Source of the DNA: Candidatus Poribacteria bacterium
Lineage (GTDB): Bacteria; Poribacteria; WGA-4E; WGA-3G
Assembly: GCA_026702755.1 (NCBI GenBank)
Contig: JAPPBX010000018.1
Span: 1-64,000 of the forward strand
Direction of reading: 5' to 3'
DNA: 64,000 nt
A model generated the notes under the pieces. It saw nothing but the letters and a program-made list of their open reading frames with translations. It had not been told where the DNA came from and did not search any database. Below are positions 1-64,000 of the stretch, one piece after another (position 1 is the first letter of the stretch; each line of letters begins with the position of its first letter). The translations under genes and the position numbers were made by a program.

Positions 1-100
1 CGGGACTAAGAAATGTACTTGCCCTTACATTTTTTATTCGATGCGAAAGATGTTTTGACTTCAGAACGCTTTATCTCAGAACAAGAAATATACCTATTTT

Positions 101-262
101 TCTAAAATTGACACCTATAGTGCGGTTGCAAACCGAACCTACTGGGTCTGGGGGTGAATTAGAATTGCCGATTTAAATAATTAAACTTCATCAAACCTCG
201 CCAGCGAAGGAGTGGTGTTTTGTGTTTTCCAAAGTGCCCTGTTATTTTCGGGTTTTACTATA
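101..262. repeat. Remnants of two intergenic repeat families
   Basis: Positions 101-160 hold the CTAAAATTGACACCTAT block joined to an imperfect GCGGTT...AACCGAACC hairpin, seen again near 18708, 19032 and 47455. Positions 186-262 match the right half of the TATAGTAAAA-type miniature element, including CCTCGCCAGCG and the terminal GGGTTTTACTATA. The left end of that element is missing. I see no gene in 1-410. Confidence 0.6.
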
Positions 263-410
263 GTTTTCGATGTGCTTGCATTCTTGACATGAGCCGAGGA
301 AATCAAGGGTGTTTCCTGTTAAAAGAGTTTCCGCCCGGTGTTCAGAAAACACACAGGCGGAAAACAAAGATCGGATGTCTCCATCCGCTAAAACGTAATC
401 GGCTTTGTGA

Positions 411-782
411 TTACACCGAAGCTGATGCTTGCGCATAGCCGGAGCGCCCATAGCCGTTGGCGGATGATTCATGAGTAAAGGACATTGATATCTCCATGAA
501 AAGGCTTGAGGTTCCCCAAACGTATCCGCTATAATTGTTCGCGTATATTGAGGCAGCTGCTTGAGCAGTAAAATAATTCCACTCCTCACCACTACTATTA
601 GACGCGTAGCCTTGGGCGTAGTAATCAAATGTATCTCCGCGATACTCAGAAGCCAAAGCAGAAGCATAATCGGGGTCAATACTTGACTGATCATAATCGT
701 AAGTATGGTTAGGATCATGGAAATCAGCGTTGATGCCGATTGCAATAAACATTAGCGTCAAAAGACAAAGTAATTTTTTCAT
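411..782 (-). CDS. Small secreted protein, unknown function
   Basis: This 123-residue protein has a clear signal peptide (MKK, then a hydrophobic stretch to about residue 19 ending INA). The mature part is short and rich in Tyr, Ser, Ala, Gly and Asn, without cysteines or a recognisable domain. Its ATG overlaps the stop of the upstream membrane protein as ATGA (779-782), so the two are very likely translationally coupled. The composition would suit a surface or matrix protein, but that is a guess. I recognise no family. Confidence 0.6.
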   Translation of the reverse strand: MKKLLCLLTLMFIAIGINADFHDPNHTYDYDQSSIDPDYASALASEYRGDTFDYYAQGYASNSSGEEWNYFTAQAAASIYANNYSGYVWGTSSLFMEISMSFTHESSANGYGRSGYAQASASV

Positions 783-1528
783 TTTGTATGCTCCTTTAAC
801 AGCAAGTCAAGATATTCATAAGGATCAATCCCTGCTGCATTATAATCAAGAACCTGTATATCCGCTGGCAAACTTTCTCCAGGGGATAGTTCTTTAATAT
901 CACCAATAATTAAACGGGAAGAACCACCTGCTGAACCATCCGAGGCAATATGTTTTCTTTCTTGGACATAAACTGTCTTCGGATAATGCAGATATACTCT
1001 GCCATTTTCTCCAATACTACTTCCGAGAAAACGCTCGCCCTCGTTCCAAGCTTTTATCATCACCCGCGCTGATAGTTCCAGATCAATGTGTTCCGTAGTA
1101 TCTGTCCACTTCACATTAAAAGGAAAATTAGCAGGTATTTCAGGATACGCTCCGAATCCAAATGGCGAGACAGGCACATCTTCAAAAACCTGTGTTTCCT
1201 CTGAAACTATCTCATCTGGTAAGAAGGCATCCGTGATGTCAAGGTTCTCAGTCTCGTTGGGGACCGCCGCTGTTTCGTCAAACATCGGTTGTGTGTCCTC
1301 GTTTGCTTCGGGCGTGTCCCTAACCTCTGGAGTCTCTAACACAACGCGGGCAGTGCTGGTCTCCTTCTCGTTTTCGAGAGACTCAACTGCCAACGGTGTC
1401 CGACTCCACTCGGCTGCCGTGTTGCGTTGGACGTGCCAACTATACAACAGGCTGCTGCTGACGACCAGCGCGAAGAAAACAAGACCGACTTGAATCGCTC
1501 GGCTGGAAAGTAAATCACCTAACATCAT
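779..1528 (-). CDS. Membrane-anchored protein with acidic linker, unknown function
   Basis: I place the start at the ATG at 1528, behind GAGAGGTGAT; the open frame runs further upstream but has no comparable ribosome site. The 249-residue product has a short cytosolic N-terminus, one hydrophobic helix at about residues 13-30, a roughly 90-residue Pro/Glu/Thr-rich linker, and a C-terminal domain of about 130 residues beginning near FPFNVKW. No known family is recognised. The topology (one helix, flexible acidic spacer, external domain) fits a tethered envelope protein. Its stop overlaps the start of the small secreted protein by four bases, so the two probably act together. Confidence 0.6.
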   Translation of the reverse strand: MMLGDLLSSRAIQVGLVFFALVVSSSLLYSWHVQRNTAAEWSRTPLAVESLENEKETSTARVVLETPEVRDTPEANEDTQPMFDETAAVPNETENLDITDAFLPDEIVSEETQVFEDVPVSPFGFGAYPEIPANFPFNVKWTDTTEHIDLELSARVMIKAWNEGERFLGSSIGENGRVYLHYPKTVYVQERKHIASDGSAGGSSRLIIGDIKELSPGESLPADIQVLDYNAAGIDPYEYLDLLLKEHTK

Positions 1529-2015
1529 ATCACCTCTCTCATGCGGTTGATGGAAAAAGACCTGATCAGACAAACGGTCGCAGAGATGGCACTCTTTCCA
1601 TTTCGTATAGCATGCTGATTTCCTTTTATATCTGTATGTATGATACAATAGAGAACCAGCACTGTCATACTGGGTTTATGGCAGTGCTATGCGCCGCTCG
1701 GTGTTGTACCTACCGGTGGCGCCCCTCTTAAAAAATGGAGACTGCCAATTACAAAACGATTATAGAAACAACACACAAAATTGTTAATCAAACGTTTTTG
1801 TGTGAATGTTTTAATTATACAAAAAAATACTACTTTTGTCAAGAAAAATTGTGTTTTTTCAAGAAAATGGACTATTTTTTCCTATAATTGGCTCTAATTT
1901 AGCATTTTTTACTAAAAAAGTCAAGAAAAAATATGATAAATTCGTTAAAAATGTCGTTTTTGACGGAAAATGATGATAATATGGTAAGAATTTATACGAT
2001 TTTAGGTTCGTTTTT
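1529..2015. other. AT-rich intergenic region, no gene seen
   Basis: About 490 bases between the membrane protein and the XRE gene. The part from 1740 to 2010 is strongly AT-rich with runs of A and T. It should contain the promoter for the minus-strand pair, but I could not pick a convincing one. No ORF here has coding character. Confidence 0.5.
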
Positions 2016-2435
2016 TCATATTTTTGGAAGTGGCGGGATAATTCGAAGTGCCTGTCCAAGCGATAGATGCCTATCAGCCCATTCAAGTCGCTCGCGCGCG
2101 TCAGTGTCCCCGAAATAGGCGGCCCTGAAGTCTTGGTTTAAGATATCCTTCATTTCCACAGTGAAACCGCCAGCGGGCAGTTTAAAAAACTTTTCTAACG
2201 CCTGCAGGTGTTTTTGATTCGGGACTCTCCTGCCGGTCTCCCACTCGGCGACGGTTTCCACGGAGGTATTGAATTTTTTGGCAAGTTCCGCTTGTGAGAG
2301 GTCGGCTTTTTCACGTAGGTAGCGCAGTAAATGCGGATTATAGGCGGTAGAAGATGAGGTGCCCACCAAAAATGCCCCTTGTTCCAAGTTCCTCACTTCT
2401 TGTGTTTGGTGTGTGTTTTCCTCTCTTTTAGCCAT
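2016..2435 (-). CDS. XRE-family helix-turn-helix regulator
   Basis: The 139-residue protein carries a typical lambda-repressor-type HTH at about residues 33-85, with the signature L-SQAELAKKF-NTSVETVAEWETGRRVP. DNA-binding transcriptional control is therefore likely; its targets are unknown. The C-terminal 50 residues (Asp/Arg/Leu-rich) match no sensor domain I know. It is monocistronic, with a sigma-70-like promoter just upstream (2470-2498) and a ribosome site AAAAGGAGAC. No toxin partner is adjacent, so an antitoxin role is not supported. Confidence 0.8.
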   Translation of the reverse strand: MAKREENTHQTQEVRNLEQGAFLVGTSSSTAYNPHLLRYLREKADLSQAELAKKFNTSVETVAEWETGRRVPNQKHLQALEKFFKLPAGGFTVEMKDILNQDFRAAYFGDTDARERLEWADRHLSLGQALRIIPPLPKI

Positions 2436-2469
2436 GATATGTCTCCTTTTGGAGGGTTTGTGTCTACTT

Positions 2470-2498
2470 ATGATAGTTAATTAGACAGAAATTGTCAA
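2470..2498 (-). promoter_or_regulatory. Sigma-70-like promoter of the XRE gene
   Basis: On the minus strand TTGACA (2493-2498) is followed after 17 bases by TATCAT (2470-2475), about 35 bases before the ATG at 2435. Both boxes and the spacing are close to consensus. Confidence 0.65.
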
Positions 2499-2635
2499 GA
2501 TTTGGTGGAAAATGTGAAAATGTAAATGCGTTAAGTAAAATTCAAGAATAATTACCTTGTATTTTATCAGATTTGACGTAAAAATGTCAAAATATTCGCT
2601 CCGTTTACCAAGGGTTATTTGGTTTTAACGCAATT

Positions 2636-2723
2636 CTATAGACATTTCACCCCTACGGGGTGGGGAAAGAGACGAAAACCGTTTCTGAGATGTGCAAAAC
2701 TTGTTAGTAGCAACTTGGGTTAA
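2636..2723. mobile_element. Internally deleted copy of the AAGTTGC miniature element
   Basis: It begins TAACGCAA and ends GTAGCAACTTGGGTTA, with the internal CACCCCTACGGGGTG palindrome. It matches the elements at 6133 and 7035 but lacks part of the left half. I see no clear target duplication. Confidence 0.55.
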
Positions 2724-2822
2724 CGTAACGAATATCTCAATTGGACGTTTAGAGAGTATGTAGGGTTTAGAAAGGTGAAGGATGTTTCCACTGTTATAGC
2801 AAACGAAAAAGGAGAACGAACC

Positions 2823-3164
2823 ATGACAACCCAAATTCGTCAGCAGAACGGCATCGCAATTTTGGAACCCACCGGGAAAATAGTAGGACCCTCTGTATCA
2901 GAATTACGGGAGGCAATCGCACCCCAGATAGAAGCCTCAGACACACCACGCATTCTTATCAATTTCGAGCATGTTAATAAGATTGACAGTTCTGGACTCG
3001 TTGCGCTTATGGAGGCACGTGCCGCCGCGGAACGAAAGCAAGGTCGTATCGGCGTTATCCATGTCGGCAAACACATCAAAGATTTGGTGGCACTGAGCCG
3101 GATCGTGAGTCTCTTTGAACATTTCGACAGTGAGGACGCTGCGGTCTCAGCGTTAGCGGCGTAG
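2823..3164 (+). CDS. STAS-domain anti-sigma factor antagonist
   Basis: The start is the ATG at 2823 behind AAAGGAGA; the longer frame from 2775 lacks a ribosome site. The 113-residue product is a single STAS domain of the SpoIIAA/RsbV type. It contains the phosphorylatable-serine motif IDSSGLVALMEA at about residues 56-67. In this family the unphosphorylated form binds an anti-sigma kinase and frees a sigma factor. No kinase or phosphatase partner is adjacent, so the partner must be elsewhere. A strong terminator follows, so the gene is monocistronic. Confidence 0.88.
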   Translation: MTTQIRQQNGIAILEPTGKIVGPSVSELREAIAPQIEASDTPRILINFEHVNKIDSSGLVALMEARAAAERKQGRIGVIHVGKHIKDLVALSRIVSLFEHFDSEDAAVSALAA

Positions 3165-3192
3165 CATCTAAAATACAGTAGAACATAAAACG

Positions 3193-3220
3193 GGGACTGG
3201 TTTTACCAGTCCCTTTTTTT
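3193..3220 (+). terminator. Rho-independent terminator of the STAS gene
   Basis: A perfect 8-bp stem GGGACTGG / CCAGTCCC (3193-3200, 3206-3213) with a TTTTA loop is followed by seven T residues. Confidence 0.85.
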
Positions 3221-3237
3221 ATGTCCCAGAAGTTGGG

Positions 3238-3690
3238 TTATGTGTTCGTCTGTTTCCGGGGTGATGTCCGCTCCAATGCCTCTTGGAAATCACGAAAACT
3301 TGACACCAATGAAGCGTTTAGGTTCAACTGCTTCAAGTTGTCAAGGTCGACAATCATTTCAAGAGACGATTTGAGGCGGTTGACATCCACATCTGTGAAT
3401 CGCGTTGTCAGGGTTGCTACGGTGTTCTCAATCGTCGTTTCGCGCGCTCCACGTTCTATTCCTTGCTCTATTCCTTGCTCTATGCCTTGTTCAATACCTT
3501 GCTGTAGGTAGTGTTCTGCCAAAGTCTGCATGAGGTCTGCCTCCTGTTCGCACTCCGGTCGGGGAACGTCCGCAACGGTTCTCCTAAGAAAGTTAGGATT
3601 TCCTCAATATCTGTTTCTAACACAACACCGTCCTCATCGCGCACCGAGACCGGTCCCCTGAAGGCTTCCACCAAAAGAATAACACCGCTG
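3238..3690 (-). pseudogene. Decayed Rpn-like nuclease (C-terminal part, frameshifted)
   Basis: Two overlapping minus-strand frames each hold part of one protein. The upstream frame (about 3540-3674) encodes a segment including EILTFLGEPLRTFPDRS. The downstream frame (3238-3531) carries the EQGIEQGIEQGIE repeat and the helical tail seen at the C-terminus of Rpn/PD-(D/E)XK recombination-promoting nuclease-like proteins. The repeat is encoded by near-identical 12-base units at 3456-3503. The catalytic N-terminal domain is absent upstream. I call it a truncated, frameshifted remnant; the family name rests on the repeat style and the linker and is moderately sure. Confidence 0.5.
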
Positions 3691-3699
3691 CGCTACGAA

Positions 3700-4444
3700 T
3701 CATAAAGATTTTGTGGTCCGCTTGGAACTATTATACGTTGATTTCCCGTTGGAGGTCAACCTTTTTTTCACTTTTCAATCACGGATATTTAGGGTAAATC
3801 CTAAAAATATATCGACAGTTTCGTAACGGTGTTTCCTCCAACCCGAAACGCACCCCGATCACGGTAGGTAAGGTTTCATGAAGTTTCAATAAATACTTCG
3901 GTAATTCTATCCCACAAAAACCCTCTACGGGGCTTGGCTTATTTGGGGGATTCGGGTTCTACAGAGATACCGCCCCTACGGGGCTTAGGTCTGTGAGGTG
4001 CCCTTTTTCTACACAGATATCATCCCTACGGGATTCAAGAGGTTTTTGAATGCTTCAAGGTTTCTGTGTCAATCTGTCCAGACCAGATGATTTTCAAGGC
4101 ACGTAGGTTGGGTTGAGTGGGGTTGAAAATCAAAGGTAGATATTTCAAAATACGTCAAACCTGATAGACCCGCATAGGCGTGGAGAAACCCAGCGAAACC
4201 CAACGTTCTTTGCGTCAAACGCTACCAACATGTCGGTAGGTTTGCGTTGGGTTTCGCTATTTCCTTGATTGATAGAACGGTATAGAGTGGTAAAATGTGC
4301 TTGGGGTGTCCATATTATTTTCTCGGATCCGCTCAACCCAACCTACGATGCTATGACGCGTTTTTTCTTAAATTGACAGTCATGGTGCGGTTGAAAATTA
4401 CACTTGCCAATTAATCCTCGTTGTCAGGAGGACTTGCAGTTAAC
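3700..4444. repeat. Gene-free repeat cluster
   Basis: This stretch holds several CCCCTACGGGG / CCCTACGGGAT palindromic repeats (about 3925-4040) and a 244-base inverted-repeat element (4103-4346). It ends in a block related to the TTAAATTGACA repeats. No coding sequence is supported. Confidence 0.6.
4103..4346. repeat. Inverted-repeat element with GTAGGTTGGGTTGAG ends
   Basis: The ends GTAGGTTGGGTTGAG (4103-4117) and CTCAACCCAACCTAC (4332-4346) are perfect 15-base inverted repeats. Inside is a second 14-base inverted pair, AGCGAAACCCAACG and CGTTGGGTTTCGCT (4192-4258). About 200 bases (4193-4393) recur at 18534-18733 with scattered differences. It carries no gene. Confidence 0.75.
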
Positions 4445-4969
4445 CTATAGGGGTGGGAGGTTTTTGACGATCTCGACTGTTTTTAGGCTGATGGTGATGA
4501 CGCGGGTAATCAGGTCCACAATATATCGCGGCTCGGTTTCACGGTTCGGGTCGTTGACGATGCCGCTCCGTCTGTCGGTCTTGACGCGATACTGATCTAC
4601 GATCCACTCCAACGCGGAACGGGTGCCGAGCCGATAGTCGTGGACTTCTGGCGGGATGCCGTCGAGTGTGAGGAAGTCGTTGTATTTCAGCTGCGTCTTG
4701 TCTTTGGAGAGTTTCGTCTTCTCGACGCGCCAATCTATCTGCATCCCTGGCGTTTCGATGGACTTCAGTTTATCGTATTTCGGTGCGGATTCGTAGTTGA
4801 CGTGGAGGTCTGCTAACTGCTTGCCTGCCTCGGCGAATCCCCAAAAGTTTTTGGCGAGGGGGTTGCTGACTGCGCCTTCGTGGGTGATGGCGTGTTGGTC
4901 GTATTGCTGCAACGTGGCGTAGTAGTCTTGGATTACCTTGTGGTTCGGTTTGAGGTTGAGTTGTGGCAT
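4445..4969 (-). pseudogene. Type ISP restriction-modification enzyme, large in-frame deletion
   Basis: The 174-residue frame joins what looks like the extreme N-terminus of a type ISP restriction enzyme (about residues 1-40, VIQDYYATLQQYDQHAITHE then GAVSNP) to the extreme C-terminus (about residues 45-174). The latter includes KLSKDKTQLKYNDFLTLDGI, EVHDYRLGTRSALEWIVDQY and SGIVNDPN. Intact enzymes of this type are large single chains with nuclease, helicase, methylase and specificity parts; all the middle is missing. It is therefore a non-functional deletion scar, though the reading frame is intact. Family recognition is from remembered motifs. Confidence 0.65.
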
Positions 4970-5000
4970 GGGAGTATGGTAGCTGGTTTTGGGGGACGCG

Positions 5001-6038
5001 TCAATTTGAAACCTTGATTTCTCCCCACGTCACAGCCATCTTATTTAACGGTTCCACTGGTAGCGAATCACCAACCCAACGTGGTAAAATAGGCAGACTA
5101 TCCGGCAAATGTACTAAACGCCGCACTTTCTGAGACGCAAAGGAGTAAATGTAAAGCCCAAAATTACCAAAACCTGTGTCAACAGAGAATACAAGATATT
5201 TGCCGTTCGGGGACCAATCTACTTGAAAGAACTGCCGCAAGTCGCGATTTGCTTTTTCTAAGAGGTTTATCCCATTAGCATTGACAATAAATATGCCTTC
5301 CTGAATCTGATCGACGACTTTTTCGTGGTTCCCCCCATCAATATCCGCAACAAATACGCCTTCATGGAGCGGGGTGTAGGCAATCTTTTTACCGTCCGGA
5401 GAGAACGCATAGAACGGGTAACGGCTTAAGAAACCCGCACGTTCATGGAATGGCAAATGTTTCTTGGCTTTTTCCTGACCATTGACATTCGACTCCCAGA
5501 TCTCCTGATGCCTGTCCGTTGAAGTGAGATTGTAGAACACGGATTGCGCATCTGGTGCCCAGACGAAACCTGTCGGTCTTTCGCCAATTGGGTGTGGTAA
5601 CTTCCGTTTCTGTCGTCCATCCGGTGAAATTAGAAAGATTTCTGTGTTCACATCGCGTCCCCCTCTTATCTTTTGCTGGCTGCCAGCATACACAATCCAA
5701 CGTCCATCCGGTGACCAAGAAATATCGACGTAGGAATGGACTTGCAATATGATGGAACGAATTTTCTTACCGGTGCGAAGGTCTCGGATATGGAGAACAT
5801 TACGGCGGTCAGGATCGCCGTCTACCGCTGCCAAGAAGCGACCGTCCGGCGAAGGTGTCGAAATACCTTCTTCCGCAATGCGTGTAGGTGCAGGGACGGT
5901 ATCATTGGGATGTATCATGTAGGTGGTACTACGATAGGTGTAGACAATTACACCTTCTGCCCAACAGAGCAGATTCGGGCAGATACCCGATAGAAGAATT
6001 ATTACCGAAAACAGAAAAGTCAAGCGACGTGCGTCCAT
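5001..6038 (-). CDS. Secreted TolB-like beta-propeller with C-terminal W-G tag
   Basis: The 345-residue protein has an N-terminal signal peptide (hydrophobic to about residue 27, CWAEG) and PD40/TolB-type propeller repeats marked by WSPDGRWIVYAG, YAFSPDGKKIAY and WSPNGKYLVF. It ends MAVTWGEIKVSN, a divergent form of the tag shared with nine other secreted proteins here. Such propellers usually bind proteins or glycans and are not catalytic. The ATG at 6038 follows GAGGGGTTCCT. It stands alone between the restriction remnant and repeat-rich DNA. Confidence 0.75.
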   Translation of the reverse strand: MDARRLTFLFSVIILLSGICPNLLCWAEGVIVYTYRSTTYMIHPNDTVPAPTRIAEEGISTPSPDGRFLAAVDGDPDRRNVLHIRDLRTGKKIRSIILQVHSYVDISWSPDGRWIVYAGSQQKIRGGRDVNTEIFLISPDGRQKRKLPHPIGERPTGFVWAPDAQSVFYNLTSTDRHQEIWESNVNGQEKAKKHLPFHERAGFLSRYPFYAFSPDGKKIAYTPLHEGVFVADIDGGNHEKVVDQIQEGIFIVNANGINLLEKANRDLRQFFQVDWSPNGKYLVFSVDTGFGNFGLYIYSFASQKVRRLVHLPDSLPILPRWVGDSLPVEPLNKMAVTWGEIKVSN

Positions 6039-6124
6039 TAGGAACCCCTCATTTCAAAATAGCTGCACTAACAGCCAAGGTTAAGGTGCGTTGGTTAATT
6101 ATCAAACATCACTCTGTACACTCT

Positions 6125-6292
6125 TATGCTTAACGCAAGTTGCCACCTGTTTGTGCACATAGCACTCCGCTGGAGTGCGATCGCGTAAATACGCCATTTT
6201 CTATAGACATATAACCCCTACGGGGTGCGGAAAAAGACGAAACCCTTTCTGAAATGTGCAAAACCAGTTAGTAGCAACTTGGGTTATGCTTA
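6125..6292. mobile_element. AAGTTGC miniature inverted-repeat element with target duplication
   Basis: The element body is 6133-6284. It starts ACGCAAGTTGCCACC and ends TAGCAACTTGGGT, which are imperfect inverted repeats. It is flanked on both sides by the 8-base direct repeat TATGCTTA (6125-6132 and 6285-6292). The interior has two palindromic blocks (CACTCCGCTGGAGTG and ACCCCTACGGGGT). It has no coding capacity and would need a transposase in trans. Confidence 0.75.
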
Positions 6293-6328
6293 CAATTATT
6301 GTGCAAACTGAAGGAAGTTCAGGTTTAT

Positions 6329-6445
6329 TATAGTAAAATCCCTAATTACCTATACACTAACATAAGGGCGAGGTTCCAAACCTCGCCAGCGGCGGTGGGT
6401 GTTGTTCCTTGACGAACTGTAAACATATTTTCGGATTTTACTATA
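6329..6445. mobile_element. TATAGTAAAATCC miniature element, full copy
   Basis: This 117-base element has the perfect 13-base terminal inverted repeats TATAGTAAAATCC and GGATTTTACTATA. Its centre is the hairpin GGGCGAGGTTCC / AACCTCGCC followed by AGCGGCGGTGG. Full copies of 117-119 bases are also at 6920 and 23312, and partial copies at 186, 9391, 14889, 28527 and 58774. Confidence 0.75.
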
Positions 6446-6919
6446 AACGGAATTAGTCGTTTTGGACTTGTGAAAGTTGCTAAAAAGTGTTCTAAACCTT
6501 TGTGTTTACTATGTTTTCGCTTGTTTGAAGTTGCCTAAAAATGATGGAATATCGGTAGGGAAATAGGGGCGACATCCCCTATTTGAAACGAAAAAAGCGA
6601 GTTGCTTTTTCTTGGTTCCACACTTGCTTGATACTCTATCAGAAACCCTCATAAAAAGCAATTCATTAAATAACGCAAGTTGCCACCTATGCATTCTCAC
6701 TGCGAAGCAATAGCACCCCTAATGAAGATTAAGGATTTAATCGGGTAATGTATGTGTTAATTGTCTGAATCACGGAGAACACGGAGGACGCAGCGGACGC
6801 GGAAATTGTGGCGTGCGCGGTGTTGATTGTCTGAAGCAGGATTTACAGGATTCTAAGGATTCACAGGATTATGGAGTCTTCTTGATTGAAAGTTGTGCTT
6901 TATAGAATAAATGTTTTAT
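6446..6919. other. Intergenic DNA, no gene seen
   Basis: A hairpin ATAGGGGCGACATCCCCTAT lies near 6563, and a left-end fragment of the AAGTTGC element at 6671-6720. Short repeats of the GGATT/CACAGGATT kind lie near 6840-6870. No ORF with coding character is present. Confidence 0.5.
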
Positions 6920-7036
6920 TATAGTAAATCCCATAAATCTATACATCAACACGAGGGCGAGGTTCCAAACCTCGCCAGCGTCGGTGGGGTGTTTGTTCCC
7001 TGACGAAGTGTAAACATATTTTCGGATTTTACTATA
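6920..7036. mobile_element. TATAGTAAATCC miniature element, full copy
   Basis: A 117-base copy with ends TATAGTAAATCCC and GGATTTTACTATA and the internal GGGCGAGGTTCC hairpin. Its right end abuts the next element directly, sharing only TA. Confidence 0.7.
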
Positions 7037-7190
7037 ACGCAAGTTGCCACTTATTATAGACATAGCACTCCTACGGAGTGCAATCGCGTAAACACGCCCT
7101 TTCTATAGACATAGCACCCCTACGGGGTAAGGAAAGTATCCGAAAAACCGTGTTAGAATGCCAAAAATCCGTTGGTAGCAACTTGGGTTA
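7035..7190. mobile_element. AAGTTGC miniature element abutting a TATAGTAAA element
   Basis: It starts TAACGCAAGTTGCCAC and ends GTAGCAACTTGGGTTA, with two internal palindromes (CACTCCTACGGAGTG and CACCCCTACGGGGT). It lies immediately downstream of the stop of the kelch sigma factor, so it may also form the end of that transcript. No target duplication longer than TA is visible. Confidence 0.65.
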
Positions 7191-7200
7191 AATTAACACG

Positions 7201-9114
7201 CTAAGGAACTGCTCTTGGGTCGTAAACTTCGACACTGGTAAGCGGATCTTTACCAAAGTGACTGGATCCCCCAAAGATATAGATTTTCCCATCAATGACT
7301 TCCGTTGTGTGTCCCGATTTTCCAATCAGCATGTCCGGTTCATGGGTCCAACAGTCGGTTGCGGGATCGTAGCTTTCGATCGTTGCGAGGTTCTTAACTT
7401 TATTACCTTCCCCAACGTAACCACCTATGACATAGATTTTTCCATCAATTACGCTTGCTGTGTGGCTCGTTTTCGGAGCAGGCATCTCTGTTCTTTTCTG
7501 CCATTGATTCGTTTTTAGATTGAACACTTCAACGCTGGAAAGATACGGATCTGGTTCGTTCTGAATCCCCGACCATCCCCTTCCACCCATGGCATAGATT
7601 TCTCCATTCACAACACTGATTGCCGTACAAGAACGTGGATGGGTTATATCTTTGGCTTTTGCCCATGTGTCCGTCGCTGGATCGTACACCTCCACAGTTT
7701 CCAACCGCCACTTTTCATTGGAACTTGACATCCCACCAATGGCATAGATTTTCCCGTCCATAACCGAGGTAGAAAGATAAGACCGAGGTGTCGGCATATC
7801 CGCTTTCTGCGTCCATGTGTCTGTAGCCGGATCATACATTTCTACGGTTGGAAGTTTTTTACTCTCAAGTCCCCAACCCCTGGAATGCTTAATTTTCTTC
7901 ATTTGTGCGCCACCAATGGCGAATATTTTGCCATCTACAACCGAGGTAGATACAGCAGACCGAGGTGTCGGCATATCCGTTCTTCGTTCCCATGTATCCG
8001 TTTCCGGGTCGTACATTTCTACTTTTGAAAGCGTCATGTCCCCAAATTCGTCCAGTTTGAGCTGAAGTCCGCCCCCTATCGCGAATATTTTTCCATCTAC
8101 AACCGAGGTAGAAAAGTCAGACCGGGCTGTTGGCATGTCCGCTTTTCGCGTCCATTGCGCTGTAGGAAATCTGAAAGAATTCGATCGCGTCTCGGAGACC
8201 GGAGGCGTATCAGGGGTCTGTAGCCCTGCCCCGATGTTTTTATTCGCGGATGTCGCGCGTCCGATCTGGTTCCGTAGGTCGGGTTTTGAATCAATATCAA
8301 GAACGACGAAGGTATCAACAATTTCAACCGTGGGTTCGGAGACTGCCTCGAAACTATACGGCTTTTGAAAGTGGACGAGGTGTTGGTGCGTCGCCCCTAA
8401 TAGAAAGACAACCAGAAGCGTTGCAATACCAAAGGCACCCCACGGGAGCATGGGTTTTGCAACCGGAGGTGGTATCGGTTTCAGGTCAGCGACCTGCCGC
8501 ATGATGTTCTCTGTTAGGTTGGAGGGGAACTGCACGCCGCCGAGAACTTCCTGAACCAGAAGTTCTTGGTCCTCCCGCAAACGCTTTCGCGCCCGCCAGA
8601 GTCGGTTTGTAATCGTGTTTACTGAGACACCTAAGAATTTGCTTATTTCCTTCGCTGTCATTTCACCGAGATAGTGGAGCGTCATTACCGTGCGCTCACT
8701 CTCCGGCAGTTTCGACAGAAGTTTTTCGGCGATTTCATGGCGATGCTCGGTCACTTCTGTCTCTCGCTGTTCCGCAGCATAATGGATATAAGAAGATTCT
8801 TCTATTTCTTCCATAGGTGTATCCTCCAGCGATTGCATCGCAGGTTTGTGTCTTTGGAGCCAGTTAATACAAAGCCGATTTGCGATGACGTAGAGCCACC
8901 CAGCAAATTGATTCGGATTTTTGAGTGTTGAGAGTTTCTTGTATGCTTGAAGAAAAGTATCCTGCGTAATTTCTTCAGCGTAGTGAAAATCTTTAACCTT
9001 CCGCCATGCAAGTGCGTGAACACCCTTTTGGTGCTTTTCGACTAACGTACTGAATGCCTCATCGTCGCCTGATAGAATTCTGCGAATCAGTTGAACATCG
9101 TTTTCCACCGTCAC
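7201..9114 (-). CDS. Membrane-tethered ECF sigma factor fused to a kelch propeller (sigma1)
   Basis: Domains in order: sigma-70 region 2 (about residues 18-85, with YAEEITQDTFLQAYKKL), region 4 (about 130-182, LPESERTVMTLHYLGEMTAK and VSVNTITNRLWRARKRL), one membrane helix (about 223-243), then an extracytoplasmic six-repeat kelch propeller (about 320-637; each repeat has VVDGKIFAIGG and VEMYDPETDTW-like signatures). The helix orientation leaves the sigma part inside and the propeller outside. A one-chain sensor/sigma factor is inferred: ligand binding or proteolysis outside would control promoter recognition inside. The start is GTG at 9114, or GTG at 9108 by comparison with the paralogues, behind GGAGG. 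Two copies of the two-block promoter motif lie upstream. The paralogues are sigma2 and sigma3. Confidence 0.85.
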   Translation of the reverse strand: MTVENDVQLIRRILSGDDEAFSTLVEKHQKGVHALAWRKVKDFHYAEEITQDTFLQAYKKLSTLKNPNQFAGWLYVIANRLCINWLQRHKPAMQSLEDTPMEEIEESSYIHYAAEQRETEVTEHRHEIAEKLLSKLPESERTVMTLHYLGEMTAKEISKFLGVSVNTITNRLWRARKRLREDQELLVQEVLGGVQFPSNLTENIMRQVADLKPIPPPVAKPMLPWGAFGIATLLVVFLLGATHQHLVHFQKPYSFEAVSEPTVEIVDTFVVLDIDSKPDLRNQIGRATSANKNIGAGLQTPDTPPVSETRSNSFRFPTAQWTRKADMPTARSDFSTSVVDGKIFAIGGGLQLKLDEFGDMTLSKVEMYDPETDTWERRTDMPTPRSAVSTSVVDGKIFAIGGAQMKKIKHSRGWGLESKKLPTVEMYDPATDTWTQKADMPTPRSYLSTSVMDGKIYAIGGMSSSNEKWRLETVEVYDPATDTWAKAKDITHPRSCTAISVVNGEIYAMGGRGWSGIQNEPDPYLSSVEVFNLKTNQWQKRTEMPAPKTSHTASVIDGKIYVIGGYVGEGNKVKNLATIESYDPATDCWTHEPDMLIGKSGHTTEVIDGKIYIFGGSSHFGKDPLTSVEVYDPRAVP

Positions 9115-9160
9115 AATCCTCCATGATACACGAACAGGTTTATAATAAAACCTACAATTA

Positions 9161-9200
9161 TTAAAGACACATTTTTAGGGCAGAAAGTGTGCATAATTTG
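9161..9200 (-). promoter_or_regulatory. Two-block promoter-like motif, copy A (upstream of sigma1)
   Basis: Read on the minus strand: AAATTATGCA (9190-9199), 21 bases, GTCTTTAA (9161-9168), about 50 bases before the sigma1 start. The GTC-containing downstream block and the TGCAC upstream block, about 17 bases apart, resemble an ECF promoter. Four further copies exist in the window. Confidence 0.55.
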
Positions 9201-9336
9201 AGAAAAACGTGATATATAATATACTCCAAAAATTGGCATGTTATCTGCATCAAAATTTAATTTCTCGCTTCTGACGCGTAAGTTTGACATAATGCATTGT
9301 ACCCTGGATGTGGTATATATCATAGCCCCTATAACG

Positions 9337-9376
9337 TTAAAGACGCGCTTTTGGGATGCAAAGGTTGCATAATTTG
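9337..9376 (-). promoter_or_regulatory. Two-block promoter-like motif, copy B (upstream of sigma1)
   Basis: Minus strand: AAATTATGCA (9366-9375), 21 bases, GTCTTTAA (9337-9344). This copy has TGCAACC and GCGTC, the closest of the five to the ECF AAC...CGTC pattern. It lies about 220 bases upstream of sigma1, in tandem with copy A. Confidence 0.5.
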
Positions 9377-9390
9377 GAATGGTCATCAGT

Positions 9391-9462
9391 TATAGTGAAA
9401 CTCGTAATTACTTATACACCAACGCAAGGGCGAGGATACAATCCTCGCCAGCGGCGGTGGCA
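9391..9462. repeat. Left part of a TATAGTGAAA miniature element
   Basis: It starts TATAGTGAAACTCG and holds the GGGCGAGGATAC / ATCCTCGCCAGCGG hairpin, but the right terminus is missing. Confidence 0.5.
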
Positions 9463-9521
9463 TTTCAGGTGTCAGTCGTCAATAGAAAGGATTGACAGTT
9501 TACCGACTGCTGTAACCGCCG

Positions 9522-12068
9522 CTACTTCAAAATCACCATCCGTCGTGTCGCTGAGAAATCCCCGGCGGTAAGCGTGTAAAGATACAGACCGCTCGCAACG
9601 GGTTCGCCGACTGTATTTCTGCCATCCCAATACGCCGCACGGGTACGCGATTCATAGATTCCCGCTCCTTGAGTGCCTAACGCAAGTCTCCACACTAACG
9701 TCCCCTCTGCAGTATAGATAGAGATATTGACATCCGTGGGTTTTGACAACTGATACGGTATCCATGTTTCTGGGTTAAACGGATTTGGGTAGTTCGGCAA
9801 TAATGCGGTCTGTTCCGGTGTTAATGTTGCAAGGAGTTGTTCCAAAATGAGAATACCGCGTTGAAAAGCGGGGTCTGTTAGGGACAATTGCTGGGCTTCC
9901 TGAAGCCATTTTTCTACATCTGCGATAGTGAACGTTTGGAAGGCTTGAGGATTCAGAGCGGGTGCGGAATCACTTGCGTCTAAGGCACCTGCAACGAGGA
10001 CAAGGTCCTGTATATTGACAATCCCATCACGGTTGACATCCGCAGGACTGTCTCCCAATTGCCCAAGATTTGCTGCGACCGCTACAAGGTCTTGGATGTT
10101 AACAGTGCCATCCCCAGTGACATCCTCTTTGCGTCTTATAGGTTCAGTGACATCTGGTATAGCGGAGGGCTTGAGTTCCCATACGAGTACGGTGCCGTCA
10201 TAACTCCCGGTTGCGAGGGTATTGCTATCCGGACTAAACGAGATGCCGTTGACCTCAGCTGTATGTCCGGTGAGCGTGCGGAGCGGGCTGCCCGTGCTTG
10301 CATCCCAGAGACGGGCGGTGCCGTCCCAACTCCCGGTTGCAACCGTCGTTCCATCCGGACTAAACGCTACGTTGACGACTGCCCCCGTATGCCCTGTGAG
10401 CGTGTGGAGTTCGCTACCCGTGTTGGCATCCCAGAGACGAGCGGTGCCATCATAACTCCCGCTTAGGATGATCGTTCCATCCGGACTAAATAATACGCTG
10501 GCGGCTCCAGCCCTATGCCCTTTGAGTGTGCGGAGTTCGCTACCTGTGTTGGCATCCCACAGACGCACGGTGTAGTCATAACTCCCGCTGACGATGGTCT
10601 TTCCATCCGGACTAAACGATGCACTTCTGACCCAAGTCGTATGCCCTTTGAGTATGCGGAGCTCGTTCCCCGTGTTGGCATCCCAGAGACGCACGGTGTT
10701 GTCACCACTCGCGGTTGCGATGGTCGTCCCATCGGGACTAAACGATACATCTCTGATCCAATCGGTATGTCCGTCGAGCGTGCGGAGATGGCTACCTGTA
10801 TTCACATCCCAGAGACGGGCAGTGTCGTCATAACTCCCGCTAGCGAGGGTGGCACCATCAGGACTAAACGATAGACTGTTGACTCGATCCCTATGCCCGT
10901 TGAGCGTACGAAGATGACTCCCCGTGTTTGCATCCCAGAGATGTACGGCGTAATCCCAACCTCCCCAACGGCCGAATCGACCACCACTCCCGCTGGCGAT
11001 GCGCGTACCATCTGGACTAAACGCTACGCCGATGACACCTTCCGTATGTCCGCTGAACTTGCGGAGTTCGCGCCCCGTGTTTGCATCCCACAGACGGACG
11101 GTGCGGTCCTCACTCGCGCTGGCGAGGGTGGCACCATCCGGACTAAACGCTACGCTGATGACCCCTTCCGTATGCCCGCTGAACTTGCGGAGTTCGCGCC
11201 CCGTATTCGCATCCCAGAGACGAATAGTGTTGTCACCACTCCCGCTGGCGATCGTCGTTCCATCCGGACTAAATAATACGCTGGCGGCCCCAGCCGTCTG
11301 CCCTGTGAGCGTGCGGAGCTCGTTACCTGTGTTTGCATCCCACAGACGGATGATGAGGTCCCCAGCTGCGACGGTGGTGCCATCTGGACTAAACGAGACG
11401 CTGTTGACCCCAACCCTTTGATGCCCTGTGAGCGTGTGGAGTTCGCGCCCCGTGCTCACATCCCAGAGACGGACGGTGCGGTCTTCACTCCCGCTGGCGA
11501 TGGTGTTGCCATCTGGACTAAAGGCTACGCTGAGAATCCCAGGTCTAATAAGATTTCTGCCCGACCTCGTATGTCCGGTGAGCGTGCGGAGATGGCTACC
11601 TGTATTAGCATCCCAGAGACGGACGGTGTTGTCTGCACCCGCGCTGGCGATGGTGTTGCCATCTGGACTAAACGAGACGCTGAACACCCTATCCCTATGC
11701 CCTGTGAGCGTGTGAATCTCGCTACCTGTATTGGCATCCCAGAGACGGACAGTGCGGTCCTCACCCCCGCTGGCGATGGTGTTGCCATCTGGACTAAACG
11801 AGACGCTGTTAACTTCAGACGTATGTCCTCTGATTAGTTCAAGTTCTTCGCCTGTCTGTGCGTTGTAGATCCAAATGCCTACAGTACTTACGACTGCCAG
11901 ACGTGTGCCGTCTGGGGAATACTTTATTTCATTTATTTTACCTTTGCCGAGACGTGCTTTAGCACCTTCGGGTAATCCCAACGTTGTGTAGTCTTGTGCA
12001 AAGGTGTTTGCCGCAACAGTAAATATCGCCAAAAGTACAACTAAAATCGAAGATAGTGTGGTTTTCAT
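9522..12068 (-). CDS. Secreted 14-repeat WD40 protein with dockerin and C-terminal sorting-type domain
   Basis: The 848 residues comprise a signal peptide (about 1-24) and 14 WD40 repeats (about 40-625, each with FSPDG...GHT and VRLWDANTG), enough for two seven-bladed propellers. Then comes a dockerin-like pair of calcium loops (about 640-700, DGTVNIQDLVAVAANLG and DVNRDGIVNIQDLVLVAG). The end is a FlgD/T9SS-type Ig domain starting NYPNPFNPETWIPYQL and finishing with ASGLYLYTLTAGDFSATR and MVILK. WD40 repeats mediate protein contacts; the tail usually directs outer-membrane secretion or anchoring. No cohesin gene is visible. The start overlaps the LamG stop as ATGA, and the LamG tag codons supply the ribosome site. 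Confidence 0.87.
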   Translation of the reverse strand: MKTTLSSILVVLLAIFTVAANTFAQDYTTLGLPEGAKARLGKGKINEIKYSPDGTRLAVVSTVGIWIYNAQTGEELELIRGHTSEVNSVSFSPDGNTIASGGEDRTVRLWDANTGSEIHTLTGHRDRVFSVSFSPDGNTIASAGADNTVRLWDANTGSHLRTLTGHTRSGRNLIRPGILSVAFSPDGNTIASGSEDRTVRLWDVSTGRELHTLTGHQRVGVNSVSFSPDGTTVAAGDLIIRLWDANTGNELRTLTGQTAGAASVLFSPDGTTIASGSGDNTIRLWDANTGRELRKFSGHTEGVISVAFSPDGATLASASEDRTVRLWDANTGRELRKFSGHTEGVIGVAFSPDGTRIASGSGGRFGRWGGWDYAVHLWDANTGSHLRTLNGHRDRVNSLSFSPDGATLASGSYDDTARLWDVNTGSHLRTLDGHTDWIRDVSFSPDGTTIATASGDNTVRLWDANTGNELRILKGHTTWVRSASFSPDGKTIVSGSYDYTVRLWDANTGSELRTLKGHRAGAASVLFSPDGTIILSGSYDGTARLWDANTGSELHTLTGHTGAVVNVAFSPDGTTVATGSWDGTARLWDASTGSPLRTLTGHTAEVNGISFSPDSNTLATGSYDGTVLVWELKPSAIPDVTEPIRRKEDVTGDGTVNIQDLVAVAANLGQLGDSPADVNRDGIVNIQDLVLVAGALDASDSAPALNPQAFQTFTIADVEKWLQEAQQLSLTDPAFQRGILILEQLLATLTPEQTALLPNYPNPFNPETWIPYQLSKPTDVNISIYTAEGTLVWRLALGTQGAGIYESRTRAAYWDGRNTVGEPVASGLYLYTLTAGDFSATRRMVILK

Positions 12069-12958
12069 TGCTTAAGCCTCCCCCATGTTGTGGTGAGTTT
12101 TCCTTGTGCTTCTACTGCGAGTGCGTCACCGATTTGCGCACCATTTTTACCCTCCAGATGATGTGCATTGCCCGATGCATCTGAAAATTGCTGGGTGCCA
12201 CCGGGTTCATCAAAATGCCACAACGCAGCTGTCTTGGCGTCATTTTTGAACTTGTCGTCTGGCATAAAGCCTTTTTTGTTGACATCGTAACGAGCCTCCG
12301 TTGAGATGCGGACCTCATCAATATATCCAGTGAAGGAACCCCAAAACGATTTGTCTGGCGGACGACCAGGTATTTCAATTATTTTTCCAAATCCTCCAAG
12401 CACGAAGTCTTGTGGACGCAAAAAAACAACGCGTCCAAGAGGTGCCCCGTCTTGCCATATCCCTACGAGATCATTGACGATTGTTATTTTCTGATCCCCC
12501 TTTGATTGGTAAGCGATGTGGTGCCATTGGTTCAGCTCAAGTGGGAATGGGAAAGGTATGGTCCTGCCAGCGTTGGCTCCCCCAAAACGATAGGCATTTA
12601 TTAGTAGGATTAGGTTGCCTTTCAGGGGCTCGATATTGTGCAGATTAGCCAGATTATTTAGGTACGGTTGAAATTCATCGTTCACGATGACCATACGCAC
12701 CTGTTGATGGAGTATCGTCAATAACGTATCCTTGTTGTCGGGCGGTGTGGTGGGATATATCCATGCTTCAAAGGTGAATTCCTCCGTGCCATCCGGTAAG
12801 AGATAACCAAAGGTTTCAAAATCTAAAATGGCGTGGTCATCGACCCCGTCAAGGACTAAATAGTTTCCACCTGCGGGTGATGGCGGCGGCAACGCTTTAG
12901 CACTCAGCGGAATGAATGTAAGCAGAAAAAGGCATGTAAAAAATTGTCGGTGTCCCAT
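12065..12958 (-). CDS. Secreted LamG-domain protein with C-terminal W-G tag (copy 1)
   Basis: The 297-residue protein has a signal peptide (about 1-22) and one LamG/concanavalin-like jelly-roll domain. Markers are NYLVLDGVDDHAILDF, FTFEAWIYPTT, QWHHIAYQ, FTGYIDEVRIST and AALWHFDEPGGTQQFSDASG. It ends QGKLTTTWGRLKQ, the shared tag. Such domains bind carbohydrate or protein ligands. It is a close duplicate of the gene at 13962. Its last codons (GGG AGG CTT AAG CAA TGA) contain the Shine-Dalgarno for the WD40 gene, so those two are coupled. Confidence 0.85.
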   Translation of the reverse strand: MGHRQFFTCLFLLTFIPLSAKALPPPSPAGGNYLVLDGVDDHAILDFETFGYLLPDGTEEFTFEAWIYPTTPPDNKDTLLTILHQQVRMVIVNDEFQPYLNNLANLHNIEPLKGNLILLINAYRFGGANAGRTIPFPFPLELNQWHHIAYQSKGDQKITIVNDLVGIWQDGAPLGRVVFLRPQDFVLGGFGKIIEIPGRPPDKSFWGSFTGYIDEVRISTEARYDVNKKGFMPDDKFKNDAKTAALWHFDEPGGTQQFSDASGNAHHLEGKNGAQIGDALAVEAQGKLTTTWGRLKQ

Positions 12959-13075
12959 TCTTATCTCCTTTTTCGTCGAAAAAATCTGTGAGTCTTGAAG
13001 GACAGATTAACACATTCTCGTCTGTCAGATGTTTTGGATGGAGATCTGAAAGCCATGCTGGAAAATCGCCATGTT

Positions 13076-13903
13076 CTATTTGCGTTTAATATCGCCCCAA
13101 GTTGTTGCTAATTTTCCGATGGGATCAATAGCAAGGGCACCAGCGATTTCCTCAAAGAAACTTCTCTGATCTACCGCTTTGTCCGGATAGATGTCAACAG
13201 TGGCATGCGTTTTATCGTCAAAATGCAAGTTCATATATGCAGTACCGGCTTTTTCACTACATCGGTAAAGGAGGACATTCCCACCTTTTTGCAATTCAAT
13301 TTCGATATTATAGTCAACTTCCCGCGCGGCACCCGTCCAGTGAGGATTATTGTACCATTTCTCGCCGTTAATCCAAATCTGTGCGTGGTCGTCGTGGGCA
13401 GGAGACATCACGGCTTTCATGTCCTCGGGAGCCTTAATAACAATAATACCGTAGGTATCAATGTGATTCACGGGACCACCCCTATTCATGTTGTGAGAGT
13501 TCGCGGGATTAATTTCAAAGACTTCCCAACGTCTGGTTCCCCCATGCTCCTTATCCCATCGGACCAGAAAATTTTGCGTCAGTTTTAAACCTTCAATAGT
13601 TGAAAGTTTGGGCTGCGTCAGTTTACCCTTTGTGCCTTCCTCAATGAAATCTTTCCGGGCGGAGCCAGCGAATCCACTATTCTCAAAATTCCCGTTAGGT
13701 CCGTAATATTTCCTGATCCAGTTTTTGTTCTTTGAATGGTCTTCGTTCAACGCGTCTTCGGGTGGGCTTTTGAACCAATCCGCCTCTTTTAAAGGGCCAC
13801 CCTTTATGTTAATCTCCCCTTGCGTGAATGCAAGATGGGAGACGTTCACAAACAGCGCGAACATAATGCCTATAACGAACACGAACCGATAAAATTTTCT
13901 CAT
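13076..13903 (-). CDS. Secreted PA14-like protein with C-terminal W-G tag
   Basis: The start is the ATG at 13903 behind AAGAAGGAAATTGCA; the frame is open further upstream. The 275-residue protein has a signal peptide (about 1-27) and a body with SPAHDDHAQIWINGEKWYNN and GGNVLLYRCSEKAGTAYMNL. This is the style of sugar-binding jelly rolls in which a shown object has a defined weight and added ligand contacts, so I call it PA14-like only. It ends GKLATTWGDIKRK. It sits between the two LamG duplicates and is unrelated to them, yet shares their tag. Confidence 0.65.
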   Translation of the reverse strand: MRKFYRFVFVIGIMFALFVNVSHLAFTQGEINIKGGPLKEADWFKSPPEDALNEDHSKNKNWIRKYYGPNGNFENSGFAGSARKDFIEEGTKGKLTQPKLSTIEGLKLTQNFLVRWDKEHGGTRRWEVFEINPANSHNMNRGGPVNHIDTYGIIVIKAPEDMKAVMSPAHDDHAQIWINGEKWYNNPHWTGAAREVDYNIEIELQKGGNVLLYRCSEKAGTAYMNLHFDDKTHATVDIYPDKAVDQRSFFEEIAGALAIDPIGKLATTWGDIKRK

Positions 13904-13961
13904 TGCAATTTCCTTCTTTTGTGAATGTAATGATTCGCTGATAGAAATCATTTTAGAGGTT

Positions 13962-14867
13962 TCATTGCTTCAGTCTTCCCCATGTTGTGGTGAGTTTTCC
14001 TTGTGCTTCTACTGTGAGTGCGTCACCGATCTGCGCACCATTTTTACCCTTCAGATGATGCGCATTGCCCGATGCATCTGAGAATTGCTGTGTGCCACCG
14101 GGTTCATCAAAATGCCACAACGCGGCTGTCTTTGCGTCATTTTTGAACTTGTCGTCTGGCATAAGTCCTTTTTTGTTGACCTCGTAACGAGCCTCCGTTG
14201 AGATGCGGACCTCATCAATATATCCAGTGAAGGAACCCCAAAACCATTTGTTGGCTGGCGGCTGGCCAGGCGGCTCAACTCTTTTTCCAAACCCCCCAAG
14301 CACGAAGTCCAGCGGACGCCAAGCACGAGGATCTTTATCATGTCCGAGAGGATCCCCGAGGGGCAGCGTCCATACGAAATCATTGACGATCGTTGTTGTC
14401 TGATTCCCATTTGACTGATAAGCGATGTGGTGCCATTGGTTCGGCTCAAGTGGGATCGGGAAAGATAGTCTCTCACCGAACTTTCCATCAATATAGGCAT
14501 TCATTAGCAAGATTAGGTCCCCCTTCGGGGGCTCAATATTTAGTTCTTTAGCCAGACTATTTAGGTGCGGTTGAAATTCATCGTTCACGATGAGCAGACG
14601 CACCTGTTGATGGAGTATTATCAACGTTTCCTTGTTGTCGGGCGGTGTGGTGGGATATATCCATGCTTCAAAGGTGAACTCTTTCGTGCCGTTGGGTAAG
14701 GGTCTACCGAAGGTTTCAAAATCCAAAACGGCGTAGTCATCGACCCCGTCGAGGACTAAATAGTTACCCCCGGCGGGTGAAGGGGGTGGCAACGCTTTAG
14801 CACTCAGCGGAATTAATGTAAGCAGAAAGAGGCAACCAAAAATTAACTGATTTCGTAAATTTTTCAT
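13962..14867 (-). CDS. Secreted LamG-domain protein with C-terminal W-G tag (copy 2)
   Basis: The 301-residue paralogue of the gene at 12065 has the same signal-peptide region (SAKALPPPSPAGGNYLVLD), LamG markers and identical tail QGKLTTTWGRLKQ. The DNA is also very similar, which points to recent duplication or gene conversion. It differs mainly in the loop around residues 170-195. It is probably the first gene of the LamG-PA14-LamG-WD40 run; the ATG at 14867 follows AAGGAAACC. A ligand-binding role at the cell surface is likely; the ligand is unknown. Confidence 0.85.
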   Translation of the reverse strand: MKNLRNQLIFGCLFLLTLIPLSAKALPPPSPAGGNYLVLDGVDDYAVLDFETFGRPLPNGTKEFTFEAWIYPTTPPDNKETLIILHQQVRLLIVNDEFQPHLNSLAKELNIEPPKGDLILLMNAYIDGKFGERLSFPIPLEPNQWHHIAYQSNGNQTTTIVNDFVWTLPLGDPLGHDKDPRAWRPLDFVLGGFGKRVEPPGQPPANKWFWGSFTGYIDEVRISTEARYEVNKKGLMPDDKFKNDAKTAALWHFDEPGGTQQFSDASGNAHHLKGKNGAQIGDALTVEAQGKLTTTWGRLKQ

Positions 14868-14888
14868 CTGCGTAGGTTTCCTTGATTT

Positions 14889-15044
14889 TATAGTAAAGCC
14901 TACAATTAAATGGACACTAAAAGTTGGCGAGGTTACATGAATATTAAAAAGTTAATTCGGTAATTTATTAGCGAAGTCCGGTTCGGTTAGAAACCGCACC
15001 TACCGGGCCTGGAGAAAATTTTGAGAGCATATTGCATCTCATCC
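14889..15044. repeat. Partial miniature element and hairpin repeat
   Basis: TATAGTAAAGCC at 14889 is a left end without a matching right end. At 14979-15012 an imperfect hairpin CGGTTCGGTTAGAAACCGCACC followed by TACCGGGCCTGG matches the family near 121 and 47640. Confidence 0.45.
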
Positions 15045-16034
15045 CTATTTTTTCACTGTGCCCCATGTCATTGTTAGCAAGTACGATTGTGGTGAAACTT
15101 GTAAAGCATACGTGGGATCGAACCAATCCCCGCCAAAGCTCCAGATATTATCCGTCAACTGGGTCCGAACACCGCTGTGCACATCGATTTTTAAAATCTG
15201 ATGGGGTCCGTTAATCGCTTGTGTGTAGAGGACTTCTCGTCCATCTGGCGATAACTCAGGGGACCAAGCATACGGACCGGCTTCATCGACAAGTTGGCGG
15301 AGACCGGTGCCGTCGCGGTTGACGATGAAGATTGTATTTTTATCCATCCATTCATTGCGATGCTGCCTATCTCGGACAACCGCATGATTGTTCCCAGAAA
15401 AGACGAGTTTATTACCTACCGCAGACCAAGAAGGGAGGCGTTGCCATTGTATTGCTTTCTTACGTAGTAATTGTTTTCGCGCGTGTGTGCGGAGATCAAC
15501 AAATGTAAGGCGGTCTCCTATAATGCAAGCGATTTCTCTCCCATCCGGTGACCACGCTGGATCCGTGCCATCTATGACGAGTTCCTCTTCTTTTTCTTCT
15601 CCTAAAGTCGCAATGTAGATAGTGGATCTGGAACTATTCCAGTCGATACCACCGTAAGCGATCTGTTTGCCGTCGGGTGACCATGTCGGATTGCTTTTAG
15701 TCGTTTTTCTGTTTTCTTTGAAGACGCGTCGGACATTTGATCCGTCAGAGTTCATCAGATACAGATCGTCAATGCCCCCCTCACGATCAGAGATGAAAAG
15801 AATTTGATCACCGCTCGGGGACCAGACGGCTTGTAGATCGTCGGCGGGATGCTGTGTTAAGTTCACCTGTCCAGAACCGTCAGGATTCATAATGAAGACA
15901 TCATAATTTCCATGCTGTACGGAGGTAAACAAAATTTTGGAGGTCGTTGGTGGTCTTGCGAAAAGTGGAGAAGTGCTTACATTCAGCACCAATAGGCTAA
16001 CTATGGCACAAACTAACAAGTTCACTGTTTTCAT
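15045..16034 (-). CDS. Secreted TolB-like beta-propeller with C-terminal W-G tag
   Basis: The start is the ATG at 16034 behind GGGGGGCATAATT. The 329-residue protein has a signal peptide (about 1-26) and TolB/PD40 repeats such as NYDVFIMNPDGSGQVNLTQH, AVWSPSGDQILFISDREGG, TWSPDGKQIAYGG and PELSPDGREVLYTQ. It ends LLTMTWGTVKK. Its N-terminal repeat closely resembles the gene at 43809. A role in binding or periplasmic assembly is possible, but the true tolB partners are absent. A 20-base hairpin (16119-16138) separates it from the upstream WD40 gene. Confidence 0.8.
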   Translation of the reverse strand: MKTVNLLVCAIVSLLVLNVSTSPLFARPPTTSKILFTSVQHGNYDVFIMNPDGSGQVNLTQHPADDLQAVWSPSGDQILFISDREGGIDDLYLMNSDGSNVRRVFKENRKTTKSNPTWSPDGKQIAYGGIDWNSSRSTIYIATLGEEKEEELVIDGTDPAWSPDGREIACIIGDRLTFVDLRTHARKQLLRKKAIQWQRLPSWSAVGNKLVFSGNNHAVVRDRQHRNEWMDKNTIFIVNRDGTGLRQLVDEAGPYAWSPELSPDGREVLYTQAINGPHQILKIDVHSGVRTQLTDNIWSFGGDWFDPTYALQVSPQSYLLTMTWGTVKK

Positions 16035-16118
16035 AATTATGCCCCCCATAAAAACTTTAGAAACGTCTTTCGTATGCTACCCTATCGAACAGATTGAAAT
16101 TTACAAGTCATGTTGGGT

Positions 16119-16138
16119 GGGTGCGCTCGCGCGCACCC
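16119..16138. other. GC-rich hairpin between WD40 and TolB genes
   Basis: GGGTGCGC and GCGCACCC form a perfect 8-bp stem with a TCGC loop just after the WD40 stop. There is no T-run on either side, so it may be a weak terminator or a REP-like unit. Confidence 0.4.
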
Positions 16139-16147
16139 ATAACGTCG

Positions 16148-18163
16148 TTACTTCAAAATCACCATCCGCCGCGTTGCTGAAAAATCCCCAGCGGTAAGCG
16201 TGTAAAAATACAAACCACTGGCGACCGGTTCGCCGACTGTATTCCTGCCATCCCAATACGCTGCACGAGTGCGCGAGGTATACCGACCCGCCACCTGATA
16301 TCCCAGGGACAGTTCACGCACCAGAGTGCCGCGCAGATTGTAAATGGTCATGTGAACCGCTGCGGGTGTTTTTAACTGGTACGGGATCCACGTCTCCGGG
16401 TTGAACGGGTTCGGATAGTTGTTCAACAGGGCGGTTTCCGTTGGTGTCAGAAGTGCCAAGAGGTCTTCAAGCACCTCTATCCCTCTCGCCATCGTTGCGT
16501 CTTTATGTCCAAGTTGCTTTGCGTCGAGTAACCATCTCTGGACCTCTCCGGCAGTGAGTGTCTCAACGACTTGTGGATGTGCAGCGGGTGCCGATATAGT
16601 TATAGTAACACTGAACGCCCCTGCCACCAAGACGAGGTCTTGAATGTTGACCACACCATCTTTATTGACATCCGCCACATCCTGTCCGGTCCCAGTTTTC
16701 CCGAACTGCGACACAACGATGATGAGATCTTGGACATTGACGACACCGTCGGCGTTGAGATCGCCTTTGAGTTGGGGTGGTTCCATGAGGGGGGTAGCGG
16801 GTGCCAGTTCCCACACCTGAACCGTCCGGTCCCAACTCCCACTCGCCAGCATGCTACCATCCGTGGAGAAAGCCACGGAAGTAACACTATTCCTATGCCC
16901 TTTAAGCGTCTGCAGGGGTTCTCCGGTTTTCGCATCCCATAACCGAATCGTGTCGTTATACAACAGAAATGTTCTGTCACTACCGCCACTCACTAACGTG
17001 TCACCATCGGGAGAGAATACTACGGAATTGACATCATGCGTATGCCCTTCAAGCGTCATTCTGTGTTGTCCAATTTTCGCATCCCACACCCGAATCGTCC
17101 GGTCATAACTCCCACTCGCTAATGTGCTACCATCGGGAGCGAACGCTACGGAAAGGACACCATCCGTATGCCCCTCAAGTGTCTGTAGGAGGTCGCCAGT
17201 ATCAGCATTCCACACCCGAACCGTATTGTCATAACTCCCACTCGCTAATATGTTACCATCGGGAGAGAACACTGCGGAACGGACATAATCTGTATGCCCC
17301 TCAAGTGTCAACTTGTGTTCGCCGGTGTCAACGTCCCACAATTGAACCGTATTGTCATAACTCCCACTCGCTAATGTGCTACTATCGGGAGAGAACGCTA
17401 CAGAACGAACACCATCCGTATGCCCCTCAAGTGTCTGCAAGAGTTTCCCGGTGTCAGCATCCCGCAACAGAACGTAATTGTCCCAACTCCCACTCGCTAA
17501 CATGCGACCATCGGGCGAGAACGCTAAGCAAGTGACACCATCCCTATGCCCCTTAAGTGTCAACTTGTGTTCACCGGTGTCAGTATCCCACAGCCGGGTC
17601 GTATTGTCCCGACTCCCACTCGCCAGTGTGCGACCATCGGGAGAGAATGCTACGGAAAGGACATCATCGGTATGTCCCTCAAGTGTCAACTTGTGTGGGG
17701 CGCTCGGAACACCCTCTGCTTCTGCTGGAATGCTCGTCACTGTTCCGTCTAGCATGAGCCGAAGCGTATTCCGGCTGCTGTATTTTCCCCATACACCATC
17801 CACTTTAATCTCGCCAACCCATCTGTATTCACCGGGAAGCGTTATCACATAGCCGTATAATCCGGAAGCTCTTTCTGAATCAGGAACATCGACCCAGGGA
17901 CTCGTTGAATCATCCCGCCTCTGCCATTTAGAGTTGCGAACTGGCTCAATAAAATCAGTCCTTTGGTTCCTTGTGGAATAAACTATTATTCCTCGACCTC
18001 CTGCAAGGGCTACTTGAATTCCGTCCCTGAGTAGGCGGATACTTGATGACGGGGGATACTCGTCCGCGGCCTGACAATAGCTGATGCCTTGCGCACCAAC
18101 GCTTATCAACACAACAACTAAAATCACTGTTAGGCTTTTTTGATTAACAATTGTGCTTTTCAA
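16148..18163 (-). CDS. Secreted 7-repeat WD40 protein with Ig-like head, dockerin and C-terminal sorting-type domain
   Basis: The 671 residues comprise a signal peptide (about 1-33) and an N-terminal Ig-like domain (about 38-135, LPGEYRWVGEIKVDGVW). Seven WD40 repeats follow (about 155-450; LEGHTD, FSPDG, RLWD), one full propeller. A dockerin-like domain (about 465-515, DLNADGVVNVQDLIIVVSQF) and a FlgD/T9SS-type C-terminus (about 575-671, NYPNPFNPETWIPYQL to MVILK) complete it. The last 90 residues are nearly identical to those of the gene at 9522, although the propellers differ. The sixth repeat has a short insertion. A two-block promoter-like motif (copy C) lies about 230 bases upstream. 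Confidence 0.86.
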   Translation of the reverse strand: MKSTIVNQKSLTVILVVVLISVGAQGISYCQAADEYPPSSSIRLLRDGIQVALAGGRGIIVYSTRNQRTDFIEPVRNSKWQRRDDSTSPWVDVPDSERASGLYGYVITLPGEYRWVGEIKVDGVWGKYSSRNTLRLMLDGTVTSIPAEAEGVPSAPHKLTLEGHTDDVLSVAFSPDGRTLASGSRDNTTRLWDTDTGEHKLTLKGHRDGVTCLAFSPDGRMLASGSWDNYVLLRDADTGKLLQTLEGHTDGVRSVAFSPDSSTLASGSYDNTVQLWDVDTGEHKLTLEGHTDYVRSAVFSPDGNILASGSYDNTVRVWNADTGDLLQTLEGHTDGVLSVAFAPDGSTLASGSYDRTIRVWDAKIGQHRMTLEGHTHDVNSVVFSPDGDTLVSGGSDRTFLLYNDTIRLWDAKTGEPLQTLKGHRNSVTSVAFSTDGSMLASGSWDRTVQVWELAPATPLMEPPQLKGDLNADGVVNVQDLIIVVSQFGKTGTGQDVADVNKDGVVNIQDLVLVAGAFSVTITISAPAAHPQVVETLTAGEVQRWLLDAKQLGHKDATMARGIEVLEDLLALLTPTETALLNNYPNPFNPETWIPYQLKTPAAVHMTIYNLRGTLVRELSLGYQVAGRYTSRTRAAYWDGRNTVGEPVASGLYFYTLTAGDFSATRRMVILK

Positions 18164-18393
18164 AATACCACTCCTTATAATATCTATCCGTTTTCGATTT
18201 CACGGCGAAATCGAGGAGATGTGTGGACTGCGATTTGAGGGAACCGATCCGGTTCGGTGTCCTGAAACAGATCCACATTCACAACTAACAACGCACAAAT
18301 AATCAAGATACCTAACGTCTAACGTCCTTTTAAGGTTTACCTCCATCTTATGCTTGATAATCCGGTCCGTGATGTTCATCATGCCTTTTTATA

Positions 18394-18433
18394 ATTAAAG
18401 ACACAATTTTTAGAAAAAAATTGTGCATAATTT
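18394..18433 (-). promoter_or_regulatory. Two-block promoter-like motif, copy C
   Basis: Minus strand: AAATTATGCA (18423-18432), 21 bases, GTCTTTAA (18394-18401), about 230 bases upstream of the WD40/dockerin gene. In this copy the spacer is also palindromic (CACAATTTTT / AAAAATTGTG). Confidence 0.5.
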
Positions 18434-18533
18434 GAAAAAAAATGAAAAAATTTGAATTTTGATCCTATGAAGGTAAGGAAACCATATCTATCGTGTCTGG
18501 GAGTTAACCACTTGATAGGTTAGATAGAGCGTA

Positions 18534-18733
18534 GCGAAACCCAACGTTCTTTACGTCAAGTGCTGGAAACATGGCGGTAGGTTTGCGTTGGGTTTCGCTA
18601 TCTTCTTGATTGATAGGACGGTGTAGAGTCGTAAAATATGCTTGGGGTGTCCATATCATTTTCTCAGCTCCGCTCAACCCAACCTACACTGCTATGACGC
18701 GTTTTTTCTAAAATTGACACCTATGGTGCGATT
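18534..18733. repeat. Second copy of the 200-base GCGAAACCCAACG repeat
   Basis: It matches 4193-4393 over its whole length with scattered substitutions. The right end CTCAACCCAACCTAC (18672-18686) is present; the left GTAGGTTGGGTTGAG terminus is lost. Confidence 0.7.
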
Positions 18734-19031
18734 AGAAATCTCACCATAGGCATCAATTTAGCGATTTCATACGTCATTTCAAAACAGGGTCTTAACAGAT
18801 GCCGCCCCTACGGGGCTAAAGCATTGGGGTAAACGTGTTTCTACATAGATGCCGCCCCTACGGGGCTTTATTTTTTTTGATTCCGATTTCTACATAGATG
18901 CTGAAGAAATACCCAAGCAAATAAACCCTACGGGACTAAAGAGGGTTCTGAGGTATTAAAGGATTATGACTAAAATCCGGCACAGTTAGAAACAGTGCCT
19001 ACCGGACCTGGGACTACGACGGTTATTTGCT

Positions 19032-19087
19032 CTAAAATTGACACTTATGGGGGCGATCCCCTAACTACACCATAGGTGTCAATTTAG
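19032..19087. repeat. CTAAAATTGACAC inverted repeat
   Basis: CTAAAATTGACACTTATGG (19032-19050) and CCATAGGTGTCAATTTAG (19070-19087) are near-perfect inverted repeats. A related pair is at 18708-18761, and half-copies occur near 101, 4370 and 47480. Confidence 0.6.
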
Positions 19088-19434
19088 GGATTTTTCACGC
19101 CATTTTGTAGCAGCGGTTCCACAAATGCTGCAGAAACATCCCAGCAAAAACCCCCTACGGGGCTTTAGGTCTGTGAGATTCCGTTTTTCTACAGAGATAC
19201 CATCCCTACGGGATTCAAGAGGGTTTTGGAGTTTTCAAGGTTTTTGTGTAAAATCTGGTGCGGTTCATGCAGATTAAGAATTTAATTCGGTAATTGCGGG
19301 CAGGTACAAGACCTGCCCCTACAACATTTTTTTTTGGATAACATTACCGAAGTATTTATTTAAACTTCATGAAACCTCGCCAGCGGAGGGGAGAGACAAT
19401 TTGGGACGGTTGGGAAACCGCACCTACCGTTGTG

Positions 19435-19486
19435 CTTCAATCGGGATATGAAACACCCCGTGCCATTGTGAAGCAAGGTAAAATTT
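19435..19486 (-). pseudogene. Orphan C-terminal end of the sigma2 propeller
   Basis: On the minus strand this stretch encodes KFYLASQWHGVFHIPIE, matching the final residues of sigma3 (RLYIATQQRGVFHISIEDEL). It lies just past the sigma2 stop in a different frame. It shows that sigma2 once had a longer propeller, most of which has been deleted. Confidence 0.7.
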
Positions 19487-19497
19487 ATCGTTAAGGC

Positions 19498-21000
19498 TTA
19501 GTCGGTTTTGAAGGCATCTTCCTGCACTTGCTCCCAAACACCTGAGTTGAGGCGATAAAGCCCCTCGTTTGTCCCGACGAACACTGTGTTTCCAATCGTA
19601 GCGACTGTGTAGATGCGTTTGATCGTTAATCCTTCGTTAAAGGGATCCCACTGTGCCCCCGCATTCGTAGATCGGAAGACCCCATTATCTTGGAGAAAAA
19701 GATATATTGTAAAACTCGCTTGTGAACCGGTGCCTTGTGTTTCATCTGTGATGATGAGTCCAACAGCCTGTCCCTCCGGTCGCGGACAAAAAGCATTCCA
19801 TGTTTCGCCATCGTCCCGTGAAGCGAAAATTTCATCAATAGAGACGACATAAAGAACGCCAGTATGTTCTGCCATAGACATTCGGCTTTCGGGGATTGGT
19901 ACATTCGTGTTAACGAGCGTCCACGCAGTCGCATCTGTTGTCAATCTGTGGATACCCGTTTGTGTGGCTGCATAGAGGGTGCCGTTGGATGTCGCAAAGA
20001 TGTCAAAGACGTGACTCCCTGGAGGACCAATCACTTGTGTCCGCCGCGGTGTGGAAGGTATGAGGGAATCTCCTTCTGTCTCGGACGTTAGAAGCCTTTC
20101 AGAAGTTTGCAAACCGGCATCATTGTCTTTTCCGGTGGCTCCAGGACGCCCGGGCTGATTTCGCATATCCGGTCTTGAATCCATATCAAGAATGACATCG
20201 GTATCAACAATTTCAATGGTGGGTTCAGCTGTTGCCTTGAAACTATACGGCTTCTGAAAACGGACGAGGTATCGGGCACTGACACCTAACAGCAGCAGGA
20301 CCAAAACAGCCGCCGTGCCAAAAGCTGCCCACGGCAGAAACGGTTTCCCAACCGGAGAGGGTGTGGGTTTTATGTCAGCAACTTGCTGCATGATATTATC
20401 GGTCAGGTTAGGCGGTAATTGGACAATCGCAAGCCCTTCCTGAATTAAGAGTTCTTCTTCGTTTTGTAAACGTTCTCGCGCCCGACGAAGCCGACTTTTA
20501 ATCGTATTCACCGATACACCTAAGAAATCGCCGATCTCTCTGGGAACCATTTCACCGAGATAGTAGAGCGTTACGACTGTGCGTTCACTCTCTGGCAGCT
20601 TTTCCAGCAGCTTTTTAACGATTTCATCCCGATGCTCAAGTGCTTCTGTTTCGCGTTGCTCCGATACATAATGGGTATAAGAGAATTCCTCTATTTCTCC
20701 TGTGCTTGTTGTTTCCAATGATTGCATCGCAGGTTTGTGTCTTTGGATCCAATTCAGGCAAAGTCGGTTTGCAATGACATAGAGCCATCCAGCAAACTGA
20801 TGAGGATTCTTGAGCGTCGAGAGTTTCTTGTATACTTGGAGGAAAACGTCTTGCGTAATTTCCTCAGCATAGTGGAAATCGCCGACCTTCCGCCATGCAA
20901 GCGCGTGAACACCCTTTTGGTATTTCTGAACTAAAGCACTAAATGCCTTGTCATCTCCTGATAAGATTCTGCGAATTAATTGAACATCGTCTTCCACCAT
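19498..21000 (-). CDS. Membrane-tethered ECF sigma factor with shortened propeller (sigma2)
   Basis: The start is the ATG at 21000 behind GGAGG; the ATG at 21012 overlaps that ribosome site. Domains: sigma region 2 (about 18-85), region 4 (about 130-182, VSVNTIKSRLRRARERL), one membrane helix (about 222-242), a conserved juxtamembrane stretch (PYSFKATAEPTIEIVD), and about 180 residues of a BNR/Asp-box propeller (SRDDGETW, STNAGAQW). Sigma3 has roughly 450 more residues. The remnant at 19435-19486 shows the tail was lost by deletion plus frame change. The sigma part looks intact, so it may be constitutively active or insensitive. It is the last gene of an operon with two TolB proteins, 22 bases after the previous stop. 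Confidence 0.83.
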   Translation of the reverse strand: MVEDDVQLIRRILSGDDKAFSALVQKYQKGVHALAWRKVGDFHYAEEITQDVFLQVYKKLSTLKNPHQFAGWLYVIANRLCLNWIQRHKPAMQSLETTSTGEIEEFSYTHYVSEQRETEALEHRDEIVKKLLEKLPESERTVVTLYYLGEMVPREIGDFLGVSVNTIKSRLRRARERLQNEEELLIQEGLAIVQLPPNLTDNIMQQVADIKPTPSPVGKPFLPWAAFGTAAVLVLLLLGVSARYLVRFQKPYSFKATAEPTIEIVDTDVILDMDSRPDMRNQPGRPGATGKDNDAGLQTSERLLTSETEGDSLIPSTPRRTQVIGPPGSHVFDIFATSNGTLYAATQTGIHRLTTDATAWTLVNTNVPIPESRMSMAEHTGVLYVVSIDEIFASRDDGETWNAFCPRPEGQAVGLIITDETQGTGSQASFTIYLFLQDNGVFRSTNAGAQWDPFNEGLTIKRIYTVATIGNTVFVGTNEGLYRLNSGVWEQVQEDAFKTD

Positions 21001-21022
21001 CAAGACCTCCATAACGCGCCAA

Positions 21023-22003
21023 CTATTTAGGGGCGATTTCGGATTGCTTGAGTCTACTCCATTGTGTTATTAGTTTCTCTGGACTCGGTGAAACGTCGAG
21101 GAAACCGGACGGCACCCACGCGGGGTAACCATCCTGCGCCGCATGTTTTGTGATTTGGCGTGGGGCACCTCCTGTGACGGAGACGACATAAACATTTGAA
21201 TCCTTATTCGGGTTGCCCCAAGGATTTTTAATATCTGCATCGTAAGCAATCTGTTTTCCATCTGGTGACCACGCTGGATGGCGGCTCCAAATGTTCATCG
21301 GTGTCACGCGCCGCGGATTGCGTCCATCAGCACCCACAATGTAGATACCACTTCCCGCAAGATTAGCAGAATAGGCGATCTGTTTCCCATCGGGTGCCCA
21401 ACTGGGGGATGCACCTCCACGTTCTGGATTCGCAATGCGTCTGGGACGTTTCCCGTCGGCATTCATCACATAGACACCACTGCCTTCATCGCGATTGGAA
21501 AAGAAAGCAATCTGTTCGCCATCGGGAGACCATGCCGGATTTAAATCGTATTTTTCATCGTCAGCAAGTCGTCGTAGATTTTCGCCGTTGATATCTATTT
21601 TGTAGATGTCATAATTTCGATCATCTGTTCTGTTCGATGTAAATACGATCCAGTTTCCATCAGGTGACCAGTCAGGGTCGCTATCCCGTCCGGGATGGTT
21701 TGTCAACCGCCGAGGTTCTGGTTCATTAAGTTTCATGATATAAATTTCGTGGTTTCCATCCCGGTCCGACTCAAAAGCAAAAGCGTGTCCGTTCGGTGCC
21801 CAAGTCACGCGACTGTCATACGCAGGGTGATTCGTCAAGTTGCGTAAATTCTCTCCCTTTGTATCAATGATGTAGATATCCCAGTTTCCCGTTCGGTTGG
21901 AGCTGAAGGAGATATACGAAGCCGCCCAAACGTGTACAGTGAACAGAAGTAAATTGAACAGCAATGTTATTCCAAACCCTACTCGGACACATTTCGTTTT
22001 CAT
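21023..22003 (-). CDS. Secreted TolB-like beta-propeller with C-terminal W-G tag
   Basis: The 326-residue protein has a signal peptide (about 1-27, VWAASY) and six to seven PD40 repeats: NWDIYIIDTKGENLRNLTNH, WSPDGNWIVFTSNRTDD, WSPDGEQIAFFSNRDEG, WAPDGKQIAYSANLAGS. It ends EKLITQWSRLKQSEIAPK, the shared tag plus a seven-residue extension also found in the upstream paralogue. The ATG at 22003 has an excellent GGAGGAGG ribosome site. It is the middle gene of the operon ending in sigma2, so it may be a partner or ligand of that sensor. Confidence 0.83.
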   Translation of the reverse strand: MKTKCVRVGFGITLLFNLLLFTVHVWAASYISFSSNRTGNWDIYIIDTKGENLRNLTNHPAYDSRVTWAPNGHAFAFESDRDGNHEIYIMKLNEPEPRRLTNHPGRDSDPDWSPDGNWIVFTSNRTDDRNYDIYKIDINGENLRRLADDEKYDLNPAWSPDGEQIAFFSNRDEGSGVYVMNADGKRPRRIANPERGGASPSWAPDGKQIAYSANLAGSGIYIVGADGRNPRRVTPMNIWSRHPAWSPDGKQIAYDADIKNPWGNPNKDSNVYVVSVTGGAPRQITKHAAQDGYPAWVPSGFLDVSPSPEKLITQWSRLKQSEIAPK

Positions 22004-22061
22004 TTTACACCTCCTCCAGAAAATTCACTATTAAAAATAACGAGTTTGCTTAATGCGTCAA

Positions 22062-23033
22062 CTACTTAGGAACGATTTCAGAGTGTTTGAGTCTACCCCA
22101 TTGCGTTATTAGTTTTTCCGAACTCGGAGAAACAGAAAGGGAAAAACCAGCAGGCACCCACGTCGGGGACCGCTCTATCGCCGGATGGTGTGTCAACCTA
22201 CGACGATTGTTTCCGTCTACATCTATGAGGTAGATGTCAGAATTTTCCTCCCACTCAGCACTAAAGACAATTTGATCATTCGGAGACCAAGCAGAAATAC
22301 CATCCTTCGCCGGATGGTGTGTCAATCTGCGGACATTTCCGCCGTCCGCATTCATCACATAGATGTCCCTATTTCCCAGAAGCCCAGTACTAAAGGCGAT
22401 CTGTTTCCCATCCGGAGACCATGTGGGAACATTTTCCGCTTGTGCTTGTCTTGTCAGACGTTTGAGTTTACCACCATCAGCATTCATCACATAGATATCA
22501 ACGTTGTTATCCTCTTTAGCAGCAAAAGCGATTAATTGACCATCAGGAGACCAAGCCGGGTTGTAGTTTCCGTTTCTCTCATGCGTCAGCCGTTGGAGAT
22601 TTCCGCCATCCGGTTCGATTTTATAGATGTGATGCGTCCCTTCTCTATTAGAGTCAAACGCGATCCATCGTCCGTCTGGAGACCATGCAGGATTCCTGTC
22701 ATGTTTTGGGTGGTGCGTCAACCGATGGGATACCTTTGTACTGAGATTCATTACATAGATTTCTGGATAGCCATCATGTCGAGTGGAAACATAAGCCATC
22801 CGCTGTCCGTCTGGCGAAAACGCTGGAGAAAACTCATGGGCTGGGTGATTCGTCAGTTTCTGGAGATTCTTGCCGTTGATATCCATGATGTAGATGTCAT
22901 AATTTCCACTTCGATTGGAACTAAAGGCAATGTGCGGAATATCGGATGCGTAGATATATAGGTCTGTCGCAAGCAATAAGTATATTAATATCGTTGTGGC
23001 TCCCAACGCTATATAAGTAAATTTCCGTTTCAT
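22062..23033 (-). CDS. Secreted TolB-like beta-propeller with C-terminal W-G tag
   Basis: The start is the ATG at 23033 behind GGAGAAATAAAA. The 323-residue protein has a signal peptide/hydrophobic N-terminus (about 5-28) and seven PD40 repeats of the form PAWSPDGRWIAFDSNREGTH. It ends EKLITQWGRLKHSEIVPK. It is a tandem paralogue of the gene at 21023 and first gene of the operon. The two-block motif copy D lies about 215 bases upstream, so the sigma2 operon may be controlled by one of these sigma factors. Confidence 0.83.
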   Translation of the reverse strand: MKRKFTYIALGATTILIYLLLATDLYIYASDIPHIAFSSNRSGNYDIYIMDINGKNLQKLTNHPAHEFSPAFSPDGQRMAYVSTRHDGYPEIYVMNLSTKVSHRLTHHPKHDRNPAWSPDGRWIAFDSNREGTHHIYKIEPDGGNLQRLTHERNGNYNPAWSPDGQLIAFAAKEDNNVDIYVMNADGGKLKRLTRQAQAENVPTWSPDGKQIAFSTGLLGNRDIYVMNADGGNVRRLTHHPAKDGISAWSPNDQIVFSAEWEENSDIYLIDVDGNNRRRLTHHPAIERSPTWVPAGFSLSVSPSSEKLITQWGRLKHSEIVPK

Positions 23034-23246
23034 TTTTATTTCTCCGTGTATGTCATTTAGAAATAGTGCGTTTGGCAATGATGGGTTTAAGGACGTAGAA
23101 AGTCCCATACTGTGACATTCTAACTCAAGTTGCTACTTTTGTAGTAGAATCTGTTAGGTTGCGTGTGATGAGCCGCAAACTAAAAGTTTGCGCTACAAAA
23201 TCCGATCAATCATTAGGTCGTCGTATATCAAATCTTCTGTTACCCC

Positions 23247-23285
23247 TTAAAGACACAATTTTAAGACGGAAAGGGTGCATAATTG
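23247..23285 (-). promoter_or_regulatory. Two-block promoter-like motif, copy D
   Basis: Minus strand: CAATTATGCA (23276-23285), 21 bases, GTCTTTAA (23247-23254), ahead of the TolB-TolB-sigma2 operon. Confidence 0.5.
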
Positions 23286-23311
23286 GAAAAAAAGTAAAAA
23301 AAAATGAATTT

Positions 23312-23430
23312 TATAGTAAAGGCCGTAATTATTTATGCACCAACACAAGGGCGAGGATACAATCCTCGCCAGCGGCGGTGGGCGGTTTGTTCCCTGACGA
23401 ACTGTAAACATATTTTCGGATTTTACTATA
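23312..23430. mobile_element. TATAGTAAAGGCC miniature element, full copy
   Basis: This 119-base copy has ends TATAGTAAAGGCC and GGATTTTACTATA and the GGGCGAGGATAC / ATCCTCGCC hairpin. Confidence 0.7.
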
Positions 23431-23480
23431 ATCCAATGCGATTGGGGAAATGTTGGTTAGTCATCGGTTTTCGGTTGACG

Positions 23481-23585
23481 GTCGGGAATTAGAGTTCCAT
23501 TAACCCCCCTAACCCCCCTTATCAGGGGGGAATAAGAGGTCGGGAATCGGAGTTCCGTCGTATAGGAGTCGGGAATTAGAGTTCC
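23481..23585. repeat. Three GTCGGGAATTAGAGTTCC repeats on a 29-base grid
   Basis: Copies start at 23481, 23539 and 23568, that is 58 and 29 bases apart. The missing grid position holds a CCCCCCTTATCAGGGGGG hairpin (23513-23530). There is no CRISPR-like leader or spacer diversity. Confidence 0.55.
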
Positions 23586-23764
23586 CTCCTACAAGGCAGG
23601 TTGCTTGGAAAGAGAGAAGATATATTTCAATTGTTGGTAGGTGCGGTTTGAAACCGTGCCTACCGAATTTGGGGGTTGAGAAATGTTAACGGAAGATGTA
23701 AAAAGGCATAAAGAGGTTCAAGGACGGGAACCTGGGCAAGAAACTGATATTTAGAGAACGGATT

Positions 23765-26644
23765 TTACAGTTCGTCTTCGATTGAGATATGAAACACCCC
23801 GCGCTGTTGCGTAGCAATGTAGAGTCTGTTTTTACTGACAACCAGAGAGACAATTTTATCTGGAACACTTTGAGAAATCCGATTCCACTTGTCATGAGTA
23901 TCCAAGCGATAGGCACCCGCATCATCAGCACCATAGATTGTCGTACCATCCACGGCAAAGTCGTCTATAATAATCCGTTTACCCATTCTATCGGTGAGTG
24001 CGCGCCAGTGCGCGCCGGTTTGCGAGCTTAAGACCCCTTCATCAGTTGAGACGTAAACCGTAGAACCGGCAAACACTATCTTCCTGAAGTGGGTAAAGTG
24101 AAGCGGAAGGGTTGGTGTAATATTTTTCCAACTCTTTCCACCATCGAGCGATTGAAACAGCCTACCATTCCGTTTACCGACATAGATGGTTTCTCCTGAA
24201 ACCGCTAACTTGAAGCCTCTATCAGACTCATGAAGCGGGTCATTGGTATCTATTAATCCAGTGTCTTCCCATTCCGAGTCGCCGGGTTTCCACTTGAAAA
24301 GCCGTTGCTTGTATTCCACGTAGAACGTTTGTCCATTGACTGCAAACCCGCCAATTTCGTTATGTTCAAAGGCGAAGGAGAATGTTGCTGGTGGGTTCTC
24401 GTTTTTTTCAGGGTCATTAGGCAAGGGCTTTTGTTTCGCTTCTTCGGCACTTGTCCACAGCTTAATCAAGGAGGATTCTCTTTCAAAAGTGGGGGCTTCC
24501 TGAACTGGGACAAACACGTCGTCACCTGCAGATGAATGGAAAACGCGAAAGCCGTCATCGTCACGAGCAATTCCGTAAAGAATGTCGCCAGCAGTCGCTA
24601 CTTGTGAGACAAGGGAAAGATTCTTCCCGTCTGCTCCGAGCGGTTGATCGTTGGAACCGATCTGCACGGTTTCCCACGTCTCGCCACCGTCAACGGATTG
24701 AACAAGATCCATGCCAGTCTGTGCATACAATTTGTCGTTGCAAGCGGTCAAGTCCTGTATAGTTTCCATTATCCCATTCATAAATGGGTGCCAAGATTCA
24801 CTTCCATCAATTGTGCGATGAATACCGTGGGAACTGACTTGGTAAAAAGTGTTTTCGTCCACTGCTACAACTCCGTGTGGTAAAAGTGTTGTTTCACCAG
24901 TACCCTCCACAATCACCATACCATGTGTACTCATGAGAGGAGATTCATTTTTAGGCGTTATTTCAGTCCACGACGCGCCTAAGTCGGTCGAGTGGAAAAT
25001 TCTGCTTGTGCTCTCGTCGTACCAAGGTGTTCTCGAAAGTATGAGTCGTTCCACATGCTCTCTTGACATTGACTTAAACGGTCCCAGTGGCAAAAAATCA
25101 GAGTTCATTCCAACATAGAGGTTGTTTTCAAACCCTATCAGGGAATGGACAGGTTCCGACGTACCGACTGATAATCGTTGCCAAACATCTGAATTGAGGC
25201 GATGGAGCCCCTCGTTGGTGCCAGCAAATACCGTATTTTCAACCGCCGCTACTGCGTAAACACTTTGGTCTGTGAGTCCATTCTCCAAAAGGTTCCACTG
25301 CGCACCAGCATTTGTGGATCTGAAAATGCCTTTCGTGTGAAGGGCGAGATACATTATAGGACGCGCGTTTTGGTTATTCCCTTGTATCTCATCTACAACG
25401 ATAAATCCAACAGCCTCTCCCTCTGGTCGAGAGCAAAGGACATACCACGTTTCGCCATTGTCGGTTGAAGCGAATATTTTCTCACTGGAAACAATATAGA
25501 GGGTATTGCCATGTTCTGCCATTGGCATTCGGAGCATGGTGGTTGGCACGCTCGTGCTGGTGAGCGTCCACGCAGTTGCTTCTGGCGTTAGCCTATAGAT
25601 CCCCTTTGATGTAACAGCATAAAGCGTTTTCTCAGATGTTGCAAAGATGTCACGCACGTGTCCGCCTAACGGTCCATTTGTCCGAGTCCACTGAGAGATG
25701 GAAGGTCTGAGTGAATCCGTTGACGTATTGGACGCTAAAGTTGTCTCAAAGGTCTGCCCGTCACCGCTGCTTTTATTGGGGTTAGTAGCACGTCCAGCCT
25801 GATTCCGCACAGCGGGTTTCGCATGAGTATCAAGGACGATGGGTGCGTCAACAATTTCAATGATAAATTCAGATTCTGCCTCAAAACTGTACGGCTGCTG
25901 AAACCGAGCGAGATATTGATTGCTCGCACCCAGCAGCAGCATAATCAAAACCGTAGCTGCACCAAAAGCCGCCCATGGAAGCAAAGGTTTCGCAACCGGG
26001 GGGCCTGTCGGTTTCATGTCAGCGACCTGTTGCATGACGCTCTCAATTAAGTTGGTAGGTAATTGAACACCACCGAGGACTTCACTAATTAAGAGTTCGT
26101 CTTTCTCTTGTAGACGTTTTCGTGCCCGATGAAGCCGACTATGAACCGTCTTCACAGATACACCTAAGAATTTACCGATTTCCTTCGATGTCATCTCACC
26201 GAGATAATAGAGGGACACTACTGTGCGCTCACTCTCCGGCAATCTCGCCAGAAGTTTTCTGACGATTTCGGTGCGATGTTCGGAGGCTTCTGTCTCGCGA
26301 TGTTCCGAAACATGGCGGGTGTATGATAATTTTTCTATTTCTGCGGTGGATGTACCGTCCAGCGATTGGATTGCTGGTTTTTTCTTGCGCAACCAATTCA
26401 GGCAAAGTCGATTTGCGATGACATACAGCCATCCGGCAAACTGGTTGGGGTTCTTGAGTGTTGAGAGTTTTTTGTATGCCTGAAGGAAGGTGTCTTGTGT
26501 TATCTCTTCAGCATAGTGAAAGTCGCCAATCTTCCGCCACGCAAGCGCGTGGACACTCTTTTGGTATTTTTTAACTAAAATACTGAACGCTTCATCGTTG
26601 CCTGACAAGATACTGTGAATCAACTGAACATCATCTCTTACCAT
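23765..26644 (-). CDS. Membrane-tethered ECF sigma factor with large BNR propeller region (sigma3)
   Basis: The 959 residues comprise sigma region 2 (about 18-85), region 4 (about 130-182, VSVKTVHSRLHRARKRL), a membrane helix (about 222-242), the conserved juxtamembrane stretch (PYSFEAESEFIIEIVD), and about 640 extracytoplasmic residues. These contain at least six Asp-box/BNR motifs (STDNGETW, STNAGAQW, STDLGASW, TIDGSESW, SVDGGETW, SLDGGKSW), typical of sortilin- or sialidase-like propellers, probably two of them. No sialidase catalytic residues are recognised, so sensing is more likely than hydrolysis. The ATG at 26644 follows ATGGAGAATTCTG. Two 28-base direct repeats lie 17-134 bases upstream and may be operators. 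Confidence 0.84.
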   Translation of the reverse strand: MVRDDVQLIHSILSGNDEAFSILVKKYQKSVHALAWRKIGDFHYAEEITQDTFLQAYKKLSTLKNPNQFAGWLYVIANRLCLNWLRKKKPAIQSLDGTSTAEIEKLSYTRHVSEHRETEASEHRTEIVRKLLARLPESERTVVSLYYLGEMTSKEIGKFLGVSVKTVHSRLHRARKRLQEKDELLISEVLGGVQLPTNLIESVMQQVADMKPTGPPVAKPLLPWAAFGAATVLIMLLLGASNQYLARFQQPYSFEAESEFIIEIVDAPIVLDTHAKPAVRNQAGRATNPNKSSGDGQTFETTLASNTSTDSLRPSISQWTRTNGPLGGHVRDIFATSEKTLYAVTSKGIYRLTPEATAWTLTSTSVPTTMLRMPMAEHGNTLYIVSSEKIFASTDNGETWYVLCSRPEGEAVGFIVVDEIQGNNQNARPIMYLALHTKGIFRSTNAGAQWNLLENGLTDQSVYAVAAVENTVFAGTNEGLHRLNSDVWQRLSVGTSEPVHSLIGFENNLYVGMNSDFLPLGPFKSMSREHVERLILSRTPWYDESTSRIFHSTDLGASWTEITPKNESPLMSTHGMVIVEGTGETTLLPHGVVAVDENTFYQVSSHGIHRTIDGSESWHPFMNGIMETIQDLTACNDKLYAQTGMDLVQSVDGGETWETVQIGSNDQPLGADGKNLSLVSQVATAGDILYGIARDDDGFRVFHSSAGDDVFVPVQEAPTFERESSLIKLWTSAEEAKQKPLPNDPEKNENPPATFSFAFEHNEIGGFAVNGQTFYVEYKQRLFKWKPGDSEWEDTGLIDTNDPLHESDRGFKLAVSGETIYVGKRNGRLFQSLDGGKSWKNITPTLPLHFTHFRKIVFAGSTVYVSTDEGVLSSQTGAHWRALTDRMGKRIIIDDFAVDGTTIYGADDAGAYRLDTHDKWNRISQSVPDKIVSLVVSKNRLYIATQQRGVFHISIEDEL

Positions 26645-26660
26645 CAGAATTCTCCATGAT

Positions 26661-26778
26661 TAATGAATAGTTTTGGTCGTTTTGAACATGTATTAGGCAC
26701 TGCTGGCGAGGTTTGAAACCTCGCCAGCAAAGGAAGCTGCGTAAGTCCTGTAATGAATGGTTTTGGTCGTTTTGAACA
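26661..26778. promoter_or_regulatory. Paired 28-base direct repeats around a perfect hairpin, upstream of sigma3
   Basis: The sequence from TAATGAAT to TTTTGAACA at 26661-26688 recurs at 26751-26778 with one change. Between them 26701-26729 is a 14-bp perfect palindrome, TGCTGGCGAGGTTT with its complement. The repeats could be tandem regulator sites, or the duplication made by a hairpin insertion. Confidence 0.45.
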
Positions 26779-26948
26779 GACCCAGTAACATGGTGAAACT
26801 CTACTTCTATTATCATAGCAATACAAACACTGTTTTTCCAATAAATTCTCGTGGAGAATAGAGTGAAACCCAACAATTCGCACTAACCTACCTATTTCGT
26901 TAAAGTGTTGGATTTCACCCATAGTGCTAAAACCGTAACCTTTTCTCC

Positions 26949-28430
26949 TTAAATATCCATACGGAAGAATTTCAGAAACGCCACGGTTGTTAGCACGATT
27001 GCAAAGAAGCAGAGCAGCAGTAGATCCAGTGCGGCGTGTTGGAGCGTTTCTGCCAAGGTTGCTTCAGCGACCGGTGGAGGCGGCATCGGAGACTGGATTT
27101 CTTCTATATGGGTAAGATTCCCTGGGTCTTCTGACATTTTGCTGAACATTTCCGTATCAAGTGTCTCATAGTAGCGAGTTCCCGTTTGGAAGTAAGTGTT
27201 TTTTTTCGCCTGACCGGTTTGTGTGGTATCCGTTGCAAGAAAAATGAAGGAAGCCGTCGGTGTGATTCGGGAGAAATTTACACCGATTGCATCTTGGTGT
27301 TTTCTTTCTCGCTGATAACGCCTATCGAGTTGCGTCGCGAGGTCCCGGTATTTTAACCGAGCCTCCTCTTCAAGCGGTGCCATCTTCTCATTCATTTTCT
27401 CGTAGTGTTCTGGACCTATTGTAAAGACGGCGGTCCCTCCCGGCGCGGGGTTAGATTTCATCATTTCAGATAACACTTCACCCATCATTTTGCCTCTTTC
27501 CGCTTCGAGGGTAGCACGCAATTCTGCTCGCCTCGCTGTTTTTTCCCTGTAGACACTCTCCGCTGTTGAAGTTGGCGCGACGATTTGTGCCGCGAGAAAC
27601 CCGACACGCGGTAAAATCAGAACAGCAAACACCCAGACAGTAAAAGCAACGATGAGGGCTGTCTTGGCACTGTCGAAATAAATTGAGATCACCGCCCCTA
27701 CCGCAAAAAAGACCGCAATGTAGAGCAGCGAGACAAAGATAAGACACAGGATTCGCAGAAAAGTGTCCGATTCAGATAGTGGAAATCCTTGCAAAACGAG
27801 CACGAGTAAACCGATAATTACCGAGATTAAGAACGGAAGGATGAAGACGAGGTATCCACCGATGAGTTTGCTCCACAGAAAGATATCGCGTGGCAGCGCA
27901 TTGGCGAGTGTTATCCGAAGTGTTCCTGCTTCTCTTTCGCCCGCGACGGCATCAAACGTAAACAACAATGCCAGTAGACTAAAGACAGTACTGACGACAA
28001 ACACGAAATCGAGATGTCCCAAAAGAAAGGCTATTGGCGCGGTAGACAGTGACGCTTCACCCCGTGTTATTCCGTTGCGTGTCATACCGAGATAACTTGG
28101 AAGGGCAGATTCTAAACCCGTCGCAAACACACTTAAAGGTGTCGGTTTAAGAATCAACTTGGAAACTTCAAAATTCGGATCCGTCGACGCTTTTGCAGTA
28201 AAGCTAAAGTAGTGTTTCGGACCTGCCGATTCCTTACCATTTTCGTCTTCGAGAGTGTCTTCGTCTTTGAGAATTTCTTGTTCTTGATAGTCGATTTGGC
28301 GTTTGAGGTAATGATGGTAATTGATATGTAAATTGAGTGGTATGAGTAATACACACATCAGTAGCAGGGCAACAAACCGAGCACTCAGAATGTGATGCAT
28401 CATCTCTTTTTGAATCAAGGTCATTAACAT
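26949..28430 (-). CDS. ABC-2 type transporter permease (copy 1)
   Basis: The 493-residue integral membrane protein has one helix at about 17-35, a hydrophilic loop of about 130 residues, then a group of helices. It carries the hallmark DAVAGEREAGTLRITLANAL on a cytosolic loop, a second large hydrophilic region (about 300-440), and a final helix. This is the layout of ABC-2 permeases with a long N-terminal periplasmic loop. An ATP-binding subunit is needed but none is encoded nearby. It is a tandem paralogue of the gene at 28661 and lies about 300 bases before sigma3. Confidence 0.8.
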   Translation of the reverse strand: MLMTLIQKEMMHHILSARFVALLLMCVLLIPLNLHINYHHYLKRQIDYQEQEILKDEDTLEDENGKESAGPKHYFSFTAKASTDPNFEVSKLILKPTPLSVFATGLESALPSYLGMTRNGITRGEASLSTAPIAFLLGHLDFVFVVSTVFSLLALLFTFDAVAGEREAGTLRITLANALPRDIFLWSKLIGGYLVFILPFLISVIIGLLVLVLQGFPLSESDTFLRILCLIFVSLLYIAVFFAVGAVISIYFDSAKTALIVAFTVWVFAVLILPRVGFLAAQIVAPTSTAESVYREKTARRAELRATLEAERGKMMGEVLSEMMKSNPAPGGTAVFTIGPEHYEKMNEKMAPLEEEARLKYRDLATQLDRRYQRERKHQDAIGVNFSRITPTASFIFLATDTTQTGQAKKNTYFQTGTRYYETLDTEMFSKMSEDPGNLTHIEEIQSPMPPPPVAEATLAETLQHAALDLLLLCFFAIVLTTVAFLKFFRMDI

Positions 28431-28526
28431 TGGCGTATCTCCATTCTCATGAAAAGTGTAAAAAAAATCCAGTACGAAGTAAGCGTATTAGAATTATCAG
28501 AATTTGCTCTTACAATCCCAGTGAAT

Positions 28527-28637
28527 TATAGTAAAACCTGTAATTACCTATACATCAACACGAGGGCGAGGTTCATGAAGATTAAGAATTTAATTCGGTA
28601 ATGTAGGGCAGGTACAAGACCTGCCCCTACAATCGTT
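28527..28637. repeat. Hybrid of TATAGTAAAA element and a GGGCAGGTACAAG hairpin
   Basis: The left end TATAGTAAAACC and CGAGGGCGAGG break off into TTCATGAAGATTAAGAATTTAAT and GGGCAGGTACAAGACCTGCCC, a join also seen near 19265-19320. It looks like recombination between repeat families. Confidence 0.5.
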
Positions 28638-28660
28638 TTCCTCAACTTGATGTTTTCTCC

Positions 28661-30088
28661 TCAAATATCTGTACGGAAAAATCTCAGAAACGCCACGGTT
28701 GTTAGCACGACTGCGAAGAAACAGAGCAGTAGCGCATCCACAATTGATCGACGGAGTGTCTCTCCTAAGGTTGTCTCCTCCAGCGCGGTGGGCTGTGGAA
28801 CTTTGACAGGGGGCTTGTAATGCTCGGACGGGATATGATCTGAAATTTTGCTGAACACATCCATGTCAAGCCTATTCCAGTAGCGATTTCCTGCTTGCAA
28901 GTAGTCGCTTCTTTTCCCTTTCCCCGTCTGTGTCAAGTTCGTAGCGAGATAGATTAAAGAAGATGTGGGTGTCATTCGGGAGAGCGTCTCACCGATTTGC
29001 TCTTGTCTTTTTGTTTCACGTTTGTAATCTCGGTCAAGTTTATCAGAGTAGTTTTGGAATTTTAAGCGATATTCCTCTTCAAGCGGTCCCATGCGCTCAG
29101 CAATTTTTTCCCTATTTTCCCCCATTCCCGGTACTACTACCGTCATTCTGCGGCCCATTTCATCCGTTACTTCTTCTCCTTTGAGCTGAATTTTATCTCT
29201 TTCCTTTTTAAGCACCGCGTTAAAATCCTCTTGCATGGCTGCTTTCTCCATATAGACGCTCTGCGGTGTTCGGGTCGGGGTAATGAGTTTGGCGGCAAGG
29301 AACCCAACGCGTGGTGTAATCAGCACCGCAAATACCCAGACAGTAAAGGCAATGATGAGAGCCGTCTTGGCACTATCCAGATAGATAGAAATCACCGTCC
29401 CTATCGCGAAAAACACCGCAATATAAAGCAAGGAGGCGAGGATTAAACCGAGTACCCGTGGAAAAATATCGGACTCACCGAGCGGAAATCCTTGCCAAAC
29501 GATCATCAGTAAACCGAAGATAAATGATACCAAGAACGGAACAACAAACACAAGGTATCCACCAATCAACTTGCTCCATAGGAATACGTCGCGCGGGAGC
29601 GCGTTCGCTAAGGTAATTCGCAACGTCCCTGCTTCTCTCTCCCCAGCAACGGCATCGAATGTAAACAGCAACGCCAGCAGACTGAAAACTGTACCTATCA
29701 CAAAGAGAAAATCGAGATGTCCCAGTAGATAGGAAAGGGGTGAGGCAATTAAAGCGTCGGGTCCCTGTGTGATCCCATTGCGGGTCATCCCCAAATAACT
29801 CGGTAGCACGTTTTCCAGTCCGTTTGCGAAGACGCTCAAAGGGGTCGGTTTGAGAAAGACTTTGGAAACTTCCTCTTCCGGTTCAGGTGGTGACTTCGGG
29901 TCCACTTCCGCCTCTTCAATGTTTGCGCGTTTAATCGCTTCTTGGTAGTCCACTAAATTTTGGCGATAATTGCTGTAATTGATATGCAAGGTAAGCGGAA
30001 CAAGCAAGAGACACATCAGCAGAAGTGCTACAAATCGGGCACTCAAGATGTGGTGCATCATCTCTTTCTGAATCAGGGTCATTAACAT
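28661..30088 (-). CDS. ABC-2 type transporter permease (copy 2)
   Basis: The 475-residue paralogue of the gene at 26949 has an almost identical N-terminus (MLMTLIQKEMMHHILSARF) and the same DAVAGEREAGTLRITLANAL motif. The loops differ most. Two different permeases side by side suggest a heterodimeric exporter using an ATPase encoded elsewhere. The two-block motif copy E is about 75 bases upstream, so the pair may belong to the sigma-controlled set. Confidence 0.8.
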   Translation of the reverse strand: MLMTLIQKEMMHHILSARFVALLLMCLLLVPLTLHINYSNYRQNLVDYQEAIKRANIEEAEVDPKSPPEPEEEVSKVFLKPTPLSVFANGLENVLPSYLGMTRNGITQGPDALIASPLSYLLGHLDFLFVIGTVFSLLALLFTFDAVAGEREAGTLRITLANALPRDVFLWSKLIGGYLVFVVPFLVSFIFGLLMIVWQGFPLGESDIFPRVLGLILASLLYIAVFFAIGTVISIYLDSAKTALIIAFTVWVFAVLITPRVGFLAAKLITPTRTPQSVYMEKAAMQEDFNAVLKKERDKIQLKGEEVTDEMGRRMTVVVPGMGENREKIAERMGPLEEEYRLKFQNYSDKLDRDYKRETKRQEQIGETLSRMTPTSSLIYLATNLTQTGKGKRSDYLQAGNRYWNRLDMDVFSKISDHIPSEHYKPPVKVPQPTALEETTLGETLRRSIVDALLLCFFAVVLTTVAFLRFFRTDI

Positions 30089-30163
30089 TATCGCATCCTC
30101 ATTCCATGGTAAAGTATCGTGAGATTTGAAACAAAATAATCGTGTAACACTATCCTTCAGTTC

Positions 30164-30203
30164 TTAAAGACACAATTTTTTCCGGAATGCTTGCATAATT
30201 TTG
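30164..30203 (-). promoter_or_regulatory. Two-block promoter-like motif, copy E
   Basis: Minus strand: AAATTATGCA (30192-30201), 20 bases, GTCTTTAA (30164-30171), about 75 bases before the permease start at 30088. Confidence 0.5.
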
Positions 30204-30288
30204 AAAAAAGATCAAAAAATCTGAATTTTAATCTAAAAATTGGTAAAACGACTTAAAGATATGAGAAATGGAGAAAAGAACAAAACAT

Positions 30289-30317
30289 TTGACATTTTTT
30301 CACTTTAATTATAAGAT
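30289..30317 (+). promoter_or_regulatory. Sigma-70-like promoter of the DUF1800-DUF1501 operon
   Basis: TTGACA (30289-30294) is followed by TATAAGAT; taking TAAGAT (30312-30317) gives a 17-base spacer, TATAAG a 15-base one. It lies about 120 bases upstream of the DUF1800 start. Confidence 0.5.
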
Positions 30318-30434
30318 GTAGGCAATCTGATAGCGGTTTCTCCCAATCCAACGAAACCGAAACGTGAGAACGGTATTCCATTGAAAGCTACCAACGTGAG
30401 GTCCCTCCTCACAGTGAACGTATCGGAGGTGAAC

Positions 30435-31820
30435 ATGTCACAGAACGATGTTGCGTTAATGGCGCACCTCATGCGCCGCGCAGGGTTTGGCACAACCCGC
30501 ACCGAACTGGAAGCCTACGTTGAAAAAGGCTATGAGAACGTAGTTGACGACCTCGTCCATCCCGAACGCGGGACCCCCATTGATGAAGATATTTTAGACC
30601 GCTACTTCGGCAGTGAAGGGGGTTATGTCGGAACTTGGATTTATCGGATGATGAACAGTAGATGCCCGCTTCAAGAGAAGATGGCACTCTTCTGGCATCA
30701 TGTCTTTGCAACGGGACTGGGCAAGAATCAGCACATCCTTGCATCCACGAACCAGATTGATCTGTTCCGAAGCGTCGGTATGGGGAAAATGCGAGACATT
30801 TTACTCGAACTCTCCAAAGATCCGGCGATGATCTTCTGGCTCGACAACAACGAAAATCGCAAAGGCGAACCCAACGAGAATTACGGTAGAGAACTCCTTG
30901 AACTTTTCTCATTAGGTGTGGGTAACTACACAGAAGATGACATTAAGAACTGCGCTCTCGCCTTTACAGGCTGGACATTCGGACAACCGATTCCATTGTA
31001 CCCCCACGGTTACTACGCGCCTCCTTTTCTCTTCGTTGAGGAGGAACACGACAATAGCGAAAAAACCTTTTTGGGGCATACCGGAAACCTCAACGGCGAT
31101 GACATCATTGATATTATTGTCGAGCAACCCGCTTGTGCGAGATTCATCTCCAGACACCTTTACAACTTCTTTGTCGCAGATGAACCGCAGGTACCGTCGT
31201 GGAATGTGACACCGCCGCAGGACCCGGACGCAATTGAAACACTCGCGGACGCATTCATGGCATCTGATGGACATATATCCCATGTTCTCAGTGTCCTCTT
31301 CAATGCCGACTTCTTCAAAGAAGCCCAATTCAAGAAGGTAAAAAACCCGACGGAACTCGTTACGGGAATCCTGAAACTGATAGGGACCTGCCAAGGTCCA
31401 CAACCGGGGATGGCGCAATATGCGAGTGCTACCCAATTGATGGGACAGAAACTTCTCGATCCGCCCACCGTAGAAGGATGGCACACCGGTAAAGAGTGGA
31501 TTGATGGCGGTCTGCTAACTGCCCGCGTCAATTTTGCCGTTCGTGAAGTCAGCGATGCGTCGAAACCGGGCATTCAGGATATTATTACACGCTTGAAAAA
31601 TAATGGAAATCCGCTCTCACCAGAAACATTTGTGGAGAGTTGCCTCGAATTTGCGGGTCCATTGGTGGTGGGAGATACGACGCGTCAGTATTTGACCGAA
31701 TTCGCTGAGGTGAACGGTGAGATTGATTTTAGAGATGATGCTGCTGCGGAGGAGAACCAAACCCTGCTCGTCAGTATGCTCCAGTTAATTGTTGCATCAA
31801 GAGAGTATCAACTTGGCTAA
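30435..31820 (+). CDS. DUF1800 family protein
   Basis: The start is the ATG at 30435 behind GGAGGTGAAC; the frame from 30381 has no such site. The 461-residue protein shows DUF1800 hallmarks: LMRRAGFG near the N-terminus, KMALFWHHVFATG, NENYGRELLELFSLGVGNYT, AFTGW, and DPPTVEGWHTGKEWI near the C-terminus. Its biochemical function is not established. DUF1800 and DUF1501 genes are usually paired, as here, and often occur with secreted proteins. No obvious signal peptide is seen. The 39-base gap to DUF1501 indicates an operon. Confidence 0.9.
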   Translation: MSQNDVALMAHLMRRAGFGTTRTELEAYVEKGYENVVDDLVHPERGTPIDEDILDRYFGSEGGYVGTWIYRMMNSRCPLQEKMALFWHHVFATGLGKNQHILASTNQIDLFRSVGMGKMRDILLELSKDPAMIFWLDNNENRKGEPNENYGRELLELFSLGVGNYTEDDIKNCALAFTGWTFGQPIPLYPHGYYAPPFLFVEEEHDNSEKTFLGHTGNLNGDDIIDIIVEQPACARFISRHLYNFFVADEPQVPSWNVTPPQDPDAIETLADAFMASDGHISHVLSVLFNADFFKEAQFKKVKNPTELVTGILKLIGTCQGPQPGMAQYASATQLMGQKLLDPPTVEGWHTGKEWIDGGLLTARVNFAVREVSDASKPGIQDIITRLKNNGNPLSPETFVESCLEFAGPLVVGDTTRQYLTEFAEVNGEIDFRDDAAAEENQTLLVSMLQLIVASREYQLG

Positions 31821-31859
31821 CCTTTTTGTAGCCTTGGACCGAACATAGGAGATGTTGCT

Positions 31860-33002
31860 ATGAATACTACGAAAAAAGCCCCGGTCCTCGTCGTTGTGCA
31901 ACTCAGCGGTGGCAACGACTTCATGAATACGCTCATTCCCTACACAGCCGGGATTTACCACGATTCACGTCCAGTTGTCGGCATCAAATCGGAAGATGTC
32001 CTACCGTCAGAAGTGGACGACGCTTTGGGTTGGCACCCGCAGGCTGCCCCGCTGAAAGAGATGTTTGATGCCGGTAATGTCGCCGTTGTGCAGGGCATCG
32101 GCTACCCCGATTCAAACCGATCGCATTTCAGGGCGATGGATATCTGGCATACTTGTGAACCGCTGAAAATCGGTGATGAGGGGTGGGTCGGTAGGCTTGT
32201 CCGAGAACTTGATCCACAGAGCCAGAACGTCTTAACAGGTGTCAGTTTCGGACAGGGACTGCCGCGCGCCTGTGCACTTTCAGGTATTCCTGTCACCTCT
32301 GTCGGTGACTTGGATAACTACGGACTGATGACCAGCATTGGCGATGAAGGGCACCGCACAAAAGCACTTGACGTATTCAAGAAGATGTATAGCAGCACGG
32401 TCGGCACCGGCATCGTGATGGACTACCTCAGCCAGACCGGATTAGATGTGATTAAAGGTGCGGATGAACTCAAGAAGGCACCGGCGATGTACAAGTCCGA
32501 GGTGGAATATCCACAAAACGCAATCGCAAAAAGCCTGCGAGATGTCGCACGCGTCCACCTCGCTGATCTCGGCACACGCGTCTTTTACACGCAGCACGGC
32601 GGTTATGATAACCACGCCAACGAGGTACCGACACATCCACGACTCCTGACAGAACTGACGGAAGCCATCCAAGCGTTCTTCACCGACCTACGGTCACAGA
32701 ACGCCTCTGAAGAGGTCGTCATGTACGTCTTCACAGAATTCGGTAGACGTATCCGAGACAACGCCAGCGGCACGGATCACGGAACCGGCGGTGGTGCGTT
32801 CATCATCGGCGATCGCGTGAAAGGTGGACTTTACGCCGAATACCCATCTCTTGATCCGTCCCGTTGGGTACATGGTGAAGACCTTGAACACACTATCGAC
32901 TTCCGTGGTATATACGGAACGCTTTTAGAGCAGTGGATGGGTGTAGACCCAACGCACATCGTCGGCGGGAATTTTGAACAGATTCATCCCTTTTCAGTGT
33001 AG
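31860..33002 (+). CDS. DUF1501 family protein
   Basis: The 380-residue protein is of the DUF1501 family, a distant relative of sulfatase/alkaline-phosphatase-like folds. Hallmarks are VVVQLSGGNDFMNTLIPY near the N-terminus, LAPLKEMF-like and GIGYPDSNRSHFRAMDIWHT, TQHGGYDNHANE, and VYVFTEFGRRIRDNASGTDH with GTGGGAF. The HGGYDNH and DHGTGGG motifs suggest metal binding. The usual twin-arginine leader is missing, so this copy may be cytosolic like its DUF1800 partner. The ATG at 31860 follows AGGAGATGTTGCT. Confidence 0.9.
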   Translation: MNTTKKAPVLVVVQLSGGNDFMNTLIPYTAGIYHDSRPVVGIKSEDVLPSEVDDALGWHPQAAPLKEMFDAGNVAVVQGIGYPDSNRSHFRAMDIWHTCEPLKIGDEGWVGRLVRELDPQSQNVLTGVSFGQGLPRACALSGIPVTSVGDLDNYGLMTSIGDEGHRTKALDVFKKMYSSTVGTGIVMDYLSQTGLDVIKGADELKKAPAMYKSEVEYPQNAIAKSLRDVARVHLADLGTRVFYTQHGGYDNHANEVPTHPRLLTELTEAIQAFFTDLRSQNASEEVVMYVFTEFGRRIRDNASGTDHGTGGGAFIIGDRVKGGLYAEYPSLDPSRWVHGEDLEHTIDFRGIYGTLLEQWMGVDPTHIVGGNFEQIHPFSV

Positions 33003-33057
33003 CTTGCAAACTGAAACTTGCTATTAAATGACGTAGGACAACGGGAGGAGGCATATT

Positions 33058-34071
33058 ATGGGAAGACCGTACGGCTTGCTGCGTGCCGGGTTTCCATTTC
33101 ATAAGACCCTAAGCATGCGGCGCACGACGAATTTTCCGATCGACATCGCAATCGGAAAAGAGGGACGTATATATATTATGTGCCGTAGCGACGGCACCGC
33201 AATGATCCGAAAATACACCGTTGAAGACGAAGACCTCGGCACAATGGGTGGTTACGGACAGGGTGACGGGCAATTCACATGGCCCGTAACGATTACCTCT
33301 GACAGTGAAGAAAACCTCTATGTCTCCGATGAATACTTGCATCGGATTGTCGCCTTCAACAGCGAAGGTGAACACATCGGTACATGGGGGGAACACGGCA
33401 CCGATCCGGGACAACTCAACGGTCCCGCTGGCATCGCCTTCGACCCGGAAGAGAATCTCTACGTCGCCGATAGTCTGAGCCACCGGGTACAGAAGTTCAC
33501 GAAAGACGGCAAGTTCCTCTTCGGATGGGGGACTTATGGCGACGGTGAAGGTGAATTTAACATGCCGTGGGGTGTTGCCGTAGACGAGCTCGGTGATGTC
33601 TATGTTGTTGATTGGCGAAACGACAGGGTGCAGAAGTTCAATGCCGAGGGAGAATTCGTCTTCGCATTCGGCAAGTCCGGCAGCGGCAACGGTGAACTCA
33701 ACCGTCCTGCCGGGATTGATGTTGACCTGCACGGCGACATCTATGTTGCTGACCGAGGCAATGACCGCATTCAACTCTTCAACGCCGAAGGGCGGTATGT
33801 GCAGAAGTTCCTCGGTGATGCCACACTGTCAAAGGTGTCACTGGCTTACATGATGACGAACGCCAGTCCAAATCGGATGCGAGACATGGCGGATTTGGAA
33901 CCGCAGAAATACCTACGTTCCCCCAAATCCGTTGCTGTCAGTGATGATGGATTGATGTTCGTACCTGACTTTGAATCCTACCGGGTTCAGGTTTATCGGA
34001 ATATGGCAGTGCCGTTGACAGAGCAGGAATTTAGCCCACCCCGTAGGTCGGTTACACTACATCAGGAGTAA
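33058..34071 (+). CDS. NHL-repeat beta-propeller protein
   Basis: The 337-residue protein has about six NHL repeats, marked by ENLYVADSLSHRVQKFTKDG, DVYVVDWRNDRVQKFNAEG and DIYVADRGNDRIQLFNAEG, giving a six-bladed propeller. It has no signal peptide. NHL propellers bind protein, RNA or peptidoglycan-related ligands; this one is unknown. It follows DUF1501 by 55 bases with its own GGGAGGAGG site, and a terminator follows it, so it closes the operon. Confidence 0.83.
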   Translation: MGRPYGLLRAGFPFHKTLSMRRTTNFPIDIAIGKEGRIYIMCRSDGTAMIRKYTVEDEDLGTMGGYGQGDGQFTWPVTITSDSEENLYVSDEYLHRIVAFNSEGEHIGTWGEHGTDPGQLNGPAGIAFDPEENLYVADSLSHRVQKFTKDGKFLFGWGTYGDGEGEFNMPWGVAVDELGDVYVVDWRNDRVQKFNAEGEFVFAFGKSGSGNGELNRPAGIDVDLHGDIYVADRGNDRIQLFNAEGRYVQKFLGDATLSKVSLAYMMTNASPNRMRDMADLEPQKYLRSPKSVAVSDDGLMFVPDFESYRVQVYRNMAVPLTEQEFSPPRRSVTLHQE

Positions 34072-34110
34072 ATGTCAAGTCATTAGGCAAAAACCATATT
34101 CTCTTAGCAG

Positions 34111-34144
34111 AGCCAGGCGTGTATTCTATACGCTTGGCTTTTTT
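34111..34144 (+). terminator. Terminator of the DUF1800-DUF1501-NHL operon
   Basis: AGCCAGGCGTGTA and TATACGCTTGGCT form an imperfect 13-bp stem followed by TTTTT. Confidence 0.75.
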
Positions 34145-34264
34145 GTATGCTGACGAAGGAATGAATCTTAAAAACCCAATTGAAAGCGAATCTTACGTCA
34201 ACCAAAAAATCCAATTAAACGTTGAATTGTTGCGTAATATATGAACAGAGGTTAAAATGACTGC

Positions 34265-36646
34265 ATGAAGCCAAAATTCGTTATAGTTCTGGCTATATTC
34301 ATTACTATGCCACTGTCCGTTTTTGCGCAAACCGGTGATGTCCAAGGAACCGTCTATCAGCAAAGCACTGGAAAATCCCTCGCAGCTGCTGATGTCCGCA
34401 TTACCGAAACCGACCAGAGTCAAAAAACCGATGAAAACGGTATCTTCCGCTTCACAGAACTTCCCGAAGGCACCTATACTTTTGTTGTTACGCATCCGCT
34501 TGAACCCCAACCTACGGAAATCTCTGTTGACATCAGCAGCGGTGATACCACCAAAGTCAAAATACATCTCGGACCAGCCTTTAAACTCGAAACAGTCGTG
34601 GTAGAAGGACGACGGCTTCCACCAACGGTGAGTCGCACGGAAATCCGTGGCAGTGAGCTCCTACGTATCCCCGGCACCACCAACGACGCGCTCAAAGGAT
34701 TGATGACGCTCCCAAGCATCGGTATCCCAAACGATTATTTGGGCATCCTCTACATTCGCGGCAGTGGTCCCAGCGACACCATTTACTATCTTGACAGAAC
34801 ACCTTTCGGTTATCCTTTTCACTACGGTGGACTCGTTTCAACAATCAACTCTGACATCATTGAGGACATTCATATATACGCCGGTGGTTACGGTGCCGAA
34901 TTCGGGTTAGATTCACAGACTGTACTTGATATCCGCTCCCGCGACCGGACAGACAAACGGAGGTTGAGCGGCAAGTTTAACCTTAACGTTCTCTATTCCG
35001 AAGGAATGCTTGAAGGTAGAATCGGCGATAAAGGCTACTTTCACGTCGCCGGAAGGCGGAGTTATTTTGATTTCATTGCTGGAGTGTTTCTTGAAGATTT
35101 GGTGTGGCCCTACTTCTCCGATTACCAAGTCAAATTTGTCTATGAGCTTGCCGAAAACCATCATCTCACTGTTAATGCCTTTGGAACAAACGACCACTTT
35201 CATATCAGACCAAGTGCTACAGTGATATCTGACTTTTCTGCGTACTTCAGAAACGGTTTTGAAGCGCAAGGTATCCATCTCCGTTCAGAGTTCACTGAAA
35301 ACCTAACATCCAACATCTCTTTCACCCACGCCTTCACTTTTCTTAATACGGATTTTGAGGCAATTTTCGGTGAATCTTTCTTAACGGAGGTGGACGGCAG
35401 AGAAATAGAACCAGAACTTATATCCCAAAGATCCATATACAACAACATAAAGGTTAATGTTCCAATCTATACACTCCGTGGAGATGTCTCTTACCAGCTA
35501 ACGCCTAAGTTCCAATTTGAACCCGGAGTGCTCTTCACATTTAGCCCAGCAAAGAGTTTTGGAGACCGAGGCATAATATATGAAGGGTTAACCGATTCAG
35601 ATATATTTTCCATATTGCATGAAGATGAAGAATTGATGAACAGCGATAACGAGTTCTATCAGATAATCCGCCCTGGGGCAGATCGCGATGAGTTCTGGTA
35701 CGATTTTCGACGCTCAGAAGGGTATCTACAGGGACGATACGATCCACTCTCATTTCTGTCGCTCGCGCTTGGTATACGGTTCGACTATTTCAATCTAACG
35801 GAGGAACTCTCCGTTCAACCGCGCGGAAGTTTGAGTGTAAAACTTTCCAATAACGCCACGCTCCGCTTTGCTTACGGGACTTATGAACAGAGTCCATTGG
35901 CGTATCAAGTGCTTGCCGAGAATGGAAACAGAGACTTAAAATCCAGCACTGCGAACCACTATATTATGGAGTTTGAACACGATATTTCATCACAAACAGA
36001 ACTCAAATTCGCAACCTATTACAAAGGCATACGGGACTTAGTAACGGCAAGTCAAACCGAACGTGTTAATAATGTTGACGCGCAAATTGCACCTAATTAT
36101 CTTAATCAAGGCACGGGATTTATAGGTGGTGCAGAGGCATTCCTAAGGCACCGCGTTAATGAAAAGTTCTTCGGTTGGTTCTCTTACACATGGACACATA
36201 GGGAACAGCGCACACATCCTGATGCCCTTTATGAACCACACATCTTTGATAACACACATATTATCAGTCTCGTCGGTAACTATAGCATCAGCCCAACTTT
36301 TGAGATTGGCGGGAAATGGCAGTATTCAAGCGGGACAACCGGTGCGCATGTAAGCGAAATTCTTCTCATCCAAGATCCAATAACACGAGGCATGCAACCT
36401 ATTTTCACTGATGTTCAGGGCGTGGCGGAAATACCTTTGGCATCGTTACCCTCCTATCACCGATTAGATCTGCGTGTGAGTAAAACATGGGATCGTAAAG
36501 GGTGGCAAATAGGTGGATTTCTCGAGATTCTGAATGTTTACAATCGTAAAAATACTATCAAGTTTTATAATCCGGCGGGTGACGATGTACAGGAAGCACC
36601 CCAACTTCCCATCATCCCCTACGGCGGCTTGACAATCGAGTTCTGA
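34265..36646 (+). CDS. TonB-dependent outer-membrane receptor (copy 1)
   Basis: The 793-residue protein has a signal peptide (about 1-21), a carboxypeptidase-regulatory-like Ig domain (about 24-105, GDVQGTVYQQSTGKSLAAAD), a plug (about 118-230; RTEIRGSELLRIPG, GILYIRGSGPSD, GGYGAEFG) and a C-terminal 22-strand-type barrel ending in an aromatic residue (GLTIEF). The extra N-terminal domain is typical of polymer-uptake receptors of the SusC style, but no SusD partner is present. The substrate is unknown. It is a tandem paralogue of the gene at 36967, probably with its own promoter after the preceding terminator. The ribosome site AGAGG is about 14 bases before the ATG. Confidence 0.88.
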   Translation: MKPKFVIVLAIFITMPLSVFAQTGDVQGTVYQQSTGKSLAAADVRITETDQSQKTDENGIFRFTELPEGTYTFVVTHPLEPQPTEISVDISSGDTTKVKIHLGPAFKLETVVVEGRRLPPTVSRTEIRGSELLRIPGTTNDALKGLMTLPSIGIPNDYLGILYIRGSGPSDTIYYLDRTPFGYPFHYGGLVSTINSDIIEDIHIYAGGYGAEFGLDSQTVLDIRSRDRTDKRRLSGKFNLNVLYSEGMLEGRIGDKGYFHVAGRRSYFDFIAGVFLEDLVWPYFSDYQVKFVYELAENHHLTVNAFGTNDHFHIRPSATVISDFSAYFRNGFEAQGIHLRSEFTENLTSNISFTHAFTFLNTDFEAIFGESFLTEVDGREIEPELISQRSIYNNIKVNVPIYTLRGDVSYQLTPKFQFEPGVLFTFSPAKSFGDRGIIYEGLTDSDIFSILHEDEELMNSDNEFYQIIRPGADRDEFWYDFRRSEGYLQGRYDPLSFLSLALGIRFDYFNLTEELSVQPRGSLSVKLSNNATLRFAYGTYEQSPLAYQVLAENGNRDLKSSTANHYIMEFEHDISSQTELKFATYYKGIRDLVTASQTERVNNVDAQIAPNYLNQGTGFIGGAEAFLRHRVNEKFFGWFSYTWTHREQRTHPDALYEPHIFDNTHIISLVGNYSISPTFEIGGKWQYSSGTTGAHVSEILLIQDPITRGMQPIFTDVQGVAEIPLASLPSYHRLDLRVSKTWDRKGWQIGGFLEILNVYNRKNTIKFYNPAGDDVQEAPQLPIIPYGGLTIEF

Positions 36647-36966
36647 ATCCAAACGATCCAATACCATTAAACCCCGTTCCACCATCGCTGGTGAGGATCC
36701 TATCCTCGCCCTTTCCCAACCGACAACTACCACCCATAAACATACCCGAGACGATCTACACGCTTGGCTTTTCTGCGTCCTGCTGGCGAGAAAATAAACT
36801 TAAGTAAACTAAAAATTTGAAGATTACGTTAGAAAAGGCATTGTTGATTTTGCATCACAGACTTGCTGACTCCGACCTATCTTTTGGCGAGTTAGAATCC
36901 GAACGCTGTCCAAAACTTATGTTAACTTGGACACAACCAAACAAAACGGAGGTTAATGTTTCCATC
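36647..36966. other. Spacer between the two TonB receptor genes
   Basis: It contains a degraded GGTGAGGATCCTATCCTCGCC hairpin and ACGCTTGGCTTTTCT, half of the terminator found before the first receptor. The duplication that made the second receptor therefore seems to include upstream DNA. No gene is seen. Confidence 0.45.
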
Positions 36967-39381
36967 ATGGAAAAGCCATTGTCTATTCTATTTTTGTTGG
37001 TGCTTACTGCCTTACCTGCTCTTGCCGAAACCGGCGATGTTCAAGGCACCGTCTATCAGCAAAGCACAGGAAAACCCCTTGCATCCGCTGATGTCCGCAT
37101 TACCGAAACAGAACAAACGCAAAAAATCGATGAAAACGGTGTCTTCCGCTTCATCGAACTCCCCAAAGGCACCTATACTTTTGTCGTTACCCATCCGCTT
37201 GAACCCTTACCTACAGAAATCTCGGTTGACATTAGCAGCGGTGATACCACCGAAATCAAAATACACCTCGGCGCAGCCTTTAAACTCGAAACAGTGGTGG
37301 TGGAAGGGAAACGCCTCCCCCGCACGGTGAGCCGAACGGAAATCCGTGGCAGCGAACTTCTACGGATTCCAGGTTCCGCCAATGACGCACTCAAAGGACT
37401 AACGACTCTCCCCAGTATCGGCATCCCAAACGATTACTTTGGCGTGCTTTACATCCGTGGGAGTGAACCGGGCTCCAACCTCTACTATTTGGACAGGACC
37501 CCCCTCGGTTATCCATTTCATTGGGGCGGTTTGTTGTCAACCATCAGTTCAGAAACTATTGAAACAATTGACATCTACGCTGGCGGATACGGCGCGGAAT
37601 TCGGATTGGATTCTCAAGCGGTGCTTGACATCCACGCACGCGACAGCATTGCAGAGCGGTTCGATGGGAAATTTAACCTTAATATTTTTTATTCTGAAGG
37701 GTTGCTTGAAGGAAAGATCGGTGAAGAGGGATACGTTTCCGCCTCAGGACGGCGAAGTTACTTTGATCTCATCGCTGAACCGATTTATGAAAGCCAAACG
37801 GGAAACACGCAACAGTTTCCCCATTTCTCGGACTATCAACTCAAATTTGTCTATCCACTGACTGAAAACCACAGCCTCACACTTAATGCATTCGCCGCAA
37901 CCGACCATTTTCATGTTGAGACAGAGGAAGAGGAAGATGATGAAATGGAAATAGACGATCCTTTTGAGTCCTCTGCCTTTTTCAAAAATGGATTTAACGG
38001 GCAGGGCATCCACCTACGTTCAGAATTCACCGAAAATCTCACATCCAATCTATCACTGACCCGTTCACTCAATTTTCTTGATATAGACTTAGATGCGGTT
38101 ATATCAGAGACTACCCTTACAGATGAAAACGATGAGATAATCTCTAAATACAGGGATTCTATCGAGTATAACTTAAAGGTTAACGTCCCCGTCTATACCC
38201 TCCGCGAAGACGTGTCCTACAAGCTAACACCTAAGCTCCAGCTTGAACCGGGGTTTCTCCTGGCGTTCAGTCCAGCAAACAGTACGGAGCATTCCAGTTA
38301 CCCATCATTTGAAGAAGAAGTACCAGATGACGAGACAGTGAGCGAATTAATGCGGACGGATCCCACCAAAGTAACGTTTGACGATGATGGAACCCCGCGG
38401 ATACGCGCGACTGAAACCAGAGACTACGAATTTGGACACGATTTACAACGCGCCGAAGGCTATCTACAAACACGATACGACCCGCTACCCGCGCTTTCAG
38501 TCGCGCTCGGTATACGGGTCGATTATCTCGATGTGATAGAGCAGGTTTCCATTCAACCCCGTGGGAGTATAAGTATCAAGCTTCCGATCGGTTCTAACCT
38601 CCGATTCGCTTATGGACATTATGAACAAAGTCCACAACTGTCCGAGCTGCTATCAGAGAACGGGAACGCAGCGTTAAAATCGAGCCTTGCACGTCACTAT
38701 ATCATGGAAATAGAACACGAACTTTCATCACGCACCGAATTCAAGTTTGCTACCTACTACAAAGACATCCAGAAACTAATAACACCCGATGAGGTCTCAA
38801 ATTATCTCAATCAAGGCGTTGGGTACGTCGGCGGTGCAGAATTGTTCCTACGGCACCGGATTCCAGATAAATTCTTTGGCTGGATTTCGTATGCCTACAC
38901 GCACGCCGAGCGTCGAGAAAATCCTGATGTTACATATCAACCTTACCTTTTCGATAATACACACATTGTTAGCATTGTGGGAAACTATAACTTTAGTCCG
39001 GATTTTGAGATCGGCGCGAAGTGGCAGTATCTCAGCGGTACCGCCGAAGCACCTATCAACTCCATCGTTCTCATCCAAGATCCGGTGACGCGCGGATTGA
39101 ACCCTCTCTTCGCAAGTTTTAGCCGCCTCTTAGGTGCTAAACTGACCCCTTATCACAAGTTAGATTTGCGGATAAGTCACAAATGGAACTTCATGGGCAT
39201 GAAGATAGGCGGATTCATCGAAGTTCTCAATGTATACAATCGCAAAAATACCATTGAGTTTATCCAGAATGAAGGAACATTTGAAGTACAAGGGGAGGAA
39301 GTCACAATTGAAGAACGCGAGGTCGGAACAGCCAGGCAACTTCCATTGCTGCCTTATGTTGGGTTGACGCTTGAATTTTAA
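36967..39381 (+). CDS. TonB-dependent outer-membrane receptor (copy 2)
   Basis: The start is the ATG at 36967 (MEKPLSILF), with GGAGG about 15 bases upstream; the frame is open for 50 more codons but these precede the signal peptide. The 804 residues have the same order as copy 1: signal peptide, Ig-like domain (GDVQGTVYQQSTGKPLASAD), plug (RTEIRGSELLRIPGSANDAL) and barrel ending GLTLEF. The N-terminal half is much more alike between copies than the extracellular loops, as expected for divergence of ligand binding after duplication. One loop carries an acidic run (EEEEDDEMEIDD). Confidence 0.88.
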   Translation: MEKPLSILFLLVLTALPALAETGDVQGTVYQQSTGKPLASADVRITETEQTQKIDENGVFRFIELPKGTYTFVVTHPLEPLPTEISVDISSGDTTEIKIHLGAAFKLETVVVEGKRLPRTVSRTEIRGSELLRIPGSANDALKGLTTLPSIGIPNDYFGVLYIRGSEPGSNLYYLDRTPLGYPFHWGGLLSTISSETIETIDIYAGGYGAEFGLDSQAVLDIHARDSIAERFDGKFNLNIFYSEGLLEGKIGEEGYVSASGRRSYFDLIAEPIYESQTGNTQQFPHFSDYQLKFVYPLTENHSLTLNAFAATDHFHVETEEEEDDEMEIDDPFESSAFFKNGFNGQGIHLRSEFTENLTSNLSLTRSLNFLDIDLDAVISETTLTDENDEIISKYRDSIEYNLKVNVPVYTLREDVSYKLTPKLQLEPGFLLAFSPANSTEHSSYPSFEEEVPDDETVSELMRTDPTKVTFDDDGTPRIRATETRDYEFGHDLQRAEGYLQTRYDPLPALSVALGIRVDYLDVIEQVSIQPRGSISIKLPIGSNLRFAYGHYEQSPQLSELLSENGNAALKSSLARHYIMEIEHELSSRTEFKFATYYKDIQKLITPDEVSNYLNQGVGYVGGAELFLRHRIPDKFFGWISYAYTHAERRENPDVTYQPYLFDNTHIVSIVGNYNFSPDFEIGAKWQYLSGTAEAPINSIVLIQDPVTRGLNPLFASFSRLLGAKLTPYHKLDLRISHKWNFMGMKIGGFIEVLNVYNRKNTIEFIQNEGTFEVQGEEVTIEEREVGTARQLPLLPYVGLTLEF

Positions 39382-39396
39382 ATCCAAATCCGAGAT

Positions 39397-39425
39397 TTGC
39401 CATTTACGAGGTGTTCTGGTATAAT
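39397..39425 (+). promoter_or_regulatory. Sigma-70-like promoter of the lipoprotein array
   Basis: TTGCCA (39397-39402), a 17-base spacer, then TATAAT (39420-39425), about 55 bases upstream of the first lipoprotein ATG. Confidence 0.65.
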
Positions 39426-39480
39426 ACCGCTGTAGTAGGGAGCGCACACCCCCACACGCGTCCAACAAGGAGAGATACTT

Positions 39481-40110
39481 ATGAAAATCTGGATTATTTT
39501 TGGTATTTGCGTTCTGATGCTCACCGGCTGTACGAGTGCTGAGTACCAAAAGATGCAAGCAGAACGCGATCAGCTGCTCAAAAATTACGAAGACCTCCGC
39601 GACGAGCACAACGAACTCAAACTCAAAACCGATACAATCGAAACGCTGTTAGGGAAGTGGAGGTTTTTAAATCTTGAAATCGAAGAAAGCGATGTCACCG
39701 AAGAGGTTGCAAAAGCCAAAGCCGCACTTTATGCCCTTGACTTGAAGAATCTCACGCTTAAATTCTTTGAGGAAAAAGGTATCTATAATTACCGCGGCAA
39801 AAACGGTGATACGGAGGTTTTCGGACAATTTACTATCATCACTGTCCGGTACGGCGATGAACCCTTCCCATTCATCCGGTTCATCAGACGCTCCGGCCCT
39901 GAGATACCCCAATTCCTTTTCGCAGCAAGTTCCGACAGAAAACCGCTCGGTCTATCAGGCGCGCCGGGACTTGACACAGCAAACGAGATTAGTATTTCGG
40001 TTAAGCCTGACGGGCTGTATCTCACAATGCACGGCAAGATGCAATTAGGTCCCAGCGGTTGGGTCCAAAGTGGTGGCGTGCGGTGTTATTTTGGGAGGGT
40101 TGAAAAATGA
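39481..40110 (+). CDS. Lipoprotein of a tandem paralogous family, member 1
   Basis: The 209-residue protein has a lipoprotein signal peptide (MLTGC, Cys at about residue 17), a coiled-coil-like stretch rich in Glu/Lys/Asp (about 20-52), then a compact domain. This starts with LLGKWRFLNLEIEESDV, contains YNYRGKNGDTEVFGQF and PFIRFIRRSGPEIPQFLF, and ends GPSGWVQSGGVRCYFGR. The GKW opening and anti-parallel-looking body resemble lipocalin-like domains, but I do not claim that family. It is probably anchored in the outer or inner membrane facing the periplasm. The stop overlaps the next start as ATGA. Confidence 0.75.
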   Translation: MKIWIIFGICVLMLTGCTSAEYQKMQAERDQLLKNYEDLRDEHNELKLKTDTIETLLGKWRFLNLEIEESDVTEEVAKAKAALYALDLKNLTLKFFEEKGIYNYRGKNGDTEVFGQFTIITVRYGDEPFPFIRFIRRSGPEIPQFLFAASSDRKPLGLSGAPGLDTANEISISVKPDGLYLTMHGKMQLGPSGWVQSGGVRCYFGRVEK

Positions 40111-40739
40111 AAATCCTAACTGCTTTCAGCCTGCTAATGCTTGTTTTTGCAGGGTGTACCAATGCCAAATACCAAGAGATGCAAAACGAACGTAATAGCG
40201 TCCGCGCTGCCTTTGAAGATGCTCGCAGAAAACACGACCCGCGGACAATGGAACTTGCTTTAACTGACGAACTTCTTGGCACATGGGAGTTATTGAGTTT
40301 GGAAGTTGAAGAAGGTGATGTCAGCGAAGAAATAGCGACATTAAAATACGATATTCATGCGACGGCTCGCAAAAATTTGACCCTTGAATTTTTTATGGAC
40401 CGAAATGTCTTCCGCCGATACCGCGGGAAAAATGGAGAGGCAGAAGTAACAGGAAGTTTCAAAATTAGCCCACTCCGCTATGGCGGGGAATTGTTCCCCT
40501 TCCTGCGAACCTTTCGGGACACAGGTGAGAAATTACCTCAATTCATCTCTGGCATGGCACAAAACAGGCTTGAAACAGGAGAGAGTGTCTCTATGAATAT
40601 TAGCCCGCTATCAAATTGGTTGGGCATCTCAGTTACGGAGGACAGATTGCACATAATTTTGGACGGTGCAATGCAACTAACTCCAAACGGCTGGGCACAA
40701 AGTGGAGGGATCCGTTGCACTTTCAAACGGGTTAAATAA
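40107..40739 (+). CDS. Lipoprotein of a tandem paralogous family, member 2
   Basis: The 210-residue paralogue has lipobox VFAGC, then LLGTWELLSLEVEEGDVSEE, RRYRGKNGEAEVTGSFKI, and the closing GWAQSGGIRCTFKRV. The ATG overlaps the stop of member 1 by four bases, so translation is coupled. Its conserved core is the same as in members 1, 3, 4 and 5. Confidence 0.75.
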   Translation: MKILTAFSLLMLVFAGCTNAKYQEMQNERNSVRAAFEDARRKHDPRTMELALTDELLGTWELLSLEVEEGDVSEEIATLKYDIHATARKNLTLEFFMDRNVFRRYRGKNGEAEVTGSFKISPLRYGGELFPFLRTFRDTGEKLPQFISGMAQNRLETGESVSMNISPLSNWLGISVTEDRLHIILDGAMQLTPNGWAQSGGIRCTFKRVK

Positions 40740-40762
40740 AACCGTATTAAGGAGAGAAAACC

Positions 40763-41692
40763 GTGAAAATGTTAACACCGCTCGCTATCCTCGTATTCGT
40801 GTTTACAAGTTGTAATAGTGCGCTATATCAAGAAGGACGGCAGGAAAGCAAAGATGCAATCGAGAATTACGAAGATGCGCGCATGAAATATGATCCAGAA
40901 AAAATGACAAGCGAGATAAAGGCGCAGCTGATCGGTAAATGGCAGCTGATCGGCATAGAAGTTGAAAAAGAGACCATCAATGCACAAGCGACGAACCCAA
41001 AATCCGAAAGCGGCGAAACAGTCTCCTCCTCCGATACCAATGTACAAACGCCAACAGCACTCGAATCGTCTCAGCCTAACATGGAGGAACGGACATCCGA
41101 ACAGGATCCTGTGCAATTACCGCCAATCACAGTCCAAGGGCACGAAGATAACCAAAAGATAGCTGCGGCAAAAATGGCTTTGGTCGCTGCTAACCGTAAA
41201 AATCTAACGCTCGAATTTTATGAGGAGCGTACCTCCTACTATTACCGTGGCAGCAACCGGGGCAGGAAAGTCACAGGGCAATGTAAGATCATCGCCCCGC
41301 GAGTAGGAGATGTCCCTTTGCCATTCATCCGATTCAGACGGCGTACCGGTCCGAAAATGCTTGAGTTCCTATTTACTTCCGAACCCGCAAGGCTTATGAC
41401 CGCCAGAAGCAAGCAAGCGTTTGCTGAAAATACGCAGCGGATGGAAGGGAAAAATTACGTAAACACCAGCCGACCGATATGGGGGGATAAGCACGAGAAC
41501 GTCCGTAGACTGGGTGGAAGAGGCAGTGAGAAAGCCGCCCCAAAAGGGGTTTCCTACATGCCAATTTCAGCATTGGGAATTGAGGTGACAAGTGACCGAC
41601 TTTATATAATCCTTGCAGGAGATATGGAACTAACCCCCAACGGTTGGACACGAACCGGTGGTCTACGATGCGCCTTTAAGCGGATCGAATAA
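40763..41692 (+). CDS. Lipoprotein of a tandem paralogous family, member 3 (with linker insertion)
   Basis: The 309-residue paralogue has lipobox VFTSC and LIGKWQLIGIEVEKE. A low-complexity Ser/Thr/Pro/Glu-rich insertion of about 60 residues follows (about 75-130), ending LPPITVQGHEDNQKIAAAKM. The core then resumes with YYYRGSNRGRKVTGQCKI, PFIRFRRRTGPKMLEFLF and GWTRTGGLRCAFKRIE. The inserted segment ends with a phrase that resembles the TonB-receptor junction (LPPITV), which may be chance. A 23-base gap follows member 2. Confidence 0.75.
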   Translation: MKMLTPLAILVFVFTSCNSALYQEGRQESKDAIENYEDARMKYDPEKMTSEIKAQLIGKWQLIGIEVEKETINAQATNPKSESGETVSSSDTNVQTPTALESSQPNMEERTSEQDPVQLPPITVQGHEDNQKIAAAKMALVAANRKNLTLEFYEERTSYYYRGSNRGRKVTGQCKIIAPRVGDVPLPFIRFRRRTGPKMLEFLFTSEPARLMTARSKQAFAENTQRMEGKNYVNTSRPIWGDKHENVRRLGGRGSEKAAPKGVSYMPISALGIEVTSDRLYIILAGDMELTPNGWTRTGGLRCAFKRIE

Positions 41693-42180
41693 GAAACTGG
41701 TCCCTATAGTCTATGGAGGTAGGTCTTGTGTCTACCCTTCACTCTTGGTTTAAAGTATACTAAAATTTGGACAATTTTCCGCAACATAGGGGACCGTTAG
41801 TTTTCTGTGTCCTTGTAGCATAGGCTGTTAGCCTGTGGCATCGTAGTTGTAGGATATGCCGTTGGCTTCCTGGACCAAGGTCCGCAAACCACCGTTATCT
41901 TTCACCAAGTTTTGGGATGTGTGAAACGCGTAGAAAAATCCTTTAGTCTTTAAAAATTCAACCGAAATGTGCTATGAATTCTCCAAACTATAGTAAAGTA
42001 TAACCCAAGTTGCTACCTACAACATTTTAGTTATGAACCCTGCGTCTTTGTAGCGTAAACTTTCAGTTTGCGCACGCAGAAGCACAGACTAACAGTCTAT
42101 GCTACAAAAACCAGCACAATCTAACACATTCTGCTACAAAGGTAGCAACTTAGGTTAAAGTATAAGAGAGGAAAAAATAA
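41693..42180. other. Spacer between lipoprotein members 3 and 4
   Basis: It holds AGCATAGGCTGTTAGCCTGTGGC-type inverted repeats (about 41818-41840), a fragment of the TATAGTAAAG end at 41989, and the intact miniature element described separately. No gene is seen. Confidence 0.5.
41994..42164. mobile_element. AAGTTGC miniature element with 9-base target duplication
   Basis: The element body is 42003-42155. The ends ACCCAAGTTGCTACC and GGTAGCAACTTAGGT are inverted repeats (14 of 15). It is flanked by perfect direct repeats TAAAGTATA at 41994-42002 and 42156-42164, so it inserted fairly recently. The interior has further inverted repeats around AACTTTCAGTTTGC and ACTAACAGTCTATGC. It lies within the lipoprotein array and inside an older TATAGTAAAG end. 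Confidence 0.8.
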
Positions 42181-43092
42181 ATGATGAAAACGTTAACAAT
42201 ATTGGGCATTATAACGATAGTGTTCACAGGTTGTGGGACGCTAATATCCCCGGAGACTCAGTATGAACGGGAAAGCTTGATTGAAGCTTACGATGCCGCG
42301 CGCCAAAAACATAATCCCGAAAGAGTCAAGAAAGCCGTGAAGGACCTTCTTGTCGGTAAATGGCAGTACGCCGGGTTAGAAGTGGAAGAGGGCAGTGTCA
42401 CTGCAAAGCGGGCGGAGTTGATATCGCAGCAGACACCAAGCTCGCCATCTTCCGCTACGGAAGGATTACCCACGGCTGCCGCGGGCGAAGCGTCAACAAC
42501 CCCTAACGTGTCTGAAGAAGCGGCGGTCCCAAACCTGCCAAATCCAGAGGCAACCCCACAGACCCCGGATGGAGAGGCGAATGTGACTCGTCTGCCACCA
42601 ATTGAGGTCACAGACGAGAAATCGCAGCAACGGATATTAGGTGCAAAAGCCGCACTCGTCGCCTCTACGCGGAAAAATCTCATACTCGAATTTTCTGAGG
42701 ACCGCACCTCTTACTACTACAGCGGTAGCAATCGCGGCAAGAGTGTCACGGCGCAATGTTACATCACCACCAAGCGGTACGGCGACGATCCATTTCCGTT
42801 TATCAGTTTTCGGCGGCGGACGGGCCCAGAGATGCTTGAGTTTCTATTCGGTTCCGAACCTATAAAACAGATGGTCGCGAAAAAGAAACGGGCGGATGCC
42901 GAGAGAATACGCAGAATGGGGGCACAAGCTGGACGGAGAGCCTCTAAAACCTCTTATACAATCTCCTCAATAGCAGGAATTACGGTGACAGAGGACACAC
43001 TCTATTTAGTCCTGTATGGGGATATGGAGCTAACACCGACAGGGTGGATGCGAACGGGAGGTCTGCGATGCACTTTCAAACGGATCGAATAA
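42181..43092 (+). CDS. Lipoprotein of a tandem paralogous family, member 4 (with linker insertion)
   Basis: The 303-residue paralogue has lipobox VFTGC and LLVGKWQYAGLEVEEGSVTA. A Ser/Thr/Pro/Ala-rich insertion of about 70 residues sits at the same point as in member 3 and ends RLPPIEVTDEKSQQRILGAK. The core follows: YYYSGSNRGKSVTAQCYI, PFISFRRRTGPEMLEFLF and GWMRTGGLRCTFKRIE. It is closest to member 3. The miniature element inserted just upstream may have separated it from the first three genes. Confidence 0.75.
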   Translation: MMKTLTILGIITIVFTGCGTLISPETQYERESLIEAYDAARQKHNPERVKKAVKDLLVGKWQYAGLEVEEGSVTAKRAELISQQTPSSPSSATEGLPTAAAGEASTTPNVSEEAAVPNLPNPEATPQTPDGEANVTRLPPIEVTDEKSQQRILGAKAALVASTRKNLILEFSEDRTSYYYSGSNRGKSVTAQCYITTKRYGDDPFPFISFRRRTGPEMLEFLFGSEPIKQMVAKKKRADAERIRRMGAQAGRRASKTSYTISSIAGITVTEDTLYLVLYGDMELTPTGWMRTGGLRCTFKRIE

Positions 43093-43094
43093 AA

Positions 43095-43739
43095 ATGAAG
43101 ATTTTAATGACATTTTGTATTCTGATTTTGGTATTCACGGGTTGCACCTCTGTGAAATACCAGCAGATGCAGAACGAACGCGACACCCGTCGTGAAGCGT
43201 ATGAAGATGCCCGAAGAAAAGAAACGTTTAAACGTAGACGCAATTTTTTCTCGGATGATATGCTCGGCAAGTGGCGATTTCTTGAACTCGTCATTGAGGA
43301 ACGGGGTGGAAGCGAAGACATCTTGAAAATAAAAGCCGCACGCACTGCCCGTAGACTTAAAGGACTGACGCTTCGATTCTGGAAAAGGGGTGATGTCTCT
43401 TACCAGTACCAAATCGAAAACATGATGACGAAGTCTCATGGAACGTACTCAACAGGGGCGGTTCATGATGAGGACAAACCAGACAGTGGAGGAATCGCAT
43501 TCTATCCGACGGCTGGCACCCAGATACCGGATCTCCTATTTAGTTTCGCAGATGGCATCCATAGACAGGTCCTGTTAGATAACGGAGAAGTCCACTCCAT
43601 AACGCTAAGACCTGACATATTGGGAATCTCCATAAAAGAGACACAGATGGATTTGACATTAGATCTCGGCATGGTATTAAGCCCCGACGGTTGGCTGCAC
43701 CGCGGAAATATCCGTTGTACCTTCGAGCGAATCGAATAA
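43095..43739 (+). CDS. Lipoprotein of a tandem paralogous family, member 5
   Basis: The start is the ATG at 43095, two bases after the stop of member 4; the longer frame only overlaps that gene. The 214-residue protein has lipobox VFTGC, MLGKWRFLELVIEERGGSED, and the end GWLHRGNIRCTFERIE. The middle of the domain is the most divergent of the five: the YRGxNG segment is replaced by YQYQIENMMTKSHG. It lacks the long linker. Confidence 0.75.
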   Translation: MKILMTFCILILVFTGCTSVKYQQMQNERDTRREAYEDARRKETFKRRRNFFSDDMLGKWRFLELVIEERGGSEDILKIKAARTARRLKGLTLRFWKRGDVSYQYQIENMMTKSHGTYSTGAVHDEDKPDSGGIAFYPTAGTQIPDLLFSFADGIHRQVLLDNGEVHSITLRPDILGISIKETQMDLTLDLGMVLSPDGWLHRGNIRCTFERIE

Positions 43740-43808
43740 TTTGCATGAACGTCCAAAAACAGACACAAACGAAAGCCTTTACTTGCTTGTCTTATTGGGA
43801 AAAATCTT

Positions 43809-44813
43809 ATGAAAAGCGTGGGTATCTTTACCCTTTGTTGCATTAGTTTGGTATTGGTGTTCGCTCACACGCGTCAGGTTTGTGCAAGAGCACCTGAGAG
43901 TGCGAAAATCGTCTATACCTCTGAAACAGTAAACATTAAACAGAAGGGCAATAGCGACATCTATATCATGAATCCGGACGGGACAGGGCAGATCCAATTA
44001 ACGCGACATCCTGCCTCCGATTCTCAACCTGTCTGGTCACCGACAGGGGATAAGATTCTTTTTACCTCAAATCGCGATGGCATTTCGGACCTGTTTCTTA
44101 TGAACGCAGACGGGACAAACGTACAACAGGTGTTCCAGAAATTGGCAAACAGACTACACGGCACCTGGGCACCTGATGGGAAACAGATTGCTTATTACCG
44201 TGTTGATGCAGAAATTAACGAAACAGGTATCTACACCGCTGCAATTGACGGAACTGGAGAGGAACGAATCGTGAGCGGTTGGCAACCAGCGTGGTCACCA
44301 GACGGTTCCGAGATCGTCTTTGTTTCACTGGAGGACCTTGGAATTCACATCATTAACCTACAAACCGGTGTAGAAGACATCGTGCTTCCGATGGAACAAG
44401 CGATCCCTTTTGACCCAGTTTGGTCGCCAGATGGAACCCAAATTGCTTTTACCGGTGTAAATCTGGTTCAGCTCGTTCTGGGAAATTTTTTAAAAGCCGG
44501 TGGAAAACTGCCGAACGCGGTGGAGACGATCTACACTGTGAACCGCGATGGCAGCCAACTTGAGCGGGTTGTTTTTGGTGACACCAAGACTTCTGATCCT
44601 GCTTGGTCCCCGTTCGGTAACCAACTCGTATATGAGCAACCTGTCGGAAAAGAGATTCATCTCTTCAGAATTACGCTGGGCAGTGATAATCCACACCAGC
44701 TTACAGATGAAGGCTATAACAGGGACCCAGATTGGTTCGACCCGTTGGTTTTACCTGTGGTCCCACAACCGAAGTTGTTCACAACAGTATGGGGAAAAAT
44801 AAAAGCAGATTAA
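43809..44813 (+). CDS. Secreted TolB-like beta-propeller with C-terminal W-G tag
   Basis: The 334-residue protein has a signal peptide (about 1-26, VCARAPE) and PD40 repeats: NSDIYIMNPDGTGQIQLTRH, VWSPTGDKILFTSNRDG, TWAPDGKQIAYYRV, AWSPDGSEIVFVS. It ends PKLFTTVWGKIKAD, a divergent form of the shared tag. It is the nearest paralogue of the gene at 15045. It follows the lipoprotein array by 69 bases and may be co-transcribed. Its stop overlaps the hrpB stop on the other strand by a few bases. Confidence 0.8.
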   Translation: MKSVGIFTLCCISLVLVFAHTRQVCARAPESAKIVYTSETVNIKQKGNSDIYIMNPDGTGQIQLTRHPASDSQPVWSPTGDKILFTSNRDGISDLFLMNADGTNVQQVFQKLANRLHGTWAPDGKQIAYYRVDAEINETGIYTAAIDGTGEERIVSGWQPAWSPDGSEIVFVSLEDLGIHIINLQTGVEDIVLPMEQAIPFDPVWSPDGTQIAFTGVNLVQLVLGNFLKAGGKLPNAVETIYTVNRDGSQLERVVFGDTKTSDPAWSPFGNQLVYEQPVGKEIHLFRITLGSDNPHQLTDEGYNRDPDWFDPLVLPVVPQPKLFTTVWGKIKAD

Positions 44814-47188
44814 GAAGTGGGACGCACCGTTCGCATCTGTCCGCGAAGATTAAGCTGCACTTTCCAATTATTCCAGCGTGGTAGTAATACTGAACTCAAC
44901 GTCGGTTGACGGATGCCGCGCTCCCATCGCAATGTGACAAGTTTTTCGGAAGGATGGTATTCGACGCTGAACTTCGCACCGTTGACAGAAAATTCTTTTG
45001 GATACTGTGCCTCAATTTCAGCGATAGTGTCAGCGTCTATTTCTGTGAAGACCAAATCCTCCGGTGAAAGAAGTTTCCATTCCTCGGCGACCTCCACACC
45101 CAACACAACCAACCGTGAAACCAACCATTCGTGCGGTGTTAGTGCTGTTATTTCCGAGGTTTGTAGCGCGCACTGCAGGGTCCAGGCATGAATCGCCCGT
45201 GTCAGCTGCTCACCAGCACCAGGGAACACGGTTCCGGAGAGAATAAGCGATGCCAACGCCTCTCTCAGCAACGCCCCACGTAGCGGTCGCCGTTCGCGTC
45301 CGATCTCCCTTCCCGCATATTCGGTTACCACCTCTGCGACGATGTCTTCGCCTTCAAGTCTCGGTGTGGTAACCTGAGAAGTTCCGATTCCTGCATCAAC
45401 GAGGTCAGTAAAAGCGCAAGGCATGGCAGTACGTCCCATCAATTGAACGCGTGTGCCTTTCCCAATACCAACAGTTTCCAGAATCAAAGCGGCGTGCTGC
45501 CCTTCCGAGAGGAGTGAATCGGAATCGAGCAAGACCTCTCCCTGTTCATTTCCCCACCCCTTCCCTTTCCGTCTTCGGACGTAGGCGCAAGCGTCCCACT
45601 CCCGTAGGAGGTAAGCGATCAGTGCCGAGCGGTCAGGTTGCGGTGATGCTTTTTCTTTGATGACAGACGGCAATTGAAAAAACGTCCTGAGCTGCGTTGC
45701 AATTCTGCGACACTCAGCGAGGGCAGTCCTATGGAGGTGATGCCGTTTCGCATCGCCGCAGCGCAACGTTCGGATTGCCGTTGTCGCATCGCACCCATCC
45801 CGAAAAAGGTCTTTCTGACGAGCGTTTTGAACCGCCTCCTGTTGTTCAGTTGACATACCGACCATACGTCGCCATAACGGCGCAGGACGTTCCAAAGTCG
45901 CAATGAGATCAACCAAATCGCGTCGGAGAGAGGGGGGAGCCTTTACCAACAATCGGGCGTGAAAGGGATCAATGGGTAATGCAGAGATTTCGGCACCTTC
46001 TGTTGTGAGCGTGCCCTCGTTAGAGAGAACCCCCCAACGCTTCAAGGCGGTTTGTGCCCGTTCCACTGCGAAATCAGGGGGCGCGTCGAGAAACGTCAAA
46101 TCCTGTGGACGATAACCCGTTGAAGCGACAGTCAACACGAATTGCGTCAAATCCTCCCGACGAATCTCTGGAGGTGTTTCCTGTTCAAGTTGCCCGTGTT
46201 CTTCCCAGAGTCTGTAGCAGATTCCCGGACCGAGGCGACCTGCACGTCCGCGACGTTGCTCAGCCGAAGCCTGCGAGATGGGACGTAATGCTAAGACAAT
46301 CCGTCGGCTTTGATGGACGCGCTGGCGCACCAATCCAGTATCCACAACAGCAGTAATCCCCGGAAGTGTGATTGATGTTTCAGCAACGTTGGTTGCGAGG
46401 ATAATTCGGCGATATTCGGGTTGCGTCTCAAATGCGAGGTCCTGGGCATCGGCGGATAAATCGCCATGGAAAGGAATGAATTCTATATTCCGCATCTTGC
46501 GAAGTGCGTCGTGACATGCGTTAATTTCACCTTTGCCCGGCAGGAAAACCAATATATTCCCTGCAGTCTCTTTGAGTGCACGCTTAATTCCATTTTCGAC
46601 GCGTTCCACCAAATTATGGGATGTCGGCACAACTGCCCCGCCAAGGTATCTCGCTTCGACAGGGTAGACGCGCCCCTCTGCACGCAGCACCTGCCCACCA
46701 ACAAATTGTGCGAGTTGTCGCGCGGCTATCGTGGCGGACATAATAACGAGTCTCGCGTCGCGTCGTTTCTTTTGGCATATCGCGAGGAACAGGTCTGTCT
46801 CTACACCGCGCTCGTGAAACTCGTCCAAGATGATAGTGCCGTATTGATCCAATTCCGGTCCAGCGGCATATCGCAGAGCAACACCGGGCGTGACAAAACG
46901 GATGCGGGTTAGCGTATCCGAGCCAACATCCTCAAATCGCACCGTATAACCGACTGAATGTCCCAGTGGTTCGCCACGCTGCTGGGCAACCCACCGTGCG
47001 AGTGAACGGCATGCAACGCGTCTCGGTTCAACAACAAGCACCGGTTTATCTGATAGCGCAGCGCACCACGGCGGAACTTGTGTCGATTTTCCACTGCCAG
47101 TTGGTGCCACAATCACCACGGGACCTTCCGCTATCGCATCCTGAAATGTTGTCTTCAATTCTGTAATCGGAAGATTCGTTTCCTTCAT
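44810..47188 (-). CDS. hrpB: ATP-dependent RNA helicase HrpB
   Basis: The 792-residue DEAH-box helicase has Walker A APTGSGKST (about residues 29-37), DEFHERG, MSATIAARQ, TNVAETSITLPG and motif VI QRRGRAGR. It also has the extended C-terminal part of the HrpB family (SVLLPRWNNWKVQLNLRGQM near the end). The length is close to the usual 800-840. HrpB is a cytosolic helicase of uncertain physiological role. I chose the ATG at 47188 because the frame upstream starts only with TTG and has no ribosome site. It is convergent with the TolB gene and appears to be a stand-alone gene. Confidence 0.92.
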   Translation of the reverse strand: MKETNLPITELKTTFQDAIAEGPVVIVAPTGSGKSTQVPPWCAALSDKPVLVVEPRRVACRSLARWVAQQRGEPLGHSVGYTVRFEDVGSDTLTRIRFVTPGVALRYAAGPELDQYGTIILDEFHERGVETDLFLAICQKKRRDARLVIMSATIAARQLAQFVGGQVLRAEGRVYPVEARYLGGAVVPTSHNLVERVENGIKRALKETAGNILVFLPGKGEINACHDALRKMRNIEFIPFHGDLSADAQDLAFETQPEYRRIILATNVAETSITLPGITAVVDTGLVRQRVHQSRRIVLALRPISQASAEQRRGRAGRLGPGICYRLWEEHGQLEQETPPEIRREDLTQFVLTVASTGYRPQDLTFLDAPPDFAVERAQTALKRWGVLSNEGTLTTEGAEISALPIDPFHARLLVKAPPSLRRDLVDLIATLERPAPLWRRMVGMSTEQQEAVQNARQKDLFRDGCDATTAIRTLRCGDAKRHHLHRTALAECRRIATQLRTFFQLPSVIKEKASPQPDRSALIAYLLREWDACAYVRRRKGKGWGNEQGEVLLDSDSLLSEGQHAALILETVGIGKGTRVQLMGRTAMPCAFTDLVDAGIGTSQVTTPRLEGEDIVAEVVTEYAGREIGRERRPLRGALLREALASLILSGTVFPGAGEQLTRAIHAWTLQCALQTSEITALTPHEWLVSRLVVLGVEVAEEWKLLSPEDLVFTEIDADTIAEIEAQYPKEFSVNGAKFSVEYHPSEKLVTLRWERGIRQPTLSSVLLPRWNNWKVQLNLRGQMRTVRPTS

Positions 47189-47224
47189 AACGGCTATTAT
47201 AACCGATAGCCGATTAGGTATCAA

Positions 47225-47732
47225 GAGGTGTGATTTTATAAGGAAATGGCGAGAAACAAGAGTCAGCGACCCACAAGCGTCTGTAATCCTGATAATCCTT
47301 GAATTCTGGTTCAGACGATTAAGATCGCACCTTCCTCAATAAAATTCCTAACCGTCATAAACTTACATTTGCTAACACTAACAATTTCAGGGTCATTCAA
47401 TTTTAGATAAATTCTCGGATTATCTCAATTTTTGAATTTTCTTTTTCAAGTCCGGTGCGGTTGGGAAACCGCACCATAGGCATCAATTTAGGGATTTTTC
47501 GAGGCATTTTGTAACACCATCTTTACAAATGCCGCCCCTACGGGGCTTTATCTTTTTTCATTCCCATTTCTACACAGATACCATCCCTACGGGATTCAAG
47601 AGGTTTTTGAACACTTCAAAGTTTCTGTGTAAAACTCGGTTCGGTTGGGAAACCGAACCTACCGGGCTTGGGGGTCCAAAATTGGACTCAAAAATGGAGA
47701 ATTGAATAGCCCTGCCAACAATCTCAAACGCT
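47225..47732. repeat. Repeat-bearing intergenic region
   Basis: The first 200 bases show nothing recognisable. From 47450 there is a GCGGTTGGGAAACCGC hairpin, CATAGGCATCAATTTAG, CCCCTACGGGG and CCCTACGGGAT repeats, and a second hairpin at about 47640. No gene is seen. Confidence 0.5.
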
Positions 47733-47762
47733 CTTGACATTTCCGCCCGTTTCTGATATTAT
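47733..47762 (+). promoter_or_regulatory. Sigma-70-like promoter of the TPR/propeller gene
   Basis: TTGACA (47733-47738), an 18-base spacer, TATTAT (47757-47762), about 40 bases before the ATG. Confidence 0.6.
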
Positions 47763-47802
47763 AACTCCATATCTACCAATTGACGTTCTAAAGGAAAAGA
47801 TT

Positions 47803-49848
47803 ATGTCGCATCAGAAATTCGTAAAACACACGCATACAAAAAAACAGAAAGCTTACCGATTATTTGCATTGATAGTTCCTGCCATCCTATTACTCTGTCA
47901 GTCCCCTGTTTACAGCGAACAGTATGTCATTGTTGAAAGTGAAAACGGTGACAGACTCACAGGGACTTGGATCGGGGGAACCGATACCCACTTTGAAATA
48001 GAGTACAATGGACAAGTTTTACAACTTCCAGTGGTAGGGTATACCCTCAAGTTCACATCAAATTTAGCAAATGTTCCGGATGGAACTGCCACGAAGTATT
48101 ATAACAGGGGAATTGATTTACTGGAGATGGGGCTCCCTGAATTAGCACAACGACGATTTGAAGAGGCAATCGAAGAATATCCAAAATATCCGGCTGCGCA
48201 CTACCAACTCGGATTACTTTACAAAGCAAATGGCGACACCGCAAACGCACTGGAAAGATTTCGTTCTACAGCACTCCTTGATGCCCCAAGTTTCGCCCTC
48301 GTCCCACTCTTCCATGAGTTTGGAGATATTGCCCTTGCCAATGAAGATTATGCTGTGGCAGTGGATAGTTACCAATTGATTCTAACCTATTATCCAGAAC
48401 ACACGGACGTACCAATGCTAAGCTACCTCACCGGATTTCTGCTCGTCGAACAATTGGAGGACCAAAATGCCGGACTACTTCTTCTTGAATCGGCAATCAA
48501 AGAATATCCTGACATGGCGGGACATGAAAAAGCACTATTCCTGATTGGAAAACTACAAGCAGAAACAGGTGAGTTGGAAAATGCGCTGCATACTTTGGAC
48601 GGGTTTGTTACGCGCTATCCGGGAAGCGAATGGATTTACGATGCACACCTCATCCGTGCGGCTGCCTATCTGAAACTCGGTAGACTGGAAGAAGCCGCAA
48701 GTGAAGCGATCCTCGTTGATGAGATCAGCAACGATGAGAAAATAGAGGAACGCGCAAAAGAGATTCTGGACCAGACGAAGTGGACTGTTTACACCGATGC
48801 AGATGGGCTTCCCGATAACCATATCCAAGCGATTACCACCGATGGTACACGACTATGGATAGGGACCCCAAAAGGTGTAATGGTGTTTGAAACCGTGCAC
48901 GGTAAATGGATACCGATTGAAGGACAGGCGCAGCTGATTAACACTGCCTTAGAGAATGTGCCGGATGTGAGAGCCATCGCTGCGAACGAACAGGAAGTGT
49001 GGGTGGGGACGCGTTTTCAAGGTGTTGTTCATTACAGCAAGTTAACAGGCAAAATTGAGGTTTACTTCCTGTCGGAAGGTCTCCCCGCGTGGGTCAAAGA
49101 CATCAAGATGGACGAAATGGAGGTTTGGTTCGCTACAGATGTTGGAATTATACGTAAGATTCGTGGCAGTGATGGACCCCCTCTCCATTATAACACTTTC
49201 AACAGTGATCTACCCGCGGATGATATAGAAACTTTGTTACTAACGCCTAAAACATGTTGGGCTACCTCAGCAGATGGTGTTATCGGAATATTTGACCGAG
49301 AAATTGAGGGGTGGGATTCCTATCATTCCACTGCTCTCCGAGAAGGTATGACAATCGTTGGACTTGATACGGCAGAAGAGCAGCTGCTTTTTACGTGGTT
49401 CAACGCTGACGAAAAATCCAACGGTTTTTTTCGAGCAGATATGGACGGTGGGAACGGAAAATCGACAACACTCGACACAGGCATAGAAGATGAAAACGAT
49501 TTAAGAAACATTTACATCAGGGGTGCCTTAGACACTTCACCTATAGTTCAAAAAAATCCCGAGGAAATACCGGTAGAAGAAGCACCGGACCCAACAATAT
49601 CCGAATTTTCGTCGGAAATAGCAGGATTAGAAATAGAACCACCGCCTCCCAAACCACCAATTCCGTTAGTGCTGTGGATAACAACGAACGATGATTTTTA
49701 CACGTATCACACACGCTCTCAGGCGTGGGAGTATGTAGCAATGCCTCAGATAACCAGAGGTGAATTGACAACAAAAGCCCTTGTGGTAATGAACAATAGG
49801 GTATGGATAGCAACCAGTAACGGCTTAGTAAGCACGAGTGTTCAATGA
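47803..49848 (+). CDS. Secreted TPR and beta-propeller protein
   Basis: The start is the ATG at 47803 behind AAAGGAAAAG. The 681 residues comprise a signal peptide or N-terminal anchor (about 20-38), a small beta domain (about 40-75, ENGDRLTGTWIGGTDTHFEI), about six tetratricopeptide repeats (about 90-320, LPELAQRRFEEAIEEYPKYP), and a C-terminal region with propeller-like blades (about 330-681; ITTDGTRLWIGTPKGVMVFE, TNDDFYTYHTRSQAWEYVAM). The blades resemble two-component-regulator propellers. A scaffold or sensor role outside the cytoplasm is plausible. It lacks the W-G tag. It has its own promoter. Confidence 0.75.
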   Translation: MSHQKFVKHTHTKKQKAYRLFALIVPAILLLCQSPVYSEQYVIVESENGDRLTGTWIGGTDTHFEIEYNGQVLQLPVVGYTLKFTSNLANVPDGTATKYYNRGIDLLEMGLPELAQRRFEEAIEEYPKYPAAHYQLGLLYKANGDTANALERFRSTALLDAPSFALVPLFHEFGDIALANEDYAVAVDSYQLILTYYPEHTDVPMLSYLTGFLLVEQLEDQNAGLLLLESAIKEYPDMAGHEKALFLIGKLQAETGELENALHTLDGFVTRYPGSEWIYDAHLIRAAAYLKLGRLEEAASEAILVDEISNDEKIEERAKEILDQTKWTVYTDADGLPDNHIQAITTDGTRLWIGTPKGVMVFETVHGKWIPIEGQAQLINTALENVPDVRAIAANEQEVWVGTRFQGVVHYSKLTGKIEVYFLSEGLPAWVKDIKMDEMEVWFATDVGIIRKIRGSDGPPLHYNTFNSDLPADDIETLLLTPKTCWATSADGVIGIFDREIEGWDSYHSTALREGMTIVGLDTAEEQLLFTWFNADEKSNGFFRADMDGGNGKSTTLDTGIEDENDLRNIYIRGALDTSPIVQKNPEEIPVEEAPDPTISEFSSEIAGLEIEPPPPKPPIPLVLWITTNDDFYTYHTRSQAWEYVAMPQITRGELTTKALVVMNNRVWIATSNGLVSTSVQ

Positions 49849-49881
49849 AATCTGTTCATAAGCGTGTGAACATAAAAAACT

Positions 49882-50742
49882 ATGCAACCGACATCCACAA
49901 AACTTATCACGCGTTGGTCAGACGCTAAACCCGCCCAGGTCAAAGACGAATTGGTTGTTGAAGAACCACTGGAAATTCGGGTGGGGCAACAGAGTTTGAT
50001 CGTTGTGATGCGGACTCCCGGACACGATTTTGAACTCGCCGCAGGTTTTCTGTATACGGAAAGCCTCATAACTTCTGGCGATGACATCGAAATCATTGCC
50101 TATTGTGATGAAGAGAGTTCTGAAATGCAGCCTGCCGGTTTATCGTCGTTGCAGAATATCGTCAATGTTCGCCTTGTGAAAGAACTGGACCTTGAGACAC
50201 AATCGGGTTGGCAACGGAATTTTCACGCGAATGCAAGCTGCGGACTCTGTGGCAAAATGACGATTGAATCTGTGCGGCAGCAGGTGTCGCCACTGAATTC
50301 GGGATTCCGTGTGAATCAAGATGTCTTCTATAAACTCAACGATCGATTAAGGAAAGCACAATCCGTTTTTGAAAAAACAGGTGGACTCCACGCCGCGGGG
50401 TTATTCAATGAAGCGGGTGAACTTCTAATTGTCAGAGAGGACATCGGTAGACACAACGCCGTCGATAAAGTCATTGGACAAGCAGTATTGGCTGACTTGG
50501 TGCCACTTGACCGTCATATTCTGATGGTAAGTGGTCGTGCGAGTTTTGAAATCGTGCAGAAGGCACTCTTTGCCCGCATCCCGATTATTGTTGCGGTTTC
50601 CGCGGCATCGACACTCGCGGTTGACCTTGCCAAGGAGGGTAACCTCACGTTAGTAGGCTTCATGCGCGGGCAGAGCATGGCGGTCTATAGCTGCCCGGAG
50701 CGGATTTGCCGTGCAGAGCGAGAAAACGAAAAAGATGTGTAG
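49882..50742 (+). CDS. fdhD: Sulfurtransferase FdhD, formate dehydrogenase maturation
   Basis: The 286-residue protein matches FdhD: RTPGHDFELAAGFLYTE, the active-site loop NASCGLCGK with the CxxC pair (about residues 130-135), TGGLHAAGLF, REDIGRHNAVDKVIG, VSGRASFEIVQKA and STLAVDLA. FdhD moves sulfur from IscS to the molybdenum cofactor of formate dehydrogenase in the cytosol. No formate dehydrogenase is encoded in the window. The ATG at 49882 has only a weak ribosome site; it begins 33 bases after the preceding stop. Confidence 0.94.
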   Translation: MQPTSTKLITRWSDAKPAQVKDELVVEEPLEIRVGQQSLIVVMRTPGHDFELAAGFLYTESLITSGDDIEIIAYCDEESSEMQPAGLSSLQNIVNVRLVKELDLETQSGWQRNFHANASCGLCGKMTIESVRQQVSPLNSGFRVNQDVFYKLNDRLRKAQSVFEKTGGLHAAGLFNEAGELLIVREDIGRHNAVDKVIGQAVLADLVPLDRHILMVSGRASFEIVQKALFARIPIIVAVSAASTLAVDLAKEGNLTLVGFMRGQSMAVYSCPERICRAERENEKDV

Positions 50743-50835
50743 ACAAATTTTTCTATCCTTTTGCGGTGGGATGTCTCTATAAGGGTAAAAGGAAATCGGG
50801 CTTACAAACCCCTTCTACAAAGGAGTAAAATTATC

Positions 50836-51120
50836 ATGAGTTTCATTTTAGAGGGCATCCAAAATCTTGTTAATTTGTTATTTTTTGTGGCTATAGTTGG
50901 CACTTTAGTGGTTTCGTGGATATATGCCAGTCGGTTGAAAAAACAGTACGGCGCGGACTTCCCATGGAATAAAACGGCGGTTATCGTCGGGATTGAAGTC
51001 TTGCTTTGGATCGGATTTACCATTTTCTGGGGATTCGTTAAAGCGTTCTGGGTGCCAATTCTCATTGTCGCTATTATAGCCATTGTGCTTATTTCGCGAA
51101 AGAAGCGGAAATATGTCTGA
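50836..51120 (+). CDS. Small membrane protein, unknown function
   Basis: The start is the ATG at 50836 behind AAAGGAGTAAAAT. The 94 residues contain three predicted membrane helices (about 13-32, 48-66, 70-86) and a basic tail (SRKKRKYV). No family is recognised. Confidence 0.65.
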   Translation: MSFILEGIQNLVNLLFFVAIVGTLVVSWIYASRLKKQYGADFPWNKTAVIVGIEVLLWIGFTIFWGFVKAFWVPILIVAIIAIVLISRKKRKYV

Positions 51121-51185
51121 ATATGGTCAAACGAAGGCGCGTTAAGAAAGCGCGCCAACTAAAACAAACCTAAGGAGAAACAGAT

Positions 51186-52238
51186 ATGAGTCGGACAGGG
51201 AGAGCCGTGGTCGCGTGCGGCAAAGATTTTGAGATTCGTGAATACCCGGTCCCCGAACCTGAACCGAATACAGTGCTACTTCGTCAGGAACTCGCAGGTA
51301 TCTGCGGGACTGATCTGCATAACTGGCAGAACGGTTTCCAGCAGGAAGTACTGTTGGGACATGAAAACGTCGGCATCATTGAGGCACTCGGTGAAGGTGT
51401 GGAAACCGATTATGTCGGTAAACCGGTGAAAGAAGGAGACAGGGTTATTTTCGCCCCCGGAACAAACTACGGTGCCTACGGTTTCCAATGGAATCCAGAC
51501 GAGGCACCACACTTTCGCGGTGGGTTCGCGGATTATATGTATCTCAACTATCCGAATACCTGCTTTATGAAAACCGACGCTTCTCCTGAGGTCGCAGTGC
51601 TAACGGAGCCTTTCACTGTTGGTGTTCATGCCGCAATGCGCGGAGAAATAAAACTCGGTGACACCGTCGTTGTACAAGGTTCCGGTGCTATTGGGCTTGT
51701 GACGCTTGCATGCGCGAAATTGAGCGGTGCTGCGAAAGTAATTATGGTGGGTGGACCCGCCGGACGACTGGAACTCGCCAAACGGCTCGGTGCGGACGTA
51801 ACAATTGATATTGAAGAGGTCACCTCTCCCGAAGAGCGGACGGAATTTGTGATGGCGGAAACCCCGCGCAAAGAGGGCGCGGATGTTGTCTTTGAATGTG
51901 CGGGTTTTCTCCCCGCTACACCAGAAGGATTGGGGTACACCCGACGCAGCGGCACCTTTGTTGAAGTCGGTCACTTTGTGGATATGGGTTCAATTGACTT
52001 CAACATTAACCAATTGCTGATGCGCAAAAACCTTCGGGTCGAAGCCATCTGGGGCAGCAGTTATGAACACTTCGTTCGCGGCTTACCGCTCCTTGAACAG
52101 AGTGGATTGCCCTTTGCCGACATGATTAGTCACCAGCTGCCGCTCTCACAGGTCGCAGATGGTTTTCACGCACTCAATGGGGACTACCGTATTAAGGGTG
52201 AAACAGCGATTAAAATTGCGGTTCGAGCTGAAGAATAG
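51186..52238 (+). CDS. Zinc-type medium-chain alcohol/polyol dehydrogenase
   Basis: The 350-residue protein has the MDR fold: an N-terminal GroES-like domain with the catalytic-zinc cysteine in AGICGTDLHNW (about residues 36-46), LLGHENVG, and a Rossmann domain with GSGAIGLVTLACAKLSGAAK. NAD(P)-dependent oxidation of an alcohol or sugar alcohol is likely. The four-cysteine structural-zinc loop of the family is not seen; that loop here is VIFAPGTNYGAYGFQW. The ATG follows AAGGAGAAACAGAT. It heads a run with the Gfo/Idh/MocA and sugar isomerase genes, which suggests breakdown of a sugar or polyol. Confidence 0.88.
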   Translation: MSRTGRAVVACGKDFEIREYPVPEPEPNTVLLRQELAGICGTDLHNWQNGFQQEVLLGHENVGIIEALGEGVETDYVGKPVKEGDRVIFAPGTNYGAYGFQWNPDEAPHFRGGFADYMYLNYPNTCFMKTDASPEVAVLTEPFTVGVHAAMRGEIKLGDTVVVQGSGAIGLVTLACAKLSGAAKVIMVGGPAGRLELAKRLGADVTIDIEEVTSPEERTEFVMAETPRKEGADVVFECAGFLPATPEGLGYTRRSGTFVEVGHFVDMGSIDFNINQLLMRKNLRVEAIWGSSYEHFVRGLPLLEQSGLPFADMISHQLPLSQVADGFHALNGDYRIKGETAIKIAVRAEE

Positions 52239-52330
52239 GCGAATATTGGGGCATATCGGATTTGTAAACGCGCTTTTTAAGTGTATATACATTGCGTGCT
52301 GATACAGCGCGCCTATAGGAGACATCATTA

Positions 52331-53350
52331 ATGGCAAAAACGTATCGAATTGGCTTTGCATCTCTTGTACATGATCATGTCTGGGGTGAACTTGGCCACT
52401 GGCAGGCACATCCAAACGTTGAAATTGTCGCTGCAGGCGATGTCAATGCGGAATTACGCTCCCAGTTCAGCACAGAAACTGGTGTTGAAAATGTCTATAA
52501 TTCTTGGCAAGAAATGGTGGAGAACGAGGAATTAGACATCCTCCAGGTGTCAGCCGAGAACAACGCTGGAGCCGACATCGTTGAAGCTGCAGCGGCGAAG
52601 GGTATCCACGTCGTTTCAGAAAAACCGATGGCGGCGCGTCTCTCCCAAGCAGATCAGATGCTTGCTGCTGCCGAGAACGCTGGCACCTTGTTGATGGTGA
52701 ACTGGCCCACCGCATGGAGTCCTGCACTCAACACCGCAATGGATCTTATCAAAGACGGTGCTATCGGTGATCTTTTCTACTTCAAATGGCGCTCTGCACA
52801 CAACGGACCGAAGGAAATCGGATGCTCCCGCTACTTCTACGAGTGGCTCTACGACGAAGAGAAAAACGGTGCTGGTGCGTTGATGGATTACTGTTGTTAT
52901 TGCGCTGATATGTGTGCTTACCTCCTTGGCACCCCACAGCAAGTGACTGCCTTCCGTGGTACCTTCGTCAAAGACTACCCGATTCCCGACGATAACGCTG
53001 TCATTGTCATGAAATACGGTAATGCCTTCGGAATTACGGAAGCGTCTTGGACACAGAAAGTCGGTTATGTCACACCGAACCCAGTAGTTTATGGCACTGA
53101 GGGTGCGCTGATGGTCAGCGGAAACGAAGTACACCTGCATCCAGCAGGTAGCGATGCCGAAGTGATAACACCTGAACCACTCCCAGAGGGCAGACGTAAC
53201 GCCGCAGAATACTTCATTCACTGTTTAGAGACGGACGAACCCGTTGAAGGCTTGTGCAGCCCCAAAGTGAGTCGGGATGCCCAAGAAATCCTTGAAGCAG
53301 GTTTGGTGTCAGCAGATAGTGGGCAGGTCGTCAACTTGCCGATGTCATAA
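52331..53350 (+). CDS. Gfo/Idh/MocA family oxidoreductase
   Basis: The 339-residue protein has an N-terminal Rossmann part (GDVNAELRSQF, with the EKPMA motif in HVVSEKPMAARL, about residues 95-106) and the alpha/beta C-terminal domain. It is NAD(P)-dependent and acts on sugars, inositols or derived acids; the exact substrate cannot be read. A tract of cysteines (DYCCYCADMCAYLL, about 187-200) is unusual and could bind metal. The start at 52331 follows ATAGGAGACATCATTA, 92 bases after the dehydrogenase. Confidence 0.9.
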   Translation: MAKTYRIGFASLVHDHVWGELGHWQAHPNVEIVAAGDVNAELRSQFSTETGVENVYNSWQEMVENEELDILQVSAENNAGADIVEAAAAKGIHVVSEKPMAARLSQADQMLAAAENAGTLLMVNWPTAWSPALNTAMDLIKDGAIGDLFYFKWRSAHNGPKEIGCSRYFYEWLYDEEKNGAGALMDYCCYCADMCAYLLGTPQQVTAFRGTFVKDYPIPDDNAVIVMKYGNAFGITEASWTQKVGYVTPNPVVYGTEGALMVSGNEVHLHPAGSDAEVITPEPLPEGRRNAAEYFIHCLETDEPVEGLCSPKVSRDAQEILEAGLVSADSGQVVNLPMS

Positions 53351-53403
53351 ACGAATATAAGCGCGTTTCCAAATCGCGCCCACAGGAGCATCTGGAGAAT
53401 TTT

Positions 53404-54162
53404 ATGAGTGATAGAATTCCGATCGCATTACAACTGTATTCCGTCAGAGACGACTGTGCTGGTGACTTATCTTTGACGCTCCAAGCTGTCGCGCAGATGG
53501 GTTATGAAGGTGTTGAGTTTGCTGGTTACTATGACCGGACTGCCGAAGAATTACGCGGGATGTGCGATGACCTTGGATTGAAAGTTGCTGGGACGCATAC
53601 AGGGATAAACACACTTCTCGGTGATGAACTCGCTGAGACGGTCGAGTTTAACCAGACGCTCGGCAATCCGTATCTGATTGTGCCGGGATTACCCGGAGAA
53701 TACCAAGGTTCTCGGCAGGCATGGCTTGATACCTCAGAAGTTTTCAACAGCATTGCTGAAAAAATCGCTGACCAAGGGATGTTCACCGGTTATCACAACC
53801 ACACGGGCGAATTCACACCCATGGATGGCGAGATCCCATGGGATATATTCGGCAGTAACACCCGCGACGATGTCGTGATGCAAATTGACATCGGTCATGC
53901 CCTTCGCGCCGGTGCCGACCCTGTATCCTTTATTGAACGCTACCCCGGTAGATCAAAAGTGGTGCATCTAAAAGAGTATTCCGCCACGAATGACAAAGCA
54001 AACGTCGGTGAAGGCGAAATTCCGTGGGACGCTGTGTTCCGTGCCTGTGAAACCGTCGGTGGCACCGAATGGTACATCGTTGAGCAGGAAAGTTACGCCT
54101 ATCCGCCGATTGAATGTGCTGAACGTTGCATTGAAAATCTACGAAAGATGGGGAAAATTTAG
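53404..54162 (+). CDS. Sugar phosphate isomerase/epimerase family protein
   Basis: The 252-residue TIM-barrel protein belongs to the xylose-isomerase-like/AP endonuclease 2 superfamily. Markers are IALQLYSVRDDC at the N-terminus, GYEGVEFAGYY, GYHNHTGEF, QIDIGHALRAGADP and YIVEQESY. It probably isomerises or epimerises a sugar, or dehydrates a sugar derivative, in the same pathway as the two oxidoreductases before it (53-base gap). His and Glu/Asp positions for a divalent metal are kept. Confidence 0.88.
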   Translation: MSDRIPIALQLYSVRDDCAGDLSLTLQAVAQMGYEGVEFAGYYDRTAEELRGMCDDLGLKVAGTHTGINTLLGDELAETVEFNQTLGNPYLIVPGLPGEYQGSRQAWLDTSEVFNSIAEKIADQGMFTGYHNHTGEFTPMDGEIPWDIFGSNTRDDVVMQIDIGHALRAGADPVSFIERYPGRSKVVHLKEYSATNDKANVGEGEIPWDAVFRACETVGGTEWYIVEQESYAYPPIECAERCIENLRKMGKI

Positions 54163-54164
54163 GT

Positions 54165-54893
54165 TTGCTGGCATCTGAGGCACCGCGTTCCGATAGTGTT
54201 GAAACAGACCTTCTGCTCTGGTGGGAAGATTTCTATCTCCCTGTTTTCGAGTACGTCCTTCCGAAAATGGGGATCTTGGAAGGGAAAAGGATCCTTGAAC
54301 TCGGCACCGGCACAGGCGGGACCGCAACACTACTGGCGAAACGCGGTGCCTCTGTTGTTGGAATTGATCTACTGCCTTTTCGACTCGCTGAAGCACAGGC
54401 GCGAGCTACGGAACACAACGTCGCTGAGGAAGTTAATTTTGCCCTGATGGACGCGATGCACCTCGCCTTTCCAGATAATACCTTTGATTTTATTATCTCC
54501 AAATCTGTGTTGGTTTTTACAGAACACAGCCACATTGCGAAAGAGTGCTATCGTGTTCTCAAGCCGGGGGGTAAGGCGATCTTCATGGAAAACATGCGCT
54601 ACCACCCAGCGGTGTGGCTGTATCGAAAAATGTTTCTTAAGTATTCTGGCAAGCTGCGTTATTTTTCAATGCGGGACATTGAAACAGTCGGTGCTGAATT
54701 TGAGCAGTTAGAGCATCGTGAGTTTCATCTCACTGCAGTGAGCGCGCTGTTCTGGCAGAAATGCATTACTATTCCACTGTTCTATAGGGGAACCCTCCGC
54801 GTTTTCAAGGCGATTGACACATTTCTCCTTAAATATCTACCATTCCTCAAGCGGTTCTGTTGGATCACCGCGATGATTTGCCATAAAGTGTAG
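54165..54893 (+). CDS. Class I SAM-dependent methyltransferase
   Basis: The 242-residue protein has the SAM-binding motif ILELGTGTGGTATLLAKRGA and GIDLLP, then DAMHLAFPDNTFDFIISKS and VLKPGGKAIFMEN. It is a Methyltransf_11-type enzyme; the substrate is unknown. The start is a TTG at 54165, two bases after the isomerase stop; no ATG or GTG is available in frame, so coupling to the upstream gene is likely. A perfect hairpin overlaps its stop codon. Confidence 0.85.
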   Translation: MLASEAPRSDSVETDLLLWWEDFYLPVFEYVLPKMGILEGKRILELGTGTGGTATLLAKRGASVVGIDLLPFRLAEAQARATEHNVAEEVNFALMDAMHLAFPDNTFDFIISKSVLVFTEHSHIAKECYRVLKPGGKAIFMENMRYHPAVWLYRKMFLKYSGKLRYFSMRDIETVGAEFEQLEHREFHLTAVSALFWQKCITIPLFYRGTLRVFKAIDTFLLKYLPFLKRFCWITAMICHKV

Positions 54894-54916
54894 GGGCTGG
54901 GTAACCCAGCCCCTAC
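54890..54916. terminator. Perfect 12-bp hairpin overlapping the methyltransferase stop
   Basis: GTAGGGGCTGGG (54890-54901) and CCCAGCCCCTAC (54905-54916) pair fully around a TAA loop. It lies between two convergent genes. No T-run follows, so it is either a bidirectional stop signal of unusual form or a REP-like repeat; the core recurs as short GGGGCTGGG-like units nowhere else here. Confidence 0.45.
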
Positions 54917-54924
54917 TACCACGG

Positions 54925-55719
54925 CTATCCATATTTCAGCCAATTGTCAAAAAGCGGTTTGAGTCGATCTGGAAGACTGCCCAGAAAAGAGGGTTCGTTG
55001 AGCCATTCTTGGCTGGTTGGACTCTCTGGGTTTGCAGGTTCGCTTTCCGATGGCGCGGTAAGAACAGCATAGTGAAGCGTCTGCCGTTTTGATCCGGTAA
55101 GGTTGCAGCCTTTGTGGAGCAAACTTGAATTGTAAAAGACGATATCACCGGCTTTCAGCTTGACGACAAGTTGGTTCGGCATCGCTTCCTTTGGTGTTTG
55201 CTGTATGACTGCACGCTCCGCATCAGTGAGTTCACGTCTATGGCTCCCCGGCACGATGTAAAGCGTCTCATCGTCATAGAGGGCACCGTTGAGCTGCACG
55301 TGGCTTCTGAGTCGACCAAGAAGGGTTTCAAGAGGCACCTCTCCGTCCGGTGCTGAATCTCGGTGCCAGTTAATGTGGTACGATTTCCGCTCGGAACTAA
55401 CGAGGAGGGTGCAGAGGTGATACCTTAATCTTTCCCCAATAAGTGCTGCAATGACATCCAATATCTGCGGGTGCGCAAGCGCGTCCACAAGTGCTTTTTC
55501 ACGAATGCTTGGATGGAAGATGTTATTGACACCCCAGATGTCATCGCGTTTGCCATCTATGTAGCGTAGGTGATCGGCGTGTAGCCTTTCAATACGGCAC
55601 TTGTGGAGTATCCGATCAATAGCACTTCGATAGATTTGAATGTCGGTTTCGGGGAGTGCTCCCTTACGAATGATGTATCCGTTTTCGACAAAAGCGTCAA
55701 TTTCTGAATGGGTTAGCAT
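54925..55719 (-). CDS. Phytanoyl-CoA dioxygenase (PhyH) family protein
   Basis: The start is the ATG at 55719 behind AAGGAAACCTAAA. The 264-residue protein has the Fe(II)/2-oxoglutarate centre: the HxD pair in INWHRDSAP (about residues 122-130) and the distal histidine in SLLHKGCN (about 211-218). Also seen are NGALYDDETLYIVPGSHRRE and AGDIVFYNS. Hydroxylation of a small organic substrate is expected. Poribacteria-like genomes carry many of these. The VOC gene upstream ends 17 bases before the start. Confidence 0.9.
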   Translation of the reverse strand: MLTHSEIDAFVENGYIIRKGALPETDIQIYRSAIDRILHKCRIERLHADHLRYIDGKRDDIWGVNNIFHPSIREKALVDALAHPQILDVIAALIGERLRYHLCTLLVSSERKSYHINWHRDSAPDGEVPLETLLGRLRSHVQLNGALYDDETLYIVPGSHRRELTDAERAVIQQTPKEAMPNQLVVKLKAGDIVFYNSSLLHKGCNLTGSKRQTLHYAVLTAPSESEPANPESPTSQEWLNEPSFLGSLPDRLKPLFDNWLKYG

Positions 55720-55735
55720 TTTAGGTTTCCTTGAT

Positions 55736-56116
55736 CTAATCGGTTGGACAGTAAAGATCATTAAACTCAATTTCATTTCCGTCTGGATCAAAGATGAAGA
55801 AAGCCCGGCACTTGCCGCGCGGGTCGTCAAAATCAAAAGGACCACGGGTCCGATAAGGTAGCGTTGCGAACTGTTCAGCGAGTTGGTTAATCCGCTCGGT
55901 GCTTGTCACAAAGGCGAAGTGCATCGGTCCCCCTGCATCATGCCCCGGTGAACCAGCTTCCTTGAGTACAAGATGTCCGTTCTCTAAGTAGATATAAAGC
56001 TGCCGATTGTTCCGCTCTACGATCTCAAAGCCAAGCAAATCTCGGTAAAACGCCGCTGCTTGATCAAGATTTGCAACTTTAACGAAAACCTCTCCAATGC
56101 CGTAATAACCTTGCAT
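55736..56116 (-). CDS. VOC (glyoxalase/dioxygenase-like) superfamily protein
   Basis: The start is the ATG at 56116 behind GGAGATGTGTT. The 126-residue protein is a single VOC unit with two beta-alpha-beta-beta-beta modules: KVANLDQAAAFYRDLLGFEI, PMHFAFVTSTERINQLAEQF and AFFIFDPDGNEIEFND. The His and Glu positions for a metal are partly kept. Members include lyases, isomerases, dioxygenases and resistance proteins; no specific activity can be read. It forms an operon with the PhyH gene. Confidence 0.85.
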   Translation of the reverse strand: MQGYYGIGEVFVKVANLDQAAAFYRDLLGFEIVERNNRQLYIYLENGHLVLKEAGSPGHDAGGPMHFAFVTSTERINQLAEQFATLPYRTRGPFDFDDPRGKCRAFFIFDPDGNEIEFNDLYCPTD

Positions 56117-56142
56117 AACACATCTCCACTGATACTGCGGTA

Positions 56143-56340
56143 TATGATAACCCAAGTTGCTACTTACAAGGTTTAGGCATGTAAACTCCGTTTTTCAGGC
56201 AACAAGGACTATTATCTGTGGCGTTTTGCAGCGTAAACTGTTCGTTTGTGGACACAGAAGCACAGACTAACAGTCTATGCTACAATAATTAGCACATTCT
56301 AACAAATTCTGCTACCGAGGTGGCAACTTGGATTATGATA
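56143..56340. mobile_element. AAGTTGC miniature element with 7-base direct repeats
   Basis: The body is 56150-56333, starting ACCCAAGTTGCTAC and ending GGTGGCAACTTGGAT. It is flanked by TATGATA on both sides (56143-56149 and 56334-56340). The internal CACAGACTAACAGTCTATGC block is shared with the element at 42003. Confidence 0.65.
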
Positions 56341-56342
56341 AA

Positions 56343-56376
56343 CAAAAAGGCTCTGGATTGATGAAATCCGGAGCCT
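56343..56376 (-). terminator. Terminator of the LamG gene at 56399
   Basis: On the minus strand AGGCTCCGGATTT and AATCCAGAGCCT form a stem with a short CATC loop, followed by TTTTTG. Confidence 0.7.
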
Positions 56377-56398
56377 CTTTGTTTCAGGTTAATAACAC

Positions 56399-57247
56399 TT
56401 ACTGTTTCTTGATATGCGCCCATGTAGTAGCGAGTTTTCCTTGTGCTTCCACATCGACAGTCGCACCAACAGTCGCACCATCAGCGAGTTCCTTGACTTC
56501 GTCTTCGCTAAGCGCACGTTCCCAAAAGTAGACCTCGTCAATCATACCATCAAGCCAGAAGTCGTTGCCTGCATTGCCACCGACTTGCCGTCCGACACCG
56601 ATTTCAACCGGACGCTCCGGGAACGTCCGAAGCGGTGTCTCAATTGACCTTGGATTGGACTGTCCACTGGGGGGAACCACAGTACCATCGGTGACAGATG
56701 AGGTCACATACGCTGTGGCTTCTGTACCATTAACAACGTAAGCGACGTGCACCCATTCGTCTACTGCGTAAACATCGTTGGTGGCGAACCAACCTTCACT
56801 GCCTTCCCAGCAACTGCCCCAGGTCATGTTGGTGTCACTCGTGGTGCACATTCGCACCATGAAGTGGTCACCCCAACCGACCTTGTCGCCTTTGAAGAAC
56901 ATTCCTGCGTGGTCTCTGCCGCCGCCTTCCCTGACGTTAACCCACAAGGAGACAGAGAAAACCCCATCTTCTTTTTCAAGGCTTGCAGCGGAAGGGATTT
57001 CGACATATTGTCCGGTGTTTTCACCGGTCGCGGGATTCTCGGGATTGTCAAGGTTGAGTGCCATCCCGTGACGACCGTCTGCAGTGCTGGCACCGTTCAT
57101 GAATTCGCCATCGTTGCTTCCAATAGAATCGTTCGCTGACCCGTCGTCAAAGTTCCAGACAGAAACGAGACCATCTTCAAGCTCGGCGTAACTGTTGGCA
57201 CTGAATACCATAAGTGCTAAAATGAAAAACAGACACATCTGCTTCAT
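56399..57247 (-). CDS. Secreted LamG-domain protein with C-terminal W-G tag (copy 3)
   Basis: The 282-residue protein has a signal peptide (about 1-21, SANSYAE) and one LamG domain: LVSVWNFDDGSANDSIGSND, VFSVSLWVNVREGG, VDEWVHVAYVVNG, LDGMIDEVYFWERALSEDEV. It ends QGKLATTWAHIKKQ; here Ala replaces the tag Gly. It is a paralogue of the next gene upstream (57337) and more distantly of the pair at 12065/13962. Ligand binding outside the cell is likely. Confidence 0.85.
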   Translation of the reverse strand: MKQMCLFFILALMVFSANSYAELEDGLVSVWNFDDGSANDSIGSNDGEFMNGASTADGRHGMALNLDNPENPATGENTGQYVEIPSAASLEKEDGVFSVSLWVNVREGGGRDHAGMFFKGDKVGWGDHFMVRMCTTSDTNMTWGSCWEGSEGWFATNDVYAVDEWVHVAYVVNGTEATAYVTSSVTDGTVVPPSGQSNPRSIETPLRTFPERPVEIGVGRQVGGNAGNDFWLDGMIDEVYFWERALSEDEVKELADGATVGATVDVEAQGKLATTWAHIKKQ

Positions 57248-57336
57248 AATAAAAGCTCCTTATTGTTTTAAGCCTAATTGAGCAGATTTGTGGAGAATTC
57301 CACAAATCTGCGATGTTTTCAGATTCTCAATCGTAC

Positions 57337-58170
57337 TTAACGGTGGTGATAGGATTTGACCTTGCCCCACGTTGTGGCTAATTTTCCCTCCGCCTTCACA
57401 GCGAGTGCCCTATCTGGACGTTTGCCACTTCCGAGTTCCTCTACTTCAGCTTCAGAGAGCGCACGGTCCCAGATGATAACATCATCGATGATGCCATCAA
57501 GGAACGTATCGTTGCCATCATTACCACCGAGACCTCGACCTGCACCGAGTTCCAAAGGACGATCTGGGAACAGAACATAGGGTTCCGCGGCGGCTCTCGG
57601 GTTCGATTGACCGCTGGCAGGTATTTCGGTTTTCCCGCCCTCTGGCGTTGCGTATCCAATTGCCTCTTTACCATCTACCGTTTGACAGAGATGGAACCAC
57701 TTATCGGCCTCAATGGCACCATCCGTAGCGAACCAATTTTCGGCACCTGCACTGCAGGTTCCCCACGTCAGACCGGTACTACTGGTCGTTACCATACGGA
57801 AGGTGAAGTTTGCACCCCAACCGACCTTTGCACCCTTCCAAACGCCGGAGTGGTCTCTACCTTCTCGGACATAGAGCCAATAAGAAACGGTATGCGCTCC
57901 CTCAATCACTTTTTCAAGAGCATCGTTGAATTCAATATCGGCACGTGTGTCGTCATTTCCGTCAACATCCAATGCCTTGCCAAATTTGCCATCCCCTGTG
58001 ATTTTAGCTCCCTTAAAGAGTTTACCGTGTGCCTTTCCAACGGCATCCGTTACCTTGCCATCGTCAAAGGTCCACGCAGCGACGACTCCGTCATTTAGGT
58101 CTGCGAACGCAGAAATTGAAATGCCAATCGTCAACACAGCAATGGCAAGTATTGAAATAAATAGTTTCAC
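57337..58170 (-). CDS. Secreted LamG-domain protein with C-terminal W-G tag (copy 4)
   Basis: The 277-residue protein has a signal peptide (about 1-23, ISAFAD) and a LamG domain: GVVAAWTFDDGKVTDAVGKA, HTVSYWLYVREGRDHSGVW, ADKWFHLCQTVDG, LDGIIDDVIIWDRALSEAEV. It ends GKLATTWGKVKSYHHR, the tag followed by a His-rich five-residue extension. It forms a likely two-gene operon with the gene at 56399 (89-base gap). Confidence 0.85.
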   Translation of the reverse strand: MKLFISILAIAVLTIGISISAFADLNDGVVAAWTFDDGKVTDAVGKAHGKLFKGAKITGDGKFGKALDVDGNDDTRADIEFNDALEKVIEGAHTVSYWLYVREGRDHSGVWKGAKVGWGANFTFRMVTTSSTGLTWGTCSAGAENWFATDGAIEADKWFHLCQTVDGKEAIGYATPEGGKTEIPASGQSNPRAAAEPYVLFPDRPLELGAGRGLGGNDGNDTFLDGIIDDVIIWDRALSEAEVEELGSGKRPDRALAVKAEGKLATTWGKVKSYHHR

Positions 58171-58605
58171 TTAAATTATCCTCCTTTAGTGGATTTCAGT
58201 CATAGATAGACACTAATTGGACTCTACAAGAAAAGTCCGTGAGATTTGTGTCATCCACGCCAGTCTTTAATTCGGGCGATCCGATTCGCCCATTTTCAAG
58301 TTGCGGTGCGTAATTCACCGGTAATAGATAGTCGTCTAACACCGCGTTAGCCCCTGTTGTAGAGTGAGTGGTAGATTACGCCACGATGGCGATAAATCAT
58401 CCTACGACGAACTCATCAAGAATGTGCGGTAAACGCGGCATTATCTTTGTAAAAAAATTTAACGAAAAAAACGAACCATTTAAAAAAAAACTCGTCTAAA
58501 TAAATGAACGCAAAATAGGAATGCCTCCTTGGAAATTGACGGTTACAATTCCAGTAACTTCAATTACTATCAAAACAGGGGTAGATACTTAAATATTTTG
58601 CGTGT
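58171..58605. other. AT-rich intergenic DNA, no gene seen
   Basis: It includes a strongly A-rich stretch (about 58450-58500). I found no coding frame or recognisable RNA. Confidence 0.4.
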
Positions 58606-58682
58606 TAAATCTATGGGATGCTCCTTTTCGTGTTTGGTGTGTGGTGCAGTATAAACACTGTAAAGGAGTTCCTATAGATTTA
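58606..58682. ncRNA. 77-base hairpin, possible structured RNA or miniature repeat
   Basis: TAAATCTATGGGATGCTCCTTT (first 20 bases from 58606) pairs imperfectly with AAAGGAGTTCCTATAGATTTA ending at 58682. An inner GTGTTT/AAACAC pair extends the stem. It lies just before the first AGCTAAAGCATGG-type hairpin. RNA function is unproven. Confidence 0.35.
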
Positions 58683-58968
58683 ATCATTTCTTGACACACT
58701 CACCATGCTAAAGCATGGTGATTCTTTTGCACATTATGTAGAAAGTCAATATTGCACACTACCTAATTAATTTTATAGTAAAATTTACAGTGGTTTGCTT
58801 GTAACTTTCTACCACAAATTGAAAATACGCATATCAATCCATGATACATCACAGAACAATATGCGCATTGACTGAAAACCATCCATATTATACCATACCA
58901 GCATTTAAATATCAAACTAATTTGACAATCTAATACCAAGTATAGTATCATTATATACGTAAAAGGCG

Positions 58969-59029
58969 GTCGGGAATGACCCCGACACTTAAAGGCAACA
59001 CTGCCAACCTTAATCAAGGTGTTAACACC
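58969..59029 (+). ncRNA. Multi-hairpin segment upstream of the GIY-YIG-like gene
   Basis: Four consecutive helices can form: GTCGGG/CCCGAC (58969-58986), GGCA/TGCC (58994-59005), ACCTT/AAGGT (59007-59020) and the palindrome GGTGTTAACACC (59018-59029). The last two overlap and would be alternatives. It could be a leader RNA or an element-end RNA; no known family is recognised. Confidence 0.35.
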
Positions 59030-59084
59030 ACCTCAATTAACCTAATATTTCCACAACCAAATAGAAATATAGGAGATTTACAAG

Positions 59085-59429
59085 ATGAGAACTACAAATT
59101 TAAACTGGAAAGAATATCAACATCTCGATGATTTCAGACATGACAGGAAACTGTCAGATATTGATTCTGGAGTTTATATCATTTGGACGTATGTTCAGAA
59201 TAGTATTAAAATTCTATATACAGGACAAGGTGATATTAAAAATCGCTTTTATTGTCACAATAGTCAAACAGATTGGGGTGAACACTTTCCATTACTTACT
59301 GCTTGGGCGAATACTTTGGATATGAACGGCATTGAGAAGTTTCTCTATGAGACTCTTAATCCTGAAATTACCAAAGCAGCTCCAAGATCAGCACCCATAC
59401 CTGTTAATCTACCGCCAAGTTTGAATTAG
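59085..59429 (+). CDS. Small GIY-YIG-like nuclease domain protein
   Basis: The 114-residue protein has the order expected of a GIY-YIG domain: GVYIIW (GIY equivalent, about residues 28-33), ILYTGQG (YIG equivalent, about 43-49), an arginine in IKNRFYCH (about 52-59), and a late glutamate with Asn in GIEKFLYETLNPEITKAAPR (about 83-102). Nuclease activity is therefore likely; stand-alone domains of this size occur in mobile elements and homing nucleases. The ATG follows ATAGGAGATTTACAAG. It has its own terminator and sits between hairpins that may be element ends. Confidence 0.6.
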   Translation: MRTTNLNWKEYQHLDDFRHDRKLSDIDSGVYIIWTYVQNSIKILYTGQGDIKNRFYCHNSQTDWGEHFPLLTAWANTLDMNGIEKFLYETLNPEITKAAPRSAPIPVNLPPSLN

Positions 59430-59438
59430 ATTTAACTA

Positions 59439-59484
59439 CAAAAGGCTTTGAAGATGATTATTTATACACTTCAAAGCCTTTTGT
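59439..59484 (+). terminator. Terminator of the GIY-YIG-like gene
   Basis: AAAAGGCTTTGAAG and CTTCAAAGCCTTTT form a 14-bp perfect stem around a 16-base loop, ending in TTTTGTTT. Confidence 0.8.
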
Positions 59485-59605
59485 TTATTCACCGCATTAG
59501 CAGAGTCTACATCTCCAAGCTAAAGCATGGAGTTTTGACTCTGTAGAGGATGATAACAATTAATTACAATATTTTACTGTTTTTGTCAAGAAAAAAATAA
59601 CATTT

Positions 59606-61261
59606 TTATTCAGAAATAATCTCTTCCCCCTCAACTGCGATAAATCGTTGGTTTACTGAAAGGTTAGTCGCAGTATCGATAACTCCACTGCCCCAATGAA
59701 TTTCCAACAAATCAATATTTTCAGCGTCTTTCAGTCCGAAGTGAACGCGAAAGTCGCTGAATGCGAGATAACTCCCACTGCTCTTCACCTCTGCGTATTG
59801 TGTGAGTTCACCGGCAACAACCTTGATGCGCGCGCCAATAGCGGAACGATTGCTTTTTGTGCCGATCGCTTTCACCTGTATCCAGTTATTTCGGTTTCCA
59901 CCCTCGTTCCTCAGAAGGTCAGCGGTTTGGTTCCAATTTGTGACGAGGATATCGATGTCGCCATCGTTGTCATAGTCGCCAAAAGCAGCGGCGCGGCTTG
60001 TCTTAAGCAGTGCGAAGCCCTCTCCCATCTGTGCTGTGACATCCGTAAAGCGACCATCGCCTAAATTCCGAAAAAGTAGATTCTGCTGTGGTGTCGTCGT
60101 AGACCGATCGACCTCGGCGATATTGTCCATTGTATGTCCGTTCGCGACGAATATATCTTTGTAACCGTCGTTATCGTAATCAAAAAAGCCGATACCCCAA
60201 CCGAGATAGCGATGTGTGTGTTCAGCGACACCTGCAGGAATCGTGGCATCAATGAAAAAGTTGTCCCCTTCATTGTGATAGAGGGTATTCGTCTCGTTCT
60301 GAAAGTTGCTCACCGTAATATCCAATCTACCATCGTTGTCATAGTCTGCAAAGGCAACCCCCATCCCCGCTTCCGCTTCTCCCATATCACTGCAGCTAAC
60401 ACCAGAAAGCAATCCAATTTCTTCAAAGGTGCCGTCGCCGCGGTTTTGAAAGAGAAAATTGAAATCTTGATCGTTGGCGACGTAGATGTCAGCATCACCA
60501 TCGTTATCGCTGTCTCCAACGGCAACACCGAGACCGTGTGCGGCAGGCACGCGCAACAAGCCACTTTGTTTCGTTAAATCCGTAAAAGTGCCATCTCCAT
60601 TGTTATGATAAAAAAGGTCTGGCTGAGGCGGATAGGAACTCGGACCACAATAAACAGAGATGTCGTGGCGAGAGCACGGTTTATCTGCATCAGGGGTGTA
60701 TTTCGCATAATTGGTCACATAGAGTTCAAGAAACCCATCGTTATCAAAATCAGCAAAGGCGCAGCTCGTCCCCCATCCTTCATCAGCGACCTGTGCAGAC
60801 ACTGCGATATCGGTAAAGGTGCCATCTGCATTGTTCCTATAGAGGATATTGGGTCCAAAGTTCGTTAGATAGATGTCTATGTCGCCGTCATTATCATAAT
60901 CGCCGGTGGTTGCACCGACCCCGTAACCGGTGTCCCCCACACCAGCGACACGGGTGACATCTGTAAATGAGCCATCACCATTGTTGCGGTAGAGGACGTT
61001 CGTAGGTAGTGCAGCGTCCACCTGCTCCTCCTGTGGACGGGCATTGATAAGATAAATGTCGAGATCTCCGTCGTTATCGTAATCGAAGAAACCACCGCCC
61101 GATCCGTATTGCTCATTAAAGAGGCGTTTGCCGCTCTTACCGTCAGTGTGTGTAAAGCGAATCCCAGATTCTTCAGCGACTTCAACGAAGGTGACAGAAT
61201 CCGCTATAGACGATCCGAGAAGGGCATATATCAGGAAAAGGAAAGGGAGATAGGACCTCAT
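59606..61261 (-). CDS. CRTAC1-like secreted protein with FG-GAP repeats and ASPIC/UnbV domain
   Basis: The 551-residue protein has a signal peptide (about 1-20) and seven or eight FG-GAP/VCBS-type repeats with calcium-loop motifs (FFDYDNDGDLDIYLINA, ADFDNDGFLELYVTNY, FGDYDNDGDIDILVTNW), giving an integrin-like propeller. The C-terminal ASPIC/UnbV domain (about 470-551) includes VHFGLKDAENIDLLEIHWGS. It probably binds calcium and a surface ligand. The ATG overlaps the stop of the upstream TPR gene by one base (TAATG), so it is coupled to it. This TPR plus CRTAC1 pairing is common in this kind of genome. Confidence 0.88.
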   Translation of the reverse strand: MRSYLPFLFLIYALLGSSIADSVTFVEVAEESGIRFTHTDGKSGKRLFNEQYGSGGGFFDYDNDGDLDIYLINARPQEEQVDAALPTNVLYRNNGDGSFTDVTRVAGVGDTGYGVGATTGDYDNDGDIDIYLTNFGPNILYRNNADGTFTDIAVSAQVADEGWGTSCAFADFDNDGFLELYVTNYAKYTPDADKPCSRHDISVYCGPSSYPPQPDLFYHNNGDGTFTDLTKQSGLLRVPAAHGLGVAVGDSDNDGDADIYVANDQDFNFLFQNRGDGTFEEIGLLSGVSCSDMGEAEAGMGVAFADYDNDGRLDITVSNFQNETNTLYHNEGDNFFIDATIPAGVAEHTHRYLGWGIGFFDYDNDGYKDIFVANGHTMDNIAEVDRSTTTPQQNLLFRNLGDGRFTDVTAQMGEGFALLKTSRAAAFGDYDNDGDIDILVTNWNQTADLLRNEGGNRNNWIQVKAIGTKSNRSAIGARIKVVAGELTQYAEVKSSGSYLAFSDFRVHFGLKDAENIDLLEIHWGSGVIDTATNLSVNQRFIAVEGEEIISE

Positions 61262-62862
61262 TACTTTTTCGCATCCTCCATCGTTTGTCGAATCTCATTC
61301 AAACGCTTTTTGTAGGCAGTATTGTTCGGTTCTAAGTCGATTGCGCGTAAGATAGCTTGCTTGGCTTTTGTATATGCACCGTGGCGATAGTATGCGTAGG
61401 CAAGGGTATCCAAGCGGGCGGCATTCGCATCCAATTCAACGGCGCGTTCCGCCAATTCAACGGCGCGTTCCAGTTTTTCACCCTGCGTTGCATAAAGCCA
61501 CGCGAGATTGTTATGCGCATCAGCGGAATTTCCATCCACAGCAATCGCTTGTGTAAAGGCGGAAATAGCCTCCGAAATCTGTTGCTGTTTGAGTTGAAGT
61601 ACACCCAGCCGCACCCACGCCTTTGCGTTATCTGGACGGATGGCTGTCAATTGCTGGTAAACGGCAATTGCGTCGGTCAACAGGTGCTGTTGTGCGTAGA
61701 CTTCTGCGAGTCCATAGTAAGCAGGGATTAAATCTTTATTCTGTTGAATTGCGGTTTGGAGGTAAGTCTGTGCATCGGTGAATTTGCGTTGACGAGCGTG
61801 GAGCCAACCGAGGTGAAGGTACGCCTCAGCGTCAGTATCGTTGAGTTGAAGCACCTGTTGAAAAGCTGCGATTGCTTCCGTCAACTGCCCCGCCTGCATG
61901 TAAAGTCCACCCAAATTGTGGTAGAGCGGAAGCGTTTTGGGATGCAATGCAGTTGCGATCTGATAGGCACGAATCGCCTCCTCACGGTTTCCAATCTCAA
62001 TATGTGCTTCAGCCAGCTTCATACGTGGTTCAAGCGCAGTTGGTTGTTCCAGTAAAAGTCTGCGATACCGATTTGTCTGTTCATTATAGGTTTTCACCCG
62101 TTGGAAAGATGTCATCAGGTTCTTTGCTTCCGCGAGATTCTGTAAGGCATCGGGGTTAGAAACCCCTTCTACGGAATTTTGTCCCAAACGTCGATAAACA
62201 AGTGCAAGATTGTAATAGCTCTCAGCATGATAGGGTGCGAGGATAAGGGCTTTTCGGTAATACTGTACGGCTTCCGCTAACTTACTCTGTAGAAAGGCAA
62301 TTTTACCCAATCCTTGATAGACTGGCGCGAGATTGGCATCCAGTGCAAGTGCTCGTTGATACGCTTGCTGTGCCAACGCCAACTTTCCTCTCTGGACATA
62401 CGTATCCGCAAGTCGGAAGAAGGGTTCGGCAATTTCAGGGAGCAGGTCAACGGCATATTGTCCATGCTTCTCAGCGTCCATGAACCTGCCTTGTGAATGG
62501 TAAATTCTCGCCAAACAGAGATGGGCGACTCCATGTGTTTGTGGTGACGCGGGTAATTCCAAAGCGCGGAGATATGCGTCAATGGAATCGTTGGTTTTTT
62601 CCTTGAGCCTATAGACTGCTCCCAGTTCACAGTGCGCTTCGGCATTTTGTGGGTTCAATTGTAAAACGCGCTGAAAGGCATCGACTGCTTCATCGTAAAG
62701 TCCCAATTGCATTGCACGCATCCCGCGCGCATAATGTGCAGATTGTTCGTCATCGGTTTGCTGCGCAGTCAGTGATACCGTAAAATAGAGAACAAGGAGG
62801 CTACCTACAATTCCTATATAGACGTAGATGCTGTTATAGCGAACTGATCCTTGTGTTATCAC
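61261..62862 (-). CDS. Membrane-anchored TPR-repeat protein
   Basis: The start is GTG at 62862 behind GCGGAGGCAAA; the longer frame overlaps nagA. The 533-residue protein has an N-terminal hydrophobic helix (about 13-30) and about 12 tetratricopeptide repeats to the end, for example LYDEAVDAFQRVLQLNPQNA, LPLYHNLGGLYMQAGQLTEA and YAYYRHGAYTKAKQAILRAI. TPR arrays mediate protein complexes; the helix places it outside or facing the periplasm. It overlaps nagA by four bases (GTGA) and its stop overlaps the next start, so all three are coupled. Confidence 0.86.
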   Translation of the reverse strand: MITQGSVRYNSIYVYIGIVGSLLVLYFTVSLTAQQTDDEQSAHYARGMRAMQLGLYDEAVDAFQRVLQLNPQNAEAHCELGAVYRLKEKTNDSIDAYLRALELPASPQTHGVAHLCLARIYHSQGRFMDAEKHGQYAVDLLPEIAEPFFRLADTYVQRGKLALAQQAYQRALALDANLAPVYQGLGKIAFLQSKLAEAVQYYRKALILAPYHAESYYNLALVYRRLGQNSVEGVSNPDALQNLAEAKNLMTSFQRVKTYNEQTNRYRRLLLEQPTALEPRMKLAEAHIEIGNREEAIRAYQIATALHPKTLPLYHNLGGLYMQAGQLTEAIAAFQQVLQLNDTDAEAYLHLGWLHARQRKFTDAQTYLQTAIQQNKDLIPAYYGLAEVYAQQHLLTDAIAVYQQLTAIRPDNAKAWVRLGVLQLKQQQISEAISAFTQAIAVDGNSADAHNNLAWLYATQGEKLERAVELAERAVELDANAARLDTLAYAYYRHGAYTKAKQAILRAIDLEPNNTAYKKRLNEIRQTMEDAKK

Positions 62863-64000
62863 TTTGCCTCCGCATGATACACCAACACATCGCCAACAAT
62901 TGTCGCGATCAGGTTGATTTTGAATTGAGAGGCATCCCACTCAAAGAGGATCAGATTCGTTTTCCCTTCTACGCGTGCTTTCGCGTTAAGAAGATGCATA
63001 GGTTGTAGCGTAGCGAGCGAAACCGCTTCTTTAAGAGAAATGCCCGCAAATCGGACACTGTTCTCGATACCGCGTGCCAATTCAATAGCAGAACCAGCGA
63101 GGTATTCAGTTCCAACCAACCGTACACACCGATCTGCCGTCAGTTCGACGGATTTCCCCGCAAATTCATAGATACCGGGTTCCATTCCCGCCAAAGCGAC
63201 TGCGTCGCTGACGAGGAGACACCGATCAAGCGTCTTAGCGCGCATCATCGACTTGGCAACGGTAGGCGGCAGATGATGTCCGTCAACGATGAGACTTGCC
63301 CAGAGTTGATCTGCGCCGAGTTGTTCCCAAATGTAATTGGGGTGCCGTCGGATTAGAGCGTGTGCGCCATTGCCGAGGTGTGTGGAAAGTCTCGCTCCAG
63401 CGTCAATTGCCGCTTGAATATCGCTTGGTGCGGCATCGGTATGTCCCAATGCCACCACAATACCGTTTGCAACCAGTCTTTTTATAAAAGGGATGGCACC
63501 CTTTTTCTCGGGGGCAAGCGTTACGATGGAGATCTGCCCATCGGCGATGTCCTGCCACCGCTGAAATTCGTCCCAATCCGGTTCCCGAACATGTTCTAAT
63601 GGGTGTGCACCTCGCGGTCCATCCTCAGCGGAGATATAGGGACCTTCAAGATGAATGCCAAGTACCGAATGCGCAACAAGTGAATCCATTTCACACGCTT
63701 TTGCGACAGCACGAAGAGAATTGCAAACGCCATCAAAAGAACCCGTCACAACCGTCGGACATAAGAATCCGGTGCCGACCTGCCAGAGTGCGCGTACCAT
63801 TGCACACACATCTTCAGGCGTAACAGTAGCGACATTGAGATCGAATCCCGCGAAACCGTTTACCTGGATGTCTACTAAGGCAGGGGCAACCCATGTCGTG
63901 CTGTAGACTGACGGAACTTCACGAATTTCCTGAACGCGTGCGTCAGCAACAACAATTTCAACAGAAGTATTATTAAAAAGCGTCCGACCACTGAATTTCA
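62859..64000 (-). CDS. nagA: N-acetylglucosamine-6-phosphate deacetylase (5' end cut by the window)
   Basis: About 380 residues run from the right edge. Reading in from the edge, the frame gives KFSGRTLFNN, then VAPALVDIQVNGFAGFDLN, followed by HLEGPYISAEDGPRGAHP, ALGHTDAAP, LSTHLGNGAHAL, IVDGHHLPP and LLVSDAVALAG. These are the metal-binding and catalytic motifs of NagA in the amidohydrolase family. The enzyme removes acetyl from GlcNAc-6-phosphate in the cytosol, feeding cell-wall or chitin sugar use. The edge base fits the last two bases of a start codon, so probably only one base is missing. It heads the TPR/CRTAC1 operon. Confidence 0.9.
   Translation of the reverse strand, partial: KFSGRTLFNNTSVEIVVADARVQEIREVPSVYSTTWVAPALVDIQVNGFAGFDLNVATVTPEDVCAMVRALWQVGTGFLCPTVVTGSFDGVCNSLRAVAKACEMDSLVAHSVLGIHLEGPYISAEDGPRGAHPLEHVREPDWDEFQRWQDIADGQISIVTLAPEKKGAIPFIKRLVANGIVVALGHTDAAPSDIQAAIDAGARLSTHLGNGAHALIRRHPNYIWEQLGADQLWASLIVDGHHLPPTVAKSMMRAKTLDRCLLVSDAVALAGMEPGIYEFAGKSVELTADRCVRLVGTEYLAGSAIELARGIENSVRFAGISLKEAVSLATLQPMHLLNAKARVEGKTNLILFEWDASQFKINLIATIVGDVLVYHAEAK

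What the first reader, a model, noticed from the sequence alone, without database searches (positions are those of the whole stretch)
58606..59546. Possible new mobile element: GIY-YIG-like gene between IS605-style hairpins, with a structured leader
Hairpins CACCATGCTAAAGCATGGTG and CTCCAAGCTAAAGCATGGAG bound a unit with a multi-hairpin segment, a 114-residue GIY-YIG-like protein and a terminator, but no transposase. IS200/IS605 elements normally carry TnpA or TnpB with an RNA at one end. A GIY-YIG nuclease with a nearby structured RNA could be a different cargo or a homing system.
Basis: partly seen in the sequence, partly recalled or inferred. Interest (0 to 1): 0.6.

Follow-up and report, generated by a model that had tools for sequence, protein, structure and literature searches.

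The report
Gene-carrying jumping element without transposase
An 862-base mobile DNA element of the IS605 type carries a small GIY-YIG nuclease gene where such elements normally carry TnpB; related genomes show the exact empty site and a second element of the same design, so a passenger nuclease appears to travel between borrowed transposon ends.

Summary
The unit is window 58691-59552 (862 bp, minus-oriented): a transposase-free IS200/IS605-type element. It starts 3' of TTAT, has a left-end palindrome at 59513-59532 and a right-end palindrome at 58701-58720, and ends in TCAA with a GAAT guide, the same right-end signals as IS608. A related genome holds the empty site to the base (...ATTTC|ATAAC...), with no target duplication. 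The 58605-58683 inverted repeat lies outside. The 114-aa protein is a GIY-YIG domain by fold and conserved residues. No TnpA, TnpB or IsrB remnant and no TnpB- or IsrB-type guide RNA was found inside. A second element (1393 bp, other genome) with the same ends and a homologous GIY-YIG gene interrupts a response-regulator gene, restored in frame when the element is removed. In the same genus these left ends carry TnpB, IsrB, a GyrI-like gene, or nothing. Most GIY-YIG relatives are ordinary chromosomal genes. Best reading: a passenger gene in a palindrome-associated element moved in trans by a Y1 transposase. An RNA-guided system is not supported. A protein-only retention or homing nuclease is possible but unproven.

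The parts
58691..59552 (-). whole element (862 bp), transposase-free IS200/IS605 type, own orientation minus
   Evidence: exact empty site in relative G023 (L138): CTATTTC|ATAACAATTAATTAC; ends in own orientation TTAT|CATCC...GTGTGTCAA|
59553..59556 (-). target/left cleavage tetranucleotide TTAT, in the flank 5' of LE
   Evidence: same TTAT flank at most related LE copies; IS608 uses TTAC (PMC5934647)
59513..59532 (-). left-end palindrome (IPL), with an outer 7-bp stem 59501-59507/59537-59543; candidate left guide AAAA at 59533-59536
   Evidence: LE model 50.9 bits
58700..58721 (-). right-end palindrome (IPR)
   Evidence: (45.0 bits); same motif 3' of TnpB at C117 and C58
58721..58724 (-). right guide GAAT
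   Evidence: identical to the IS608 right guide (PMC5934647)
58691..58694 (-). right cleavage site TCAA
   Evidence: identical to the IS608 right cleavage site
58922..58951 (+). sigma-70-type promoter match TTGACA-18-TATCAT, 11 of 12, likely for the GIY-YIG gene
   Evidence: consensus match only
58959..59084 (+). structured 5' leader of the GIY-YIG gene (several short hairpins), function unknown
   Evidence: z = -3.5; not an omegaRNA of the local types
59085..59429 (+). GIY-YIG nuclease-domain protein, 114 aa; G29-V30-Y31, Y45-T46-G47, R54, E84, N108
   Evidence: AlphaFold2 pLDDT 87.3 / pTM 0.82; best PDB folds UvrC, I-TevI, R.Eco29KI, PD-T4-3; alignments
59438..59484 (+). intrinsic-terminator-type stem, 16 bp perfect, then TTTATTC after the TTTTG end of the stem

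Best explanation
The unit is a non-autonomous IS200/IS605-type element (a palindrome-associated, transposase-free element, PATE-like) that carries a complete, independently transcribed GIY-YIG gene as a passenger. Shown by sequence: precise ends with IS608-like recognition signals, a base-exact empty site without target duplication, a second element with the same ends and a homologous GIY-YIG gene at another site in another genome, and the absence of any transposase, TnpB, IsrB or omegaRNA of the local types inside. Inferred: it was excised and inserted as single-stranded DNA 3' of TTAT by a Y1 (HUH) transposase acting in trans; the GIY-YIG protein is an active metal-dependent nuclease; its benefit is to the element or host as a passenger (for instance restriction- or defence-like), not in the transposition chemistry.
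For: Empty site in G023, with flanks 58690 and 59553 directly joined. RE carries GAAT-palindrome-TCAA, exactly as IS608 (GR GAAT, CR TCAA; PMC5934647), in the window, L137, L182, TnpB elements and most PATEs alike. The second GIY-YIG element L137 (1393 bp) sits at TTAT inside a response-regulator ORF that becomes one 650-nt frame when the element is taken out. At least 16 LE copies of the genus adjoin TnpB, 6 IsrB, one a GyrI-like passenger (L182, 740 bp, PF06445 E = 1.3e-16), and about 20 are gene-free repeats of roughly 370-520 bp. GIY-YIG fold and conserved catalytic-type positions. Y1 transposase genes are present in the same genome (4 over cut-off).
Against: Only one copy in this genome and two GIY-YIG elements found in 38 genomes of the genus, so current mobility is not shown. 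The cognate TnpA was not identified; the TnpA+TnpB elements examined (L107, L189) have different flanking tetranucleotides. No expression or activity data. Pfam does not call the window protein itself GIY-YIG; the assignment rests on relatives, the model and residues.
Confidence: 0.72

Rival explanations
1. The GIY-YIG protein stands in for TnpB/IsrB as a retention or homing nuclease: it cuts the sealed donor site (or empty allele) after excision, so that repair from the sister copy restores the element, without guide RNA.
For: It occupies the place of TnpB/IsrB between the same ends, in two elements at different sites. The two element-borne proteins are each other's closest relatives (weak support). 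TnpB is proposed to do this job with an RNA guide (PMC8612924). GIY-YIG nucleases such as I-TevI are homing enzymes (fold match).
Against: About 30 homologues in the genus and relatives are ordinary genes without these ends. The window protein is one small domain with no separate DNA-binding domain. The two elements sit at different targets, which a fixed-sequence nuclease could not both recognise beyond TTAT and the element ends. Another passenger (GyrI-like) uses the same ends.
Confidence: 0.12
2. RNA-guided or RNA-partnered GIY-YIG system, in which the structured leader is a guide or scaffold RNA.
For: Leader region folds better than shuffles on both strands. IsrB elements with the same LE have their guide RNA upstream of the gene in the same orientation.
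Against: No match to the TnpB-type or IsrB-type RNA models or Rfam. Leader not shared with the second GIY-YIG element. The same ends with no such RNA carry a GyrI-like gene.
Confidence: 0.03
3. A dead relic: the element inserted once in the past and can no longer move, the gene being kept or decaying as a chromosomal gene.
For: Single copy in the genome.
Against: Ends, guide and cleavage tetranucleotides, promoter match, RBS, ORF, conserved residues and terminator are all intact.
Confidence: 0.12
4. An ordinary chromosomal gene that happens to lie between two unrelated hairpins.
For: Most homologues are chromosomal genes.
Against: Base-exact empty site spanning both hairpins and the gene and a second element of the same design.
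Confidence: 0.01

Closest known systems
IS608 / IS200-IS605 family (Y1 TnpA, TnpB)
   Same: Subterminal palindromes, insertion 3' of a TTAN tetranucleotide, right cleavage TCAA with guide GAAT, no target duplication (PMC5934647)
   Different: No tnpA or tnpB; target TTAT rather than TTAC; carries a GIY-YIG gene
PATEs (palindrome-associated transposable elements; Haloquadratum, PMC3119063)
   Same: Transposase-free, near-terminal palindromes related to IS605-type transposons, no target duplications
   Different: PATEs were described as too short to code for a transposase, some being end-only remnants of IS605-type transposons; this one carries a complete foreign gene with its own promoter match and terminator
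GIY-YIG nuclease superfamily (UvrC N-domain, I-TevI, R.Eco29KI, PD-T4-3)
   Same: Fold and conserved GIY, YIG, R, E, N positions
   Different: Stand-alone 114-aa domain, about 12-20% identity to solved structures, no known DNA-binding module
Passenger-gene insertion sequences (transporter IS; from general knowledge of IS biology)
   Same: IS ends carrying a gene not needed for transposition
   Different: Here on IS605-type single-strand ends; no paper linking GIY-YIG to bacterial IS605 ends was found in the searched library

Membership tests
IS200/IS605-type element (ends) | subterminal palindromes at both ends in the same orientation | tested here: met
IS200/IS605-type element (ends) | insertion 3' of a specific tetranucleotide, no target duplication | tested here: met
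   TTAT at the window, L137 and most LE copies; exact empty site and in-frame rejoined gene
IS200/IS605-type element (ends) | guide and cleavage tetranucleotides as in IS608 (GR GAAT, CR TCAA) | tested here: met
   against PMC5934647; left guide/cleavage pair differs (AAAA?/TTAT instead of AAAG/TTAC)
IS200/IS605 autonomous element | encodes Y1 transposase TnpA | tested here: not met
   no TnpA or TnpB remnant in 58691-59552
PATE (non-autonomous IS605-type element) | transposase-free, palindromic ends shared with transposons of the genome | tested here: met
PATE (non-autonomous IS605-type element) | mobilised in trans by a resident TnpA | not testable with these tools
   four Y1 genes over cut-off in the genome, cognate one not identified
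GIY-YIG nuclease superfamily | GIY-YIG fold | tested here: met
   model pLDDT 87; the 5 best Foldseek rows are UvrC GIY-YIG domains (prob 0.97-0.99, E 0.02-0.04); rows 2-13 of VIA-align are GIY-YIG enzymes, Z 5.5-7.3
GIY-YIG nuclease superfamily | conserved catalytic-type residues Tyr, Tyr, Arg, Glu, Asn | tested here: met
   Y31 and E84 invariant, R54 and N108 nearly invariant in 12 relatives; Y45 present in the window protein but V or K-V in some relatives
GIY-YIG nuclease superfamily | Pfam PF01541 gathering score | tested here: inconclusive
   window protein no hit; relative L070 over the cut-off (23.4 against 22.6 bits)
GIY-YIG nuclease superfamily | nuclease activity | not testable with these tools
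   needs an assay
OMEGA (TnpB/IscB/IsrB) RNA-guided system | RuvC-type nuclease with omegaRNA at the element end | tested here: not met
   no TnpB/IsrB, no omegaRNA of the local TnpB or IsrB types
Homing endonuclease system | cleavage of the empty allele followed by copying of the element | not testable with these tools
   no assay; two elements at unrelated sites

The most novel reading that the evidence does not exclude
A protein-only GIY-YIG nuclease has replaced the RNA-guided TnpB/IsrB as the retention factor of an IS605-type element, giving an RNA-free 'peel, paste and copy' cycle in which the nuclease recognises the sealed TTAT donor joint or the element's palindromic ends.
Probability: 0.1. 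Interest if true: 0.85.

Novelty: new variant of a known kind. Interest (0 to 1): 0.47.

Why it matters
IS200/IS605 elements are usually described as carrying only transposition genes (PMC8612924). Here one set of ends in one bacterial genus carries TnpB, IsrB, a GIY-YIG nuclease, a GyrI-like protein or nothing. That shows IS605-type single-strand ends can ferry unrelated genes, and it offers a natural comparison of which accessory nucleases help an element persist. If the GIY-YIG protein does a TnpB-like retention job it would be a new, RNA-free solution.

Tried and rejected
Rfam at gathering and permissive thresholds on the window unit: only chance matches far below cut-off. ARAGORN on the window and on 19 loci, L137 among them: no tRNA. 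Covariance models of the local TnpB-type (R1) and IsrB-type (R2) guide RNAs: held-out positives found, window negative. TnpB/TnpA/IsrB remnants inside the elements: none. Phage and plasmid collections with the protein: no match. Genome contigs by protein: 80 pattern hits, none confirmed; by LE pattern: none (the pattern was strict, so this is weak evidence). AlphaFold2 from the single sequence was useless (pLDDT 36); the alignment-based model was good. PDB sequence search: no GIY-YIG entry found by sequence, two chance ribosomal-protein rows. PADLOC: weak matches to candidate PDC-S14 (0.0056 for the window protein, 9e-7 for a relative), a hint only. The TnpA+TnpB elements L107 and L189 as source of the transposase: ends related but flanking tetranucleotides differ, left open.

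Full report
OBSERVATION. The hairpin consensus occurs nowhere else in the 64-kb window, and shuffles give none. What had to change is the extent of the unit and its orientation.

THE ENDS ARE IS605-TYPE ENDS SHARED BY MANY ELEMENTS. In the window's own genome (5.84 Mb, 126 contigs) both hairpins recur as dispersed repeats of two kinds. The genome has 21 matches to the TnpB C-terminal domain and Y1 transposases. Hairpins like the one at 58701 (TTGACAtACTC-palindrome-GATTC) lie just 3' of TnpB genes, and hairpins like the one at 59513 (TCTACATCTC-palindrome-AGTTTTGA-outer stem) lie just 5' of TnpB genes. So the first is a right end, the second a left end, and the window unit is an element lying on the minus strand.

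EXACT BORDERS. The flanking DNA is conserved in other genomes of the genus, which lack the unit. The best relative for this purpose, G023, reads ...CTATTTC|ATAACAATTAATTAC where the window has ...CATTTC (58690), the 862-bp unit (58691-59552), then ATAACAATTAATTAC. There is no target duplication. In the element's own orientation the flank ends in TTAT, the element begins CATCC, and it ends in TCAA; GAAT stands at the foot of the right palindrome. IS608 has right cleavage site TCAA, right guide GAAT, left cleavage site TTAC, left guide AAAG (PMC5934647), so the right-end signals are identical and the left target differs in one base.

A SECOND ELEMENT. In relative G026 (L137) the same pair of ends encloses a 1393-bp element with a homologous GIY-YIG gene in the same orientation and an extra 155-codon ORF of no known family. 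It sits after TTAT inside a response-regulator gene; taking the element out in a script rejoins one 650-nt frame, cut only by the end of the contig. The terminator and left-end region of the two elements is 74% alike over 139 nt, and each GIY-YIG protein is the other's closest relative, though with weak tree support. A common ancestral GIY-YIG element is likely but not proven.

WHAT ELSE THESE ENDS CARRY. Around 60 left-end loci of the genus were fetched and scanned. At least 16 adjoin TnpB, six adjoin IsrB-like RRXRR proteins without an evident HNH domain (PF14239 1.8e-28), one full unit (L182, 740 bp) carries only a GyrI-like protein (PF06445 1.3e-16), and about twenty are gene-free repeats of roughly 370-520 bp in several families. 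GIY-YIG is therefore one of several passengers on one set of ends.

THE PROTEIN. Direct Pfam search of the window protein gives nothing, but a relative passes the GIY-YIG cut-off. In an alignment of 26 relatives W8, G29, Y31, G47, E84, L87 and P110 are invariant; R54 and N108 are nearly so in 12. The alignment-based AlphaFold2 model (pLDDT 87, pTM 0.82) has as its best PDB matches the GIY-YIG domains of UvrC; VIA-align adds I-TevI, R.Eco29KI and PD-T4-3 (Z 5.5-7.3, middling by itself, but rows 2 to 13 are all GIY-YIG enzymes and the next rows drop to 4.5 and below). Activity is inferred, not shown. About 30 relatives in the genus and neighbours are chromosomal genes with no such ends, apart from one (L059) that has a left end of another subtype right at its start.

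THE LEADER. A strong promoter match (58922-58951) would start transcription at about 58958, directly before the structured stretch, so the simplest view is a structured 5' leader of the nuclease mRNA. TnpB elements with these ends share a conserved guide-RNA region, which the window element, L137 and L182 lack. Models of the TnpB-type and IsrB-type guide RNAs find held-out members (L103 95.6 bits; L228 100.4 bits) and nothing in the window. The leader is not shared with L137. Structure on the - strand is even stronger (z = -7.1), because the region holds several long imperfect palindromes; its meaning is open.

MECHANISM. Shown: insertion as a precise unit with IS608-like signals. Inferred: single-strand excision and insertion by a Y1 transposase in trans; the cognate transposase is not pinned down, since the TnpA elements examined have other flanking tetranucleotides. 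The GIY-YIG protein is most likely a passenger. That it acts like TnpB, cutting the sealed donor joint so that repair restores the element (the role proposed for TnpB, PMC8612924), fits its place but has no direct support, and the different target sites speak against a fixed long recognition sequence.

NOVELTY. Transposase-free IS605-type elements are known (PATEs, PMC3119063). In the library searched no paper connects GIY-YIG with bacterial IS605 ends; that library leaves out most subscription journals. I file this as a new variant of a known kind: a PATE-like element with a nuclease passenger.

Noticed in passing
L232:3070-3176 and L165:957-1050: Gene-free repeats of about 520 bp with the same left end score 23.9 and 19.8 bits with the TnpB guide-RNA model although they encode no TnpB: possible transposase-free elements that keep a guide RNA and could use TnpB in trans.
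   Followed up: partly
L182 (G024:C222), about 740 bp ending at the LE: Element with the same ends whose only gene is a GyrI-like small-molecule-binding protein.
   Followed up: partly
L103 and L158, up to 3.4 kb left of the LE: Two loci share 366 nt (89%) next to the LE; between TnpB and the LE lie small lipoprotein-like genes (L103) or an M10-type peptidase with dockerin (L158), perhaps larger passenger-carrying TnpB elements.
   Followed up: partly
L157, L160, L161, L169, L177, L178: IsrB-like RRXRR proteins with an upstream structured RNA that Rfam does not recognise at E below 1; they use the same left end as TnpB elements but in the opposite orientation.
   Followed up: partly
L137:2748-2825 (+ strand of the locus, antisense to the GIY-YIG gene): tRNA-like stretch with a canonical T-arm GGGGGTTCGATTCCTCC in the leader of the second GIY-YIG element (tRNA-Sec model, 19.1 bits, below cut-off); ARAGORN finds no tRNA.
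   Followed up: partly
58441-58690: Intergenic stretch with a long inverted repeat (58605-58683) that recurs at several unrelated loci in the genus: a dispersed repeat of its own.
   Followed up: no
G000:C95:27325-27990 (L104): Two left ends in opposite orientation about 600 bp apart, conserved in G001 (L245): head-to-head pair of repeats.
   Followed up: no
56399-57247 and 57337-58170: Two adjacent paralogous LamG-like genes with signal-peptide-like starts; the GIY-YIG element inserted between the second and a gene with FG-GAP-like repeats (by eye from the translations).
   Followed up: no
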